64,000 nt of DNA, taken from NCBI GenBank assembly GCA_903826775.1, contig CAIKFU010000043.1, forward strand, positions 34,583 through 98,582, written 5' to 3'. The position numbers and the translations under genes were made by a program. This DNA is from an uncultured beta proteobacterium. GTDB taxonomy: Bacteria > Pseudomonadota > Gammaproteobacteria > Burkholderiales > Burkholderiaceae. The notes under the pieces are model-generated. The model did no database searches, was not told the DNA's origin, and saw nothing but the letters and a program-made list of their open reading frames with translations. Shown in pieces: positions 1 to 64,000 of the stretch. Each line of letters starts with the position of its first letter. Position 1 is the stretch's first letter.

Positions 1-1
1 A

Positions 2-118
2 AATCCGCAGTTCAAAAAGATCTTTGAAGACTACCGCAGTTTCAGAAATATGGAAGCGCAGTGGTTCGGCCTGGCAGAACAAGCGTTTGCTCAATACAGT
101 TTTAGCAAGAAATTATGA
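2..118 (+). CDS. C-terminal end of a solute-binding protein, possibly TRAP-type DctP (5' truncated by window edge)
   Basis: Open frame NPQFKKIFEDYRSFRNMEAQWFGLAEQAFAQYSFSKKL* running in from the window start; resembles DctP-like C-termini. Confidence 0.5.
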   Translation, partial: NPQFKKIFEDYRSFRNMEAQWFGLAEQAFAQYSFSKKL

Positions 119-344
119 TGCACTTGATCAAACTTTGCATAAACTAAGCGGTTTAGGATTTGCAGAGTAGATTAGGAAAAAATAGGGTTGCCTTTGAATC
201 AGTTGCCTTGCCGGAAGTACCCACCCTAGCAATAATGGCATTGCAATGATTCAATGGTTGACCACCTTTTATCGCTTGTACTCGACAGTTCAGAAGATCG
301 GTTGGTAGAATGCGGAATCCGATCTTGCCTCCTCATCAGGTGAT

Positions 345-962
345 TTGCCGATGTCATTAGAAGAACTTGTTGTCTGCCAAGAATGCGATTTGCTTTTGCG
401 GGAAGCGTCGTTAGAGCCGGGTGATGTGGCACGATGCACGCGATGCGGCTACGAACTTTACCGCTACCTGCCACATGGCCTAGACCGCAGCTTAGCATTC
501 GCATTGACGGCCGCTGCGCTGTTCCTGATCGCCAATGCCTTTCCCATTGTCAGCATGAATTCACAAGGCTTAACCAGCTCGACCACTTTGCTTGGTGCGG
601 TGAATGTGCTGTTACGCGACGGTATGCCGAGTGTCGCCGCACTCGTATTTGTGACCACTTTTTTGATGCCAGCGCTGGAAATTGGCTCGCTCATCTATTT
701 GCTGTTGCCCCTGCGTTTTGGGCGCGTACCGCAGGGCATCACCGCTGTATTTAGGCTCATGCATATGGTTAAGCCCTGGGGCATGGTCGAGGTATTCATG
801 TTGGGTCTTTTGGTGACCATTAGTAAATTGCATGCCATGGCATCGGTAGTACCGGAAATTGCTTTAGGGTCTTTTATTTTGCTGATGTTCACAGTGACTG
901 CTGCGGTAGCCAATTTTGATGTGCGTATTTATTGGGCGCATGTGGAACGGTGCAATGATTGA
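345..962 (+). CDS. pqiA: Paraquat-inducible protein A (PqiA/LetA-like integral membrane protein), first copy
   Basis: N-terminal CxxC zinc-ribbon motifs (CQECD, CTRCGY) plus TM helices; immediately upstream of pqiB. Confidence 0.85.
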   Translation: MPMSLEELVVCQECDLLLREASLEPGDVARCTRCGYELYRYLPHGLDRSLAFALTAAALFLIANAFPIVSMNSQGLTSSTTLLGAVNVLLRDGMPSVAALVFVTTFLMPALEIGSLIYLLLPLRFGRVPQGITAVFRLMHMVKPWGMVEVFMLGLLVTISKLHAMASVVPEIALGSFILLMFTVTAAVANFDVRIYWAHVERCND

Positions 963-1611
963 CATGGCGAATGAAATGACGGGATCCTCGGCCGGTCTTA
1001 TGGGTTGTCACGCCTGCGGGCTGACTCACCACGCTTCCCCTGAAACGCATCACTTGACGTGCACGCGTTGCGGTTCAAGCTTGCATTTTCGTAAACCGAA
1101 TAGCCTAAGCCGCACCTGGGCGTTGCTGATCGCTGCTTACGTATTGATTGTTCCCGCCAATCTTTTGCCAGTCATGGAAACGGGTTCCCTATTTGGCTCT
1201 GAGGAAGATACGATTTTCAGTGGTGTGATTTACTTGTGGACCTCAGGATCACAGCCCTTAGCGATCATTCTGTTTTTCGCAAGCATTGTCATTCCCGTAG
1301 CCAAGTTGCTTTCTTTGACGTATCTGTTGATTTCGGTTCAGCGACGTTCCACGTGGGAGCCAAAAGAGCGGACACGACTTTACCGCATTCTTGAAGCGGT
1401 TGGTCGCTGGTCGATGATCGATGTGTATGTCGCAGCCATGCTGACGGCGCTGGTACAGTTTGGAAGCTTAATGTCGATTCGTGCTGGCAGCGGAGCAATT
1501 GCTTTTGGCGCCGTAGTTGTCCTAACCATATTTGCCGCAGAAAGTTTTGACCCTCGATTGATTTGGGATGCAGTGGATCATCCAGAAAAAGTGAAAGAAA
1601 AGCATGACTGA
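955..1611 (+). CDS. pqiA: Paraquat-inducible protein A (PqiA-like), second copy
   Basis: CHACG / CTRCGS motifs plus TM helices; start overlaps the stop of the previous gene. Confidence 0.85.
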   Translation: MIDMANEMTGSSAGLMGCHACGLTHHASPETHHLTCTRCGSSLHFRKPNSLSRTWALLIAAYVLIVPANLLPVMETGSLFGSEEDTIFSGVIYLWTSGSQPLAIILFFASIVIPVAKLLSLTYLLISVQRRSTWEPKERTRLYRILEAVGRWSMIDVYVAAMLTALVQFGSLMSIRAGSGAIAFGAVVVLTIFAAESFDPRLIWDAVDHPEKVKEKHD

Positions 1612-3271
1612 TACGCACCGCGAACCGGAGTTATCCAATTTGCCTACGGCAGTATCCCAGCATAAACGTCGCTGGGCACCGCAATTTATTTGGATTATTC
1701 CGATTGTGGCGGTGCTAGTGGGTGCTACTTTGGCGGTGAATGCAATCCTTGGACGTGGCCCGACCATCACCATTGCATTTAAGACGGGCGACGGGTTGGA
1801 GGCTGGAAAAACGCATGTGAAATACAAAGATGTGGATATTGGCTTAGTCAAACTCGTGGAGTTGTCGGATGATCATGCGCAAGTGATCGCCACCATTCAA
1901 ATGAATAAAGCCGCAACGGATTTTTTGAAAGAAGACACCCATTTTTGGATTGTTCGACCGCGCGTTACGGCGAATGGGGTTACGGGATTGAGCACGTTAC
2001 TGGTTGGACCTTTTATTGCTGCCGACATTGGTCACGCAGCGGAAAGACGCGAGCAATTTATTGCGCTTGATGTTCCTCCTATTGTGACGCGCGATATCCC
2101 TGGACGTGAGTTTGTATTGCGTGCGACTACCTTGGGTTCGCATGACGTTGGTACTCCAGTGTATTTTCGCCGTCTAGCCGTCGGTGAAGTAGTGGCTTAC
2201 GAATTGGATAAAGACGGCAAAGGCATGTCGATCAAGGTCTTTGTGCATGCGCCTTTCGATCAGTATGTCCACAGCAATACCCGCTTTTGGAATGCCAGTG
2301 GCGTTGATGTTTCGGTTAGCGCGTCTGGCCTCCAAGTGCAAACCGAATCCTTTGTCTCCGTATTGATTGGCGGCATCGCGTTTGAAGCGCCTCCAGCGAC
2401 AGACGATTTGCCTTACCCTACCGTGAATAATTCAACGCAGTCTGCTTCATCGACTCCGATGAATGCGGGCATACCACCTGTCGATCGTGCAGAAGCTGGT
2501 GCGACGTTCCCGCTATTTCAAACGCGTGAGCTCGCAATGAAACGGCCGGATGCGCACGTTGATCGCTTTGTGGTGAATTTTAAGCAATCGGTACGCGGCC
2601 TATCGGTTGGCGCCCCAGTCGATTTCCGTGGCATCACAATCGGCGAAGTGATTCGCATTGGGACCGAGTTTGATCCCAAAACTTTTGACTTCATTCAGCC
2701 GGTTGAGATTGATCTGTATGCCGATCGTCTGCGCGCTAAATCGCTGACAGGCGGCGCTTCGTTTCCGGTGCCAAAGACTCCTGCAGAACGCCTTAAACGG
2801 TTTCAACTCATGATAGACAAAGGATTCCGTGCGCAGTTGCGCAGTGGTAATTTATTGACCGGACAGCAGTATATTGGCGTGGATTTTTTCCGTGACGCGC
2901 CCAAATTCACACTCGATATCGCCAAGTATCCACTGGAAATGCCAGCCGTTCCCAGTTCGCTTGAGGAGCTTGAGAAAACCGTGGCTAGGATGATCAAGAA
3001 AATGGATGGAATACTTTCGGATACCGAAAAGCTCATGAAGCGCCTGGATACCGAAACCATGCCCGAATTTAATAAAACGCTGATTGAAGCAAAGGGTGTC
3101 TTAAAGAATGCCGAAGTGGTGATGGCAAGCGATTCGCCCTTGCAGACCGATTTGCGCGATGCCCTACGCGAATTGACACGAGCAGCAAGCTCCTTAAAGA
3201 AATTGACTGACATGCTTGATCAACAACCGCAATCCCTGATTTTTGGAAAACCTCCAGAGGAGATAAAATAG
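1604..3271 (+). CDS. pqiB: MCE-domain intermembrane transport protein PqiB
   Basis: N-terminal TM and repeated MCE domains (KTGDGLEAGKTHVKYKDVDIG, SVRGLSVGAPVDFRGITIGEV); operon context. Confidence 0.9.
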   Translation: MTDTHREPELSNLPTAVSQHKRRWAPQFIWIIPIVAVLVGATLAVNAILGRGPTITIAFKTGDGLEAGKTHVKYKDVDIGLVKLVELSDDHAQVIATIQMNKAATDFLKEDTHFWIVRPRVTANGVTGLSTLLVGPFIAADIGHAAERREQFIALDVPPIVTRDIPGREFVLRATTLGSHDVGTPVYFRRLAVGEVVAYELDKDGKGMSIKVFVHAPFDQYVHSNTRFWNASGVDVSVSASGLQVQTESFVSVLIGGIAFEAPPATDDLPYPTVNNSTQSASSTPMNAGIPPVDRAEAGATFPLFQTRELAMKRPDAHVDRFVVNFKQSVRGLSVGAPVDFRGITIGEVIRIGTEFDPKTFDFIQPVEIDLYADRLRAKSLTGGASFPVPKTPAERLKRFQLMIDKGFRAQLRSGNLLTGQQYIGVDFFRDAPKFTLDIAKYPLEMPAVPSSLEELEKTVARMIKKMDGILSDTEKLMKRLDTETMPEFNKTLIEAKGVLKNAEVVMASDSPLQTDLRDALRELTRAASSLKKLTDMLDQQPQSLIFGKPPEEIK

Positions 3272-3945
3272 TGAGAGTCCTTTTGACATTGGCATTTTTA
3301 GCCATCGTGTTAAGTGCATGCAGTTCGCCAAAAACATCCTATTACACCTTGAGCGGGTCACCCGTTTCCCCTGCGCCAGTAACAAGCAACCAAACACGGG
3401 TGATGGTTGGACCGGTAACCCTTCCAGAACAGCTTGATCAGCCGTTATTGGTTGTCCAAAACAGCAGCAACCAGGTCAGCGTGTTCGAATATCATCGTTG
3501 GGCAGGCTCGCTGAAAGGTGATGTTGGACGAGTAATCGCAGCCAACCTCGCGAGCGAATTGGGCACGCCGAATGTCTGGAATTATTCGCAAAGCACCCAA
3601 ACGCAATATGACTACCAAGTGCTGATTGATGTGCAAAGCCTTGATAGCAGGCTAGGCGAGGCCGTAGTGTTCGACGTGTCGTGGACGATCAAGCCCACCA
3701 TTTCTAAATCAGAAGAAGTAGCATCTAACGGCGCAAAAAATAAAGCAGTTGTTGCAGGAAAAAGTAGCGCTGCAGAAAATGCTGCATCAAGTGCAATAAC
3801 CAATGCATCCCCTAAAACTCGCAATGTAAGTGGGCGATCATTAGTACGTGAACCGGTTTCAAATGCCGGAATTGAAGCGCTAGTTGCAGCACAGAGTCGC
3901 GCCCTGACCAAAGTGAGTCAAGATATCGCCAAGTCGCTTAATTAA
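3271..3945 (+). CDS. pqiC: PqiC-type ABC transport auxiliary lipoprotein
   Basis: Lipobox (LSAC), SPKTSYYTLSG motif, overlaps pqiB end. Confidence 0.85.
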   Translation: MRVLLTLAFLAIVLSACSSPKTSYYTLSGSPVSPAPVTSNQTRVMVGPVTLPEQLDQPLLVVQNSSNQVSVFEYHRWAGSLKGDVGRVIAANLASELGTPNVWNYSQSTQTQYDYQVLIDVQSLDSRLGEAVVFDVSWTIKPTISKSEEVASNGAKNKAVVAGKSSAAENAASSAITNASPKTRNVSGRSLVREPVSNAGIEALVAAQSRALTKVSQDIAKSLN

Positions 3946-3957
3946 GGCGGGGGAAGT

Positions 3958-4314
3958 ATGCATAAAGCATTAGCCGTAGTTGGTAAGGTTTTCTACATAC
4001 TGTTAAATGTGGTTTTGGCGTTGGTAGCTGTAATCCAGTTTTTTGCAGCCTTTACTTCGTCACTGCCTGTAGCAGCGCTGAATGGGGTAATAGTGTTGGC
4101 AATTGGCATACATTTTGTATGCGCCTACAAAAAAATAAAAAAAGCAAAGATAAAGTCCTGTAAGCCTTATATAATATGGCTTAGGAGCACATCACAGTCT
4201 TTCGCAAACAACCAATACTCCAGAGTGGCTGGTTATAGCGAGTCAGCAACAAAGGCTAAATCAATTCCTTTTTGCGCAGATTCGCTAGGCGATTATTCAA
4301 ACTCTTTAGTGTGA
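3958..4314 (+). CDS. Small hypothetical membrane protein
   Basis: Two hydrophobic segments in the N-terminal half; C-terminal tail low-confidence and overlaps an opposing ORF. Confidence 0.35.
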   Translation: MHKALAVVGKVFYILLNVVLALVAVIQFFAAFTSSLPVAALNGVIVLAIGIHFVCAYKKIKKAKIKSCKPYIIWLRSTSQSFANNQYSRVAGYSESATKAKSIPFCADSLGDYSNSLV

Positions 4315-4840
4315 GAAGGTTGTAATTGCCCCCTTCAGACCAATTGCTGCCTTTCCATTGAATGCCTTCCTTGGTGATGCTTGCAAAGGGTTTTTTACCT
4401 TCTTTTGCATAGCCCTCAAGAATGGCCATCAATGCAACTCGGTCATCAGATCCGTTAGCATCTTTAAGTGCGTCCAAAATAGATTGGGTAATAGTATCGT
4501 TGTAGATTATTTTTGAATCAGGATGCTTAGGAGTCGCCGGAGATTCAAAGATGTACTCATGAGGCCATTCAAATATATTTCTAGCTGAATTTTTTACAGC
4601 CTCCGGGCTGACTGTATTGATGTGAGTATTTTTAGGATCGTTAGGTAGATTTAATTCTAATATCCAAGCTTCAAACTCGGCAATGCGGCTATAGCGCTTT
4701 TCTTCACTATCCCGCCTTCCCTCTTCTTGTGATAACAATAAGGTGACCCAGGCCCAAGCAATGTCTTTGGGTGTGGAAAATTCTTGGGATAGTATGTGGC
4801 TAGCTCGCTTTAGGATTGTTTTGGATTTGAGCTTAGTCAT
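4256..4840 (-). CDS. Hypothetical protein
   Basis: 194-aa ORF with soluble-protein composition; no family recognised. Confidence 0.55.
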   Translation of the reverse strand: MTKLKSKTILKRASHILSQEFSTPKDIAWAWVTLLLSQEEGRRDSEEKRYSRIAEFEAWILELNLPNDPKNTHINTVSPEAVKNSARNIFEWPHEYIFESPATPKHPDSKIIYNDTITQSILDALKDANGSDDRVALMAILEGYAKEGKKPFASITKEGIQWKGSNWSEGGNYNLLTLKSLNNRLANLRKKELI

Positions 4841-5171
4841 TACATTCTTTCGTTGATGCCTTCAGTTTGGGGTGGTAAAGCTAGAGGGAAGGCTCCCGCA
4901 TTATTCATATCATGCTCACCACAGTTTTCATAGAATACTCTTGATTAAGATCGTTGTTGCTGCATATTCGGCGCTGCCAGTCCTCTGTTCTGCTAACTAT
5001 CCCCTATAACCTAAATCAGCTATTCAAGAGTAACGCATATATAGACGAATGATTGACAGTTGATAAACCAATAGCACGCCTACTTTATGTGCTTGTCATG
5101 ATTTGATATATATGGGACTTTGGGGCGCGCGACCTTTTTTAATCTGTTGCGTTGACCGGTTGAAATCGCAT

Positions 5172-5205
5172 TATAAAAAAACCAGGAACAAGTCCTGGTT
5201 TTTAT
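5172..5205 (-). terminator. Rho-independent terminator for the csp gene
   Basis: AAACCAGGA-acaag-TCCTGGTTT stem; minus-strand reading is followed by a T run. Confidence 0.8.
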
Positions 5206-5222
5206 TAATGATCTAGGGAAGA

Positions 5223-5426
5223 TCAAGCCGCTTGGATATTGGTAGCTTGTTTGCCTTTAGGGCCTTGGGTAATATCAAACGTTACCTTTTGGTTTTCCTG
5301 AAGGGTTTTGAAACCACCCATATTAATTGCGCTGAAATGCGCAAACAACTCTTCTTCACCATCATCAGGTTTGATAAAGCCAAAACCTTTTGCATCATTG
5401 AACCACTTAACTATTCCGGTAGACAT
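5223..5426 (-). CDS. cspA: Cold shock protein (CspA family)
   Basis: [23 protein letters not shown], canonical cold-shock domain. Confidence 0.95.
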
Positions 5427-5715
5427 GCTAACTCCATTACATAAACTTAAAACAACCGTGATGAGGGCGAATACTTTTTAATCGGTCTCACTCTACAACA
5501 CACCAAAAGGACTTCAATCAAAGCCCAGCGGCTAATTGTTTGCTCATTTTGCTAGGGTGTCAAGAATTTATATAAAAGAATTGATTTCGGTGACCATTTT
5601 AGGGAAAAGCCCCCATTTTTAATGAGTGGATACATGCCTGTTCGGTCCAATTGGATTAAATGGCTGTTTTAAGCCTCATAACTGCCTTAGGCAGAAAACC
5701 AAGCAACCAGCCTCA

Positions 5716-5737
5716 AAATGGCCAACAAGGGCCATTT
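5716..5737 (-). terminator. Hairpin downstream of folA, possible terminator
   Basis: 8-bp perfect inverted repeat AAATGGCC-aacaag-GGCCATTT; short T stretch only. Confidence 0.4.
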
Positions 5738-5783
5738 CCAAACTATCTATTTTCAGTCGGGGAAAATGACTTTCGGAACGTTT

Positions 5784-6272
5784 TTATTTGCGCTCCAGAG
5801 TGACGAAACTGAAGTGAATATCCCCTTCGCTGTCCGGGATGCGTTCAACCTCTCGCCATTCCTGCGGATTGGGCACTTCGAAAAAAGTATCTCCCCCGTC
5901 GATTTCGAGTTCGATTTCAGTGATGTAAAGACGGTCTGCTTTCTCAAAGGCTTGTCGAAACAACTGCTCGCCCCCAATGACAAAAACCCTTGGGGAATCT
6001 TCAAGCATGGTGAGTGCACTATCGAGCGAGTTTGCTAGTTCGGTGCCGGTAACTTGAAGATCAGCATTGCGGCTGACTACGATATTGCGTCTACCGGGAA
6101 GGGGACGACCGATTGACTCCCAAGTTTTTCGGCCCATGATGACCGGATAGCCCATAGTTATCTGCTTGAAAAATTTTAAGTCTGCGGAAATTTTCCAAGG
6201 CATTTGGTTATTGCGCCCGATGACCTTGTTGCGCGAGCGCGCAACGATCATGGAGATAGCGGGTTGAGTCAT
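5784..6272 (-). CDS. folA: Dihydrofolate reductase
   Basis: ISMIVARSRNKVIGRNNQMPWKISADLKFFKQIT...VIMGRKTWESIGRPLPGR. Confidence 0.95.
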   Translation of the reverse strand: MTQPAISMIVARSRNKVIGRNNQMPWKISADLKFFKQITMGYPVIMGRKTWESIGRPLPGRRNIVVSRNADLQVTGTELANSLDSALTMLEDSPRVFVIGGEQLFRQAFEKADRLYITEIELEIDGGDTFFEVPNPQEWREVERIPDSEGDIHFSFVTLERK

Positions 6273-6280
6273 TGGGTGAT

Positions 6281-7075
6281 CTAAATGGCTACGGGAGCTT
6301 TGATGTGGGGATGGGATTCGTAACCGGAAATTTCAAAGTCCTCAAATTCGTATTCGAAAAGGGAGTTCGGCTTGCGAAGAATGTTCAGTGTTGGCAATGC
6401 ATACGGCGTTCTGGAAAGTTGCAGATCCACTTGCTCAAGATGGTTGCTATACAGATGGCAGTCCCCTCCGGTCCAAATGAATTCGCCCACCTTGAGGTTG
6501 CATTGTTGGGCAACCAGATGGGTGAGTAGTGCGTAGCTGGCGATATTGAAGGGCACTCCCAAGAAGATGTCTGCGCTGCGCTGATAGAGTTGGCACGACA
6601 GTTTTCCATCGGCTACATAGAATTGGAAAAACGCATGGCAGGGTGCCAATGCCATGCGGGGTATGTCCGCCACATTCCAAGCCGAGACAATCATGCGGCG
6701 CGAGTCGGGATTTGATTTGAGGGTTTCCAAAACCTCTTGGATTTGATCGATGTGTTCGCCATTGGGCGCGGGCCAGGAGCGCCACTGATAGCCATATATG
6801 GGACCTAGGTCACCGTCAGGTGCAGCCCATTCGTTCCAGATGGAAACCCCGCGCTCTTTCAGCCAATTATTGTTGGTGCTGCCATTGATAAACCAGAGCA
6901 GTTCGTAGATGATCGACTTCATATGCAGTTTTTTTGTGGTAACCATCGGAAATCCGGCGGCTAGATCAAAACGCATTTGATGGCCAAAGATGGACACGGT
7001 TCCTGTGCCAGTGCGGTCGGACTTGCGAACTCCTTTGGCAAGGACTTGCTTCATTAAGTCATGGTATTGATGCAT
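6281..7075 (-). CDS. thyA: Thymidylate synthase
   Basis: [22 protein letters not shown]...[10 protein letters not shown]...CQLYQRSAD. Confidence 0.97.
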
Positions 7076-7087
7076 AGGTTTTGTTAA

Positions 7088-8131
7088 TTAGTCGTTGGTT
7101 GGTTTGTAGACGCCAAGCGCTTTCTGCAGTTTTGGTGACGTGGTGGTGTATTGCAAATGTACTGGTTTTTCTGGGAAGATGTAGCGCATCGACCCAAACG
7201 CCGCTAGCGTGGCTTCATGAAAGCCCGAGAGAATGAGCTTCTTTTTTCCTGGATAGGTGTTGATATCGCCCACTGCAAAAATTCCTGGAACGCTGCTTTC
7301 GAATTTTTCCGTGTCGACGCAAATCTGTTTTCGGTCAAGATCCAAACCCCAGGTTGCAATGGGACCTAGCTTAGGTGAGAGTCCAAAAAAGACGAGTAGC
7401 GCATCGAGGGGCGCGTATGCGATTTCCCCGGTATTTCCGGTAATTTCAATTTCGGTAAGGCGCTTTTCTGCGGTTCTAAAACCGGTAATCTGACCGGTTA
7501 AAAATTGCAATTTTTGGTCGGCGCAAAGTGCCTTGATTTTTTCAACGGTATCGGGTGCGGCTTTCAATTGCTCTCGACGATGGACAAGTACGACGCGTCG
7601 AGCCTTGCCGACAAAGTGGATTGCCCAATCAAGCGCCTGATCGCCCCCGCCGCAAATGACAAGATCCTTTCCGTTGAATTGGTCGGGGTTGTTGATGTGG
7701 TAAAAAAGTTGCGTTCCGATAAAAGCGCCAATACCGTCGATCTTGAGCTCGCGAGCCTGAAACGCCCCAACGCCAGCAGCAATGAAAATGGTTTTGGAGA
7801 CAAAGCGCTTGCCTGATGCGGTACCGATATGAAAACGACCGTCCGCCATTTTTTCCATCAAATTGACTTCTTGATTGAGGTGGAACTGGGCATTAAAAGG
7901 TGCGATCTGTTGTAACAGTCGGTCAGTCAATTCTTGACCGGTGCAAACTTGAACTGCCGGAATATCGTAAATCGGTTTGTCGCGATACAGCTCGACGCAC
8001 TGGCCTCCGATTTTAGGCAGGGAATCGATAACATGGGCTTGAACTTCGAGTAGACCCAATTCAAAGACTTGGAATAGACCTACCGGGCCTGCGCCTATGA
8101 TGACGGCGTCAGTTTCAATTGGGGTCTGCAA
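7088..8131 (-). CDS. Ferredoxin/flavodoxin-NADP+ reductase, thioredoxin-reductase-like type
   Basis: [19 protein letters not shown] motif, [14 protein letters not shown] motif, next to ferredoxin gene. Confidence 0.9.
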
Positions 8132-8179
8132 CGCCTTATTCCCTGTAGTGAAATTGAATACTGGCGCAATGGCTCAAAA

Positions 8180-8503
8180 TTATTTTACTAACTGATCCAG
8201 CTTTGCTTTAACGTCTTTCCATTCGTCCGCATCGGGAAGGGCGCCTTTTGACTTGGTAATCGAAGGCCAATCGTGGGTCAGGTCGGCGTTCAGTTTGATA
8301 AAGTGTTGCTGGTCTCCTGGGACGTCGTCTTCGGCATAGATGGCATTGACGGGACACTCTGGAACGCATACGGCGCAATCGATGCACTCATCGGGATCGA
8401 TTACTAGAAAATTGGGCCCCTCACGAAAGCAGTCTACAGGGCAAACATCAACGCAGTCAGTGTATTTGCAGCGTATGCAGGATTCGGTAACGACGTAAGT
8501 CAT
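8180..8503 (-). CDS. fdxA: Ferredoxin FdxA, 7Fe type
   Basis: [17 protein letters not shown]...[17 protein letters not shown]. Confidence 0.93.
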
Positions 8504-8615
8504 GGTGGTTTCAAAGTTAAGGCAGGGCATCTGCCGGGTTGCAAAACCCCAATTTTAGCCGAAATACCCTGTTTCCCCGGGGAATCCCATAATTTACTTG
8601 ATGTAAAGTGGCCGG

Positions 8616-9611
8616 ATGAATACCCTATCGAAACCCAAAATTTTGGTGGCGCGAGCCATTTTTCCCGACACCTTGGAATTGTTGGAAAGCCTTTTTGATG
8701 TGCATTCGAATCAAGCGGATCGAATTTTAAGTCCCGCGGAGCTTCAGGAGGCACTTAGCAGTGTTTCCGGTGCGCTAGTGGCTGGCAGCGAGAGGATAGA
8801 CCAACAAGCATTGTCACGTGCTAAAAATTTAAAGGTGGTTGCCAACATTTCGGTTGGTTACAACAATTTTGATGTGGCAGCAATTTCGGCTGCCGGTGTC
8901 ATGGCAACCAACACGCCGGATGTATTGACCGACACCACGGCGGATTTCGGATTTGCCCTGTTGATGTCAACGGCGCGACGCATCACCGAATCGGAACATT
9001 GGGTTCGTGAGGGGAAATGGGATAAATGGTCGATAGTGAATAACCCGCTCGGGATGGATTTGCATCACAGCACCTTGGGAATTATTGGTATGGGCCGGAT
9101 CGGACAAGGCATTGCAAAACGGGCTCTGGGTTTTGGGATGAAAGTGGTTTATCACAATCGCAACCGCCTTTCCAAAGAGGATGAATTGGCTTGCGGTGCC
9201 ACCTATCTGAATAAGGAAGAATTGCTTCGTGAAGCGGATCACGTGGTTTTGGTTTTGCCGTATACGCCTGAAAACCATCACGCTATCGGGGTAAACGAAA
9301 TCGCCTTGATGAAGCCAACTGCCACCCTAGTCAATATTGCCCGCGGTGGCATTGTTGACGACAACGCTTTGGCGCAAGCTTTGCAGTCTGGGAAAATCTT
9401 TGCAGCCGGCTTGGACGTCTTCGAAGGGGAGCCGGTCGTAAACCCCGAACTGCTGAAGTGTCGCAATATCGTAATTGCACCCCATATAGCAAGCGCTACG
9501 GAGAAAACGCGTAGGGCAATGGTGGCACTCGCTATCGAGAATTTGCGGGCCGCCCTGACGGGGCAAAAGCCACCAAGCTTAATTAATCCGGAAGTGTGGG
9601 GTAAGAATTAA
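8616..9611 (+). CDS. D-isomer-specific 2-hydroxyacid (glyoxylate/hydroxypyruvate-type) dehydrogenase
   Basis: GIIGMGRIGQGIAKRALGFGMKVVYHNR and NIARGGIVDDNALAQAL. Confidence 0.9.
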   Translation: MNTLSKPKILVARAIFPDTLELLESLFDVHSNQADRILSPAELQEALSSVSGALVAGSERIDQQALSRAKNLKVVANISVGYNNFDVAAISAAGVMATNTPDVLTDTTADFGFALLMSTARRITESEHWVREGKWDKWSIVNNPLGMDLHHSTLGIIGMGRIGQGIAKRALGFGMKVVYHNRNRLSKEDELACGATYLNKEELLREADHVVLVLPYTPENHHAIGVNEIALMKPTATLVNIARGGIVDDNALAQALQSGKIFAAGLDVFEGEPVVNPELLKCRNIVIAPHIASATEKTRRAMVALAIENLRAALTGQKPPSLINPEVWGKN

Positions 9612-9650
9612 CGCGATCTACAACGTACTAGGCAGTATCGATGAAGACCG

Positions 9651-9944
9651 TTATTCAGCATCCACTTCTTCGGGCAATTCCCTAAGGGCCAATTCGATGC
9701 CGCCAAAATTGTCCGCAACCCAGTTGTAGACCTTGCAGGCAATCCACAACAGGCCAAATCCCAATAGAGCATTTAAGATTAACGCGGATAGGACGGTAAA
9801 CCCTGGGATTGCGCCGTCTCGGATAAAGGCGACGAACAGGGCCAAAAGGACGATGGGAACAGAAAAACAGAGGTACACCAGCACCAAAGTTTTGGCGGTG
9901 TGCATCGGGTCAAGGAATACAAGTTCTTTTTTAGTAAGTTTCAT
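9651..9944 (-). CDS. Small hypothetical membrane protein
   Basis: 97 aa, two predicted TM segments. Confidence 0.6.
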   Translation of the reverse strand: MKLTKKELVFLDPMHTAKTLVLVYLCFSVPIVLLALFVAFIRDGAIPGFTVLSALILNALLGFGLLWIACKVYNWVADNFGGIELALRELPEEVDAE

Positions 9945-9956
9945 GATGCAGCAATC

Positions 9957-11285
9957 TTAAAGCAGTCCATCAAAAAGCACCACATCAACCCAATCTCCGG
10001 CAGCGATATTTCCTTGTTCGTGCGCAAGAACAACGAAGCAGTTGGCTTCGCTTACGGAACGCAAAATGCCCGCGCCTTGGCTACCCGTAATACTGACGGC
10101 AGCTTGTCCTTGCTCGTTGCGCCCCAAAATGGCGCGTTGAAATTCGGTACGACCGGGTTTTTTTCGAATGGGCGCTGTGGACAAGGCTTGGACGGTGGGG
10201 ACTTTGGTTTGGGTAGCGCCATTCAATTGCAACAATGCGGCTCTGACAAACTGGTAGAAGGTCACCATGACCGCAACGGGGTTTCCGGGTAAGCCAAAGA
10301 ACAGCGTTTTTCGTGAAAGGGTTTTTCCGGGCAGGGGTTTGAGCGTGCCAAACGCCATTGGCCTGCCGGGACGCATGGCAATTTTCCAAAAACCAACGTC
10401 GCCAAGCTCTTCCATAATTTGCTTGGTGAAATCCGCCTCTCCAGCGGAGACGCCACCGGATGAGATCAGGACATCCGCTTTTTGGGCAGCCTGGCAAAAT
10501 GCCTCTTTTAATGCAATTGGGTCATCGCGCACGATTCCGCAATCGACGATCTCAAGATCAAGTCGTTTCAACATCCCAATTAAACTAAAGCGATTGCTGT
10601 CGTAGATGCTGCCGGCATCCAGTTGCTCCCCGATGCTGCGCAACTCATTTCCTGAAGATAGAATGGCAACTTTTAATTTGCGTTGAACGGTGAGCTTGTC
10701 GATTCCCAGGGACGCTGCCATTCCTAGATCAGAGGGTCGTAGCAACCGACCAGCCAGGATTGCCGGTTTTCCCATTTGCAAATCCTCGCCACGTAGTCGG
10801 CGATTTTCTCCAGGCTTGACGATGTTCTGCTGAAATGAGATGGTTTGACCTTCCAACGTATCGGAGACGGTTACCAATTCCTGCGGGATCACGGTGTCGC
10901 ATCCTGCAGGCATGAGCGCGCCAGTCATGATCTTGATGCATTCACCATCTTGTATTGAACCCATATAGGGTTTTCCGGCGAATGCGCTAGCAACGACTCG
11001 TAGCGTAGCGTTACCTGCCTTACCATGATCCACTTCTTTGCCTTTAAAGGCAAAGCCGTCCATAGCGGAATTGTCTGCCGCAGGGACATCGATGGTTGAT
11101 AGCAAGTCCGCAGACAAAATGCGATTGAGTGCCAACTCCAGCAAGACGGTTTCAACATCGTCCTTGTTTGGGGTTTGGTTCGCCTCTCGGATTAATTCCT
11201 TAACCAGGATTGAGATGGCTTCACGCGCCCGGTCAACATGCAGTGATGAGGTGCCAAGCAGATCGATTGATGTCGGTTTACTCAT
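9957..11285 (-). CDS. moeA: Molybdopterin molybdotransferase MoeA
   Basis: DNSAMDGFAF, PAGCDTVIPQE, SSGGVSAGEADF, GLPGNPVAVMVTF. Confidence 0.95.
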   Translation of the reverse strand: MSKPTSIDLLGTSSLHVDRAREAISILVKELIREANQTPNKDDVETVLLELALNRILSADLLSTIDVPAADNSAMDGFAFKGKEVDHGKAGNATLRVVASAFAGKPYMGSIQDGECIKIMTGALMPAGCDTVIPQELVTVSDTLEGQTISFQQNIVKPGENRRLRGEDLQMGKPAILAGRLLRPSDLGMAASLGIDKLTVQRKLKVAILSSGNELRSIGEQLDAGSIYDSNRFSLIGMLKRLDLEIVDCGIVRDDPIALKEAFCQAAQKADVLISSGGVSAGEADFTKQIMEELGDVGFWKIAMRPGRPMAFGTLKPLPGKTLSRKTLFFGLPGNPVAVMVTFYQFVRAALLQLNGATQTKVPTVQALSTAPIRKKPGRTEFQRAILGRNEQGQAAVSITGSQGAGILRSVSEANCFVVLAHEQGNIAAGDWVDVVLFDGLL

Positions 11286-11890
11286 TCCGAGTTTTTCTCC
11301 AAACTGCTGAGTTCATCCGGAGTGTTGACATTGGAAAATGCTTTCTCATCCTCAAAGACGATGGTAGTGGAACGCAGTTTTCCAAACCAGTGGTCGATTT
11401 TTCGCTCCCCCGATTTGAGAAAATTTTCGAGGGATTTGGCAACACCCTTTTGCATCAGGCAAAAAACCGGCTGTGCCCAAATTTTGCCCATGGCATCTTT
11501 TGAGGAGGCGTAAATTAATTCATGGTTTCCGTCAATAAGTTGCCCACCCATTCTGTTGACGAGGTCGACTGGAAATAGTGGGGTGTCGCACGGGACGGTG
11601 ACAAGGTATTCGGTTTTGCATTCGCGCAGTCCCGCTGCAAATCCGGCCAATGGGCCTGAAAAATCCGGAGTTTCGTCCATGACGATCGGGTATCCATACG
11701 CTGAGTATTGTTCAAGATTGCGATTGGCATTAATTTGGATGCACCCGACCTGATCAATCAGTCTTGCAATAGCAAACTCAATCAGGGGTTTATTTCGAAA
11801 CGCAATCAGGCCCTTGTCAATTCCCCCCATGCGTTGAGCCCGGCCTCCAGCCAAAATTAAGCCAGTGATTTGATGTGTCGGAATCATCAA
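11282..11890 (-). CDS. mobA: Molybdenum cofactor guanylyltransferase MobA
   Basis: [21 protein letters not shown]. Confidence 0.93.
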
Positions 11891-13002
11891 CCGCCGATAT
11901 AGGACATTTCAACTTTGCGGATAGCAGAGTGGTTGCCAGGGGTATTGAGGACGCGAATTTCCGAGTAGTGATCGTCGCGCTTAGCCCAAGTGCCCATGAT
12001 GGCGTTCGTGATTTCCAGATCGCTTTTTCCGGACCGAAGCAGGGTTTTGAAATCGAATCCCTCATTGGCAAACAGGCACAGGTACAACTGCCCGTCGGTT
12101 GAGATTCTCGCTCGCGTGCATTCGTGACAAAAGGTTTGGGTCACGCTGGAAATGACGCCGATTTCCCCTTTACCATCACGGTAGCGCCAACGTTGCGCAA
12201 CTTCCCCGGGATAATTTGCTTGAACCGGCTCAAGCGGAAATTCAGCGTGGATTTTGGAAATCACTTCTTTGGAGGGTAGTACCTCTGCCATATTCCACCC
12301 ATTTGAGCTGCCGACATCCATGAATTCAATAAAACGCAGCGTGATGCCCGTGCCCCGAAAGTGTTTTGCCATTGGAATGATTTCTTGGTCATTGGTGCCT
12401 TTTTTGACAACCATGTTGACCTTGATCGATTCAAAGCCGGCGGCTTGCGCTGCTGCAATGCCCTTGAGAACATCATCAACCGGGAAGTCAACGTCGTTCA
12501 TTTTCCGAAAAACGGCATCGTCCAATCCATCCAGGCTGACGGTCACTCTTTGCAATCCGGCTTGTTTTAGTAAGGCCGATTTTTTTTGCAGAAGGCTTCC
12601 ATTGGTGGTGAGTGTCAAATCGAGGGGAAGACCGGCTGGGGTGCGAATCTTGCTAAGAAGCCCAATCAAAATTTCCAGATTCTTGCGTAACAGCGGTTCG
12701 CCTCCAGTGAGGCGAATCTTCTCAACCCCTAAGGTTGAAAAGATCCCGGTTAGGCGCGTGATTTCCTCAAAAGTTAACAGGTCTTGGTGGGAAAGATACG
12801 GATAGCTTTGGTTAAATATTCCCTTGGGCATGCAGTACGTGCACCGAAAATTGCAGCGGTCTGTAACGGAAATGCGCAGATCCCTTAAATTGCGACCACG
12901 CAGATCCTGGTTTTGCAGCTGAGCTGGCGTGAGCAATGCGGGAATATGCGGCACCTGTCCTGTGCCTTCATCGATGCGGATGGGGATTACTTTTTCAACC
13001 AT
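11887..13002 (-). CDS. moaA: GTP 3',8-cyclase MoaA (radical SAM)
   Basis: [19 protein letters not shown] and C-terminal cysteine cluster [21 protein letters not shown]. Confidence 0.95.
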
Positions 13003-13087
13003 GGTGTGAATTATGGCTGTGATTGGTTCTTTCTGCCAACACGCCTTCTATCCAGTGATGGATGGAAGGCGGTTTAGAGAAGTCAAT

Positions 13088-15775
13088 TTATGGCGATTGG
13101 GTAATGGTCTTTTCTTGCCCACCGGTTTCCACCAAAACCATTGGACCTTCGGGAAGGGTAACGGGCGGTTTCGGTGTTCTGCCAAGTGACGGCAAGGTGG
13201 ATTCTGCTTGAATCTGGGATTTCACTTCTGCCAGTTTGCTCGCATCGGTCGCGACCCAAATCATTCCAGCGGTTTGCACAACCTGATGCAATGGGGCTTC
13301 TTGGAGCGATTCAAAGGACACTTTAGGAAGTTCCGGGACCGGTTTGGAAATAACGGCTAGCACGGGAGCAGCTATTGTAGGAGCAACTGACTGTTGTGGT
13401 GCAGGGCTACTAGCAGGCGCGCGAGGTGCGCGTTGCGTGCTTTCCTTGGGCGCATTATTTTCAGGTGCGCTAGAAGAAGGTATCTGCTCAACAGACGCAG
13501 GGCGTGCATTACCGAAGCTATACGTTAGGTCTTTGGTAGGCATGGAAGCGGATCTACCAGCCATTCCTGAAGGCGGCCACTGTTTGGTAGCGGCGGGTAT
13601 TTCAGGGCCGTCATTCTCGTTATTGGTTTCGGCGCGTTCGCCACGGTCTCGCTGACTGCGATTGCGGTTTCGACGATTGCGGCTGCGACGGCGTTCATCT
13701 CCCTCTGCGGTTGCTGCGGAGGATTCAGAGCCTTCGGGGGCTTGAGAAGCAGGACTTACTGCTTCAGCAGTGCGCGGCGTTTCGGAGCGTTCTGGTCTTG
13801 GGTTGCGATTGCGTCCGCGCCCTTCTTGACGGGGCGGTCTGTTTTCGCGAGCGTTGGCTTCTGTACTCGTTGCGGCTTCGGTTACGCCGGCTTCAGCAGT
13901 AGCGGGCGTATTGCCTGCAGGGCGCTCTCCGCCACGGTCGTTGCGTTCACCACGGCGACCACGATTGCGATTGCGATCACCATTGCGGCCGTCACGATTG
14001 TTTGGGTTGCGACTGCGCGTGATGGCGGCTTCCGGTTTAGCTGCAGGAGCGGCTTCCGGAGAAGCAAAGAGTTTTTTGATAAAGGCAAAGAATCCACCGG
14101 TATTCACGGTTTCCGCTTTGACTTCTGTGCGTGCTGGACGGGGTTGGCTGACCGGTGCAGGCTGATTTGGCGTAATGCCTTTGACGGCGGCTTCTGGACG
14201 GACCTTGATATCCGCATCTTTACGGCTAACGATGGTATCGGCCTCGAGTTCGCGCGCAGCTTCTTCTGCCATCACGTAACTGGCTTTTTGATCATCCAGG
14301 CGAGGATCATCATGCCGTAGACGCTCTAACTTGTAGTGTGGTGTTTCCAAATGCTTATTCGGAATCATCAACACGTTTACCTTGAAGCGGCTTTCAATCT
14401 TAATAACTTCTGGGCGTTTTTCGTTCAAGAGAAACGCAGCCACTTCGACAGGAACTTGGGTATGGATGGCCGCCGTGTTTTCCTTCATGGCCTCTTCCTG
14501 AATAATGCGCAGGACTTGCAGGGCGGAGGATTCGGTATCCCGGATATGGCCAGTGCCATTGCAGCGTGGACACGTGACGTGACTTCCTTCGGATAGCGCT
14601 GGACGCAGGCGTTGGCGAGACATTTCCATCAGGCCGAACTTTGAAATTTTGCCCATTTGGACGCGCGCGCGGTCATGCCGTAAAGCATCCCGTAGGCGAT
14701 TCTCAACGTCTTTTTGACTCTTGGTCGAGTCCATGTCAATAAAGTCGATGACGATGAGGCCGCCCAAGTCGCGTAAACGCGCTTGGCGAGCAATTTCGTC
14801 GGCTGCTTCCAAATTGGTGCGGGCAGCGGTTTCCTCAATATCGGATCCACGCGTTGCGCGTGCGGAGTTGACGTCGACGGATACCAAGGCTTCCGTGTGG
14901 TCAATGACGATTGCGCCACCCGAAGGCAAGGGGACTGTGCGCGAGTAGGCCGTCTCGATTTGATGTTCGATTTGAAAGCGCGAGAACAAGGGTACATCGT
15001 CCTGATAGCGCTTTACCCGTGGCAAGTTATCGGGCATTACAACCGACATGAAAGCTTGGGCTTGTTCAAAAATATCGTCGGTATCGATGAGAATTTCGCC
15101 GATGTCCGGTTGGAAATAATCGCGGATCGCGCGGATCACCAGACTCGATTCCAGATAGATCAATAGGGGTGCTGAATTGCCTTTAGCCGCCTCGTCGATG
15201 GCTCTCCACAATTGCATCAGGTAACTTAAGTCCCACTGCAGTTCTGTGGCGTCGCGACCAATACCGGCAGTGCGGGCAATGATGCTCATGCCGTCGGGGA
15301 TTTCCAGTTGGGACATGGCCTCGCGCAACTCTTGGCGATCTTCGCCCTCGATGCGGCGAGACACTCCGCCTCCGCGGGGATTGTTTGGCATTAAAACCAG
15401 ATACCGTCCAGCTAGGGAAATGAACGAGGTTAGTGCGGCACCTTTTTGGCCGCGTTCTTCCTTTTCAACCTGGACAATAATTTCCTGGCCTTCGCGCAGC
15501 GCTTCCTTGATTGAGGCGTTGCGAACGTCGACACCTTGCTTAAAATAGGTGCGGGCAACTTCCTTGAAGGGCAAAAAGCCATGACGCTCTTCACCATAAT
15601 TTACAAAGCAGGCCTCGAGCGAGGGCTCAATGCGGGTAATGATGCCTTTGTAAATATTGCCTTTACGCTGTTCGCGACCGGCAGACTCGATATCAATATC
15701 GATTAATTTTTGACCATCTACGATGGCAACACGCAACTCTTCTTGTTGAGTTGCATTAAATAACATGCGTTTCAT
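13088..15775 (-). CDS. rne: Ribonuclease E
   Basis: [30 protein letters not shown] start; S1 and catalytic core; CPRCNGTG Zn-link; Arg/Asn-rich C-terminal scaffold. Confidence 0.95.
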
Positions 15776-16180
15776 AACACTCTCCGTGTGGAGAAGGCAG
15801 TCGCTGCGCGGTGCGCTAGGGGACAGGTTGGATACCGTTCGGGGTTGTAAATCCCGAAGGCTTTTGGAGTGTGGGTCAAGCAAAAACCAAGCTTGCTGAG
15901 CCTGGTTTAGCCGAATTCAATGTCTGAATCGGTGCCACACTAGACGCTCGCCACAGAGACCTCCTTTAGGTCATCAATGCAGGCGCACATCTGAAACTGT
16001 CTTCTAATCGCGGGTCGCGGCAAACGGCACACCAACCCTGCGCCTCATTAAAACGGGGGAGGGGCAACCCCGAGAGTCTAATAAGGGCGACTCCAAGCTC
16101 CACGAGTTCACGCTACATTTCAAACCACTGTTCAAAACGTATTGAAAACGCAATTAAAAATAATCTCAAACCAATAAATT
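15776..16180 (-). promoter_or_regulatory. Long rne leader / divergent rne-rluC regulatory region
   Basis: About 400 nt non-coding upstream of rne with GC-rich inverted segments (e.g. GGGG...CCCC around 16055-16075); inferred leader. Confidence 0.35.
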
Positions 16181-16265
16181 GGCTAGAGCCTTGATTATAC
16201 GGCACATCTGGATCGACAATGGGGTATTGTTGAGTCCCCCGCTAATATGGCAGGGGATAAAAATC

Positions 16266-17270
16266 ATGAATTTGACTACCCAAACCCCTTCCCAACCGGC
16301 TAAAAGTCCCCTTTCAGCAACGGTGGTTTTGCAGACGATTGGCCCCGAAGAGGCTGGCCAGCGGCTGGATAACTACCTCCTGCGCTGGGCAAAAGGCGTG
16401 CCCAAGAGCCACATTTACCGGATTATTCGCTCCGGGGAAGTCAGGGTTAATAAAAAACGGGCCGAACCCACGACGCGGTTGGCTGAAGGCGACGTGGTTC
16501 GATTGCCACCGGTGCGGATAGCCGAACCCGAACGGGAAGCGTCCCCGAATTCGCCCTATACCCAGTCCCGCGCAAGGCAATTTTCAGCAAAAATGCCCAT
16601 TCTCTTTGAGGATGAGGCTTTACTAATCGTGGATAAACCTTCCGGTTTGGCGGTTCACGGCGGCTCGGGAATTGCTTTGGGGGTGATTGAAACGTTGCGC
16701 ATTACCCGTCCTGAACTCAAGTTCTTGGAGTTGGTGCATCGCTTGGATCGGGATACGTCCGGCGTATTGCTGTTGGCAAAAAAACGCAGCGCGTTGGTCG
16801 AGATGCATCGGCAAATACGCGAGGGTTTGACGGATAAGCGCTATTACTTGTTGGCACATGGTGAAATCAAGCAAGGCAATCAAGTAATGCAATTGAAATT
16901 TCCCTTGCACAAATATTTGCTGGCAAACGGGGAGCGTCGAGTACGTGTCGACCCTGATGGCTTGCCAAGCCATACGGCATTGCGGGTAAGCAACATTCTT
17001 AAGCGGGAAGGTGCCACCATCACGTTGGCGGAGGCGCAACTGAAAACCGGACGCACCCATCAGATTCGCGTGCATTTGCAACGGATTGGGCATTCCATAT
17101 TGGGCGATGATAAATACGGTTTTGAGGACGAGGACCGGCGGATCAAATCCAAAAGGCTTTATCTTCACGCACACATGGCGGGTTTTATTCATCCCCGCTC
17201 CGGTGAAAAAATGCGGATTGAGTCGCCTTTGCCTCCCGAATTTACGGCCATGATGAAGGCATTTGATTGA
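16266..17270 (+). CDS. rluC: 23S rRNA pseudouridine synthase RluC
   Basis: S4 domain plus VHRLDRDTSGVLLLAKK and LKTGRTHQIRVH. Confidence 0.92.
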   Translation: MNLTTQTPSQPAKSPLSATVVLQTIGPEEAGQRLDNYLLRWAKGVPKSHIYRIIRSGEVRVNKKRAEPTTRLAEGDVVRLPPVRIAEPEREASPNSPYTQSRARQFSAKMPILFEDEALLIVDKPSGLAVHGGSGIALGVIETLRITRPELKFLELVHRLDRDTSGVLLLAKKRSALVEMHRQIREGLTDKRYYLLAHGEIKQGNQVMQLKFPLHKYLLANGERRVRVDPDGLPSHTALRVSNILKREGATITLAEAQLKTGRTHQIRVHLQRIGHSILGDDKYGFEDEDRRIKSKRLYLHAHMAGFIHPRSGEKMRIESPLPPEFTAMMKAFD

Positions 17271-17296
17271 TTGGAGATAAGGGCGGTATTGGCCAG

Positions 17297-17992
17297 ATGG
17301 CGAAAATAGACCCCCTTCATTCGCCCCAGCGTCGATACGACCTGATCGTATGGGATTGGGACGGGACCGTGATCGATTCAACCCCGACAATCGTTTACTG
17401 CATTCAGCAATCCTGTCGGGATTTGGGGTATCGGGTGCCGGACGACCGTTTGGCTAGTTCTGTTATCGGTCTGGGTATCCAAGACGCGTTGCGCCGTGCG
17501 GTGCCTTGGATTGAACCCGTGCTTTTTCCAAAACTGCTGGAGCGTTTTCGGTTCCACTACCTTGGCCGCGATCAGGAACTGCATTTGTTTCCTGGGATTC
17601 GGGAATTGCTTGAGGATCTGCGCGCTGAAGGGTTTTTATTGGGCGTAGCCACCGGGAAATCCCGGGTTGGACTTGATCGTTCCTTGGGTTTTCATGATTT
17701 GCACCACCTATTTCATGAAACACGTACTGCCGACGAGTCGTTTTCCAAACCCCATCCCGGTATGCTGTTGGAACTTTCGGACGCATTGCAGGTTCCAGTG
17801 CGGCGCATGCTGATGATCGGCGATACCACCCACGATTTGGAAATGGCCTCCAGTGCAGGTGTGGATGCTGTCGCGGTAACGTATGGTGCGCACCCGGTTG
17901 AAACGCTGCGCACAGCAAAATCTTTGATCCATGTTGATAATGTTGCTCAGTTGGCGCAATGGCTTAAAGAAAATCGATTTAATAAAATGTAA
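17297..17992 (+). CDS. HAD-superfamily hydrolase (phosphoglycolate-phosphatase-like)
   Basis: DLIVWDWDGTVIDSTPTIV, GVATGKSRVGL, MIGDTTHDLEMA. Confidence 0.9.
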   Translation: MAKIDPLHSPQRRYDLIVWDWDGTVIDSTPTIVYCIQQSCRDLGYRVPDDRLASSVIGLGIQDALRRAVPWIEPVLFPKLLERFRFHYLGRDQELHLFPGIRELLEDLRAEGFLLGVATGKSRVGLDRSLGFHDLHHLFHETRTADESFSKPHPGMLLELSDALQVPVRRMLMIGDTTHDLEMASSAGVDAVAVTYGAHPVETLRTAKSLIHVDNVAQLAQWLKENRFNKM

Positions 17993-18004
17993 AAGGTAGG
18001 CAGC

Positions 18005-18961
18005 GTGAGAGATCAAGAGAGCGGCATGGAAAAAAATTGGGAGCGGCAAGCGCTTGAGCATTTGCTGCTTGAGAACCTGAAGGAAACTCGCAAGGCTAGA
18101 CGCTGGAGGGCGGTGCTTCGACTGCTCACTCTGATATTGATTGTGGGTCTGCTTTTTAAGGTGTTTGAAATCAGTTTGCCTGGCCATGGCATCACCGTTG
18201 ACAAGCACACCGCCTTAGTGACGTTAGAGGGGGAGATTTCCTCCAGCAGCGTTGCCAATGCATCGGACGTCAACTCGTCCTTGGCATCGGCTTTTGAGAA
18301 TGAGCATAGCGCTGGAGTGGTGTTGCGCATTAACAGCCCAGGTGGCTCCCCCGTTCAAGCAGGGATGATCAATGACGAAATTCACCGGTTGCGTGCGCTG
18401 TATCCGTCAAAGCCGTTTTATGTGGTGGTCGAGGATATTTGCGCATCTGGCGGGTATTACGTTGCGGTTGCCGGCGATCAGATTTTGGTTGATAAGGCCA
18501 GCTTGATCGGTTCTATTGGCGTCGTGATGGACGGCTTTGGGTTCACCGGATTGATGGACAAACTGGGTGTTACTCGGCGCATGATTACCGCTGGATCGAA
18601 TAAGGGAATGCTCGATCCGTTTAGCAAGGAAAACCCAAAGCAAGTGGAAATGATCCAAAGCATGCTCGATGAAATTCACGAGCAATTTATTAATGTGGTG
18701 AAAGAGGGGCGAGGTACGCGCTTAAAAGATTCGCCGGATTTATTTACAGGTCGGGTCTGGAACGGCGAACAGGCAGTCAAGTTGGGTTTGGTTGATGGCT
18801 ACGGGACGGTGGACTCGGTCGCCCGCGATATTTTGAAAGCGCCCGATATTTTGGATTACACCATGAAGGAGAATTTTGCCGAGCGGGTCGCCAAGCGTTT
18901 TGGCGCTGAAGCCGGAACGGCGGCAGGCAAGGCCTTGGTGAAAGGTTCCGACCTGAAGTAA
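18005..18961 (+). CDS. sppA: Signal peptide peptidase SppA, S49 family
   Basis: LRINSPGGSPVQAG, ASGGYYVAVAGDQILVDKASLIGSIGV. Confidence 0.92.
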   Translation: MRDQESGMEKNWERQALEHLLLENLKETRKARRWRAVLRLLTLILIVGLLFKVFEISLPGHGITVDKHTALVTLEGEISSSSVANASDVNSSLASAFENEHSAGVVLRINSPGGSPVQAGMINDEIHRLRALYPSKPFYVVVEDICASGGYYVAVAGDQILVDKASLIGSIGVVMDGFGFTGLMDKLGVTRRMITAGSNKGMLDPFSKENPKQVEMIQSMLDEIHEQFINVVKEGRGTRLKDSPDLFTGRVWNGEQAVKLGLVDGYGTVDSVARDILKAPDILDYTMKENFAERVAKRFGAEAGTAAGKALVKGSDLK

Positions 18962-18995
18962 GAAATTGATGACAGCGAGTCTGAATCGCCGTTTG

Positions 18996-19775
18996 TTAGG
19001 CCAGCATCAAGAAGATGGTGGGGCGATTTTTCAAATGGGCGTAAGCCGCCTCGTTTGAAAATTGCTTGCGCCAGTTGGCGACCGACAGGGTGGTAACCTG
19101 CTCCGTTTTTAAACTCAAGTCGATCCCAAGGCACAGGCGAACCTGAGGGCTTAGGGAGTGAAGGCAGGCCGTTAACATGGTGACGTTGCGGTAGGGGGTT
19201 TCGATCCAGATTTGCGTTTGCTGCAGTTTTTTCGATTCGACCTCAAGTTGCTTGAGGCGCAATTGGCGTTCCTGCGTGTCATTGGGAAGGTAACCGTGAA
19301 ATGCAAATCGCTGACCATTTAATCCACTAGCCATTAAACCCAGCAAGATTGAACTCGGTCCGATCAAGGGTTTTACTGTGGCGCCTAGCTGGTGAGCAGC
19401 CCACACCAATTCCGATCCCGGATCGGCCACCCCTGGCACGCCGGCCTCCGACATCAATCCCATATCCATTCCGGCGATCAGCGGCTGCAACAAACTTTCC
19501 GGCTTCACGGCATCCCCGTATTTTGCGTTTCGCGTTGTGCCACGCCATTCGCTCATGTGCATTTCTTGCAACGGGCAAATCAAGGCGGAAGACAGATCGA
19601 CCGCCTTGAGAAAAGCCCTCGCGGTTTTCGCATCCTCAACGATCCAGTGCTGGAGTTTGGCTGCCTGCTTGACCGTTTCAACGGGCAGCACCCAGGGAAG
19701 TTGATCTATGCGGTCATCGTCACCCAAGGTATTGGGAACAAGAAACAAAGTGCCTAATTTTTTATGGGTTTGCAT
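18996..19775 (-). CDS. SAM-dependent methyltransferase, tetrapyrrole methylase/RsmI-like family
   Basis: DMGLMSEAGVPGVADPGSELVWAAHQLG, PLIGPSSILLGLMASGLNGQRFAFHGYLP. Confidence 0.85.
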   Translation of the reverse strand: MQTHKKLGTLFLVPNTLGDDDRIDQLPWVLPVETVKQAAKLQHWIVEDAKTARAFLKAVDLSSALICPLQEMHMSEWRGTTRNAKYGDAVKPESLLQPLIAGMDMGLMSEAGVPGVADPGSELVWAAHQLGATVKPLIGPSSILLGLMASGLNGQRFAFHGYLPNDTQERQLRLKQLEVESKKLQQTQIWIETPYRNVTMLTACLHSLSPQVRLCLGIDLSLKTEQVTTLSVANWRKQFSNEAAYAHLKNRPTIFLMLA

Positions 19776-19802
19776 GGTAGCTGTTCGGTTAATAGAGCGG
19801 TT

Positions 19803-20408
19803 TTAGGCGAATGGTCTGCTGGCCGGTATGGCAAACCCCGCGTCTCGCAGCAAACCGGTAAGTGCGATTAGGGGCAGGCCAATTAATGCGGTTGGGTCAT
19901 TACTTTGGATCGATTCGAGCAAGGCAATTCCCAGACCTTCTGATTTTGCGCTACCAGCGCAGTCGTAAGGCTCCTCCGTCAACAAATAGCATTCTAGAAC
20001 GTCATCGGGTAAATCGCGGAACGACACTTGCGTGGGAACATTGACGGTGATTTCCACGGTGTTGTGCATGAGGCAGAGCGCGGTGTGGAATGTAACCGTA
20101 TTGCCACGCATGAGTTGAAGTTGTGCCATGGCCCGTTCAAAATTGCCGGGTTTTCCAATGGCTGCGCCATACAGATCCGCAACCTGGTCTGATCCAATGA
20201 CCCAGGATTTTGGATGGAGTTTGGCAACCGCAGCCGCCTTGGCTTTGGCGAGGCGAATTGCCAGCGCGAGCGTGCTCTCATTTGGCATGGGTGTTTCATC
20301 GACATCGGGCGATACCACATCAAACGGGATACCCAACCGGGTTAACAGTTGGCGGCGGTAAATGGAACTGGAGGCCAAAATAAGCCGGTTTGCGGATGCA
20401 CTGGACAT
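19803..20408 (-). CDS. maf: Maf-family nucleotide pyrophosphatase
   Basis: LILASSSIYRRQLLTRLGIPFDVVSPDVDE. Confidence 0.93.
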   Translation of the reverse strand: MSSASANRLILASSSIYRRQLLTRLGIPFDVVSPDVDETPMPNESTLALAIRLAKAKAAAVAKLHPKSWVIGSDQVADLYGAAIGKPGNFERAMAQLQLMRGNTVTFHTALCLMHNTVEITVNVPTQVSFRDLPDDVLECYLLTEEPYDCAGSAKSEGLGIALLESIQSNDPTALIGLPLIALTGLLRDAGFAIPASRPFA

Positions 20409-20438
20409 GGCGTTTAAACCTTCCTATAGACTGATGTC

Positions 20439-21029
20439 ATGAATCGTAATCAAGTTTTGCCCAAGATAGCACTATCGTCCGAACCGCATGCGTTGCAGCG
20501 GGTGGATTTTTGCTCCCCACAGACCTACCATGGGGAGGGATTCTTGAGTATTGCAGACCTACCTCGATTGGCTGAGGAGGCGTCCACTGTGAGCGATGGG
20601 GATGGTTTTCATTGGCAATGCCAAACCCATTTTGACCACCCCCCTACCGGGCGACCCAAACACATTCTCAACCTTGCGCTGAAAGGGCAGATGCATTTGA
20701 TTTGTCAGCGCTGCTTGAAGGATTGCAGTGTGGCGATTGACGAAAAACGCCAGTTTCTGCTGGTTGCCAGCGAGGAGGAGGCGGAAGCCTACCCGATCGA
20801 GGATGATCTGCAAGAGCCCTTGGTTGCCAGCCACCAGTTCGACTTGTTGGAAACCATTGAGGACGAGGTTTTGCTATCACTGCCGCTAATTCCAAAGCAT
20901 CCGGATGGCGCATGCAATCCCCCTGCCTCGATATTGACCCCAACGGGGTCGCATTTGACCAAAACAGAAGGGGTTGAAGGTCGCGAAAACCCTTTTAACG
21001 TATTGAAAGATATGAAAAAAAAGTTGTAA
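20439..21029 (+). CDS. yceD: DUF177/YceD-family protein
   Basis: LICQRCLKDCSVAIDEKRQFLLV, upstream of rpmF. Confidence 0.88.
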   Translation: MNRNQVLPKIALSSEPHALQRVDFCSPQTYHGEGFLSIADLPRLAEEASTVSDGDGFHWQCQTHFDHPPTGRPKHILNLALKGQMHLICQRCLKDCSVAIDEKRQFLLVASEEEAEAYPIEDDLQEPLVASHQFDLLETIEDEVLLSLPLIPKHPDGACNPPASILTPTGSHLTKTEGVEGRENPFNVLKDMKKKL

Positions 21030-21136
21030 ATGGGGATCGGATCCGAGTCTTTACCGGTCTTGCCGTCTTCCGGTCCTACTGGGTGGGTAAATGCGTGTTT
21101 TCTATGCTAGAATGTCGCCTTGCTTAGGAGTTCAAC

Positions 21137-21316
21137 ATGGCCGTCCAACAAAATAAAAAATCCCCTTCAAAGCGTGGCATGCATCGTTCCCACGACTTTT
21201 TAACCGCACCTGCTACAGCCGTAGAAGCGACGACAGGTGAGGCGCATTTGCGTCACCACATTTCACCAAACGGCTACTATCGTGGTCGTAAAGTTGTTAA
21301 AACCAAAAACGACTAA
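21137..21316 (+). CDS. rpmF: 50S ribosomal protein L32 (absent from supplied ORF track, 59 aa)
   Basis: [61 protein letters not shown]; position between yceD and plsX. Confidence 0.96.
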
Positions 21317-21339
21317 TCCTTTTTAGTCAACATAGTCAG

Positions 21340-21367
21340 AAGCGGCTCACATTAAGGCCGCTTTTTT
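21340..21367 (+). terminator. Terminator/attenuator between rpmF and plsX
   Basis: AAGCGGC-tcacattaag-GCCGCTT followed by TTTTC. Confidence 0.75.
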
Positions 21368-21400
21368 CTTAGATACTTACTGACCGCAAGTGCCGACTTT

Positions 21401-22414
21401 ATGAGCGTGACCCTCGCAATTGATGCTATGGGCGGAGACCATGGTACGGTTGTAACGGTTCCTGCCTCCTGCGATTTTCTGCAAGCCCACCTTGATGCCA
21501 ACATTATTTTGGTTGGCGATCCCGAGTTGCTAAAAGCCGAGCTAGGAAAAATCCCGGACGCTCCAATGGAGCGCATTCAAATCGTTGCGGCCAGTGAAGT
21601 GGTGTTGATGGACGACTCCATCGAAATTGCCCTGCGTCGCAAAAAGAATTCGTCAATGCGCGTCGCCATCGAGCAGGTAAAAGAAGGCTTGGCTGGTGCA
21701 ATTGTTTCCTCCGGCAATACCGGTGCGCTAATGGCGATTTCAAGATACGTTTTAAAAACCCTCGATGGGGTGGATCGCCCCGCCATTGCGGCGGCCATTC
21801 CAAATGAGTTGGGTACCGCCACCACCATGCTGGACTTGGGTGCGAACGCCGATTGCGAACCGGCGCATCTGTTGCAGTTTGCCCGCATGGCCGATGTGAT
21901 GCTTACGGTGTTGGATGGGAATCCCAATCCATCGATTGGATTATTGAATATTGGCGAAGAGGTCATCAAGGGCAATGAGGTGGTGAAGCAGGCCGGAGAA
22001 TTGTTGCGGCAAAGTGGCCTCAATTTTTATGGCAATGTGGAAGGCAATGACATTTTCAAAGGCACGACCCAGATCGTTGTTTGTGACGGTTTTGTCGGTA
22101 ATGTGGCGCTGAAGGCCAGTGAAGGTGTGGCCAAGATGATGGGCAGCATGATCAAGGAAGAATTCAGCCGTTCCTGGTTGACAAAATTGATGGCTTTGAG
22201 CGCAATGCTCCCCCTGATACGGGTTAAAAAGCGAGTCGATCATCGCCGATATAACGGGGCGGTTTTATTGGGCTTGCGCGGCTGCGTGATCAAGAGTCAC
22301 GGGTCGGCCGATCAGTTTGCATTTACAGTTGCCTTAGGGCGCGCATACGAAGCTGCAAAAAATCGTATGGTTGAGCGCATTGCTGAGGTTTTTGGAGCGG
22401 AGACAGTAGCATGA
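21401..22414 (+). CDS. plsX: Phosphate acyltransferase PlsX
   Basis: [26 protein letters not shown]. Confidence 0.95.
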
Positions 22415-23397
22415 GTATTTATTCACGCATCGCAGGTACGGGCAGCTATTTGCCGAGTAATCGATTGAGCAATCAGGATTTGGTGGATTGCTTGGCGAAG
22501 TTGGGGCTGGAAACGAGCGACGAATGGATTAAAACGCGCAGTGGAATTTCGGCGCGGCATTTTGCCGGCGACAGTGAATTGACCAGCGATTTGGCTGTCA
22601 AGGCTTCCCAAGCCGCTTTGGCGAGTGCCAAGGTTCAGCCGATGGACCTGGACCTGATTATTCTTGCGACATCCACTCCCGATAACTTGGGCGGGTTTCC
22701 TAGTACGGCTTGCGTTCTTCAGGACAAGTTGGGCGCCCACAATCAATGCGCGGCCTTTGATGTCCAAGCCGTATGCGCGGGTTTTATGTATGCGGTTTCC
22801 GTTGCCGATGCCTTCATTAGGGCAGGTACCTATCGAAAAGTGTTGGTGGTTGGGGCCGAGGTTTTTTCGCGCATCCTCGACTTTCAAGATCGCGGCACGT
22901 GCGTACTATTCGGGGATGGGGCGGGTGCGATTGTGCTCGAGGCTTCTGACCATCCCGGCATTCTCTCCAGTGCGCTGCATGCGGATGGGCAGCATCGGGA
23001 CATCTTGTGTGTCCCCGGGCGTTCCGCCAACGGCGCGTTGAGCGGATCCGCATTTTTGACTATGGACGGCAAAGCCGTTTTCAAATTGGCTGTGAAGGTG
23101 CTTGAACAGGTTGCCCATGAAGCGTTGGAGCGAGCGAATTTAAAGCCCGAGCAAATTGATTGGCTAGTACCGCATCAGGCGAATATTCGCATCATGGAGA
23201 GTACTGCCCGCAAAATGGGCATATCCATGGATCGGGTGATCGTGACCGTTGGTGAACATGGCAATACCTCCGCCGCGTCGATTCCCTTGGCATTGGATGT
23301 CGGTGTGCGTTCGGGTCAAATCCAGCGCGATCAACTCCTGTTGCTTGAAGGGGTTGGTGGCGGGTTTTCTTGGGGTGCGGTCGTTCTGCGTTATTGA
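22411..23397 (+). CDS. fabH: 3-oxoacyl-ACP synthase III
   Basis: [43 protein letters not shown]. Confidence 0.95.
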
Positions 23398-23430
23398 GGT
23401 GTTGATTTTCAATTCTTTGGGTTTTATTTC

Positions 23431-24366
23431 ATGACATTTGCTTTCGTTTTTCCAGGTCAAGGTTCCCAATCCTTAGGGATGCTCAATACCATTGCTGACC
23501 TGCCGGAAGTCCGAGCGACATTGCAGGAGGCTTCAGACGCCCTTGGAGAAGACATTGCCAAGTTGATCGCTGAGGGTCCCGCCGAAGCGTTGGCATTGAC
23601 TACCAATACCCAACCCGTTATGTTGACGGCGGGAATTGCGTTTTACCGGGCGTGGCTTGCCGCTGGCGGACCTTTGCCGGCAGTGATGGCCGGTCATAGT
23701 TTGGGTGAATATTCCGCTTTGGTGGCTGCCGGAGTGATTGCTTTTAAAGACGCTGTTCCGTTGGTGCGTTTTCGAGCCCAAGCAATGCAAAATGCCGTGC
23801 CGGTAGGTAGCGGGGGTATGGCGGCGATCTTGGGATTGGATGATGCCCGCGTCCAAGACGTCTGCCGCGAGGCCAGTCAGGTTTCTGGTGGCGTGGTGGA
23901 GGCGGTGAATTTCAACGCCCCCGGTCAGGTGGTGATAGCCGGATCAACCGATGCCGTGACCAAGGCCTGCGAGATGCTCAAGGCCGCAGGAGCAAAAAGG
24001 GCGTTGCCCTTGCCGGTATCGGCCCCGTTCCACTCGTCGTTGCTGCAACCCGCTTCAGAGGAGCTAAAAGGGTATTTGGAGGGCATTGCATTTCAAGCCC
24101 CCAGTATCCCCGTAATCAACAATGTGGATGTCCAAATACTGCAAGACCCCATCGCGATCAAGGATGCCTTGGTGCGTCAGGCTGCCAAACCCGTGCGTTG
24201 GCAAGAAACCGTTCAGCTGATGGCCCAACAAGGCGTTACCAGGGTTGTGGAGTGCGGACCAGGCAAAGTGTTGGCTGGGCTAACAAAACGGATTAACGAT
24301 CAGGTACAGGGCGTTCCCGTGTTTGACGATGCCAGCTTGAAGGAAGTATTGGCGAGTCTGAAATAA
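23431..24366 (+). CDS. fabD: Malonyl-CoA-ACP transacylase
   Basis: FVFPGQGSQSLGM, MAGHSLGEYSALVAAG. Confidence 0.95.
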   Translation: MTFAFVFPGQGSQSLGMLNTIADLPEVRATLQEASDALGEDIAKLIAEGPAEALALTTNTQPVMLTAGIAFYRAWLAAGGPLPAVMAGHSLGEYSALVAAGVIAFKDAVPLVRFRAQAMQNAVPVGSGGMAAILGLDDARVQDVCREASQVSGGVVEAVNFNAPGQVVIAGSTDAVTKACEMLKAAGAKRALPLPVSAPFHSSLLQPASEELKGYLEGIAFQAPSIPVINNVDVQILQDPIAIKDALVRQAAKPVRWQETVQLMAQQGVTRVVECGPGKVLAGLTKRINDQVQGVPVFDDASLKEVLASLK

Positions 24367-24392
24367 TTGAGCATGCAATCAGAAAAGAGCGA

Positions 24393-25139
24393 ATGATGAA
24401 TCTGGACTTAAGCGGACAAATTGCCTTGGTCACGGGTGCTTCCCGTGGAATTGGTCAGGCGATTGCCGACGAATTGGCCCAATGCGGCGCCAAGGTCATC
24501 GGAACCGCTACTACCGAAGCGGGTGCGAACGCCATCAACGAGCGCTTAAAAGGCAGCGGGGGACACGGCGCCGTGCTGAACGTGACCGACCCGAAGGCTT
24601 GCGAGCAAGTCATTGATTTGATTGTGAAAGATTTTGGCGGGATCAACATCTTGGTGAATAACGCCGGCATCACTCGGGATCAGTTGGCGATGCGCATGAA
24701 AGCAGATGAATGGATGGACGTCATCGATACCAATTTAAGCGCCGTATTTCGCTTATCCCAAGCCGTATTGCGCCCGATGATGAAGGCCCGTGGCGGGCGC
24801 ATCATCAATATTACGTCGATTGTGGGCCACATGGGCAATCCCGGCCAGGTGAATTATGCAGCCGCCAAAGCGGGGGTTTCAGGCATGACCCGCGCCTTGG
24901 CCCGGGAGATTGGCAGCCGCAACATCACCGTCAATTGCGTGGCTCCAGGCTTTATCGACACCGATATGACGCGCTCGCTAAGCGAAGAGCAGCAAACTGC
25001 CCTGAAAGTGAATATTCCGTTGGCCAGGCTTGGAAGTCCCGAAGACGTGGCGCACGCGGTTGCTTTTCTAGCATCGCCTGCTGCCGGCTACATCACGGGA
25101 AATACCTTGCATGTCAATGGCGGGCTGTATTTGGCCTAG
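24393..25139 (+). CDS. fabG: 3-oxoacyl-ACP reductase
   Basis: ALVTGASRGIGQAIA, NNAGITRDQLAMRMK, YAAAKAGVSGMTRALAREI. Confidence 0.95.
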   Translation: MMNLDLSGQIALVTGASRGIGQAIADELAQCGAKVIGTATTEAGANAINERLKGSGGHGAVLNVTDPKACEQVIDLIVKDFGGINILVNNAGITRDQLAMRMKADEWMDVIDTNLSAVFRLSQAVLRPMMKARGGRIINITSIVGHMGNPGQVNYAAAKAGVSGMTRALAREIGSRNITVNCVAPGFIDTDMTRSLSEEQQTALKVNIPLARLGSPEDVAHAVAFLASPAAGYITGNTLHVNGGLYLA

Positions 25140-25242
25140 TCAAAATAGCGAGGATTTCATTAAGTTTTGGCGGATTTGCGAATTTGGTCCGCCAAACTGA
25201 TAAAATCCTTAAACGTTTTTTTTACAACCCCTGGGGGAATTA

Positions 25243-25482
25243 ATGGATAACATCGAACAACGCGTTAAGAAGATCGTCGCTGAGCAATTGGGCGTCGCAG
25301 AAGCAGACATCAAGAATGAGTCTTCTTTTGTGAATGACCTAGGCGCAGACTCTCTTGACACTGTTGAGCTTGTCATGGCTTTAGAAGACGAATTTGGAAT
25401 TGAAATTCCAGACGAGGAAGCTGAAAAAATTACTACTGTTCAGCTTGCCATCGATTTCGCAACATCTAAAGCTCAGGGTTGA
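25243..25482 (+). CDS. acpP: Acyl carrier protein
   Basis: [34 protein letters not shown]. Confidence 0.98.
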
Positions 25483-25503
25483 TTCCCTAAGCCTAGGCAT
25501 TAC

Positions 25504-26751
25504 TTGTCAGCATTAAACAGCCGACGCCGGATTGTTGTAACCGGCTTGGGCCTGGTTTCCCCAGTGGGGAACTCGGTTGATGCCGCTTGGTCTAACGTGC
25601 TTGCCGGTAAGTCGGGCATTGCCACATTGACCAAGTTTGATCACTCTGCCTTAAGTGTTCATATCGGCGGAGAAGTCAAAGATTTCAATGTGGAAGAATA
25701 CATTTCGGCAAAAGAAGCTCGCCATATGGATACTTTTATCCATTTCGGCATTGCGGCTGGCACACAAGCAATTCGCGATAGCGGTATCGAGGTTACCGAA
25801 GAAAACGCCGAGCGTATCGGTGTGATGGTGGGTTCCGGTATTGGCGGTCTGCCGATGATTGAAGCCACTGGAGTCGAGTTATTGGCACGGGGCCCTCGCC
25901 GCATTTCCCCTTTCTTTGTGCCTGGATCCATTATCAATATGATTTCCGGCCACTTGAGCATTTTGTTTAACCTCAAAGGTCCGAATATCGCCGCCGTAAC
26001 GGCTTGCACAACCGGTCTTCACAGCATTGGGCTGGCAGCACGCCTAATCCAGTATGGCGATGCCGATGTGATGGTTGCCGGCGGTTCCGAGTCGACCATT
26101 TCCGCATTGGGCATCGGCGGGTTTGCTTCAGCGCGCGCACTGTCTACCCGGAACGACGATCCTACGACGGCTTCGCGTCCATGGGACAAGGATCGCGACG
26201 GTTTCGTATTGGGTGAAGGATCGGGCGTGGTCGTGATCGAAGAATACGAACACGCACGCGCTCGTGGTGCCAGGATTTATTGTGAATTGTTGGGGTTTGG
26301 CATGAGTGGTGATGCGTACCACATGACCGCCCCCAATATGGACGGACCTCGCCGCTGCATGCTCAATGCCATGCGCGATGCGGGTTTGAATGCCGATCAA
26401 ATTCAATACATCAATGCCCACGGAACGTCCACACCCTTGGGTGATAAAAATGAAACCGAGGCCATCAAGGCTGCCTTGGGCGATCAAGCCAAGAAGGTCT
26501 TGGTCAACTCCACCAAATCCATGACCGGCCACTTGTTGGGCGGTGCCGGCGGATTGGAATCCGTCTTTACGATCCTGGCTTTGCACCATCAAAAATCGCC
26601 TCCAACGATCAATATCTTTAATCAGGATCCGGAGTGCGACCTGGATTATTGCGCCAATACCGCCCGCGATTTCAAGATTGACCATGCCGTCAAAAACAAT
26701 TTTGGCTTTGGGGGTACTAACGGCACATTGATTTTTGGCAAATTGCCCTAA
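25504..26751 (+). CDS. fabF: 3-oxoacyl-ACP synthase II
   Basis: [49 protein letters not shown]. Confidence 0.95.
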
Positions 26752-26820
26752 TATCCGTTGTATCCCTAATTTTTGTTTTAACGCTCAACTTTGGTTTGCT
26801 CGATGCAGACCGTGAAAATC

Positions 26821-28281
26821 ATGAAAAAGTACCTCCTGACAATTTTTGCAATGCTCAGTTTTGGGCATTTGTCCTTGGTAACCCCGCTTTACGCCCAAAC
26901 CCCACGGGTGGCCATTCCCGATTTTGCGGACCTGGTTGAAAAGGTCAGTCCTGCCGTTGTAAATATCCGCACGACCGAGAAAGTGGTGATTCAGCAGGCG
27001 CAAAGTGGTGGCATCCCCGGTCTTCCGGACGATCAGGCGGAGTTTTTTCGCCGGTTCTTTGGCGTACCCATACCGGGAATGCCGGGCACCCCTAAACAAC
27101 CCCAGCGCCCGGGTGGAGCACCCCAAGAAGAAGATCGTGGCGTCGGTTCTGGCTTCATCATCGATTCGAACGGCTACGTTCTAACCAATGCCCACGTGGT
27201 CGAGGGTGCCGACACCATTTACGTCACCCTCACGGACAAGCGCGAATTGAAGGCAAAGCTGTTGGGCGCCGACAAGCGTACGGACGTAGCGTTATTGAAA
27301 ATCGAGGCGAAGGATTTGCCGAAATTGCCTTTGGGCGACTCGTCCAAGTTGCGGGTAGGTGAGTGGGTACTAGCTATCGGATCCCCTTTTGGGCTTGAAA
27401 ATACCGTAACGGCCGGAATTGTCTCGGCGAAAAGCCGGGATACCGGCGATTATTTGCCATTTATTCAAACCGACGTTGCGGTCAATCCCGGAAATTCCGG
27501 CGGCCCATTGATCAATACCGCAGGTCAGGTGATCGGCATCAACTCGCAAATATTCAGTCGCTCAGGCGGCTACATGGGCATTTCGTTTGCGATCCCGATC
27601 GATGAGGCGATGCGGGTTGCCGATCAGTTGCGGAGCTCGGGAAAATTGGTGAGGGGTCGCATCGGAGTTGCCTTGGGGGAAATGACCAAGGAGGTTTCTG
27701 AAAGCCTTGGATTGGGTAAACCGCGTGGTGCGTATGTTCGCAATGTTGAGCCTGGCGGGCCAGCCGCAATCGGCGGGATTGAGTCGGGAGACGTGATTTT
27801 GAACTTTAACGGTCGCGACATCCCCAAATCGACCGATCTGCCGAGAATCGTCGGCGAGACCAAGCCTGGATCCCATGCGACAGTGCAGATCTGGCGCAAG
27901 GGCGCTACCAAAGAATTGACGTTGACCGTTGCCGATGCCGAGGTAAGCGAGAAAGTGGCTGGCAAAAAATCGGATGCCCCTAGTGCAGCTAGCGGAACCA
28001 CCAGCAATGCCTTTGCAGCCGGGGTTACCGAGTTAAGCGATGCGAAGAAAAAGGAACTGAACACGCGTATTGGCGTCGAAGTGACTGGATTGAGCGATGG
28101 CCCTTTGGCCCGAGCCGGGGTTCGCATTGGTGATGTCATCGTTCGCATCGGCGATGTGGATGTTTCCAGTGTGAAGCAATACGAGTCTGTGGTGAAAGGC
28201 TTGGACCAAAATCGTGCTGTTCCGGTCTTTATCCGCCGGGCTGACAGCACCTTGGTGATTCCGGTTAAGCCCAAATCCTGA
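26821..28281 (+). CDS. Periplasmic serine protease MucD/DegP-like, two PDZ domains
   Basis: GSGFIIDSNGYVLTNAHVVEGAD, TDVALLKIEA, NPGNSGGPLIN; start chosen at signal peptide MKKYLLT. Confidence 0.92.
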   Translation: MKKYLLTIFAMLSFGHLSLVTPLYAQTPRVAIPDFADLVEKVSPAVVNIRTTEKVVIQQAQSGGIPGLPDDQAEFFRRFFGVPIPGMPGTPKQPQRPGGAPQEEDRGVGSGFIIDSNGYVLTNAHVVEGADTIYVTLTDKRELKAKLLGADKRTDVALLKIEAKDLPKLPLGDSSKLRVGEWVLAIGSPFGLENTVTAGIVSAKSRDTGDYLPFIQTDVAVNPGNSGGPLINTAGQVIGINSQIFSRSGGYMGISFAIPIDEAMRVADQLRSSGKLVRGRIGVALGEMTKEVSESLGLGKPRGAYVRNVEPGGPAAIGGIESGDVILNFNGRDIPKSTDLPRIVGETKPGSHATVQIWRKGATKELTLTVADAEVSEKVAGKKSDAPSAASGTTSNAFAAGVTELSDAKKKELNTRIGVEVTGLSDGPLARAGVRIGDVIVRIGDVDVSSVKQYESVVKGLDQNRAVPVFIRRADSTLVIPVKPKS

Positions 28282-28310
28282 GGGTTACTAAGCCGTAAGA
28301 CCCTCAGCCA
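28279..28310 (+). terminator. Hairpin immediately after mucD stop
   Basis: TGAGGGT...ACCCTCA inverted repeat; no strong T tract. Confidence 0.3.
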
Positions 28311-28395
28311 TTACAATCACCTGAAGACGACTTATTGCAGCGCATCATTGGGGTGCGCTCTGACAAGGCGTTTTTGATCTACAACCGAAGACGCT

Positions 28396-30204
28396 ATGGA
28401 TTTAATCCGCAATTTTTCTATCATCGCCCACATTGACCATGGTAAATCCACCTTGGCGGATCGCATCATTCAGTTGTGCGGTGGCTTGTCCGAGCGGGAG
28501 ATGGAAGCGCAGGTTCTCGATTCCATGGATATTGAGCGCGAACGCGGGATTACGATCAAAGCGCAAACTGCGGCCTTAAATTACAAAGCCAAAGACGGCA
28601 AAATTTACAATCTGAATTTGATCGACACCCCAGGGCACGTCGATTTTTCATATGAAGTGAGCAGGTCCTTATCCGCATGCGAAGGCGCTTTATTGGTGGT
28701 GGATGCCAGTCAAGGCGTAGAGGCTCAAACGGTGGCCAATTGCTATACCGCCATTGAACTGGGTGTGGAAGTGGTTCCCATCCTAAATAAAATCGATTTG
28801 CCCCAGGCGGATCCCGAGCGGGCAAAGCAGGAAATTGAAGACGTGATCGGTATCGATGCTACCGACGCGATTACCTGTTCTGCCAAGACGGGTCTTGGTG
28901 TGGCAGACGTGATTGAAGAAATGATTCGGCGTGTTCCCCCGCCCGAAGGGGATGTCGCCAAGCCACTGCAAGCATTGATCATCGACTCCTGGTTCGACAA
29001 TTACGTCGGCGTGGTGATGTTGGTGCGGGTAATCAACGGCTCCTTAAAACCCAAAGACAAAATTTTGTTGATGGCCCACGGTTCCACCCATCTGGTTGAG
29101 CACGTCGGGGTGTTTTGTCCCAAATCGGTCGATCGCCCGGAATTGCGCGCAGGGCAGGTGGGTTTTATTATTGCCGGCATCAAAGAGTTGAAGGCGGCAA
29201 AAGTAGGGGATACCGTAACGCACGCCTCGGGTCAACAAGGCCGCACGCCGGCAACCGTTCCGCTACCCGGTTTTAAGGAAGTGCAGTCCCAGGTGTTTGC
29301 GGGCCTGTACCCCATCGACGCGAGCGAGTACGATGCCTTGCGCGAATCGCTTGAAAAATTAAAATTGAACGACGCGTCGCTGTTGTATGAGCCCGAGGTT
29401 TCACAAGCTTTGGGTTTCGGTTTTCGGTGCGGATTCTTGGGTTTGCTGCACATGGAAATTGTGCAGGAGCGCCTTGAGCGCCAGTATGGAATGGAATTAA
29501 TCACCACGGCCCCAACCGTGGTGTATCAGGTCAAGCAACGCGACGGCACGGTGTTAACCGTCGACAACCCGTCCAAGATGCCCGATCCCAGCAAGATCGA
29601 AGCGATTCTCGAGCCGATCGTCACGGTCAACTTGTACATGCCTCAGGAGTATGTTGGTACGGTGATCACCTTGTGTACGGGCAAGCGTGGCGTGCAAATG
29701 AATATGAATTACCTTGGCCGGCAAGTGCAGTTGACCTATGAGATGCCGATGGCCGAAATCGTGATGGATTTCTTTGACCGCTTGAAATCGGTATCCAGGG
29801 GGTATGCTTCCATGGATTACGAATTCAAGGAATACCGGACGGCGGACGTGGTCAAGGTCGATATTTTGATTAACGGCGAAAAGGTGGATGCCTTATCGGT
29901 GATCGTTCACCGCAGCAATAGCCAGTCTCGCGGTCGCGATGTGGTGTCCAAGATGCGGGGAATCATCCCGCGTCAGATGTTCGATGTGGCGATCCAGGCT
30001 GCAATCGGTAGCAATATCGTGGCACGCGAAAATGTGAAGGCCTTACGTAAGAATGTCTTGGCCAAATGTTATGGTGGTGATATTTCACGCAAGCGCAAGC
30101 TGCTTGAAAAGCAAAAAGAGGGTAAGAAACGCATGAAGCAGGTTGGTAACGTAGAAATTCCACAGGAAGCCTTTTTGGCGATTTTGCAGGTAGACGACAA
30201 ATGA
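28396..30204 (+). CDS. lepA: Translation elongation factor 4
   Basis: [43 protein letters not shown]. Confidence 0.98.
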
Positions 30205-31007
30205 ACTTCGCATTAATTTTATTGGTGTTGGTGATTATTTCCGGCATTGCATGGGTAGCCGACAAATTGCATTTTGCTCCGCAAAGGCGGGCTGCGGGAA
30301 TCGACCGCATGCCGTTGTGGCTCGAGTATTCAGCAAGCTTTTTTCCGGTAATCTGCGCGGTGTTTGTGCTGAGGTCTTTTTTGGTTGAGCCGTTTAAGAT
30401 TCCATCCGGATCGATGATCCCGACCTTGCAGATCGGTGATTTTATTTTGGTGAACAAATTCACCTATGGCATCCGCTTGCCGGTGATCAATAAAAAAATA
30501 ATTGATCTGGGTTCTCCTAAGCGTGGCGATGTGGTGGTCTTTCGTTATCCACGCGATGAATCGGTTGACTACATCAAGCGCATTGTGGGGGTTCCCGGGG
30601 ACGTCATCGAGTATTACGACAAGCGCTTGAAGATCAATGGCCAGCCGCTTGAATACAGCGGCGGGGATTCCTATCTGGATCCCGAGAATATGCGCTATGC
30701 CAAGCGCTACACGGAAAAGTTTCCGACCGATCTTGGCGGGGTTCAGCACGACATTCTGAATGACCCCGATCGAACCGCAGGCGTGTATTTGACCGAGCGG
30801 TATCCCGGCATGGAATTTTGCCAATATCAAAATTCGGGCTTGACCTGCAAGGTTCCTGAGGGTCATTATTTCGCCATGGGCGATAACCGCGACAACAGTG
30901 CCGATTCCCGTTATTGGGGTTTTGTTCCGGATGCCAATCTGGTTGGGCGGGCGTTTTTCGTTTGGCTTAATCTTGGATCCCTGGGCCGCATCGGTGGTTT
31001 TAATTAG
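30201..31007 (+). CDS. lepB: Signal peptidase I
   Basis: [70 protein letters not shown]. Confidence 0.96.
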
Positions 31008-31027
31008 GTAACGCTGGCGCACAGCAC

Positions 31028-31819
31028 ATGAACGCACGCTCCGTCATCGATACCGCCCCCCTTCAGCAAAGGTTGGGGTATGAATTTAAAAAGCCGGAGC
31101 TGTTGAATCAAGCCTTGACCCATCGCAGCCACAGCAAAAAAAATAACGAACGCTTGGAATTTTTGGGGGATTCGGTCTTAAATTGCGTTGTGGCTGAAAT
31201 GCTGTATGAACGCTATTCCGATTTGGATGAAGGGGATCTATCCAGAGTGCGGGCCAATCTCGTCAAGCAACAAGCCCTGTACGAGATTGCGCAATCGCTA
31301 TCCTTGTCGGATTATTTGCGTTTGGGCGAGGGCGAATTAAAAAGTGGCGGATTTCGTCGGCCATCGATTTTGGCCGATACGCTAGAAGCCATCACCGGAG
31401 CGATATTGCTCGATGGCGGCTTTGATACTGCCAAAACCTGTTTGCGCAAACTCTATTCCATTATCTTGGCCCATGTGGATCCAATGACCTTGGGTAAAGA
31501 CGACAAGACCTTGCTGCAGGAGGGTTTGCAAAGTTTCCAAATTCCCTTGCCCACCTACAATGTGATCGGGACTTCGGGCGCAGCGCACAATCAGCAGTTC
31601 GAAGTGGAATGCCTGATTCCGAGTTTAAAAATCACCGTCAAGGGTGAGGGCGCTTCGCGTCGCGCTGCCGAACAAGGTGCCGCCAAGCTGGCGTTGCTCG
31701 ATCTGCAAAAAGCCCTCTCGCAAGCATCGCGCAAACCGAAAAAGACCCGCGCCGCCAAGAAAAAAGCAGCCAAGCAGGATGTCTCCGAAGAGCAGTTAAA
31801 TCTTAAGCTGAAAGGCTAA
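31028..31819 (+). CDS. rnc: Ribonuclease III
   Basis: [21 protein letters not shown] and C-terminal dsRBD; long Lys/Ala-rich tail. Confidence 0.96.
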
Positions 31820-31821
31820 TC

Positions 31822-32760
31822 GTGTTCAGATGCGGCACTATTGCCATTGTTGGTCGTCCCAATATGGGCAAGTCGACCTTGCTCAATGCTTTGGTTGGTC
31901 AAAAGATCAGCATTACTTCCCGTAAGGCGCAGACGACCCGCCATCGCATTTTGGGGATCCAGACACGGGAGCAGGCCCAGTTTGTATTTATCGATACGCC
32001 GGGTTTTCAAACGCGCTTGGTCAGCACCCTCAATAAGGCACTCAACCGTGCCGTTACGACCACCTTGCAGGACGTGAATGTCGTGTGCTTCATCATCGAG
32101 GCAGGGTATTTCGGCGAGGACGATGCCAAGGTCTTGCGCCTGTTGCCGGACGATTTGCCGGTGATATTGGTCTTGAACAAACTCGATCTGTTTGCCAACC
32201 GTTCCGAAAGCCCCGAAGAGCGGGACCGGTCGTTGTTGGAATTCATGGCGAAAATGGGTCAACCGTGGAGCGAATTGGGTGGCCGCCCAGAACAGAGTGA
32301 AACGGCTTTCGCCGAAATCGTTCCGATGAGTGGAAAAAATCCCCATGATGTGCAGCGTTTATTGGATATCCTGGAGGAGTATTTGCCCGAGGGCGAGGCG
32401 CGGTACGATCCGGAAACGTTAACGGACCGCAGCGAACGGTTTTTGGCTGCCGAAATCTTGCGTGAGAAGATCTTTCGTTTTACCGGCGAGGAACTGCCTT
32501 ACACCAGCACCGTCGTGATCGATCAATTTAAAATGGACGGCCGCATGCGCCGGATTGCCGCGACCATCCTGGTTGATCGGGATAGTCACAAAGCCATGAT
32601 CATTGGCGAGAAGGGCGAACGCTTGAAGAAAATTTCCACCGAAGCGCGCCTGGATATGGAAAAGCTTTTTGACGGCAAGGTTTTTCTGGAAACCTGGGTG
32701 AAGGTTAAACGGGGTTGGGCGGACGATCGTGCCGAATTGCGGGCGCAAGGTTTGGAATAA
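31822..32760 (+). CDS. era: GTPase Era
   Basis: [33 protein letters not shown] domain [16 protein letters not shown]. Confidence 0.97.
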
Positions 32761-33495
32761 ATGGCCGTCACCCGCATTGCGAACGAACCCGCTTTTGTGT
32801 TGCACAGCATTCCGTATAAAGAGACTAGCCTCATTCTGGATGTGTTTACCCGCCAACATGGGCGGATGGCGTTGATTGCCAAGGGTGCAAAACGCCCCCA
32901 CTCTGCGCTGCGACCTGTATTGCAACGCTTTCAACCATTATTGATTTCTTGGAGCGGCAAATCCGAATTGCGCACCTTAACCAAATCGGAATGGGTTGGC
33001 GGAACGCCTTCCCTAGTCGGCGACGCCTTGTTATGCGGTTTTTACCTGAACGAGTTGCTGGTGAAATTTTTGGCGCGCGAGGATGAATACGAAACCTTGT
33101 ACGACCGGTATAGCGAGACGATCTTGGCGTTGTCCAATTTGGAAAGCGAGTCAAAGGGACTGGAAGAAATTTTGCGTCCATTTGAACTGGTCTTATTGCA
33201 ACAGACGGGATACGCCGCTGCCTTGGATCGCTGCGTAGAATCCAACTTGCCGCCGCTTGCCGATGAGGATTACGTATATCAACCAGAGCGTGGCGTGCGA
33301 CCCTATCAATCCGATGATCCTGGGCATTGGCCGGTACTAAGCGGCAGGGTTTTGCTCGATATGGCCACCGGAAATTTTTCGGATCCGCAGACCCTTTCCG
33401 AAAGCAAGCAACTCATGCGCTTTCTACTCGGCCTGCATCTTCAGGATCAAGTATTGATGACGCGTCAAATTTTGATTGACCTGAAGAAGATTTAG
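32761..33495 (+). CDS. recO: DNA repair protein RecO
   Basis: [36 protein letters not shown]; between era and pdxJ. Confidence 0.93.
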
Positions 33496-33536
33496 CCGAA
33501 TAGGAAGTTCCATGGAAATTGCGTTAATCTGAGCAC

Positions 33537-34310
33537 ATGAGCACTGTCCCAACACTATTACTCGGCATCAACATCGATCATGTGGCGACTTTGCGAAATG
33601 CCCGCGGTACCGTGTACCCAGACCCAATCAAGGCTGCTTGCCTAGCCGAAGAGGCGGGTGCCGATCTGATTACCCTGCATTTGCGCGAGGATCGTCGGCA
33701 CATCAAAGACGCAGACCTCTTCGCTTTGCGCCCCTTGATTCGTACGCGCATGAATTTGGAATGCGCTGTTACAGCGGAGATGTTGGAGATTGCCTGCAAG
33801 GTTCGGCCACAGGATGTCTGTTTGGTGCCAGAGCGTCGTGAAGAGGTTACCACGGAAGGCGGGTTGGATGTGGCAGGGCGCTTGGAAAGCGTGACGGCCG
33901 CAGTTGCGCAGTTGAAGGCATCGGGTATTCGGGTTTCGCTGTTCATCGATCCTACGGAGCATCAAATCCAAGCCGCTAAACAAACCGGCGCGAGCGTGGT
34001 GGAATTGCATACTGGTCGTTATGCCGACATTCAAGGAAACGATCAGGCGATGGAGTTGGATCGGCTGGTTCGTGCAGCGCAATTGGGCGTCAAGCTGGGT
34101 TTGTGCGTGAATGCCGGGCATGGACTGCACGAGGGTAACGTCTTGCCTGTGGCGGCCATTCCCGAATTGTCCGAATTGAATATCGGTCACGCGATTGTGG
34201 CCGAAGCGCTATTTAAAGGATGGCAGAAAGCCATCGTCGATATGAAGGCGTTGATGAATCGGGCTCGTGAAGAAGGTGTGCAACCCGCACCTGGGGCGGC
34301 ATCAAGATGA
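33537..34310 (+). CDS. pdxJ: Pyridoxine 5'-phosphate synthase
   Basis: [49 protein letters not shown]. Confidence 0.97.
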
Positions 34311-34750
34311 TTGTGGGAATCGGTACGGATATATTGCAGATGAATCGATTGGAAGCGGCGTATGAGCGCACGCAGGGGCGTTTGGCAGAACGGGTATTGG
34401 GTCCAGAGGAACTGATCGTATTTAGGCAGCGTCTTGCGCGCAACCACAAACGCGGCATTGCGTATTTGGCAACGCGGTTTGCCGCAAAAGAGGCTTTTTC
34501 CAAAGCCATTGGGTTGGGGATGCGCATGCCGATGACGTGGCGGTCTTTGCAAACATTGAACGAACCAAGCGGCAAGCCCGTTACGACCTACTCGGGTGCT
34601 TTGGCCCAATTCATGAGTGAGCGCCAATGGCACGCTCAAGTGACGGTCAGTGATGAGCAGGAGATGGCCATCGCATTTGTGATTGTTAGCCAAGGGGCAC
34701 CGATCGACATTGGCCTTCATTTAAAAAATACTTCGACTAATCCGAATTAG
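34307..34750 (+). CDS. acpS: Holo-ACP synthase
   Basis: [35 protein letters not shown]. Confidence 0.96.
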
Positions 34751-34774
34751 ATTCAAAGCTCAAGGAGCGATTGC

Positions 34775-35899
34775 GTGGCAAAGATCAACCAGCAGGTTTT
34801 CGGGCAAGATGGCAAACAAGGCAACAAAGGGCCTGGGCCGGTTACCCTAGATGTACTTGGATTGGAACTGAACGAGCAGGATTGCCGTCGTATTTTGCAT
34901 CCCCTAACCGGGGGCGTCATTTTATTTGGTCGGAATTTTTCCACCCGTTCCCAGCTGATCGCGTTGACCGCCAGCATTAAAAAATTGCGACCCGACATTT
35001 TGATTTCGATCGATCATGAAGGCGGCAGGGTGCAGCGCTGCAAGCTGGATGGCTTCACCCATTTGCCCGCGATGCACCAGCTGGGGGAGTTGTGGCGTGA
35101 CCTCAAAGGCACTTCCCGCAAATCGCCATACCCATCCGCATCGGCTGTGAGGGCAATGCAAGCGACCACCGCCTGCGGGTATATTTTGGCTGCTGAGTTG
35201 CGCGCCTGCGGCGTGGATTTGAGTTTTACGCCGGTGCTGGATTTGGATTATGGCCGCAGCAAGGTGATTGGCGATCGCGCCTTTGATCGCGATCCGCAAA
35301 TTGTTTTTGCTTTGGCCAAAAGCCTCAATGAAGGTTTGCGCATGGCGGGTATGGCCAATTGCGGAAAGCATTTTCCGGGCCACGGTTGGGCACAAGCCGA
35401 TTCCCATGTCGCTATTCCGGTGGATGAGCGGAGCCTGAAGGATATTCTTGGCGCTGATGCCAAGCCGTACGAATGGCTTGATTTCAGTTTGGCCGCGGTC
35501 ATGCCGGCTCACGTGATTTACCCCAAGGTGGATCAACATCCCGCCGGTTTTTCATCTATTTGGCTGCAGAACATATTGCGTCGGCAACTGTCTTTCGAGG
35601 GCGTTATTTTTAGCGACGATCTGTCGATGGAAGGCGCTAGCGTTGCCGGCTCGGTCGTCAAAGGCGCTGAGCTGGCATTGGCAGCCGGGTGCGATGCGGT
35701 GCTCATTTGCAATCGCCCCGATTTGGCCGATCAACTGCTGGCTGAGTTAACGGTCTCCCAGGCAAAACGGGATGAATCATCCAGGCGTTTAACCAAACTC
35801 ATGCCATCGGGTAATGCATTGCCTTGGAATGCTCTGCAAAATGAACCCGAGTATCAACATGCAAAAAGGGTGTTATTGCAACTTGGGCTGATCAAGTAA
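34775..35899 (+). CDS. nagZ: Beta-N-acetylhexosaminidase NagZ
   Basis: GGVILFGRNF, ISIDHEGGRVQR, NCGKHFPGHGWAQADSH. Confidence 0.94.
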   Translation: MAKINQQVFGQDGKQGNKGPGPVTLDVLGLELNEQDCRRILHPLTGGVILFGRNFSTRSQLIALTASIKKLRPDILISIDHEGGRVQRCKLDGFTHLPAMHQLGELWRDLKGTSRKSPYPSASAVRAMQATTACGYILAAELRACGVDLSFTPVLDLDYGRSKVIGDRAFDRDPQIVFALAKSLNEGLRMAGMANCGKHFPGHGWAQADSHVAIPVDERSLKDILGADAKPYEWLDFSLAAVMPAHVIYPKVDQHPAGFSSIWLQNILRRQLSFEGVIFSDDLSMEGASVAGSVVKGAELALAAGCDAVLICNRPDLADQLLAELTVSQAKRDESSRRLTKLMPSGNALPWNALQNEPEYQHAKRVLLQLGLIK

Positions 35900-37903
35900 A
35901 TGGATCAATTGCAAATTCAATTTGAGCAAGGTTTGGCTTTGCATCGGCAAGGCGATTTGGTAAAAGCAAAATTGCTTTATGAGGAAGTGATTCAACGCAA
36001 CCCAAATCATTTTGATGCGTTGCATTTGCTGGGGGCGATTGCTGCGCAGCATCAAGATTGCGAAGCGGCGTTGGGTTTTTTTGAAAAGGCGTTGGCGGTT
36101 GATCAATCGGCTGCGAGTATTTTCTATAACCGCGGCAATGTGTATTCCCAACTCGGGTATTGGGACTTGGCTTTGGCCGATTTCAATCGGGCGATAGAAA
36201 AAGAGCCCACTTATGCCCAAGCCTATTCCAATCGGGGAATTGTTCTGCAAGAACTTGGTCGGGTAGATGAGGCGATGGCAAGCCACGACAGGGCTGTAAC
36301 CCTGGAGCCTTTAAATCCCTATGCCTATTTCAATCGCGGGGTGGTGCGGGAATTTCTCAAAATGCCCGCCTTGGCTTTGCTCGATTACGATCAGGCAATT
36401 GCATGCGATCGCAGGATCGCAAAGGCCCACTTGCATCGCGCCAACGTGTTAATGGATTTGATGCAATTAAAAGCGTCCGAAGAGGGTTATTTGGAGGTCT
36501 TGAAACTGGATCCCGAGAATATGGTTGCTCGGTGGTCGCTGGTGTTTTTAACCTTGTCTGCATTGTTTCTTAAAAAAGAGAACCCCCAGGAAGTGGTAGA
36601 GGCATTTACAAGGGGATTGGAAAAATTTAACAACGGTATTGACGATTCGAATATCCATCACGCATATCAGGTTGTCGGTCTGCTCCAGCCGTTCTATTTG
36701 GCTTATCAAGAACTGAACAACAAAGAGGTCTTATCAAAGTACGGCGCCTTATGCCGTCGACTGATGGGGCATTGGCAGGAAAAATACGACATCCAAGCCA
36801 TTCCGCCGAGTCGAAATGGAAAAATCCGCATCGGCATCGTGAGTGATCACATTCGCAACCATTCGGTATGGAGTGCCATCATCAAGGGTTGGGTAGCCAA
36901 TATCGATTTGGACAAATTTGAATTGCATATTTTTTACTTAGGCCAAATTAACGATCCGGAGACGCAGTTCGCAAAAACCCAATCCACCTCCTTTACCCAA
37001 GGCAACCTGTCTCTACGGGGTTGGATTGACGCGATTCGGGATAAGGGTGTTGACGTTTTGATCTACCCTGAAATTGGAATGAACCTTCTTGCTACGCAAT
37101 TGGCAAATTTGCGCATCGCAAGCCTGCAGTTAACCACCTGGGGCCATCCCGAAACATCGGGTTTGCCGACCCTGGACTATTTCATTTCGGCAGACTTGTT
37201 TGAGAACGCTGGCAGCGAAGAGTTGTATACGGAATCGCTATTGAAATTGCCCAATCTGGGTTGCCACTATGAGCGGGTTCCCGTTTTGGCTGGGGATATT
37301 GATCTTCAGCAATTGGGGCTCATGCCCGATGAACCGATTTTGCTTTGCCCTGGCACACCCTATAAATTTGCGGCCAAGAACGATTGGGTTTTTTTGGAGA
37401 TTGCAAAACGGCTGGGGAAATGCAAATTGGTATTTTTCTCAACCTATGAGCATTGGAATTTCATACTGAAAGAGCGGCTTAGAAAAGTATTTGAGGCGGC
37501 GAATTTGCGGGTGGACGATTTTGTGATTTTTGTTCCATGGCAAACGGAAGAGGGGTTTTACGGTTTGATGAAAAAGGCCGATGTGTTTATGGACCCCATT
37601 GGGTTTTCGGGTTTTAATACCGCAATGCAGGCGGTCGATTGTGCTTTGCCGATAGTTACCAGAGAAGGTTCGTTTTTAAGGGGACGCCTGGCTAGCGGAA
37701 TCTTAAAGCGAATGGGCTTGTCGGAATTGGTTGCCACGACCGAGGAAGGGTACATCTCGTTGGTGGTTCGATTGGTTCAAGATGCGCAATACAACCGCGA
37801 ACTGAGGCAGAGAATGGCGGATTCCCGAGGCGATCTCTATGGCGATTTAATGCCAATACGGGCATTGGAGGAATTTTTGTTGGCTAAATGCCGGCAAGGA
37901 TAA
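35900..37903 (+). CDS. TPR protein with SPINDLY-type O-GlcNAc transferase-like C-terminal domain
   Basis: Tandem TPRs (AASIFYNRGNVYSQLGYWDLALADFNRAIEKEP) and C-terminal glycosyltransferase-like region. Confidence 0.8.
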   Translation: MDQLQIQFEQGLALHRQGDLVKAKLLYEEVIQRNPNHFDALHLLGAIAAQHQDCEAALGFFEKALAVDQSAASIFYNRGNVYSQLGYWDLALADFNRAIEKEPTYAQAYSNRGIVLQELGRVDEAMASHDRAVTLEPLNPYAYFNRGVVREFLKMPALALLDYDQAIACDRRIAKAHLHRANVLMDLMQLKASEEGYLEVLKLDPENMVARWSLVFLTLSALFLKKENPQEVVEAFTRGLEKFNNGIDDSNIHHAYQVVGLLQPFYLAYQELNNKEVLSKYGALCRRLMGHWQEKYDIQAIPPSRNGKIRIGIVSDHIRNHSVWSAIIKGWVANIDLDKFELHIFYLGQINDPETQFAKTQSTSFTQGNLSLRGWIDAIRDKGVDVLIYPEIGMNLLATQLANLRIASLQLTTWGHPETSGLPTLDYFISADLFENAGSEELYTESLLKLPNLGCHYERVPVLAGDIDLQQLGLMPDEPILLCPGTPYKFAAKNDWVFLEIAKRLGKCKLVFFSTYEHWNFILKERLRKVFEAANLRVDDFVIFVPWQTEEGFYGLMKKADVFMDPIGFSGFNTAMQAVDCALPIVTREGSFLRGRLASGILKRMGLSELVATTEEGYISLVVRLVQDAQYNRELRQRMADSRGDLYGDLMPIRALEEFLLAKCRQG

Positions 37904-37971
37904 AATACCTGCAAGAACGCGGTAGCAAGACTCAGCATCCGTTTTCATAAAAAATATAAGGGACAAATTTC

Positions 37972-39192
37972 ATGACTGCAGGTAAACACGTGCTTGCCAT
38001 TGGGTTGTTGGGAATGTGCATTGCCTCCACCGTTTTTTCACAATCGGCGCAAAACGGAAAAGAGGTGGTGGATGCCGCTTGCAATGTCTGCCACCAGTTA
38101 AGCCAGCGGGTAGGCGGCGGGTATTCCCCCGAGAATTGGGGCAAGGTTTTAACGATGATGAAAAATCAGGGATTGAATCTGTCTTCCGAGCAGGTGGTAG
38201 CAGCCAAGGGATACCTCATCAAGGAATATCCTGAAAAACCCAAGCCGGATGCCATCATCGTGGACGGCCCCGTAAGCGTGTCCATGCAGGCTTGGCAAGT
38301 CTTGACGCCTGGCGCCCGCCCCCATGATCCCTTGGGGACTCGGGACGGCATGATTTGGTATACGGGACAAATGGCCAATGTGCTTGGCCGGATTGATCCG
38401 AAAACCGGAGTGATCAAGGAGTTTCCGTTAAAGACCGCGCATTCTGGTCCGCATGGCTTGATGGAGGATGCAAGCGGCAATATATGGTACACCGGCAATA
38501 CCGGCAGCTTGATGGGAAAACTCAATCCCAAGACGGGTCAAAACACCGAATACCCTTTGCCGATTGCAAAACCGATTGACCCCCATTCATTGGCAATTGA
38601 TCAGCAGGGAATTGTCTGGTTCACCGCGCAAGTGGGTAATCGGGTCGGGCGCTTGGATCCGAAAACCGGGGAGATTAAGTTGCTGACACCGCCAACTGAA
38701 AATTCGCGGCCCTATGGAATCATGGTCGACTCGAAAGGGTTGATTTATTTTGTCGAGTTTGGATCCAACAAGGTTGGCAGGATCGATCCCAAGACGCTGG
38801 AGATTACCGAATTTGTTTTGCCTAATGCCGATAGCCGCCCCCGTCGACTGGTTATCACGAAGGACGATACGATCTGGTATGCCGATATTTGGAGAGGATA
38901 CATCGGGCACCTTGATCCGAAGACCGGAAAAACCGAAGAGTTCCTCTCCCCCAGTGGTGTGAAATCGCAGCCTTATGGCATGTCCTTGATTAACGGGGTA
39001 ATTTGGTACAGCGAGTCGGGAACCAAACCCGGAACCGTCGTGCGCTTTGATCCCAATACCAAGTCTTTTCAGAATTGGCCAATTCCCGGCGGCGGATATA
39101 TTGTTCGCAACACGTCGGTAACGGCTGATGGAAATTTAGCGCTTGCGAATAGCCTAACCAATGAAGTGACGCTGGTGAAGATTTTGAAATGA
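37972..39192 (+). CDS. Exported cytochrome c-like domain fused to a virginiamycin B lyase-like beta-propeller
   Basis: Signal peptide; CNVCHQL heme motif; repeats of (G)xIWYTG...GRIDPKTG. Confidence 0.8.
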   Translation: MTAGKHVLAIGLLGMCIASTVFSQSAQNGKEVVDAACNVCHQLSQRVGGGYSPENWGKVLTMMKNQGLNLSSEQVVAAKGYLIKEYPEKPKPDAIIVDGPVSVSMQAWQVLTPGARPHDPLGTRDGMIWYTGQMANVLGRIDPKTGVIKEFPLKTAHSGPHGLMEDASGNIWYTGNTGSLMGKLNPKTGQNTEYPLPIAKPIDPHSLAIDQQGIVWFTAQVGNRVGRLDPKTGEIKLLTPPTENSRPYGIMVDSKGLIYFVEFGSNKVGRIDPKTLEITEFVLPNADSRPRRLVITKDDTIWYADIWRGYIGHLDPKTGKTEEFLSPSGVKSQPYGMSLINGVIWYSESGTKPGTVVRFDPNTKSFQNWPIPGGGYIVRNTSVTADGNLALANSLTNEVTLVKILK

Positions 39193-39237
39193 CCTTTCAA
39201 GACTGGGATCGCATTGCGATGGTTGATGGGCATCATG

Positions 39238-39756
39238 CTAACGCTTGATCAACGCTACGTCCGGAAGATGGCCGCTTTAGGGTCGTTCAGCGCAATCGCG
39301 ACTATCGGCGCGGCCTGGATGATATCCCCGGCAATTTCCATCCACAGCATTAACGGCTTGCCTTTGAGATTGTCAGCCTACCTTTTGGCGATCCTAATTG
39401 GTGTCGTTCCTATGGTTGCCATGATTGCCCGAATTGCAATGGGTCGATTTTTCGGCCCCGCCATCCTTGGAGGCAACTGCGATCCTGTGGTGGAGATCGA
39501 CGTGCGCGTTCTGAACAATACGCACGAACAATTTATCCTGTTTGGGGTTTCGGCACTCCTTTTGATAGCGGTATTGCCTGAAGGGCGCTTGGCAATGGCG
39601 CCTATGCTGGCGGTTGCGTTCAATTTTTTTAGGTTTGTATTTTGGTTGGGGTACCATAGAAAACCCACGATGAGGGCTTTTGGGTTTGCTGCAACCTTTT
39701 ATAGCAACATCTTGTTAATGGTCCTCTGCGTGTTTTTGATTTACTGGCTTGATTAA
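39238..39756 (+). CDS. MAPEG-like membrane protein
   Basis: Multiple TM helices with VLNNTHEQFILF motif; start approximate. Confidence 0.65.
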   Translation, partial: LTLDQRYVRKMAALGSFSAIATIGAAWMISPAISIHSINGLPLRLSAYLLAILIGVVPMVAMIARIAMGRFFGPAILGGNCDPVVEIDVRVLNNTHEQFILFGVSALLLIAVLPEGRLAMAPMLAVAFNFFRFVFWLGYHRKPTMRAFGFAATFYSNILLMVLCVFLIYWLD

Positions 39757-39806
39757 TTGGTTTTGATGTTCATTGACTAATGGCTTGGAACAGACAACTC
39801 TGAAAT

Positions 39807-40172
39807 GTGGGTATGCAGATGAAAAGCAAAACGAATCCTAAAATTCTGGAGAGAATCCAGAGAAATCCGTATTGCATGGCGAGAAACACCGAATCGATGG
39901 ATATTCTTGAATTGCTCTTAAGGCATGAGGATGCGGATGTGCGACTGGCTGCCACCTGCAACCCGCTGATTACGCCGAGGATGCTCACAACCTTGGCGCG
40001 GGATCGCGATAATTTCGTTCGGTATGCGGTGGCCGCTCACCCGCTGACGCCAACCAAAATTCTGGATTTGTTAATCAAGGACAAGGAGAAGATCGTTCGC
40101 CGGGGGGTTTCGGAAAATCCAATTACCAAACCGAAAAAACGAGCCATCTCCTTTGTTCACCGCTCCAGGTGA
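39807..40172 (+). CDS. Leucine-rich-repeat-variant / HEAT-like repeat protein
   Basis: Repeats HEDADVRLAATCNPLITPRMLTTLARDRDNFVRYAVAAHPLTPTKILDLL. Confidence 0.65.
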   Translation: MGMQMKSKTNPKILERIQRNPYCMARNTESMDILELLLRHEDADVRLAATCNPLITPRMLTTLARDRDNFVRYAVAAHPLTPTKILDLLIKDKEKIVRRGVSENPITKPKKRAISFVHRSR

Positions 40173-40177
40173 ATGGG

Positions 40178-40609
40178 TTAAAGGCTTAGCTTGCTTTCCA
40201 GTTCCATAATGCGCTTTCGTTGATTTCGGTCTTCTGTGAATCTGGCGGTGTCATCGCGGATTACTGCCGCAACGCCGGTGGCATTCTGGTTCTCATCAAA
40301 CAGCATCGATACTGAAAAGGCAATCGAAAGGGGTTGGCCCGATTTGTGCAACGCCGGCACCGTGAGGAGCTGGGACCCATAGCGCGTTGTGCCGGTCTTC
40401 ATGGATTGTTCATACCCGTCGTTATGACGCTTGCGAAGTCGCTCCGGAATAATTAAATCCAAACTTTGACCCAACGCCTCGGCTTGCGTGAAACCAAAAA
40501 TGCGTTCCGCTGCACGATTCCAGTAGGAAATGATTCCCGTTGCATCGGAGATTACTACGGCATCCCCAAGACCATGGACGAGTTCTTCAAAGTTGATTTT
40601 TGTTGTCAT
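40178..40609 (-). CDS. Stand-alone PAS-domain protein
   Basis: LGDAVVISDATGIISYWNRAAERIFGFTQAEALGQSLDLIIPERLR. Confidence 0.85.
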   Translation of the reverse strand: MTTKINFEELVHGLGDAVVISDATGIISYWNRAAERIFGFTQAEALGQSLDLIIPERLRKRHNDGYEQSMKTGTTRYGSQLLTVPALHKSGQPLSIAFSVSMLFDENQNATGVAAVIRDDTARFTEDRNQRKRIMELESKLSL

Positions 40610-40751
40610 GTTGATTTTTAAGAATAAGACATTCGAATATTGGCGAGCCAATGTAGTTGATTGTAAGGTCTAGTAGAAAAAACCATGGGAACCCAATGTA
40701 TTGATTCAATTCATCAAGCGAAACGCCAATAAAACAAGTTAAATCAGCGAA

Positions 40752-41150
40752 TTATTTTTTTTGAATCCATGCTCTTGGGTGAGGTTCAAAACCTAGGTGT
40801 TCATAGTAGGTGTGAGCATTTGGCGCAGCAAGAAGCACAAGCATGCATGCGTTTCCAAGCTTGGATTTGGTTTCCTCAATCAGTTGTTTTCCAATTCCCT
40901 GACGTTGAAATTTTGCATCTACCGCAAGATCTGCCAGATAAGCTACATAAGAAAAATCGGTCAAGGTCCTGGCGAGGCCAACCAGCTTTCCATCGGCCCA
41001 GGCCGAGACGATAAGGTTGGCATGCCGATACATGTCCTCAAAGGCCGGGCGATTATCAATCGGGCGCCGCTCGCCAAGAGTGGATCGAATATACAGATCG
41101 ATTGCTTCATCTGCGGTGATCTTTGCGACGGCTGAGTAGACTATTCCCAT
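40752..41150 (-). CDS. GNAT-family N-acetyltransferase
   Basis: YLADLAVDAKFQRQGIGKQLIEETK. Confidence 0.88.
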   Translation of the reverse strand: MGIVYSAVAKITADEAIDLYIRSTLGERRPIDNRPAFEDMYRHANLIVSAWADGKLVGLARTLTDFSYVAYLADLAVDAKFQRQGIGKQLIEETKSKLGNACMLVLLAAPNAHTYYEHLGFEPHPRAWIQKK

Positions 41151-41189
41151 GGATGTGTCGGACTTTATTTATGGCCGGACTTGCTTTTG

Positions 41190-42116
41190 TCAGTCGACCC
41201 CAATCAATACCTTGACATGGGCAACCACGCTGCGTGCCAATGGACTGAGCACGTACCCACCCTCTAGGCAGGAAACGACGCGACCCTGGCAGAATTTATT
41301 AGCGACCTCCATGAGCTTTTTACTCACCCATTCGTAGTCGGCTTCCACCAACCCCAAGTTGCCCATATCGTCTTCGCGGTGTCCGTCAAATCCTGCCGAG
41401 ATGTAAATCATCTGCGGTTGAAATGCCTCTAGTGCTGGCAGCCATTTTTCTTCCACGACTTCCCGAAATTTATCGCCCTTGGAATAGGAGGGCAGTCCAA
41501 CGTTCACCATGTTGGGTCCCTTTGGTTCCTCGCCGGAAAAGGGGTAGATCCCTTGTTCGAAAATAGAGCACATCAATACGCGGTCGTCGTCGTGGAAGAT
41601 GTCTTCGCTGCCATTTCCGTGATGCACATCAAAATCGATCAAGGCGATTCGTTCCAGGCCATGAACATCCAAGGCATGACGCATGCCAATCGCCACGTTG
41701 TTAAAAAAGCAAAAGCCCATTGCCGCAGCGTATTCGGCATGGTGTCCCGGGGGTCTGACGCAGCAAAATGCGGTTGAAGCCTTGCCTGCCAAAACCAAAT
41801 CGGTTGCATGTATTGCTGCGCCGGCTGCACGCAATGCGGCGGTTACCGTAAACGGATTCATTTTGGTATCGGGGTCGACGAAGTGGTAGCCCTCTTCCGG
41901 GGATTGCGCAATGATCTCATCCACATACAAGGTCGAATGGGCTCTGCTGATTTGTTCGATGGTGGCCAACGGTGCATCGTATGAGTCCATGAAGTCGAGC
42001 AAACCCGAAATCAACAATTGATCGTTGATGGCGCCAAGACGCTCTGGGCATTCTGGGTGGTTTATGCCCATCTCGTGCTTGATGCAGGCGCTGTGGGAAA
42101 TAAATGCAGCTGTCAA
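41190..42116 (-). CDS. Histone deacetylase family protein (acetoin utilisation/acetylpolyamine amidohydrolase-like)
   Basis: CVRPPGHHAEYAAAMGFCFFNNVAIG, IDFDVHHGNGSEDIF, ISAGFDGHREDDMG. Confidence 0.92.
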   Translation of the reverse strand: MTAAFISHSACIKHEMGINHPECPERLGAINDQLLISGLLDFMDSYDAPLATIEQISRAHSTLYVDEIIAQSPEEGYHFVDPDTKMNPFTVTAALRAAGAAIHATDLVLAGKASTAFCCVRPPGHHAEYAAAMGFCFFNNVAIGMRHALDVHGLERIALIDFDVHHGNGSEDIFHDDDRVLMCSIFEQGIYPFSGEEPKGPNMVNVGLPSYSKGDKFREVVEEKWLPALEAFQPQMIYISAGFDGHREDDMGNLGLVEADYEWVSKKLMEVANKFCQGRVVSCLEGGYVLSPLARSVVAHVKVLIGVD

Positions 42117-42222
42117 AATAGGTCCTTAGGTATTTTGCTTGGTTAACTTATCAGTATCCAGAATTTATGGAGTCCGGTTTTGATGCAAGACAAAAACAGA
42201 TTGGGGTTTTCGAAGGCGTCAT

Positions 42223-43017
42223 TTAGGAGAATGAATGCATCAGGCTAATTAGATTTTGAGGAACTACCCGGATCACGCCACCCCTGGGACTGTCAATATC
42301 GGCAATCAGAAAAAAGGAGATGGAGACAACCAATGGAAAGACGATGAATATCCTTTTGTGGCCGTCGAATTTGCGTGCGCCAAAACCCAGTAATAGATTG
42401 GCAAAAACGGCGATGATTGCCATCAGTACCCACGCGCCCGTAGGAATCCGATTCCACCATGCGGCTTGAGTGTATCCCTGGGAGTTGAGTACGTCATTCA
42501 TTCCCGAAATAGTCAGAGCGATCGTGGGGGTAGGTTGCTTTTCCGCGACCTGGGACACTTCTGCCCATAGCGCGTTTTGAAGTTCGGAGATGTTTTGGTT
42601 GATTTTCATCAGTTCCGAACCGTCGGAAACATAAAACAGAATCCGCTGATCCGTATAGGATTTCAGAAGCGCGCGAACTTTGGTTCTATTGGTGGCAGGC
42701 AACAAGTCCGCGCGAACGTATTCGGTGCCAATGGCGTTGGCTTCGGCTTCTTCTAGAACCTTGCGTTGTTCATAGCGATTGATGGCCATGGAAAACGTAA
42801 ATCCGATAATCAGGCCCAGCAGGGTTAATGTTGCTGTTTGAATGACGTTGATGTCTTCGAACATGCCGCTTTGGGTTTTTCGAAAGCGACTTAAGCCATC
42901 TCCGCCGACCCAGGCCGCTCCCGATAGCAGCACCAGCGACAATAGAAAAATGACAAAAGGGTGCTGGTTTAACGGCCAGACAATGTTGGCAATATCGATT
43001 GGGGTATAGGGTTGCAT
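42223..43017 (-). CDS. DUF4239-like membrane protein
   Basis: N-terminal TMs, GFTFSMAINRYEQRKVLEEAEANAIGTEYVRADLL, C-terminal TMs. Confidence 0.75.
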   Translation of the reverse strand: MQPYTPIDIANIVWPLNQHPFVIFLLSLVLLSGAAWVGGDGLSRFRKTQSGMFEDINVIQTATLTLLGLIIGFTFSMAINRYEQRKVLEEAEANAIGTEYVRADLLPATNRTKVRALLKSYTDQRILFYVSDGSELMKINQNISELQNALWAEVSQVAEKQPTPTIALTISGMNDVLNSQGYTQAAWWNRIPTGAWVLMAIIAVFANLLLGFGARKFDGHKRIFIVFPLVVSISFFLIADIDSPRGGVIRVVPQNLISLMHSFS

Positions 43018-43166
43018 AAGTTCTAGCAGAGTTTGACGAGAAAATCACCGGTGGCCACATTTTAAGTTGACCGTTTTACTCCAATTCCATTCTATCGACA
43101 CTCTTTTGATTGCGCCGATATTTGGCATCATGACAAACCCGAATTGTTACACGCCACGCAGGATAT

Positions 43167-43206
43167 AAAAAACCCTAGGTTGGAAAAGGAATTCAACCTA
43201 GGGTTT
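43167..43206 (-). terminator. Terminator downstream of the glycine-zipper lipoprotein gene
   Basis: 13-bp perfect inverted repeat AAACCCTAGGTTG...CAACCTAGGGTTT with T run on the minus strand. Confidence 0.85.
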
Positions 43207-43261
43207 GATGTAGCGTCATTCTACCCCTATTGAGACTAAGGTTTAGCCGATGCGGGCGGTA

Positions 43262-43564
43262 TTAATTGCCGCTAGTGCTGTTGGAGGGCTTAGGGGTGTT
43301 TTTCTTACCGGCGTTGTATCCAGCATCGTATTGGGATGTTTTTTCTTTTTCGTACTGGTCATATACGTATCCCCCAGCAGCTCCAACCGCAGCTCCGCCT
43401 ACCGCGCCCCAGATGGGATTGCCGTGAAAGATGGCCGTTCCGACTGCGCCGGTAACGGCGCCAATTGAAGCTCCTGAGAGGGTACGTTGTTCGGTATTGC
43501 TCATGTTCGAGCACGCTGTGAGCGCAAGAAATGAGGCAGCTAAAGCAATGATGATTTTAGTCAT
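43262..43564 (-). CDS. Glycine-zipper lipoprotein
   Basis: Lipobox LTAC; GASIGAVTGAVGTAIFHGNPIWGAVGGAAVGAAGGYVYD. Confidence 0.8.
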   Translation of the reverse strand: MTKIIIALAASFLALTACSNMSNTEQRTLSGASIGAVTGAVGTAIFHGNPIWGAVGGAAVGAAGGYVYDQYEKEKTSQYDAGYNAGKKNTPKPSNSTSGN

Positions 43565-43588
43565 GATGGATTTTCCTCGATCAATAAA

Positions 43589-43957
43589 TTAACGTTTGCC
43601 ACATGGAAAGCGGCCGGCCAAATAGCGCAAACCGCTATCGGCTGCTGGTTGATTTGCGTACTGTGGGTTTTGTCCGGCCCAAGTCACGTACCCGGCGATA
43701 ACGTCATCGCGTGTCGGGGCTGGTTGCTTGACGCAAATGAATGGCTTGGCTTTGGTTGGGTGGCGGGTGGCAAGATAGGTATCGTAAATCCCGGTGGCAT
43801 AACCGATGCAAAAGCTGCGCGATTCTGGGCTTGCTGGAAGTTTGCAAACGTCCACCAATTCTTGGGTGCTAAGAGCGACCCGTTTTTCTTGGGCTAGCGC
43901 AAGACCCGTTGCTCCCAAAAAAGTCGCAATCAGGGTAGCGGCAATAATTTTTTTCAT
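43589..43957 (-). CDS. Rap1a/Tai-like small periplasmic protein
   Basis: Signal peptide; LVDVCKLPASPESRSFCIGYATGIYDTY...VIAGYVTWAGQNPQ resembles Rap1a/Tai fold proteins. Confidence 0.6.
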   Translation of the reverse strand: MKKIIAATLIATFLGATGLALAQEKRVALSTQELVDVCKLPASPESRSFCIGYATGIYDTYLATRHPTKAKPFICVKQPAPTRDDVIAGYVTWAGQNPQYANQPAADSGLRYLAGRFPCGKR

Positions 43958-44063
43958 CGTATTTCCCCTCTGGATTTGAATTTTTATACGTCTTAATATT
44001 GACCGTCTTCATTTTAGTCCCTTAGTAACCGGGCAAGCGGTTTTGCGATCAGTGCCGCTCCCT

Positions 44064-44867
44064 TTATAGCGGCTTGATAAACTTCACAATAAATCGGTCT
44101 TTTGTTTGGGGAGGCGTGACGTCCTTTTGATCGCGGGGGTCAGAAGGATTTCTCAAGAATCCCCCTTCCGCAATATATTGAAAGCCAACATTCTCCACTT
44201 CTTTGCGAACGGTGGATTCGTCAATGCGGTGCAAGGTTCTTCCCTCGGAAATGCCTGTTCCAGGCCTGCCCGAATAATCGGCGATCACATAGGCGCCGCC
44301 GGGTTTGAGTGCCGTAAATATGGCCTGATTCATTTGGTTGCGATCGACATTGGCATACGTGATGTCGTGGTAATTGAAGATCAACGTTACCAGATCCAGT
44401 TGCCCTTGCAAGGCGCTGGGAATGGGGTCGTTAAAAGGACTAACGATTGAAGCGAGATTGCCAAGGCTTGAGCGCTGAGACCGTTCTGCCAGAGTTTCGG
44501 GTGAGGGCAGACGGCCAGCAGGCAGTGGCGCGCTTTGAGGGGTTCTGGGGGTGCTTTGTCCATAGACTTTACCCGTAGGGCCTACCGAGCGGGCCAGCAA
44601 TTCTGCCGTGTAACCACCGCCGGTTGATAGGTCGACTGCCACCATGCCTTCGCTTGCTCCCAGAAACAAAAGCAGTTCTTGAGGCTTTCTTGATGAATCG
44701 TATTTCAGATCTGCGGCATTGCGATTGGGATTGGCAACAATGGTGGAAATTTGTTGCGGTGACAATGCACTGCGATTGGAGGTCATTGACGTGCTCGAAC
44801 ACGCGCAAAGTAGTGCTGCAAGGAATGCGCATGCCAAAGGGGATTTGAAAAAAGAAAGGCATTTCAT
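44064..44867 (-). CDS. Exported/lipoprotein SAM-methyltransferase-like protein (COG4798-like)
   Basis: Lipobox LLCAC; VAVDLSTGGGYTAELLARSVGPTGKVYG and LDLVTLIFNYHDI. Confidence 0.75.
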   Translation of the reverse strand: MKCLSFFKSPLACAFLAALLCACSSTSMTSNRSALSPQQISTIVANPNRNAADLKYDSSRKPQELLLFLGASEGMVAVDLSTGGGYTAELLARSVGPTGKVYGQSTPRTPQSAPLPAGRLPSPETLAERSQRSSLGNLASIVSPFNDPIPSALQGQLDLVTLIFNYHDITYANVDRNQMNQAIFTALKPGGAYVIADYSGRPGTGISEGRTLHRIDESTVRKEVENVGFQYIAEGGFLRNPSDPRDQKDVTPPQTKDRFIVKFIKPL

Positions 44868-45008
44868 AAGCGTCTCCGTCAATCGTGATTTGTTTGAGCC
44901 ATTCTAGCTATTTTTGAATCGATTGCTGATGGCTTTTTTAGCATATGAGGGGATTTACTGGCATAAAACCTATGCGTTTACAATATTTTGATGATACGAG
45001 GAGAGAGA

Positions 45009-45866
45009 ATGCAATTAACGAAATTGGTTGTTGTGCGGATGCTCTTCGCCGGGTGTTTGGTAATGATGGCATTGACATCGCATGCGCAATCGGAAGGTTC
45101 AATCGCTGGAGCGGATGAAAACCCGCTTCCTAAAGTGGATGATCAATGGCGCTATGCCTTGACCCTTGCAGCATGGGCCCCTGCCAGCAGTACCAGCGCA
45201 TTTTTGGGAAGCGCCTACATCGGTTCCTCCAATTCCAGCGTGTATCAAAATCTTCAAAATGCCGGCGGATTTGCCATGCTGACTGGCGAGGCCCATAAGG
45301 ACAAGTGGGGGGTGATGGCCGATATGGTGTATTGGCAGATCAATGACGGTACCACCACCACAAAATTCGTTACAAAATCGACTTCCTTGTATTCCGGCAC
45401 TAGCGCCAGTACAACCCAGACGATCCTGACTGGAGTGGGAACGTATACCGTTTACAACTCCCCCACGTTTTATGTGGATGCCTTGGCCGGTATTCGGTAT
45501 ATTTCCTCGACAACCACCGCCTCAGTCAATACGGTTTTTACGATTAAAGTGCGCAGCGTTACCAGAACGACCATCACCAATATCAACGCCAGTAACGTGG
45601 ATTCCACCGCCGATCTGGTGGTGGGTTTTAAAGGGCGTGCGCGGATTTTCGATTCTGCCTGGTATATCCCTTTTTACTTGGATGGCGGCAAGGCTGGCGG
45701 TGCTCAAACGAATACCTGGCAAGCGTTAACGGGAATTGGTCGGGCATTTTCCTGGGGTGATGTCAGCTTGGTGTATCGCGCAATGTACTTTGAATTAAAC
45801 GGTGCGGATGGTTTTAACAAGTTCTCGAATTACGGTCCCCAATTGGCCGCAACCATCAATTTCTAA
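45009..45866 (+). CDS. Outer-membrane beta-barrel protein, paralog of the 62 kb gene
   Basis: Signal peptide, alternating beta-strand pattern, terminal aromatic F. Confidence 0.7.
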   Translation: MQLTKLVVVRMLFAGCLVMMALTSHAQSEGSIAGADENPLPKVDDQWRYALTLAAWAPASSTSAFLGSAYIGSSNSSVYQNLQNAGGFAMLTGEAHKDKWGVMADMVYWQINDGTTTTKFVTKSTSLYSGTSASTTQTILTGVGTYTVYNSPTFYVDALAGIRYISSTTTASVNTVFTIKVRSVTRTTITNINASNVDSTADLVVGFKGRARIFDSAWYIPFYLDGGKAGGAQTNTWQALTGIGRAFSWGDVSLVYRAMYFELNGADGFNKFSNYGPQLAATINF

Positions 45867-45891
45867 TGCAGTCCGTTTATGCTGTTAGAGG

Positions 45892-46200
45892 TTGGCTGTA
45901 TTTGTTTTAACCCTTTCAAGAACGCGCGATATGCCAGTAAAACAATTTACCAGCGGTCAAATCCGGGCTGCCGATTACGATCCGAGTACGTTGCAACTCG
46001 ATCTGACTTTTGAGAATAAGACCGTGTTGGCATACAAACAGGTACCGGAATGGGTTTTTCGCAAACTGTGCAGCGATCCAAGCCCAAGAGCCTTTTGGGA
46101 AGACAATATTGCCGACGAGTATTCCAAAGGCATTCCAAGAAAGTCTGCTGCGGATACCAGCGCCAGTCAGCAATTAAAGGATTTATTTGGTGGCGAATAG
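45892..46200 (+). CDS. KTSC-domain protein
   Basis: ADYDPSTLQLDLTFENKTVLAYKQVPEWVFRKLCSDPSPRAFWEDNI; real start probably the ATG at 45931. Confidence 0.65.
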   Translation: MAVFVLTLSRTRDMPVKQFTSGQIRAADYDPSTLQLDLTFENKTVLAYKQVPEWVFRKLCSDPSPRAFWEDNIADEYSKGIPRKSAADTSASQQLKDLFGGE

Positions 46201-46253
46201 TGCTGCATGCATTTGAAGGGGTTGTTCGTTGGCGGATTGACTATGATTAGCCA

Positions 46254-46613
46254 ATGCCAACCATAACCAACTTCGTTGGGCCCTTCTCTTTTGTAGGCCT
46301 GTTGATTTTATCCAATGTCTTCATGACGTTTGCCTGGTATGCCCACCTGAAGAATTTCTCCGCCAAGCCTTGGTGGATAGCGGTGCTGGTGAGTTGGTCC
46401 ATTGCCTTGTTTGAATATGCCCTACAGGTCCCGGCCAACCGCATTGGTTATCAGTACTTTACCTTGGGCCAATTGAAAATTGCACAAGAGGTGATTACTC
46501 TGGGAGTGTTTGTCCCATTCGCCGTTTTTTATATGGGCGAGCCGTTCAAGACCGATTACATCTGGGCGGGGTTGTGTTTGCTTGGCGCGGTTTATTTTAT
46601 GTTTCGAAGCTAG
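46254..46613 (+). CDS. DMT/DUF486-family membrane protein
   Basis: FMTFAWYAHLK...FEYALQVPANRIGYQYFTLGQLKIAQEVITL. Confidence 0.88.
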   Translation: MPTITNFVGPFSFVGLLILSNVFMTFAWYAHLKNFSAKPWWIAVLVSWSIALFEYALQVPANRIGYQYFTLGQLKIAQEVITLGVFVPFAVFYMGEPFKTDYIWAGLCLLGAVYFMFRS

Positions 46614-46662
46614 TAGCGGTTTGGATATCAATGCGCATATTGCCTACAGGTGGATCTGAATA

Positions 46663-47418
46663 ATGCCTTCCATTGGATTGCTCGCCACCATCTTTTTGAT
46701 CTTCGCATTTGGTGGTTGGATCAAGGGATTGGTAGGGATTGGATTGCCGGTGATCGTCATGAGCCTGATGAGTTGGATCTTAAGTCCTGCCGAGGCTGCA
46801 ACCGTATTGATCGTCTCGGCGATTGCCACCAATGTATGGCAAGCGTTTGCGGGTCCTCCCGTGTGGCATCTCATTCGGCGTATGGGCAGCTATCTGGTAT
46901 GCATTTTTTTGGGGACGGCGATCGGCATCCGATTTTTGGTGGGTTCCAATACCGCATTGGTGATCATTGCGTTGGGCATGGTGCTGATCTTTTATGCCAT
47001 GTTCGGATTGTTTGTCCCGCACATCCAGATCAATCCAAAACGGGAAAAGTTTCTTTCGCCGGTGATGGGTTTTGCAACGGGCATTGTTTCTGGCGCAACC
47101 GGCGTGTCGGTTGTCCCTGCGGTTCCCTACATCAGCGCCCTCCACATTTCCAAGGATGAATTGCTGCAAGCGGCTGCGCTATCGCCGGGTATTGCGGCCA
47201 TTGCCTTGGGGTTTGCATTGGGGTTCTCGGGAAACTACCTGCAGGAGATGATTCCCGTTTCCTTTTTAGCCGTGATACCGGCATTAATGGGAATGTATTA
47301 TGGTCAACGAATCCGCAATCGCGTCGACCCCATTCGGTTTAGGAGGTGGTTTTTTATGGCCATGCTGTTATTGGGTTTTATCATGACGATGAGGGAAACC
47401 TTTAAATTTTTTGCGTAG
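46663..47418 (+). CDS. TauE/SafE-family membrane transporter
   Basis: GGWIKGLVGIGLPVIVMSL; about 8 TM segments. Confidence 0.87.
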   Translation: MPSIGLLATIFLIFAFGGWIKGLVGIGLPVIVMSLMSWILSPAEAATVLIVSAIATNVWQAFAGPPVWHLIRRMGSYLVCIFLGTAIGIRFLVGSNTALVIIALGMVLIFYAMFGLFVPHIQINPKREKFLSPVMGFATGIVSGATGVSVVPAVPYISALHISKDELLQAAALSPGIAAIALGFALGFSGNYLQEMIPVSFLAVIPALMGMYYGQRIRNRVDPIRFRRWFFMAMLLLGFIMTMRETFKFFA

Positions 47419-47477
47419 TCTAGGGTGGTTGGATTGGGTTTCGTATTGCATCTCTCCATTTCATAAAGGAAAATCAC

Positions 47478-47876
47478 ATGCCAGTTATTACTGCGATCAT
47501 TGCTTCGATATTGACCTTGCTGTTTGTGAAATTGTCTTTCGCCGTGATTGCCCTCAGAAGAAAGCATCGGGTATCGCTCGGTAGCGGTGGTCACGAAGAT
47601 CTCGAGAGGGCGATTCGCGCCCAAGGCAATTTTGCCGAATACGTTCCGATTGGAATTTTACTGATCGCCTGTCTCGAACTCAATCGTGCTCCTTGGTGGT
47701 TGGTTGTGATTCCCGGAGTTGCCTTGATACTGGGGCGATTGATTCATGCTCAAGGGATCAACAGTCCCCCTACGAATCTGGCCAAACGCATTTTGGGTAT
47801 GAAACTGACTTTTATAACGCTGATCGGTTTGGCGCTGTTCAATTTGGGATGGGCTATCTACCTATTTGCATCCTAA
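47478..47876 (+). CDS. MAPEG-family membrane protein
   Basis: DLERAIRAQGNFAEYVPIGILLIACLE. Confidence 0.88.
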   Translation: MPVITAIIASILTLLFVKLSFAVIALRRKHRVSLGSGGHEDLERAIRAQGNFAEYVPIGILLIACLELNRAPWWLVVIPGVALILGRLIHAQGINSPPTNLAKRILGMKLTFITLIGLALFNLGWAIYLFAS

Positions 47877-47928
47877 AATGGCACTGCCGAAACATGTTTG
47901 TCCAATTAGAAAAACCCAAGGGTATTAG

Positions 47929-49329
47929 ATGAGCGCAATGACGCCGCCATTATTGGAAGATGCCACCAGAATTCTTTCTGAGTTTGCCGCCAATTTGCAA
48001 TACGAGGACATTCCAGAACCGGTGATTGCTCGCATGAAAACCTGTACCCTCGATAGCATCGGGTGCTGTTTGCATGGCATGACCTTACCGTGGACCAAGA
48101 TGGTCGAAGCCATGATGATGGATGAACGATCTGCGCCAATCGCCTCGATCTTCGGAAGCGGGAACAAAACCTCGCCCGGTAGCGCCGCGTTGGTGAACGC
48201 CACTGCAGGGCATGCGTTTGAGTTTGACGATATGCACAAGGAATCGATTCTGCATCCCGGGTCGATTGCCATTCCCGTCTTGTTCGCGCTGGCCGAACAA
48301 CTGGGAACCGTTTCCGGAAAAGCGTTTTTAACCGCGATGGTTGCCGGTTACGAGGTCGGAACCCGAGTAGGCAATGCGGCCTCCATTCAATTGTTTTTTG
48401 ACGGGTTTCATCCGCAAGGAACGTCGGGGGTATTTGTGGCCGCAGCGGCAGCGGGGCGTTTATTGAAGTTAAGTCCTGAGCAGATGCGCAATTGCCTTGG
48501 CATCGCCGGATCGCAGGCTGGGGGTTTGATGGCGGCGCAAGAAGGCGCAATGGTGAAACGCTTTCATTCCGGCAGGGCGGCGCAAAGTGGAGTCTACTCG
48601 GCGCTGCTGGCAAAACAAGGGCTTACCGGAATTTCGAATGTCTTGGAAGCCCCCTATGGCGGGTATTTAAGCACCTATTCCACCAATCCCAAGCCCCAGC
48701 GTCTACTGGAAGGCTTGGGCGTTCAGTGGGAAGCCCAAGAGGTTGGCTATAAGCCCTACGCATGCGTGACCAGCATCCATTCTTCATTGGACGCCTTATT
48801 GGAGATTATGAAGGCGAACGGGCTTCAGCCAAACGACATCGCGCTGATCGAAGTGGGGATGAGTCCGATGACGTTTACGCATTGTGCGTGGGAATACAAG
48901 GCGCAAGGCGTGACCGCCGCGCAAATGAACCTCTATTTTAGTATGGCGAGCGTTGCTTACGACGGGGTGTTGTTTGTTGAGCAGTATTCCGAATCCAAAC
49001 TGCACGCCCCCCATTTGCTGGATTTTATGAAGCGCATCCAGGCTCACGTCGATCCGCAAATCGAGGCGATGGGCGTTGCCTATCGGCACGCTTCCAGGGT
49101 AAAGGTCACCACCACCACCAGACTGCAATTTATTCAGGAAGTATTGCATCGCCGCGGCAGTCCGGAAAACCCGCTTGCACTTGAGGATATCCAGTTCAAA
49201 TTTAGGCATGTGGTTGCCGGTGTGTTGACCGCAGCCGACATCGACTACATGGTCAATACGGTCGATCGTCTTGAAGAACTGCCCGATCTTCATCCTCTTA
49301 TCCAAAGGGCGGGTAAAAAATCGCCTTAG
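47929..49329 (+). CDS. MmgE/PrpD family protein
   Basis: SPGSAALVNATAGHAFEFDDMHKESILHPGS. Confidence 0.9.
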   Translation: MSAMTPPLLEDATRILSEFAANLQYEDIPEPVIARMKTCTLDSIGCCLHGMTLPWTKMVEAMMMDERSAPIASIFGSGNKTSPGSAALVNATAGHAFEFDDMHKESILHPGSIAIPVLFALAEQLGTVSGKAFLTAMVAGYEVGTRVGNAASIQLFFDGFHPQGTSGVFVAAAAAGRLLKLSPEQMRNCLGIAGSQAGGLMAAQEGAMVKRFHSGRAAQSGVYSALLAKQGLTGISNVLEAPYGGYLSTYSTNPKPQRLLEGLGVQWEAQEVGYKPYACVTSIHSSLDALLEIMKANGLQPNDIALIEVGMSPMTFTHCAWEYKAQGVTAAQMNLYFSMASVAYDGVLFVEQYSESKLHAPHLLDFMKRIQAHVDPQIEAMGVAYRHASRVKVTTTTRLQFIQEVLHRRGSPENPLALEDIQFKFRHVVAGVLTAADIDYMVNTVDRLEELPDLHPLIQRAGKKSP

Positions 49330-49459
49330 GGCCAGTTGCCTAGAGCGAGTCGCCAGTATTTCCCTTCCATCTGTTGGAATACGCTGATTTATTCGGTTTC
49401 AAAGTCCGCTATGATGAGGCAAGCAGTCCAGCTGAAGAAAACCGAGGCAATCAATCGTC

Positions 49460-50323
49460 ATGAGCAATCCTATCCAGACCTACTTAAGCGATCCGACCAA
49501 ACCCACATTCAAGTTGCCTCCGAACTCGTGCGATGCGCATTGCCATGTCCTTGGACCGGCAGATCGATTCCCCTTTCTTGAAAGCCGGTCAATGACTCCG
49601 GTTGATGCCGGCAAGGAAAAGCTTTTTGCCCTGCACGATTTTTTGGGGATACAGCGTTGCGTGATCGTGCAATCCGCGTTCCATGGATTTGACAACTCGG
49701 TCGTCATCGATGCGATGGATGCCCGCAAAGGACGTTATCTGGGTGTTGCCCTTGCCCCGGCAAATACCACTACCGAACAAATTGCCAAGATGGACCGGCA
49801 GGGATTTCGCGGCATCCGTTTTAATTTCATGGCCCACCTGAAGAACAGCGATACGATGGAAGACATCATTGCCTTGACGAAAAGGATGGAGCCCTTCGGT
49901 TGGCATCTGCAGGTGCATTTTTCGAGCAATCTGGTGCACTCCCTTGCCCCCCAGCTCAAGCAGTCAGCCGTGCCGGTCATGATCGATCACATTGGGCGGG
50001 TGGATGCCGCCTTAGGACAACATCACGCGGACTTTCAGGCCTTGTTCAAGCTGCTGGAGGACGATCGCTTTCACGTCAAGGTGAGCGGTATCGATCGCAT
50101 CTCCAAATCCCATCCCTATGACAACGGGGTGGAACTGGGAAAAATCCTGGTGGATACCTTTACGGAGAAGTGCGTTTGGGGTACCGATTGGCCGCACCCC
50201 CACCATCACCACATTCCGGATGACGGTCACTTGGTGGACCTCATTCCCAGGATCGCCGACAGCGCGCTAAAGGTCAGTAAGCTCATGGTCGCCAACCCTG
50301 AAAAATTCTATCGATTTATATAA
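49460..50323 (+). CDS. Amidohydrolase (2-pyrone-4,6-dicarboxylate hydrolase-like TIM barrel)
   Basis: PNSCDAHCHVLGPADRFPF, MIDHIGRVDA, VWGTDWPHPHH. Confidence 0.87.
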   Translation: MSNPIQTYLSDPTKPTFKLPPNSCDAHCHVLGPADRFPFLESRSMTPVDAGKEKLFALHDFLGIQRCVIVQSAFHGFDNSVVIDAMDARKGRYLGVALAPANTTTEQIAKMDRQGFRGIRFNFMAHLKNSDTMEDIIALTKRMEPFGWHLQVHFSSNLVHSLAPQLKQSAVPVMIDHIGRVDAALGQHHADFQALFKLLEDDRFHVKVSGIDRISKSHPYDNGVELGKILVDTFTEKCVWGTDWPHPHHHHIPDDGHLVDLIPRIADSALKVSKLMVANPEKFYRFI

Positions 50324-50347
50324 ACTCAATTGGCTTAAGGAAAAGAA

Positions 50348-51148
50348 ATGGCTGGACGATTAGATGGCAAGATCGCATTTATTACCGGCGCGGGTTCAGT
50401 GGGTTCCGGTTGGGGAAACGGTCGGGCAACCGCGGTGCGTTTTGCCCAAGAAGGGGCAAAAGTATTTGCGACGGATATTGACTTGGCGCGACTAGATGAA
50501 ACGGTAATGCTTGCAGGCGAATTTAAGAACAACATTAAAACGGGCGTATTGGATGTGACCCAATCCAGCGCCATTGAGCAGAGCATTCGGGATTGCATAC
50601 GGGAGTTTGGCACTTTGGATATTTTGGTTAACATCGTGGGCGGGTCTGCCAAGGGCGGTCCGCTGGAGATGACCGAAGAGGCTTGGGACGCTCAGGTGGA
50701 TTTCAATTTGAAGAGCGTATTTTTAACCTGCAAATACGCATTGCCCGAGATGATCCAAAAGGAGTCCGGCGCCATTGTGAATTTGGCCTCCACTTCAGGA
50801 ATTCGTTGGACGGGTTCTGCCCAGATTGCCTATGCATCCACCAAGGCGGCAGTGATCCAGTTTTCCAGGGTTTTGGCTATCCAATACGCCAAGCAAAACA
50901 TTCGCGTGAACACGGTGGTGCCAGGACAATTGCATACCCCGATGGTGGAAACCCGTTTGGCAAAGCAGCGCGTTGGAGGCGATGTGGAATTGCTTCTGAA
51001 GCAAAGGCAGTCGCGTATCCCGTTGCCATTTATGGGCGATGGGCGCGATACTGCCAATGCGGCTTTATTCTTGGCCTCCGATGAGGCTCGTTTTATAACC
51101 GGCACGGAAATTATTGTGGATGGCGGCATGTCCGCAAGATGCGATTAA
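50348..51148 (+). CDS. Short-chain dehydrogenase/reductase
   Basis: FITGAGSVGSGWGNGRATAVRFAQEGAKVFATD, YASTKAAVIQFSRVLA. Confidence 0.92.
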   Translation: MAGRLDGKIAFITGAGSVGSGWGNGRATAVRFAQEGAKVFATDIDLARLDETVMLAGEFKNNIKTGVLDVTQSSAIEQSIRDCIREFGTLDILVNIVGGSAKGGPLEMTEEAWDAQVDFNLKSVFLTCKYALPEMIQKESGAIVNLASTSGIRWTGSAQIAYASTKAAVIQFSRVLAIQYAKQNIRVNTVVPGQLHTPMVETRLAKQRVGGDVELLLKQRQSRIPLPFMGDGRDTANAALFLASDEARFITGTEIIVDGGMSARCD

Positions 51149-51159
51149 AAGAGGAAATA

Positions 51160-52131
51160 ATGAAAAAGACACTAAGGTTATTGGCTTTACAGTTGAGCAT
51201 CGGTCTCGCCTGCCTATTGGGAACCGCTTTTGCTTTTGCCCAGTCGGCCAACATCATCAAAATGGTGGTGACCTTTCCCCCTGGGGGACCCGTTGATTCG
51301 ATGGCGCGTTCACTGCTAGAGCCCTTAAGCAAGGAACTGAACGCCCAAATTATTATCGAAAACAAGCCTGGCGGAAATGGCGCGATCGGCGCCGAATACA
51401 TTGCGTCCAATCCGGCCGATGGCAAAACGATTTGGTTTACCAGCGCTGGAGCCGTGGCAATCAATCCGGGACTGTATGAGAAGCTGGCATACAACCCCCA
51501 AAAGGATCTGGCTCCGGTTTCCTTGGTGGCAAACAATGTGGAGGTGTTGGTAGTTAACCCGTCAAGTCCAGCCAACAATGCCGCTGAGTTTATCGCCTTA
51601 GCGAAGAAGAGCGATTTGACAATGGGTTCTTCCGGCACGGGAAGCGTTCCCCATCTTGCGTTAGAGCAGTTGAATAGCGCCGCGAACGTGAAGATTTTGC
51701 ACGTTCCATACAAAGGTGCCGCTCCGGCAATTACCGATGTGATGGCCGGCCACATCGACGGTTTCTTTGGCGATATTCCGGGCTTGATCGGCTACATCAA
51801 GAGTGGCAAATTAAAACCCATCGGTTTGGCGGCGGATAAACGCAATAGTGCCATTCCCGACGTGAAGACGTTTAACGAGATGGGCATCAAGGGCGTGGAC
51901 ACCAATAATTGGTATGCGGTTTTTGTCAAAGCCGGGACTCCCAAAGCGGAGATCGACCGCCTAAGCGCGGCGATCAAAAAAGTGGTGAAGCAAGACCCCC
52001 TCAATTCCAAACTCACCCAAACCGGCAGTGAGCCGGTTGGGTCCTCTCCCGAGGAGCTGGGCGCAATCCTCAAGAAAGATACCGCCAAGTGGAGTGAGCT
52101 GATTAAAGCCAAGAAAATTACCCCGGAATAA
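51160..52131 (+). CDS. Tripartite tricarboxylate transporter substrate-binding protein (Bug/TctC)
   Basis: Signal peptide; MVVTFPPGGPVDSMARSLLEPL...IIENKPGGNGAIGAEYIA. Confidence 0.92.
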   Translation: MKKTLRLLALQLSIGLACLLGTAFAFAQSANIIKMVVTFPPGGPVDSMARSLLEPLSKELNAQIIIENKPGGNGAIGAEYIASNPADGKTIWFTSAGAVAINPGLYEKLAYNPQKDLAPVSLVANNVEVLVVNPSSPANNAAEFIALAKKSDLTMGSSGTGSVPHLALEQLNSAANVKILHVPYKGAAPAITDVMAGHIDGFFGDIPGLIGYIKSGKLKPIGLAADKRNSAIPDVKTFNEMGIKGVDTNNWYAVFVKAGTPKAEIDRLSAAIKKVVKQDPLNSKLTQTGSEPVGSSPEELGAILKKDTAKWSELIKAKKITPE

Positions 52132-52136
52132 CAATC

Positions 52137-52655
52137 ATGAATACTCGTATTGCACCGGTGGTTCCGGGTAGCAAACCGGAGTTGGCAAAATTGGAAGAAA
52201 AGATTTTGCAAGAGCGGGGACGCATCTCGCCCTTGTATCAAATATTGCTTAATGCACCCGAAATTGCGCAGGGCTGGGAGGCATTGCTCACGGCGATTCG
52301 CAACCGCAATTCGTTGTCTCCGGCGATTCGTGAACTGATTATTTTGCGCGTCGCCATTCTCAATCGCGCGGATTACGAATTTGATGCGCACGTACCCCAT
52401 GCCTTGAAAGCCGGCGTCAGCGGTGAAAAAATAAAAGCCATTAAGGAATTAGAAATTGGGGAGCTGTTTGATCCGCAGGAAAAATTAATCCTGAAATTAA
52501 CGGACGTCATGACAACAGAGATTCAGGTTCCCGATAGTTTGTTCAACCATTTAAAACCCCTCTTTGATGACCAGAACATCTTGGAGTTGGTGGCAACGAT
52601 CTCCGCGTACAACATGGTCTCTAGATTGCTTAATGCACTGCATATAGGACATTAA
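52137..52655 (+). CDS. Carboxymuconolactone decarboxylase-family protein
   Basis: LSPAIRELIILRVAILNRADYEFDAHVPHALKAGVSGEKI. Confidence 0.87.
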   Translation: MNTRIAPVVPGSKPELAKLEEKILQERGRISPLYQILLNAPEIAQGWEALLTAIRNRNSLSPAIRELIILRVAILNRADYEFDAHVPHALKAGVSGEKIKAIKELEIGELFDPQEKLILKLTDVMTTEIQVPDSLFNHLKPLFDDQNILELVATISAYNMVSRLLNALHIGH

Positions 52656-52939
52656 ACCCGGTTTTGTACGGGCACTCAACCGCTGGGATCGTCGCTGCTG
52701 CAATGGATTGATTGATATGCCAAACCAATAGACTGATACATCGCAAACTCTAAACCTCGACCTTACCGTCAGGGTTTTATATTTAAAGGAACTACTAAAT
52801 TCAAGGTCTAAGGTCTCTTAATCGGCCAAAGCCGCCTGTCGCTCAGGTCTAAACCGGGTAAACGATGAACGGCCGCTTTTCGGCAAGCTATTAGAGGGGG
52901 GTGACGGGCAAAGAACGGCCACAAACGGGCTCCCAAGAA

Positions 52940-53269
52940 TTATTTCACGAGAGTAACGGTACCTATATATTGATGCGGTTTATTCTTGTCTGGTGGTCCA
53001 CCCGCACCTCCTGAATTTGGTGCAGCACCCCCCTTGTTAGCAGTCGAGTTATTTGGAGAAGGCGTAATCGTATTACCTGATCCAGGCTTGCCGGAATTTG
53101 CAGTACTGCCAGTCGGCAAACCCGATTGGGGATCGCGTGGGGATACGATCTGGTTACTTTCGGCGCTTGTATTGGATGCGCCAACATTCAGAATAAGTAA
53201 GATTACGGCTAATGCTAGACTCTGAAAACTTATTCGAGTGGTTATCTTAGGAACATTATTTGAATGCAT
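52940..53269 (-). CDS. Small exported low-complexity protein ending in HQYIGTVTLVK
   Basis: N-terminal hydrophobic signal; G/P/N/S-rich mature part; RBS CCAAGGAGACGCACC before ATG; C-terminus shared with the 53895 gene. Confidence 0.7.
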   Translation of the reverse strand: MHSNNVPKITTRISFQSLALAVILLILNVGASNTSAESNQIVSPRDPQSGLPTGSTANSGKPGSGNTITPSPNNSTANKGGAAPNSGGAGGPPDKNKPHQYIGTVTLVK

Positions 53270-53328
53270 GGTGCGTCTCCTTGGTCAATGTGTATTGCAA
53301 TCAATGCATGTAAACCCACAGCACTTAT

Positions 53329-53592
53329 TTATTTTTTGTAGGTGGAAATACCTCCCGACGAACCTTGATCAGAAATCTGCTTGCCTCCATTGCCGGGGGT
53401 TGCGGGACCTTTCGCAGGAGCGGGTGCAACGGGTGCGCCCTTGTTGGCACCATTCGGATTCGCGGGATTTGGTGCTGCAATACCATTGTTTTTTCCGAGA
53501 TTTACATCAACATCTGGAATAGGCGATCCGGCAAACGCCCATCCCGCAGTCAACATGCCGACGGCAATTAACAGTAGCTTGGAAATTGTCAT
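53329..53592 (-). CDS. Small exported low-complexity protein with LGKNNGIAAPNPANPN motif
   Basis: Signal peptide MTISKLLLIAVGMLTAGWAFAG; strong RBS AAGGAGG; motif shared with the 53895 gene. Confidence 0.72.
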   Translation of the reverse strand: MTISKLLLIAVGMLTAGWAFAGSPIPDVDVNLGKNNGIAAPNPANPNGANKGAPVAPAPAKGPATPGNGGKQISDQGSSGGISTYKK

Positions 53593-53894
53593 AAAACCTC
53601 CTTGGTGATCCGGTTCAATCTATTCCCTATGAGAAGACAGTGCAATAGTGAGTAACTCTAGGCAGAAGTATTTAATTTGCCGTATTGCCCTAAATCTTCA
53701 ATACAAGATCAATATTTGATGTATATCAAATTACCAGCCTAATGTATTGGCTGATCCCTATAGATTGCGTTGTGAGTTTGAACTAGCATTATCAAAAAAT
53801 GGGATTGCTTTTGCACCATTGAATCGACCACTAAAACGCGGTAAGGCAGCATCATGGCTTTCCATCAGAACAATAGCCTTTCAAGGAGACGCAG

Positions 53895-54197
53895 ATGCAA
53901 AATCAATATTCTTCAGTTACTAGCATATATGCAGGATGGAAAAGAAGTTTGGCAATGATCGTTTCCGGACTCCTATTGACCCAGAGTTGGGTATATGCAG
54001 GAGAGCCTAATGCAGGCGCTGATTCCAAACTTGGAAAAAATAATGGGGTTGCAGCACCAAGCCCTACTAATCCCAATAATCCGCAAACCAGTTCAACCCC
54101 TAAATCAGTACAGCCTAATCAGAACCAGGTGAATGGCGCTAATCCAACGCAACCGCCTACTCATAATTACAAAGGCATCGTTACTCTGCTGAAGTAA
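53895..54197 (+). CDS. Small exported low-complexity protein with LGKNNGVAAPSPTNPN and HNYKGIVTLLK motifs
   Basis: Signal peptide; RBS TCAAGGAGACGCAG; shares motifs with both divergent neighbours. Confidence 0.75.
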   Translation: MQNQYSSVTSIYAGWKRSLAMIVSGLLLTQSWVYAGEPNAGADSKLGKNNGVAAPSPTNPNNPQTSSTPKSVQPNQNQVNGANPTQPPTHNYKGIVTLLK

Positions 54198-54237
54198 TTT
54201 GACAGTCAAATGTAATGATGTCTTCTTCATTAATTTA

Positions 54238-55473
54238 ATGGCCTCCATTTTCCAATTTCTTCTGCTTCTTATTTGTGTTGCCACTCCTCTTGCACATGTT
54301 CAAGCACAGCCTTTTTCTCCGGGCGACCCCTCCGAAGTGACGTTCGCATCCATTAACCTTGAGCAGTACCTCTCCCAGGTAAGAGAGAACAACGCGACGA
54401 TTGGCGGCAGGAGATTGGGTCTTCAGACGGCCACCGCCAACAAGACGGCCCAATCGTTACCCAACACGAGGCCGAACATCAGCTATTCGCGGGGTTCTTG
54501 GTATCAGATGTTGCCCTATACCCCGTATACCACCCCCGCATCCAATACCTATAGCCTGAGCGTAAATGTTGAAGGTTGGGGTAAGCGCGAGGCTAGGGGC
54601 GATTATGCCCAAGCCGAAATCGGGCGCAGTACTGTAGAACTGGATTCCACCACCGTCACGATTGAGACCAGTGCGTTATATGCCTATATCGATACCTTAC
54701 GCAACCGCATGCAGTGGCAAACTTACCTGAGCGCTCTTGAGAAATTAAATAACTTGCCGAGCAGCCCCAAGACCAAGACCGCCGAACAAAATCTTCTGAC
54801 TGGCAAGACTGCTGCGTTTGATGATCTGCAGTACAACGCCTTGGGCATGCTGAACTATTCGGGCGATGCGATCCGTGATTTGCCGTTTCCAAAGGGCAGG
54901 CTCGATCTTCCCTCGCAGTCCTTTCAATTGATTGCGTTGGTGGAGCAGGCCCAAAAGAGCCGAGTTGATGTGTTGTCCACCGAAGCAGCGATGCAGTCTG
55001 CGGAGAAAAATGTCGCCTTGACGCAAAAGAACCGGATGATGGATATCAGTCCGTACGTTTCCTACACCACCACCCCCCAGTATGACTCAAGCGGTTTTAC
55101 GTACACGCGCCAGACAGCCGTCTCGGCGGGGGTATCGATACCCATTCCGGTGAACAACTTTTTGCAGGACGCCGATCTCGTTCAAGCATCCAATGCGAAG
55201 ACCGAACTGGAAATGATCTATCGCGATTTAAAAGTGCGGATTCGTAACGAGGTCAGTCAGGCGCTCTTGCAATACAACGTGGCAAAAAAGCAATTGGCGC
55301 AGGCCGATTTGGCGTATTCGCAATCATCGGCCAGTCCCGATAAGGACGCGGTGCAGGCTATTGCGAACGAGAGGGATCGCATGGGCGAACTTATCGATGC
55401 CTGGACCAACCATGTCAAAGCTTTGATCAATGTCATGCGTATGAGTGGCGACTATGCCGTACCCAAAATCTAA
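54238..55473 (+). CDS. TolC-family outer-membrane efflux protein
   Basis: Signal peptide, coiled-coil repeats (VLSTEAAMQSAEKNVALTQKNRMMDISPYVSY), VSIPIPV; start approximate (a TTG start at 54199 is also possible). Confidence 0.8.
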   Translation: MASIFQFLLLLICVATPLAHVQAQPFSPGDPSEVTFASINLEQYLSQVRENNATIGGRRLGLQTATANKTAQSLPNTRPNISYSRGSWYQMLPYTPYTTPASNTYSLSVNVEGWGKREARGDYAQAEIGRSTVELDSTTVTIETSALYAYIDTLRNRMQWQTYLSALEKLNNLPSSPKTKTAEQNLLTGKTAAFDDLQYNALGMLNYSGDAIRDLPFPKGRLDLPSQSFQLIALVEQAQKSRVDVLSTEAAMQSAEKNVALTQKNRMMDISPYVSYTTTPQYDSSGFTYTRQTAVSAGVSIPIPVNNFLQDADLVQASNAKTELEMIYRDLKVRIRNEVSQALLQYNVAKKQLAQADLAYSQSSASPDKDAVQAIANERDRMGELIDAWTNHVKALINVMRMSGDYAVPKI

Positions 55474-55483
55474 AGGACAACGG

Positions 55484-56044
55484 ATGAAAATACGCCATAG
55501 ACTAATGGCTGTTGTGTTCACGCTGACTCAGCTTGCTACAAGTTCCACTGCGTTTAGTCAAGCGGCTGGCGGAGGAGGTGCAGCTGGTGGCAGTGCGGCT
55601 GGAGGTGCAGGGTCGCCAGTAGCTCCAACACCAACACCAACACCAACACCAACACCAACACCAACACCAACACCAACACCAACACCTAAGACTGCTCCTG
55701 CACCAACCAATCCTTCGCAGGCACCCGGTCCTGGCAATTCATCGGCCGCTCAGAGCCTAGGTTCTCCTTCAAATCAGGTTGCTCCGCAGAACGTCGGCTC
55801 TAATCAGGCTTGGGTGGTTCGCAATAATTTATTGAACAATGCGCCGCAATTAAATTCCACGAACAAGGCGGCCCCCAGTCTGTCGAGTTTTCGCAATGGT
55901 CTTTCCCGCACGAATCCCTACTCACCCAAAACAGAATCCGCAAATACTTCCAAAGGATTGGCTAAAGAGGCGAACCCGGCCATCAAGAGCAATACCCAAG
56001 GCCTCCTCTTTTTGAGCCCATCGCCATTGGCGCCGGAGAAGTGA
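55484..56044 (+). CDS. Exported Pro/Thr-repeat low-complexity protein
   Basis: Signal peptide MKIRHRLMAVVFTLTQLATSSTAFSQA, G/A-rich then (PT)n, ends PLAPEK. Confidence 0.65.
   Translation: MKIRHRLMAVVFTLTQLATSSTAFSQAAGGGGAAGGSAAGGAGSPVAPTPTPTPTPTPTPTPTPTPTPKTAPAPTNPSQAPGPGNSSAAQSLGSPSNQVAPQNVGSNQAWVVRNNLLNNAPQLNSTNKAAPSLSSFRNGLSRTNPYSPKTESANTSKGLAKEANPAIKSNTQGLLFLSPSPLAPEK
55625..55684 (+). repeat. Hexanucleotide tandem repeat (CCAACA)x10 encoding poly-(PT)
   Basis: Ten perfect consecutive CCAACA units counted in sequence. Confidence 0.97.
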
Positions 56045-56127
56045 GATGAATGCTCATATTTTTCAAAATCAAAAATCCCGTGAGGGACCTCTTGCAATCC
56101 AACCCATCATCGCACCACCACTGGTGC

Positions 56128-56152
56128 AAGGAGAATTAATATGAAATCCAAA
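56128..56152 (+). repeat. 25-bp direct repeat (copy 1) spanning RBS and start of the 56141 gene
   Basis: AAGGAGAATTAATATGAAATCCAAA identical to 56469-56493. Confidence 0.97.
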
Positions 56153-56434
56153 AAATCTCGTACCCAAGCCAAGCGTAAATTGGCGTTCGCTATTATCGGC
56201 GCTTCACTTGGAGCAGGGATGGCCCCACTTGTTAGTAAGGCTGCAGACATTAACGTGCAGTCACCAGCTGCGCCTAACTCAAACGCCTCTAAAGGAGCAG
56301 CGCAACCCGCTGCGATTTCTTCGACTAAACCCGCTTCCCCTAAGCCTGTTCCAGTAAAAACAATGTCTTGGGCGCACGATGATGAAGCGCCTAAGCGAGC
56401 ATTGCAACAACCGGGTAATCCCAAAAATAAGTGA
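56141..56434 (+). CDS. Small exported low-complexity protein
   Basis: Signal-like N-terminus KRKLAFAIIGASLGAGMAPLVSKAADI; P/A/S/K-rich; ends NPKNK. Confidence 0.68.
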   Translation: MKSKKSRTQAKRKLAFAIIGASLGAGMAPLVSKAADINVQSPAAPNSNASKGAAQPAAISSTKPASPKPVPVKTMSWAHDDEAPKRALQQPGNPKNK

Positions 56435-56468
56435 TGTGATGAAATGGGTAACCAATCCACCATGGCGT

Positions 56469-56493
56469 AAGGAGAATTAATATGAAATCCAAA
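56469..56493 (+). repeat. 25-bp direct repeat (copy 2) spanning RBS and start of the 56482 gene
   Basis: Identical to 56128-56152. Confidence 0.97.
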
Positions 56494-56754
56494 TACACTC
56501 GTTCAACGAACGAACTGAAAACCGCACTAACTATTCTTGCTGTATTAATCGGAGTGGGAATGACTCCGGTGGCTAATTCAGATCCAACAGATCAAATATC
56601 ATTAAATTTTCAGAAGAAAGATGCGCCGGCTCCAACGCCTGGAGCAAATTCCGGGAAGGCTGCTCCTGTGGCCAATTCAGCGAACCCTAAACCTGTGCCA
56701 CCTTCTTCGTTTCCGGGTGCGCCTAGTCGAGGGAAAACTGCTAGTTCAAAATAG
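56482..56754 (+). CDS. Small exported low-complexity protein, tandem paralog of the previous gene
   Basis: Shared start region; signal-like LKTALTILAVLIGVGMTPVANS; ends TASSK. Confidence 0.68.
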   Translation: MKSKYTRSTNELKTALTILAVLIGVGMTPVANSDPTDQISLNFQKKDAPAPTPGANSGKAAPVANSANPKPVPPSSFPGAPSRGKTASSK

Positions 56755-57021
56755 CCCCATGCCAAGGGGGCGCTATGAATTGCGAGTAGCTCTTTGACGA
56801 TTTTCTTTGAAAACAACCATTGAATCGAGTTCTGCTGGATTGATTCATTAAGGTAGAGATTGCTCTACATTTCATCACGGACTTGGCCAAAAATGAAGGC
56901 AAACAGGCTATGCACGATTCTGAATAGTCGGTGATTGGGGTTAAAGGGATAACTGGGTTTGATTGTCATCTCTGAATTAACCAGGAATAACAAAGAATAG
57001 TAAACGCGATTAGGAGTTCTT

Positions 57022-58128
57022 GTGCCAAACAGAAGATCATTCATCAAGAACGTTGCAACTCTGGGAATTTTTTCGTCAATCCAGCCAACCTTTCCAGAAA
57101 ACACTCGGTTTGATTTTGCGTTCGCCGCTAAGAAAAATAGGCTTCATGTTCACTACGAATGGGGCAAGCTTGAGGAGGTCATCGTGGGCTATCCCTATTT
57201 AAGGATAGGCGGCGCAATGCCAAAAGCGGTTGGGAAATTTCTTCGCCACAATCCAAAAACCGCACCGCTAAAGCAAGCCTGGTTGGAAGCGGATTCAAAA
57301 CTGCCGCTTGAAAAGTTTGCGCCAGAATTGGCAAAACAAAATGATCAGATGAATGCTGCTATCACGATACTTCAAGGTCGAGGGATTCGGGTTCATCAAG
57401 TGGATCGAATCAACGACAGTGAGCTGGCGTTTGAGGAAAGTATTGGCTCTGCATGCTTGCAACAATTTGTTCGGGACCCCATACTGGTGATTGGCGATCG
57501 ATACATTGAACTGCCGATGCATATGCCATACCGTCGTAAAGAGCGCTTCCCCATTCGCAGAACCCTTGAGCCTCGCTTGAATGATCTCAAGGTCTCCATC
57601 ATTTCTGCACCTGAACCCTACCCGCTTCCCGAGGATGCGCAAGGCAGCTTTGGATCATCCGCATTTTTAGAAGGTGGCGATATTTTGTTGTTTGGAAAAG
57701 AGATTTATGTTGGCAATTCTGGCAATGCTTCCAATCGCAAAGGAATCACTTGGCTACAAACCCAGTTGGGAAGCAGTTATCGGGTTCATGAGGTGAGAAT
57801 GAGTAATGAGTTCTTGCATCTCGATTGCGGACTATGCACTCCAAGACCTGGGCTAGCGATCATTTGCCGCGAGGCTTTTCCCGATGGTCTGCCAGACTGT
57901 ATTAAGGGGTGGGAGCTGATTGAAGTCAATAAAGAAGATGCTGAAATGAAGATGGCTTGCAACGGACTGATTCTGGATCAAAAGAGCATTCTTATCGGCT
58001 CTGAAAATGTTCTCCTTGCCGACAAGCTGGGTAAGGCAGGCTTGAATGTTTACACCACCCCTTTTGACATGGTGACGCCATTAGGTGGCGGTTTTAGATG
58101 CTGGCATCACCCATTAATTCGTGTCTAG
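57022..58128 (+). CDS. Amidinotransferase/guanidino-modifying-superfamily protein with Tat-like signal
   Basis: NRRSFIKNVATLGIF twin-Arg motif; EEVIVGYPYLR; EGGDILLFGKEIYVG; HLDCGLCTPRPG; GGGFRCWHHPLIRV with candidate catalytic His/Cys. Confidence 0.8.
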   Translation: MPNRRSFIKNVATLGIFSSIQPTFPENTRFDFAFAAKKNRLHVHYEWGKLEEVIVGYPYLRIGGAMPKAVGKFLRHNPKTAPLKQAWLEADSKLPLEKFAPELAKQNDQMNAAITILQGRGIRVHQVDRINDSELAFEESIGSACLQQFVRDPILVIGDRYIELPMHMPYRRKERFPIRRTLEPRLNDLKVSIISAPEPYPLPEDAQGSFGSSAFLEGGDILLFGKEIYVGNSGNASNRKGITWLQTQLGSSYRVHEVRMSNEFLHLDCGLCTPRPGLAIICREAFPDGLPDCIKGWELIEVNKEDAEMKMACNGLILDQKSILIGSENVLLADKLGKAGLNVYTTPFDMVTPLGGGFRCWHHPLIRV

Positions 58129-58408
58129 TATTTTTGATCTTAGGTTGTAATGCTGTTGAGAAAATCGGAAATAAAAATACTAACTCGGGTATTTTTTACT
58201 TTTAGGTAAACGAACTCTCATCTTCAATTAGAAGTCGTCTAAAAACGGCCAACAAGAGTCACTCAGCCTACCCTTTAATATTGCAATGCAACGCAACCTC
58301 AAAGCGCAGATTGGAATGAAGTTAATGAATAAATACGGAATTGATTATGATTTTATTGATTGTTCTTTTCTTCAGGTATAGAATTATTTTCTTTACGAAG
58401 GAGGTGCT

Positions 58409-58687
58409 ATGAAAATTTCTAAGCTACTGTTAATTACCGTATTTTCACTTATAAGTACAGTTGCGGTATCCGCCGTAATGGAAGCGAAAAAGGAAAGTGT
58501 AGCCGCAACACCTGAACCAAAAGCAATGACTAATCCGAATGGTGTCAAGGGAGCGCAACCGCAGTCATTTACCGCGCCTAAAGCACCAGGTGCAGATCCA
58601 GCAAAAGGAGTTGCAGGCAATACAAAACCTACGAACCAAGGGCGGGAATCAGTTCCCCTAGGTTATATGGATGGCCATGCCAAGTAA
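58409..58687 (+). CDS. Small exported low-complexity protein
   Basis: RBS AAGGAGG; signal MKISKLLLITVFSLISTVAVSA (cf. MTISKLLLIAVG at 53592); P/A/K-rich; ends GHAK. Confidence 0.68.
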   Translation: MKISKLLLITVFSLISTVAVSAVMEAKKESVAATPEPKAMTNPNGVKGAQPQSFTAPKAPGADPAKGVAGNTKPTNQGRESVPLGYMDGHAK

Positions 58688-58786
58688 CCATAACAGCAGA
58701 CCCACTTCCTCCAATATCAGCGACCTTTAGGCGGTTTTCATTGCTTACGCAGGTCGCTTGCAGGTTGTTTTTGCCAGCGGTACTAA

Positions 58787-59398
58787 GTTATTGCGAAGGC
58801 CCGCTCACCCTTCGATAGTGGCTGTAGCACCAATTTAAACTTGGCAAACAATGAACGAACATCTTTGGGCAAACTGGCGGAAATCATCAATTCGAACGCA
58901 GGCAATGTGTTTGACTTTGCGCATTTAACGATGAATCTTTGGGGCACTCAGGCCGCGTATCCAAACCTGAAATTAACCGATCTGGTGACCGATCAAGGAG
59001 CAGCAGTCTTAGACCAGGTGATTGGCAGTAAGTGCATGCATGTGTTGGCTGATACATTGAATTACGCCTATGGGAATCAATACAAGACCTTATTGAAGCC
59101 GGCGCCGAGCAATTCCTTGGCGTGGGTCAAAGCGTTTATTGATGGTAGTGTTGTACCGATAAAACCGATTGCCCCGGTGATTATCTACTGGGGTACTAAA
59201 GACACCGCGGTTCCCCCGATCATGCATGAGCTGTACCAAAAGCAGATGTGTGCGATGGGCGGCAATGTTGAAAGAATCCAACTTCCTGGCGAGCAAACGC
59301 ATTACACAACCCCGGGCGTTTCGGCTCCGATGTACATTCCTTGGATTCAGGATCGCCTGGCTGGCAAACCCCTTTCAAATGCCTGTCCAAAAAGTTAG
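58787..59398 (+). pseudogene. C-terminal remnant of a secretory-lipase-like alpha/beta hydrolase
   Basis: VIIYWGTKDTAVPPIMHELYQKQMCAMGGNVERIQLPGEQTHYTTP...WIQDRLAGKPLSNACPKS resembles the LIP-family C-terminus; no GxSxG half or credible start upstream; in-frame stop at 58784. Confidence 0.55.
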
Positions 59399-59449
59399 CG
59401 TCGGAACAATGCGATCCATTTTGGCGCGCGAGGAAGAAGCGATGAGTGG

Positions 59450-61840
59450 CTAGCGCTGTTGTTGAAGATCGCTCAGCAATTTTTTTAATTCGGGATTGTC
59501 CGGAAACCATGCCGCGAGTTTTTTGGCATACACCAATGCGGATGCGCGGTCTCCCGCTTCACGGTTGATCGAGATGAGCGCATTCAAAATATCGATGTCT
59601 GCGGGGTGCTTCAGGTTGGCGGTACGCAGCAAATTCAATGCATCCGTTCGCTTGCCGGCGGTGTTCAGTGCGATCGCTTCTACGTAAGCGTACCGTGCAT
59701 TATCGGGAGCCAGTTTGGCCGCATCAATGAGTTCTTTGAGGGCGCCTTCCTGATTCCCTTTGCGGATGAGCAGCAATCCGAGTGCGTGGTGCAGATCGGC
59801 ATCGCGAGGGCTTAACAAAAGCCCTTGTTGCAAAATCGATTCCGCCTGGGGATCGTTTTTTTGCTGTCGGTAGACGTCCGCCAGGTTGATGTAGGCGGCG
59901 CTAAATTTAGGATCCAATTGAATGGCGTGTTTGAGTGCGGCGATCGCCTCGTCGGTTCGTCTTTGGCGCAATCGCAGGTTGGCGAGATTGATGTTGCCCG
60001 ATGGCCAGTCGGATTCGAGTTGCAATGCGCTTTCATATTCCTTCATGGCCGACAAGCGAACGGCTTTTTTGTTTTCGGGAATTTGGGTGTCGGGGATGTC
60101 CGCGAGATTTTGCGCTGCTTCGATCCGCACTCCGCCAATGGGGTCGGTTAAGAGCGGCATGGCCATTTGAATTCGTGTTCGCGAATCCGCAGCGGCGAGC
60201 ATTCCAAGCGCCTGAATGCGAACCAGCGGATTGCCGTCTTCCAGCAACGTTTGCGTTGCCGCCAGGGTGGCGGGATTGGAATGGGGCTGAGCAAGGCTTA
60301 GTGCGCTTGCACGGATGATGTCGGGGGCAGAGCGATTTTGTGCCAGAGCCATCAATGCCGGCAGTGCAGCAAGCCCCTGGGTTGCGCCTGCGTGCAATGT
60401 GGAACCGTAATTCGCACGTTCGCGCCAAGCCTTGCCGTACCACCGATCCATTGCTCCGGCAGCCCACTGCGGATTTTTATCGGCATGGCATTGGTTGCAG
60501 GCATTGGGGCTGCCGATCGATATCGACAGATCGGGGCGGGGCACCCGCAGGCTATGATCCTCGCGCGCATGGATCACCATGTAATTTTGCGTGGGCATAT
60601 GGCAGGCGACGCACTGCGCACCCTTGCCGTTCGCTTTGTGCTGGTGGTGTTTGGGTGCATCAAACTCTGCGGCATTGTGGCAGCGTACGCAAAGTCCATT
60701 GCCTTCTGCTCGAAGTTTCTGGGTGTGCGGATCGTGGCAGTCCATGCAAGTAACGCCACGCTGATACATCTTGCTTTGCAGGAAAGACCCCCAGACGTAA
60801 TCCTCTTCGCGTTGCTGGCCATCCGGATAGTAATTGGGTGGAGTAAGCATGGCGAGGCGATGGGTATCCTCCAGCACTGCGCCGCCAGGATGGCTTTCGC
60901 TGAGCGTGGATCGCCTGGCGTGGCAGGCGGCGCAACTATTGCTGGCGGCCGAATTGGACTGACGATCGCGCACGGCGTATTTGGCGGTGGGGTCGGGAAA
61001 CTTCCAGGCATCATTCCAATGCGTGGCAAGCGATGGCATGCCGGTGTTGCCCGAAACGTAAGGGGGTTTTGCCTCCTTGGCCCAGTTCACATGTTCGCCA
61101 CCAGGGCCATGGCAACTTTCGCAGGCGACGTTGATTTCACTGTAGGTCGTCTTATAGGTGTTGCTCGTTGCGTCGTATCCTTTGTGCAGATTGGTGGTGT
61201 GGCATTCGGCGCATTGCAAGGCCCAATTCTGGTAGACGCCCGTCCAGTGCAAGGGGTCGTTGTGGTCGATCTTTTGTTTGGGGTACAAATGGAACCAGCG
61301 CTGGCCGCCTTCTTTTTTGGTTCGCGCATCCCAGGCGATAGGCAGCATCTGATAGCGCCCGCCGGGGAAGGCGATTAAATACTGTTGCAATGGGTAAACG
61401 CCAAAAGTGTAGGCGATTTCATAGTCGGTCAATTTGCCGTTCGGCCCGTCGGTACGCACCATAAATTGATCGCCGCGTTTATAGAACGTCGACTCGACAC
61501 CATTGAATTGAAAATGGGCATCGGAGAAATTGCCCAGTACGGTCGCTGCATTTGCCGCCTGCATTGCCTGTTGGTGATGCGATCCCGACCAGGCGTTGAA
61601 CTGGGATTCATGGCAGGTCTTGCAAGTCGTTGCGCCAACATAGATACCAGGCTTGGAAGAATTATGGGCTGTGGACGAAGGCATTTTCGCAAGCCAAGAA
61701 AACAGTACCGATCCAACAATCACTGCCAAGATCGCCATGCCAATGAAAGCAACGCGCTTGGTTTGGTAGACGGGTTTGGCTTGTGCCGATGCCGGCGAGG
61801 CAACCGGATTTTGGCGGGGCGTTTTGGACTTTTTTGACAT
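59450..61840 (-). CDS. Membrane-anchored multiheme (8 CxxCH) cytochrome c fused to HEAT/TPR repeats
   Basis: N-terminal TM; CKTCH, CAECH, CESCH, CAACH, CMDCH, CVRCH, CVACH, CNQCH; C-terminal TPRs. Confidence 0.9.
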   Translation of the reverse strand: MSKKSKTPRQNPVASPASAQAKPVYQTKRVAFIGMAILAVIVGSVLFSWLAKMPSSTAHNSSKPGIYVGATTCKTCHESQFNAWSGSHHQQAMQAANAATVLGNFSDAHFQFNGVESTFYKRGDQFMVRTDGPNGKLTDYEIAYTFGVYPLQQYLIAFPGGRYQMLPIAWDARTKKEGGQRWFHLYPKQKIDHNDPLHWTGVYQNWALQCAECHTTNLHKGYDATSNTYKTTYSEINVACESCHGPGGEHVNWAKEAKPPYVSGNTGMPSLATHWNDAWKFPDPTAKYAVRDRQSNSAASNSCAACHARRSTLSESHPGGAVLEDTHRLAMLTPPNYYPDGQQREEDYVWGSFLQSKMYQRGVTCMDCHDPHTQKLRAEGNGLCVRCHNAAEFDAPKHHQHKANGKGAQCVACHMPTQNYMVIHAREDHSLRVPRPDLSISIGSPNACNQCHADKNPQWAAGAMDRWYGKAWRERANYGSTLHAGATQGLAALPALMALAQNRSAPDIIRASALSLAQPHSNPATLAATQTLLEDGNPLVRIQALGMLAAADSRTRIQMAMPLLTDPIGGVRIEAAQNLADIPDTQIPENKKAVRLSAMKEYESALQLESDWPSGNINLANLRLRQRRTDEAIAALKHAIQLDPKFSAAYINLADVYRQQKNDPQAESILQQGLLLSPRDADLHHALGLLLIRKGNQEGALKELIDAAKLAPDNARYAYVEAIALNTAGKRTDALNLLRTANLKHPADIDILNALISINREAGDRASALVYAKKLAAWFPDNPELKKLLSDLQQQR

Positions 61841-62071
61841 GCGAATAATCTATATGGGGTCAATTATCCATACAAGGGTCAGTTCAGGACCTAAGCCGGA
61901 AATGCTGCCATTTCAATGGCATTTTTCTTGATGCTAAAGGAATGCTCCATTTCATTTCCGAGCGGGCCGGTTGCCTGGGATTCCAAGGTGAAATAACCAC
62001 AATTTTTATCTGTCTCTTTGCATAGTCGTATTTTTTCTTTATATTTAAAGAAAATGCACAAAGGACTGCTT

Positions 62072-62863
62072 ATGTTTACCAAGCGATTTGCCCCATTTCT
62101 GATTTGCTTATGGGGTGTTATGTCGACTGCTTATGCCCAAAGCGATGTCAGCCCCGTTCCGAAGGTCAGCGAGGAATGGCGCTTTTCGGTAACGCCGTAC
62201 ATCTGGACGCCCGGCATCAACGGTACCTTGTACTACAACAATACGGCTTTGGGTTCCAGCAACCTGTCTTCGAGCAACATCCTCAGTAAGCTTTCCGCCG
62301 CTGCCATGGTTACCGGCGAGGCGCACAAGGGCAATTGGGGAGCGCTGGCCGACTTTATGTACGTGCAATTTAATAACGTCAATAGCACTGCGGTCGGTCA
62401 AACCGATTTGGGTTCCAATACCACCCTAAAGGGATCGATCCTCACCGGTGCACTGACGTATACGGTAGTGCAAAATTCCAGCGTTTATTTGGATGGGCTC
62501 ATCGGGGCAAGGGGATTGAGTCTGACAGCCTCATCGAATTTGAACGTCCCTTTGACCCGGGCGAACGCGACCTTGACACGCAATCCTTCGGCGACCGCGA
62601 ACACGACCGATCCGATCATTGGTCTAAAGGGCCGCGTGCGCATTGCCGACTCGAGCTGGTTCGTGCCGTATTACGGCGACATTGGCGGTGGGGGTGGAAC
62701 GACAACGACCACTTGGCAAGCCATGGCCGGCGTGGGTAAGCAGTTTTCCTGGGGGGACATTGCCCTTGTCTATCGTGCTCTGTACTACGGTATGCAAAGT
62801 GGCGCCCTCATGCAAAAAACCACGATGGCCGGTCCCGCCTTAGGCGTTACGTTTATTTTTTAA
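62072..62863 (+). CDS. Outer-membrane beta-barrel protein, paralog of the 45 kb gene
   Basis: Signal peptide MFTKRFAPFLICLWGVMSTAYAQ; KGRVRIADSSWFVPYY...TTTWQAMAGVGKQFSWGDIALVYRALYY parallels the 45 kb protein. Confidence 0.72.
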   Translation: MFTKRFAPFLICLWGVMSTAYAQSDVSPVPKVSEEWRFSVTPYIWTPGINGTLYYNNTALGSSNLSSSNILSKLSAAAMVTGEAHKGNWGALADFMYVQFNNVNSTAVGQTDLGSNTTLKGSILTGALTYTVVQNSSVYLDGLIGARGLSLTASSNLNVPLTRANATLTRNPSATANTTDPIIGLKGRVRIADSSWFVPYYGDIGGGGGTTTTTWQAMAGVGKQFSWGDIALVYRALYYGMQSGALMQKTTMAGPALGVTFIF

Positions 62864-62921
62864 AGTATTTGAGCTTAGTTACGAAAGGCAATGCCGTAAT
62901 AAATTATTCAAAGGGATTGAT

Positions 62922-64000
62922 ATGGGTGTGAGAGGGTTGATTCAAGTTGGAATGAAATTGGGGTGTTCACTGGCTGTAATGATGATGGTGGCGACTTCAT
63001 CCAACGCGCAGGTGGTCACCGGTGTCTTGGGTTCGCCTAGCGCCACGACGACCATTAGCAATCAGCGATTGCCCGTACCCAACCCGCCGTTTGGTGGTGT
63101 CATCAAGGATGGCGCATTGCAGTCCAAACCCTGGTGGGCTCCACGCATCATGCCGCCCAAGGGCGCCCCCAATGTGCTTCTCATCATTACCGATGATGCC
63201 GGCTTTGGCGTGCCCAGCACGTTCGGCGGCGTGATTCCCACACCGACCATGGATCGCATTGCCAATAATGGACTGCGCTACAACCGCATGTTCTCCACCG
63301 CGCTGTGTTCGCCCACACGCGCGGCGCTGATTACCGGACGCAACCACCATTCGGCCGGCTTTGGCGTGATTTCGGAACAATCGACAGGCTTTCCCGGATA
63401 CAACAGCATCATCGGCAAGGACAAGTCCACCATCGGGCGCATGCTGGTCGACAATGGGTATTCAACCGCGTGGTTCGGCAAGGACCATAACGTGCCAGCC
63501 TTTGCCGCCAGCCAGGTTGGTCCGTTTGACCAGTGGCCTTCGGGTATGGGCTTCGAATATTTCTACGGCTTTATCGGTGGTGATGCCAATCAGTGGCAGC
63601 CGAACCTGTTTCGCAATACGACGCAAATTTATCCATTTTTGGACAAGCCCGACGGCTCTTGGAATCTCGTTACCGCGATGGCGGATGATGCAATTGCGTA
63701 CATGAATCGCATCCACCAGATCCAACCCGACAAGCCAATCCTCATTAAATACGCACCGGGCGCGACGCACGCACCGCACCACCCGACCAAAGAGTGGGTG
63801 GATAAAATCAGCGCAATGCACCTGTTCGATGGTGGGTATGAGAAGTTGCGCCAAACCATTTTTGAAAATCAAAAGCGACTGGGCGTCATTCCGAAAGATA
63901 CCCAGTTAACACCGTGGCCCAACCAAATGCTCAAACCCTGGGATCAGTTGAGCGCAGATGAAAAGAAACTCTTTATTCGCCAAGTCGAAGTCTTTGCCGC
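62922..64000 (+). CDS. Arylsulfatase/sulfatase-family protein (3' truncated by window edge; absent from ORF track)
   Basis: Open frame from ATG 62922 to the window end; signal peptide; PNVLLIITDDAGFGVPSTFGG; CSPTRAALITGRNHH sulfatase signature. Confidence 0.93.
   Translation, partial: MGVRGLIQVGMKLGCSLAVMMMVATSSNAQVVTGVLGSPSATTTISNQRLPVPNPPFGGVIKDGALQSKPWWAPRIMPPKGAPNVLLIITDDAGFGVPSTFGGVIPTPTMDRIANNGLRYNRMFSTALCSPTRAALITGRNHHSAGFGVISEQSTGFPGYNSIIGKDKSTIGRMLVDNGYSTAWFGKDHNVPAFAASQVGPFDQWPSGMGFEYFYGFIGGDANQWQPNLFRNTTQIYPFLDKPDGSWNLVTAMADDAIAYMNRIHQIQPDKPILIKYAPGATHAPHHPTKEWVDKISAMHLFDGGYEKLRQTIFENQKRLGVIPKDTQLTPWPNQMLKPWDQLSADEKKLFIRQVEVFA

Follow-up and report, generated by a model that had tools for sequence, protein, structure and literature searches.

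Two small, divergently transcribed genes, which we term A and B, lie at 52940-53269 (minus strand) and 53895-54197 (plus strand) of the window, by which we mean the whole 64-kb stretch of DNA that was analysed. Read as open reading frames, gene A encodes a signal-peptide-bearing, low-complexity protein of 109 aa whose last 12 residues are PHQYIGTVTLVK (product end in longer form, NKPHQYIGTVTLVK), and gene B encodes an exported protein of 100 aa that closes on THNYKGIVTLLK (longer form, PPTHNYKGIVTLLK). Both products begin with a hydrophobic signal-like segment and continue into a middle rich in Pro, Asn, Gly and Ser; throughout, "exported" refers to such hydrophobic signal-like N-termini rather than to the output of a dedicated signal-peptide predictor. 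The single-sequence AlphaFold model of protein B suggests disorder beyond the signal helix, which is weak evidence, and searches of the gene A product against Pfam and NCBIfam yielded zero families above cut-off. The original prediction had described two divergent small exported proteins with a common C-terminal motif and differing low-complexity middles, and our analysis confirmed both points: the two reading frames are present, seven of the 12 end residues are identical, and the middles differ, with no clear relation beyond composition. When compared over their full length, the two proteins exhibited marginal similarity outside the ends, and 9 of 300 shuffles scored as well.

Anchoring the comparison at the C-terminus, we observed that this degree of identity was equalled in one of 20,000 composition-preserving shuffles. 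Of all stop-terminated frames in the window, A and B alone end in Y.G.VTL.K, and a degenerate DNA pattern for this end followed by a stop codon, run over the whole 2.56-Mb genome, returned two exact matches, namely A and B, and none at one mismatch. The kept residues comprise H, Y, G, V, L and K at alternate positions, plus T, an arrangement compatible with a single face of a beta strand. The last 36 nt of the two genes are 75% identical, and the tail-end DNA falls inside a 38-nt inverted-repeat match. Most differences between the tails are synonymous, with an NG86 dN of 0.26 versus a dS of 1.01 over the last 12 codons, a count of only 12. Because dN is lower than dS and the kept residues alternate, the tail looks selected, albeit from a small sample, and we regard selection on it as reasonably probable.

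The resemblance between A and B is not confined to their tails. An 11-nt leader, AAGGAGACGCA, stands directly 5' of the start codon of gene A (53272-53282, minus strand) and, in identical form, of gene B (53883-53893, plus strand); these are its two exact matches in the window, a result obtained in 0 of 100 shuffles. Since the pair has this leader in common as well, the shared tail is most simply put down to local duplication; A and B are very probably paralogues, and one of them appears to be an old, inverted local copy of the other. Between them lies gene C (53329-53592, minus strand), which encodes an 87-aa exported protein ending in GISTYKK rather than the motif. The middle of C is paralogous to B, as judged by a 102-nt inverted repeat of 71% identity and a tblastn-type match (E 6.5e-10; E-values for low-complexity proteins run optimistic, and shuffles were applied where possible), so that C is a clear paralogue of B without most of the motif. 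Further along the window, gene D (58409-58687, plus strand) encodes a small exported protein whose ribosome-binding site and signal segment are related to those of C, the 5' ends of the two genes forming a 77-nt inverted repeat of 74% identity; a direct search of the genome with gene D recovered no further paralogue. Two more small exported low-complexity proteins are encoded by gene E (56141-56434, plus strand) and gene F (56482-56754, plus strand), which are paralogous at their 5' ends through a 40-nt direct repeat (88%), with a protein score exceeding 297 of 300 shuffles. Given this pattern of repeats among A to F, the cluster seems to have arisen by local duplication of genes for exported proteins, with different copies retaining different parts.

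Directly downstream of gene B on the plus strand is a gene for a TolC-fold outer-membrane factor, which may start at a TTG codon one base past the B stop codon (54199-55473) or at an ATG (54238-55473). Its product matches Pfam OEP (PF02321; E 1.3e-15, 58 bits), and its AlphaFold model (mean pLDDT 84.6) has its best PDB matches in E. coli TolC, ST50, OprM and related channels, so that both the OEP domain and the TolC fold place it among the TolC-type outer-membrane factors. NCBIfam gave only a weak match, to IhpA at 24 of 650 bits. An adaptor and an inner-membrane pump are usual in efflux operons but are not needed for every TolC. The channel protein shares its predicted fold and OEP domain with outer-membrane factors of the TolC/CzcC type, but differs in its surroundings, as no adaptor, RND, ABC or pump gene was recognised beside it among the listed and partly Pfam-scanned neighbours in the window and in relatives. 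When 399 genomes of the family, spanning 25 genera, were searched with a profile, strong channel matches came from a single genus, which we call Polynucleobacter because the named records matching the channel family are Polynucleobacter or Burkholderiaceae/betaproteobacterial assemblies. The record search also supplied one channel copy, L081, beyond those collected from the genus genomes. No members were found on plasmids or in viral contigs. Two relatives have a channel gene that is interrupted or matches piecewise (L060 7125-8350; G151:C1:619996-621198).

We then considered the setting of the channel gene across 21 loci, the window included. At least one low-complexity exported reading frame adjoins the channel gene in all 21, and the density of such signal-bearing frames is 0.44 per kb up to 2.5 kb from it versus 0.053 per kb beyond, an 8-fold enrichment that was obtained with simple reading-frame and composition rules, the same loci supplying both the near and the far counts. 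In clade-2 loci an alpha/beta-hydrolase gene precedes the channel gene, and a DUF4118 membrane protein is encoded nearby. Beside the channel gene of one relative (L058 8627-12853), tandem exported paralogues have near-identical signal segments and diverged mature parts. To the left of the cluster, four relatives (L109, L110, L111 and L112) carry a catabolic operon that continues, past the orthologue of window 52137-52655, with a protein of about 197 aa that is absent here; since the relatives' operon continues with a different gene, the cluster is accessory at this position. Two other genes of the window deserve mention: 57022-58128 encodes an arginine/agmatine-deiminase-like protein (PF02274) that starts MPNRRSFIKN, a Tat-like signal, and is thus possibly an exported member, and 58841-59398 matches only positions 113-284 of the LIP secretory lipase profile and is probably a truncated gene. 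Literature searches for this cluster returned nothing specific.

The first outlook on these tails was to be refuted if no further small exported proteins of relatives carried the motif, and on this point a search of 186 genomes of the genus went against it. The exact pattern had only two matches outside this genome, one in a 44-aa reading frame without the low-complexity architecture and the other reading VTF rather than VTL, where no fitting frame of at least 30 aa was recovered. Protein B, searched against 101 genomes, likewise had no convincing relative outside the window; those weak matches that were inspected proved to be unrelated genes or other frames of them. A looser tail resemblance in one relative (L081 4555-4836, KNLKGDVTIS) is suggestive only. 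Within the data examined, YxGxVTLxK is therefore confined to the lineage of this genome; a single pair in a single genome underlies its conservation, and it is not a general sorting signal of the genus.

Conserved tails of another kind were found on the protein whose gene immediately follows that of the channel. In the window this is gene G (55484-56044, plus strand), an exported low-complexity protein with the tail KSNTQGLLFLSPSPLAPEK; within it, at 55625-55686, ten perfect copies of CCAACA encode a Thr-Pro run in which a change of length would stay in frame. The protein at the same position in 14 relatives has a low-complexity, diverging and weakly alignable body and a conserved end, P-[TS]-D-x-x-[NG]-[YF]-x-x-x-[SA]-P-T with close variants (PTDxxNYxxxSPT), such that conservation averages 0.54 per column in the final block against 0.20-0.39 over the rest; several of the 14 are mutually close and do not count as independent cases. 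Clade-1 copies, gene G among them, have KSxxQG[LM]xF in common instead. The proposal that C-terminal conservation marks a functional signal thus survives in part: the A/B tail looks selectively kept and conserved tails recur on the post-channel protein, while the motif itself does not recur. The general idea therefore holds at the level of the cluster, but with lineage-specific tails.

Our best explanation for the whole, which we favour by a modest degree of confidence, is an inverted local duplication in which the leader and about 12 end codons were kept and the tail would dock to an envelope partner. An exported-protein gene would have been duplicated locally in inverted orientation, its middles diverging as the leader and the last 12 or so codons were retained. 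The tail would be held by purifying selection as a short beta-strand-like element that ends an otherwise disordered, Sec-exported chain, with the middle acting as a spacer free to drift, and its likeliest role would be docking to, or recognition by, a partner in the envelope. Owing to its constant linkage, the TolC-like protein is the natural candidate, and the small proteins could be its passengers or accessory subunits; we put this particular partnership forward tentatively, as one possibility.

A simpler account is that the common ends are what has not yet diverged between paralogues and that the tail has no special function. Such residual similarity would readily accommodate a leader that A and B share in addition to the tail, a gene C in which loss of the tail is seen to be possible, and a motif present in no relative. 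It fits less well with the codons themselves, four of the seven kept ones differing at the third position with the residue retained (dS about 1), or with the conservation of post-channel tails across species, and we consider it somewhat unlikely.

Another reading casts B as an upstream regulator of the CutF/CzcI type, in which the C-terminus of a nascent exported chain slows translation and opens an RNA stem so that the downstream outer-membrane factor is translated. CutF-like proteins have been filtered as shorter than 150 aa, with a signal peptide, PP in the last 15 residues and a same-strand gene within 1 kb downstream, and PF02321 genes are a neighbour class described for them (PMC9973294). 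Protein B passes every one of these filters and resembles this group in small size, signal, Pro-richness and position just upstream of an OEP gene. A possible RNA stem-loop at 54172-54224 (plus strand) adds to the likeness, its 13-bp helix (54172-54184 with 54212-54224) connecting the B tail codons to the region in which the TolC-like gene starts; its z of -3.3 (0 of 200 shuffles) is to be discounted, as this was one of about eight stretches folded. However, B has no Cys, one His and no His-rich site, and so lacks the Cys/His metal-binding motif of these proteins, and PP is unsurprising in a Pro-rich chain. Gene A has this tail too, yet is followed by no gene on its own strand, and no such stem occurs at gene A, in L057 or in L081. 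We accordingly regard a regulator of this type as quite improbable here. The stem was also rejected as a common cause of the A/B similarity, as gene A has none.

Protection from proteolysis offers a further explanation, in which a Lys or polar C-terminus would shield disordered chains in the periplasm from Prc/Tsp and similar tail-specific proteases, enzymes that prefer nonpolar C-termini (PMC7481392). Lys is indeed the last residue of each of the cluster's seven small exported proteins, but background reading frames, too, end in Lys more often than in any other residue (23%), A and B are hydrophobic just ahead of it, and the specific motif would be left unexplained, making this account improbable as well. 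Chance or convergence in low-complexity sequence, which might be suspected where many reading frames are compared by eye, is scarcely credible given the shuffle result, the uniqueness of the tail in the genome and the common leader. With C-terminal sorting tags such as PEP-CTERM/exosortase and MYXO-CTERM, the A/B tails have in common a short conserved C-terminus on divergent exported proteins; they differ in lacking a transmembrane helix, an Arg cluster and an invariant Cys, and in occurring as one pair per genome rather than by the dozen. A PEP-CTERM-type tag, defined by signature motif, transmembrane helix and basic end, was rejected, the tail being some 12 residues of predicted beta-like character with no transmembrane segment.

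Collectively, these observations describe a patchily distributed cluster for which the family libraries used name nothing beyond a generic OEP match. Returning to the docking-tail interpretation, its most extended form is a Polynucleobacter-specific system for export or surface display, built on an orphan TolC-like channel whose clients would be Sec-exported, disordered, fast-diverging small proteins, each docking through a short C-terminal tail particular to its lineage (YxGxVTLxK in this genome, PTDxxNYxxxSPT in relatives); we offer this as speculation and think it doubtful as it stands. Should the association prove functional, a TolC-like channel in a neighbourhood without a pump, together with disordered Sec-exported proteins bearing conserved tails, would represent a new use of the TolC fold in freshwater bacteria.

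Follow-up and report, generated by a model that had tools for sequence, protein, structure and literature searches.

The window analyzed here is a stretch of 64,000 nt, and the genes that concern us lie around two short divergent ORFs with about 300 bp between their start codons. We take the host genus to be Polynucleobacter, judging from the names attached to the relatives of its channel protein. The genes, called below by their first coordinate, are:

52940–53269, minus strand: small, predicted secreted low-complexity protein, 109 aa, with a hydrophobic signal-like N-terminus, RBS AAGGAGACG and C-terminus HQYIGTVTLVK.
53329–53592, minus strand: small, predicted secreted protein, 87 aa, with signal AFA↓G and motif LGKNNGIAAPNPANPN.
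53895–54197, plus strand: small, predicted secreted protein, 100 aa, with signal VYA↓G, motif LGKNNGVAAPSPTNPN and C-terminus HNYKGIVTLLK.
54238–55473, plus strand: TolC-family outer-membrane channel, 411 aa from ATG, with an in-frame upstream TTG at 54199.
55484–56044, plus strand: predicted secreted low-complexity protein of the P2 family, 186 aa, ending in KSNTQGLLFLSPSPLAPEK.
55625–55686, plus strand: CCAACA in 10.3 perfect copies, which encode a Pro-Thr stretch within 55484.
55985–56041, plus strand: conserved C-terminal segment KSNTQGLLFLSPSPLAPEK of 55484, defined from the P2 alignment (A2) and a C-terminal motif test.
56141–56434, plus strand: small, predicted secreted low-complexity protein, paralogue of 56482.
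56482–56754, plus strand: small, predicted secreted low-complexity protein, paralogue of 56141.
58409–58687, plus strand: small, predicted secreted low-complexity protein whose head is common with 53329.

The initial annotation had singled out a motif, LGKNNG(I/V)AAPxPxNPN, common to 53329 and 53895, and both ORFs and both peptides that it quoted are present in the window (across the predicted cleavage sites, assigned by eye here as in the other small proteins, they read WAFA↓GSPIPDVDVNLGKNNGIAAPNPANPNG and WVYA↓GEPNAGADSKLGKNNGVAAPSPTNPNN). The full-length proteins align with a local score of 120, compared with a mean of 32 (sd 6) for composition-preserving shuffles, none of which reached it in 1000 trials, and the mature parts score 90 (shuffle mean 37, sd 7; 0 of 2000). 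At the DNA level the identity is 72% over 90 nt (E 5e-9), in the following segments:

53452–53541, minus strand: end of the signal peptide plus motif of 53329.
53988–54077, plus strand: its counterpart in 53895.

P, N, G, A, S, and T abound in each of the seven small proteins, but shuffling retains composition, so that P/N bias alone, the objection that the annotation had raised against itself, is insufficient to account for this likeness and, given also the DNA identity, very improbable as its explanation. The motif does lie just past the cleavage site, as proposed, although the similarity begins already around residue 4 of 53329, within the signal peptide. Identical motif residues are encoded with synonymous differences (CTC/CTT, AAC/AAT, GGT/GGG, CCC/CCT, and CCG/CCC); the residues have been kept although their third codon positions have changed, so these are no recent copies, and the motif looks like old conservation at the protein level rather than a fresh copy.

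A profile of the pair, run against 186 genomes of the same genus, matched in the window's own genome only, the next-best hits (E 0.006–0.1) looking unrelated on inspection. No relative of the motif was found in the first 36 genomes of the genus (own genome aside) or in 24 genomes from other families of the order, nor in pattern scans of GTDB species genomes and of viral contigs, which may overlook diverged copies. Because the motif is confined to the window genome in everything searched, the Burkholderiales-wide HMM scan that had been suggested has no targets. The small proteins gave nothing above cut-off against Pfam and NCBIfam, and hits in a promoter and terminator scan were no more frequent than in shuffles.

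Beyond the motif, several short segments connect the small genes with one another:

53272–53283, minus strand: leader/RBS CAAGGAGACGCA of 52940.
53882–53893, plus strand: leader/RBS CAAGGAGACGCA of 53895.
52938–52975, minus strand: 3' end of 52940 (C-terminal module and stop), common with 53895.
54162–54199, plus strand: 3' end of 53895, matching 52940.
53561–53606, minus strand: 46-nt head of 53329 (RBS and start of the signal peptide), common with 58409 at 87% identity.
58395–58440, plus strand: 46-nt head of 58409, matching 53329.

The 12-nt leader precedes an ATG exactly twice in the genome of 2.56 Mb (at 52940 and 53895), where random sequence would give about 0.01 occurrences. At the opposite end of the same two genes, the last 38 nt including the stop align with a local DNA score of 31 (shuffle mean 20, sd 2). 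The earlier proposal that 53895 carries the C-terminal module of 52940 is significant at the protein level as well (0 of 2000 shuffles of the last 30 residues), although the link is short, HxYxGxVTLxK; for the mature 53895 and 52940, 7 of 2000 shuffles reach the observed score. A residual trace of the LGKNNG motif in 52940 (NKGGAAPN) was not significant (p 0.17). The paralogues 56141 and 56482 (alignment score 98, shuffle mean 36) share a 46-nt head too, different from that of 53329 and 58409. The nearest relative of a gene thus depends on which of its parts is compared, and conserved heads are followed by variable bodies. In sister clusters of other Polynucleobacter, blocks are reused in non-colinear order at about 80–94% DNA identity; for instance, nt 65–113 and 501–583 of one gene (L054:12127) match nt 542–590 and 345–427, respectively, of another (L090:11900) at 86–94%. 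A homology between the C-terminus of 53895 and the P2 tail (NYKGIVTL and NTQGLLFL) was also considered and is not claimed (p 0.065).

Modular shuffling within one family, as this pattern had been interpreted, is therefore sustained in part: the family is real and its members share sequence segment by segment, but the data do not tell recombination apart from an uneven divergence of the duplicates, since the segments of 52940, 53329, and 53895 are colinear. That these three genes are colinear duplicates, unevenly diverged by indels in disordered linkers and with no recombination between them, is quite possible, if short of an even chance. Both the segments common to 52940 and 53895 and those common to 53329 and 53895 keep the same order, and the synonymous differences within the motif speak against a recent exchange. 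On the other side, the closest relative changes with the gene segment even at the untranslated leader, and the blocks of the sister clusters are permuted.

The channel gene 54238 is recognized by Pfam OEP with 58.2 bits (cut-off 22, E 1.3e-15). Its AlphaFold model, for which an alignment of the related loci was the input, has a pLDDT of 84.6 and displays the TolC order of helices and strands, in two repeats of strands plus long helices. Foldseek matched this model to TolC, OprM, and CusC (E down to 1e-15 for TolC, TM about 0.6), while identity to the best solved OEP members is about 13–16%. The best match to a characterized family, the metal exporter subunit IhpA, is weak (1.7e-5, far below its cut-off). 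The protein terminates right after the OEP fold, with no fused collagen-like domain. We found the channel in 25 of the 186 genus genomes and not in other genera (399 genomes from 157 sampled Burkholderiales genera, E ≤ 1e-25); of 11 GTDB matches, 10 were Polynucleobacter or betaproteobacterial/Burkholderiaceae MAGs and one a distant Chryseobacterium protein. The channel neighborhoods read, i.e., the window surroundings and the related loci, showed neither an inner-membrane pump nor a periplasmic adaptor. In one of these loci (L056, genome G172, 9625–10850) the channel frame is in pieces, with in-frame stops and a frameshift, next to an intact P2 partner, and represents either a pseudogene or an assembly error.

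What the neighborhoods do contain are small proteins with signal peptides and a high content of P, G, A, N, S, and T. When secreted ORFs were picked by a simple home-made signal-peptide rule, 30 of the 32 low-complexity ones detected fell within 5.5 kb of a channel (the search covered 187 kb near channels and 170 kb far from them; binomial 4e-7, or 7e-5 without the window, the related loci not being independent). In nearly all loci a gene of this kind lies directly downstream of the channel, and its type follows the clade of the channel tree. Clade A (support 100/99) is paired with P2 proteins carrying KSxxQG(M/L)xF(I/L), clade B with Ala-rich proteins ending roughly in PTDSxNYxxxSPT, and clade C with N/Q-rich or Gly/Pro/Met-rich proteins. 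The P2 profile A2 had eight strong matches in the 186 genomes, all beside clade A channels. A C-terminal [FY][IVL]xxxP occurs in 2/7, 13/16, and 2/3 partners of clades A, B, and C (expected 0.16, 0.06, and 0.05), which we regard as a lead, since the pattern was picked post hoc from the sequences and clade B members are mutually homologous; 53329, 53895, and 52940 do not have this tail.

Several other features of these loci deserve mention. The CCAACA repeats of 55484 have a 6-nt unit and can change in length without a frameshift, and their perfect copies suggest that such a change may have been recent. One P2 protein (L054, 10679–12130) has a long C-terminal extension, reaching 483 aa compared to about 125–190 aa elsewhere. 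A second conserved small Pro-rich protein, putatively secreted, G(F/L)G(F/Y)(D/N)PF...PTS, appears close to clade B channels, on the far side of a lipase-like gene (L058, 12047–12298, with equivalents in L059, L060, L062, L066, L069, and L094). Amid the small genes of the window, 57022–58128 has a twin-arginine-like start (RRSFIK) and similarity to arginine deiminase. Finally, two similarly ending frames flank locus L092 of genome G175 (6040–6513 and 11664–12791) with transposase-like frames between them; the longer one is weakly asparagine-synthase-like (Pfam 0.0075, below cut-off), and they are possibly a peptide-maturation cluster.

Our preferred reading, held tentatively and a little below even confidence, is that of a Polynucleobacter-specific locus composed of one TolC-type channel and a set of small, low-complexity (P/G/N/A/T-rich), probably disordered proteins with Sec-type signal peptides. 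With the same tentative degree of belief, we propose that the solitary channel exports or displays these diversifying proteins, as MacAB-TolC or Aat do in their second step but with no inner-membrane parts. The small proteins would pass through Sec, be cut by signal peptidase I, and then exit through, or be displayed by, a channel reserved for them, forming a variable coat or matrix on the cell surface; the tail conserved at the C-terminus of the downstream partner would perhaps serve for recognition. Duplication and segment exchange would allow fast variation of the repertoire, and an LGKNNG module confined to a single genome would follow from this. A more specific version, with the genus-restricted channel exporting a hypervariable disordered set by means of the C-terminal tail ([FY][IVL]xxxP or QG-hydrophobic-F) and with conserved heads and shuffled blocks building new coat proteins, is to us unlikely as a whole. 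Against the export of cargo stand the neighborhoods read, with neither pump nor adaptor to supply energy, and the only MacB_PCD match in the window genome, a 423-aa frame that agrees in size with LolC/E rather than MacB.

Two alternatives bear on this function. The channel could be a common outer-membrane factor for efflux that works with pumps encoded elsewhere, and the small proteins could be disordered proteins of the periplasm or of stress responses, linked to it by no more than a regulon or an insertion hotspot. The IhpA match, weak as it is, and the missing inner-membrane partner nearby would fit, but we hold this unlikely, since the partner type tracks the channel clade and adjoins the channel in nearly every locus, and the position of all strong P2 matches beside channels is a pairing not expected from a mere hotspot. 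A little less likely still, in our view, is that the small proteins belong to the channel as accessory subunits (a plug, a sheath, or a tether, on its periplasmic or outer face) and are not cargo. In the downstream partner, the close spacing, the clade matching, and the conserved tail at the C-terminus agree with a subunit, as do solved structures of E. coli TolC with the lipoprotein YbjP bound, entries among the Foldseek matches; however, the other multi-copy, hypervariable proteins of the same loci would be left unexplained.

We found no literature on such a system in Polynucleobacter, and a locus combining a channel with low-complexity proteins is apparently undescribed. Were export or display by the channel correct, a common freshwater genus would devote a channel of its own to disordered coat proteins in rapid evolution. 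This would be a bacterial counterpart of the eukaryotic secreted families with a conserved head and a variable body, and a minimal system in which Sec-to-TolC export with no known pump could be tested. It would also mean that reuse of blocks between genes can be recognized from short motifs common to orphan secreted proteins. Were the small proteins subunits of the channel and nothing more, their pairing with it by clade would still give a clear lead on an unannotated family.

Among known systems, the Aat system of E. coli takes a small Sec-exported cargo (dispersin/CexE) out by a TolC-like channel system, and mature CexE begins with glycine (PMC7943197). With the cleavage sites assigned by eye, mature 53329 and 53895 would also start with glycine, whereas most proteins of the sister loci seem to start with Q or another residue. 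We saw no AatPC ABC transporter and no AatB adaptor, either around the window or in the related loci, and the window genome has a single LNT_N (Lnt-type) protein, hence no separate AatD, for which reason the system is not Aat. MacAB-TolC exports the heat-stable enterotoxin II in two steps, Sec and then a TolC-type channel (PMC8277102); the same succession is proposed here, although MacA was not seen nearby. Bucl8 of Burkholderia, a collagen-like outer-membrane efflux protein, is reported to have its collagen-like portion fused to the channel, in an operon with genes for a pump (PMC7682875). In both cases a TolC-type protein is associated with low-complexity polypeptide, extracellular in Bucl8 and putatively so in our loci, where it is encoded by separate genes with no pump genes adjacent. 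With the TolC/outer-membrane factor family (Pfam OEP) at large, the channel has in common its fold and domain order, while at the low identity given above it forms a subfamily restricted to the genus.
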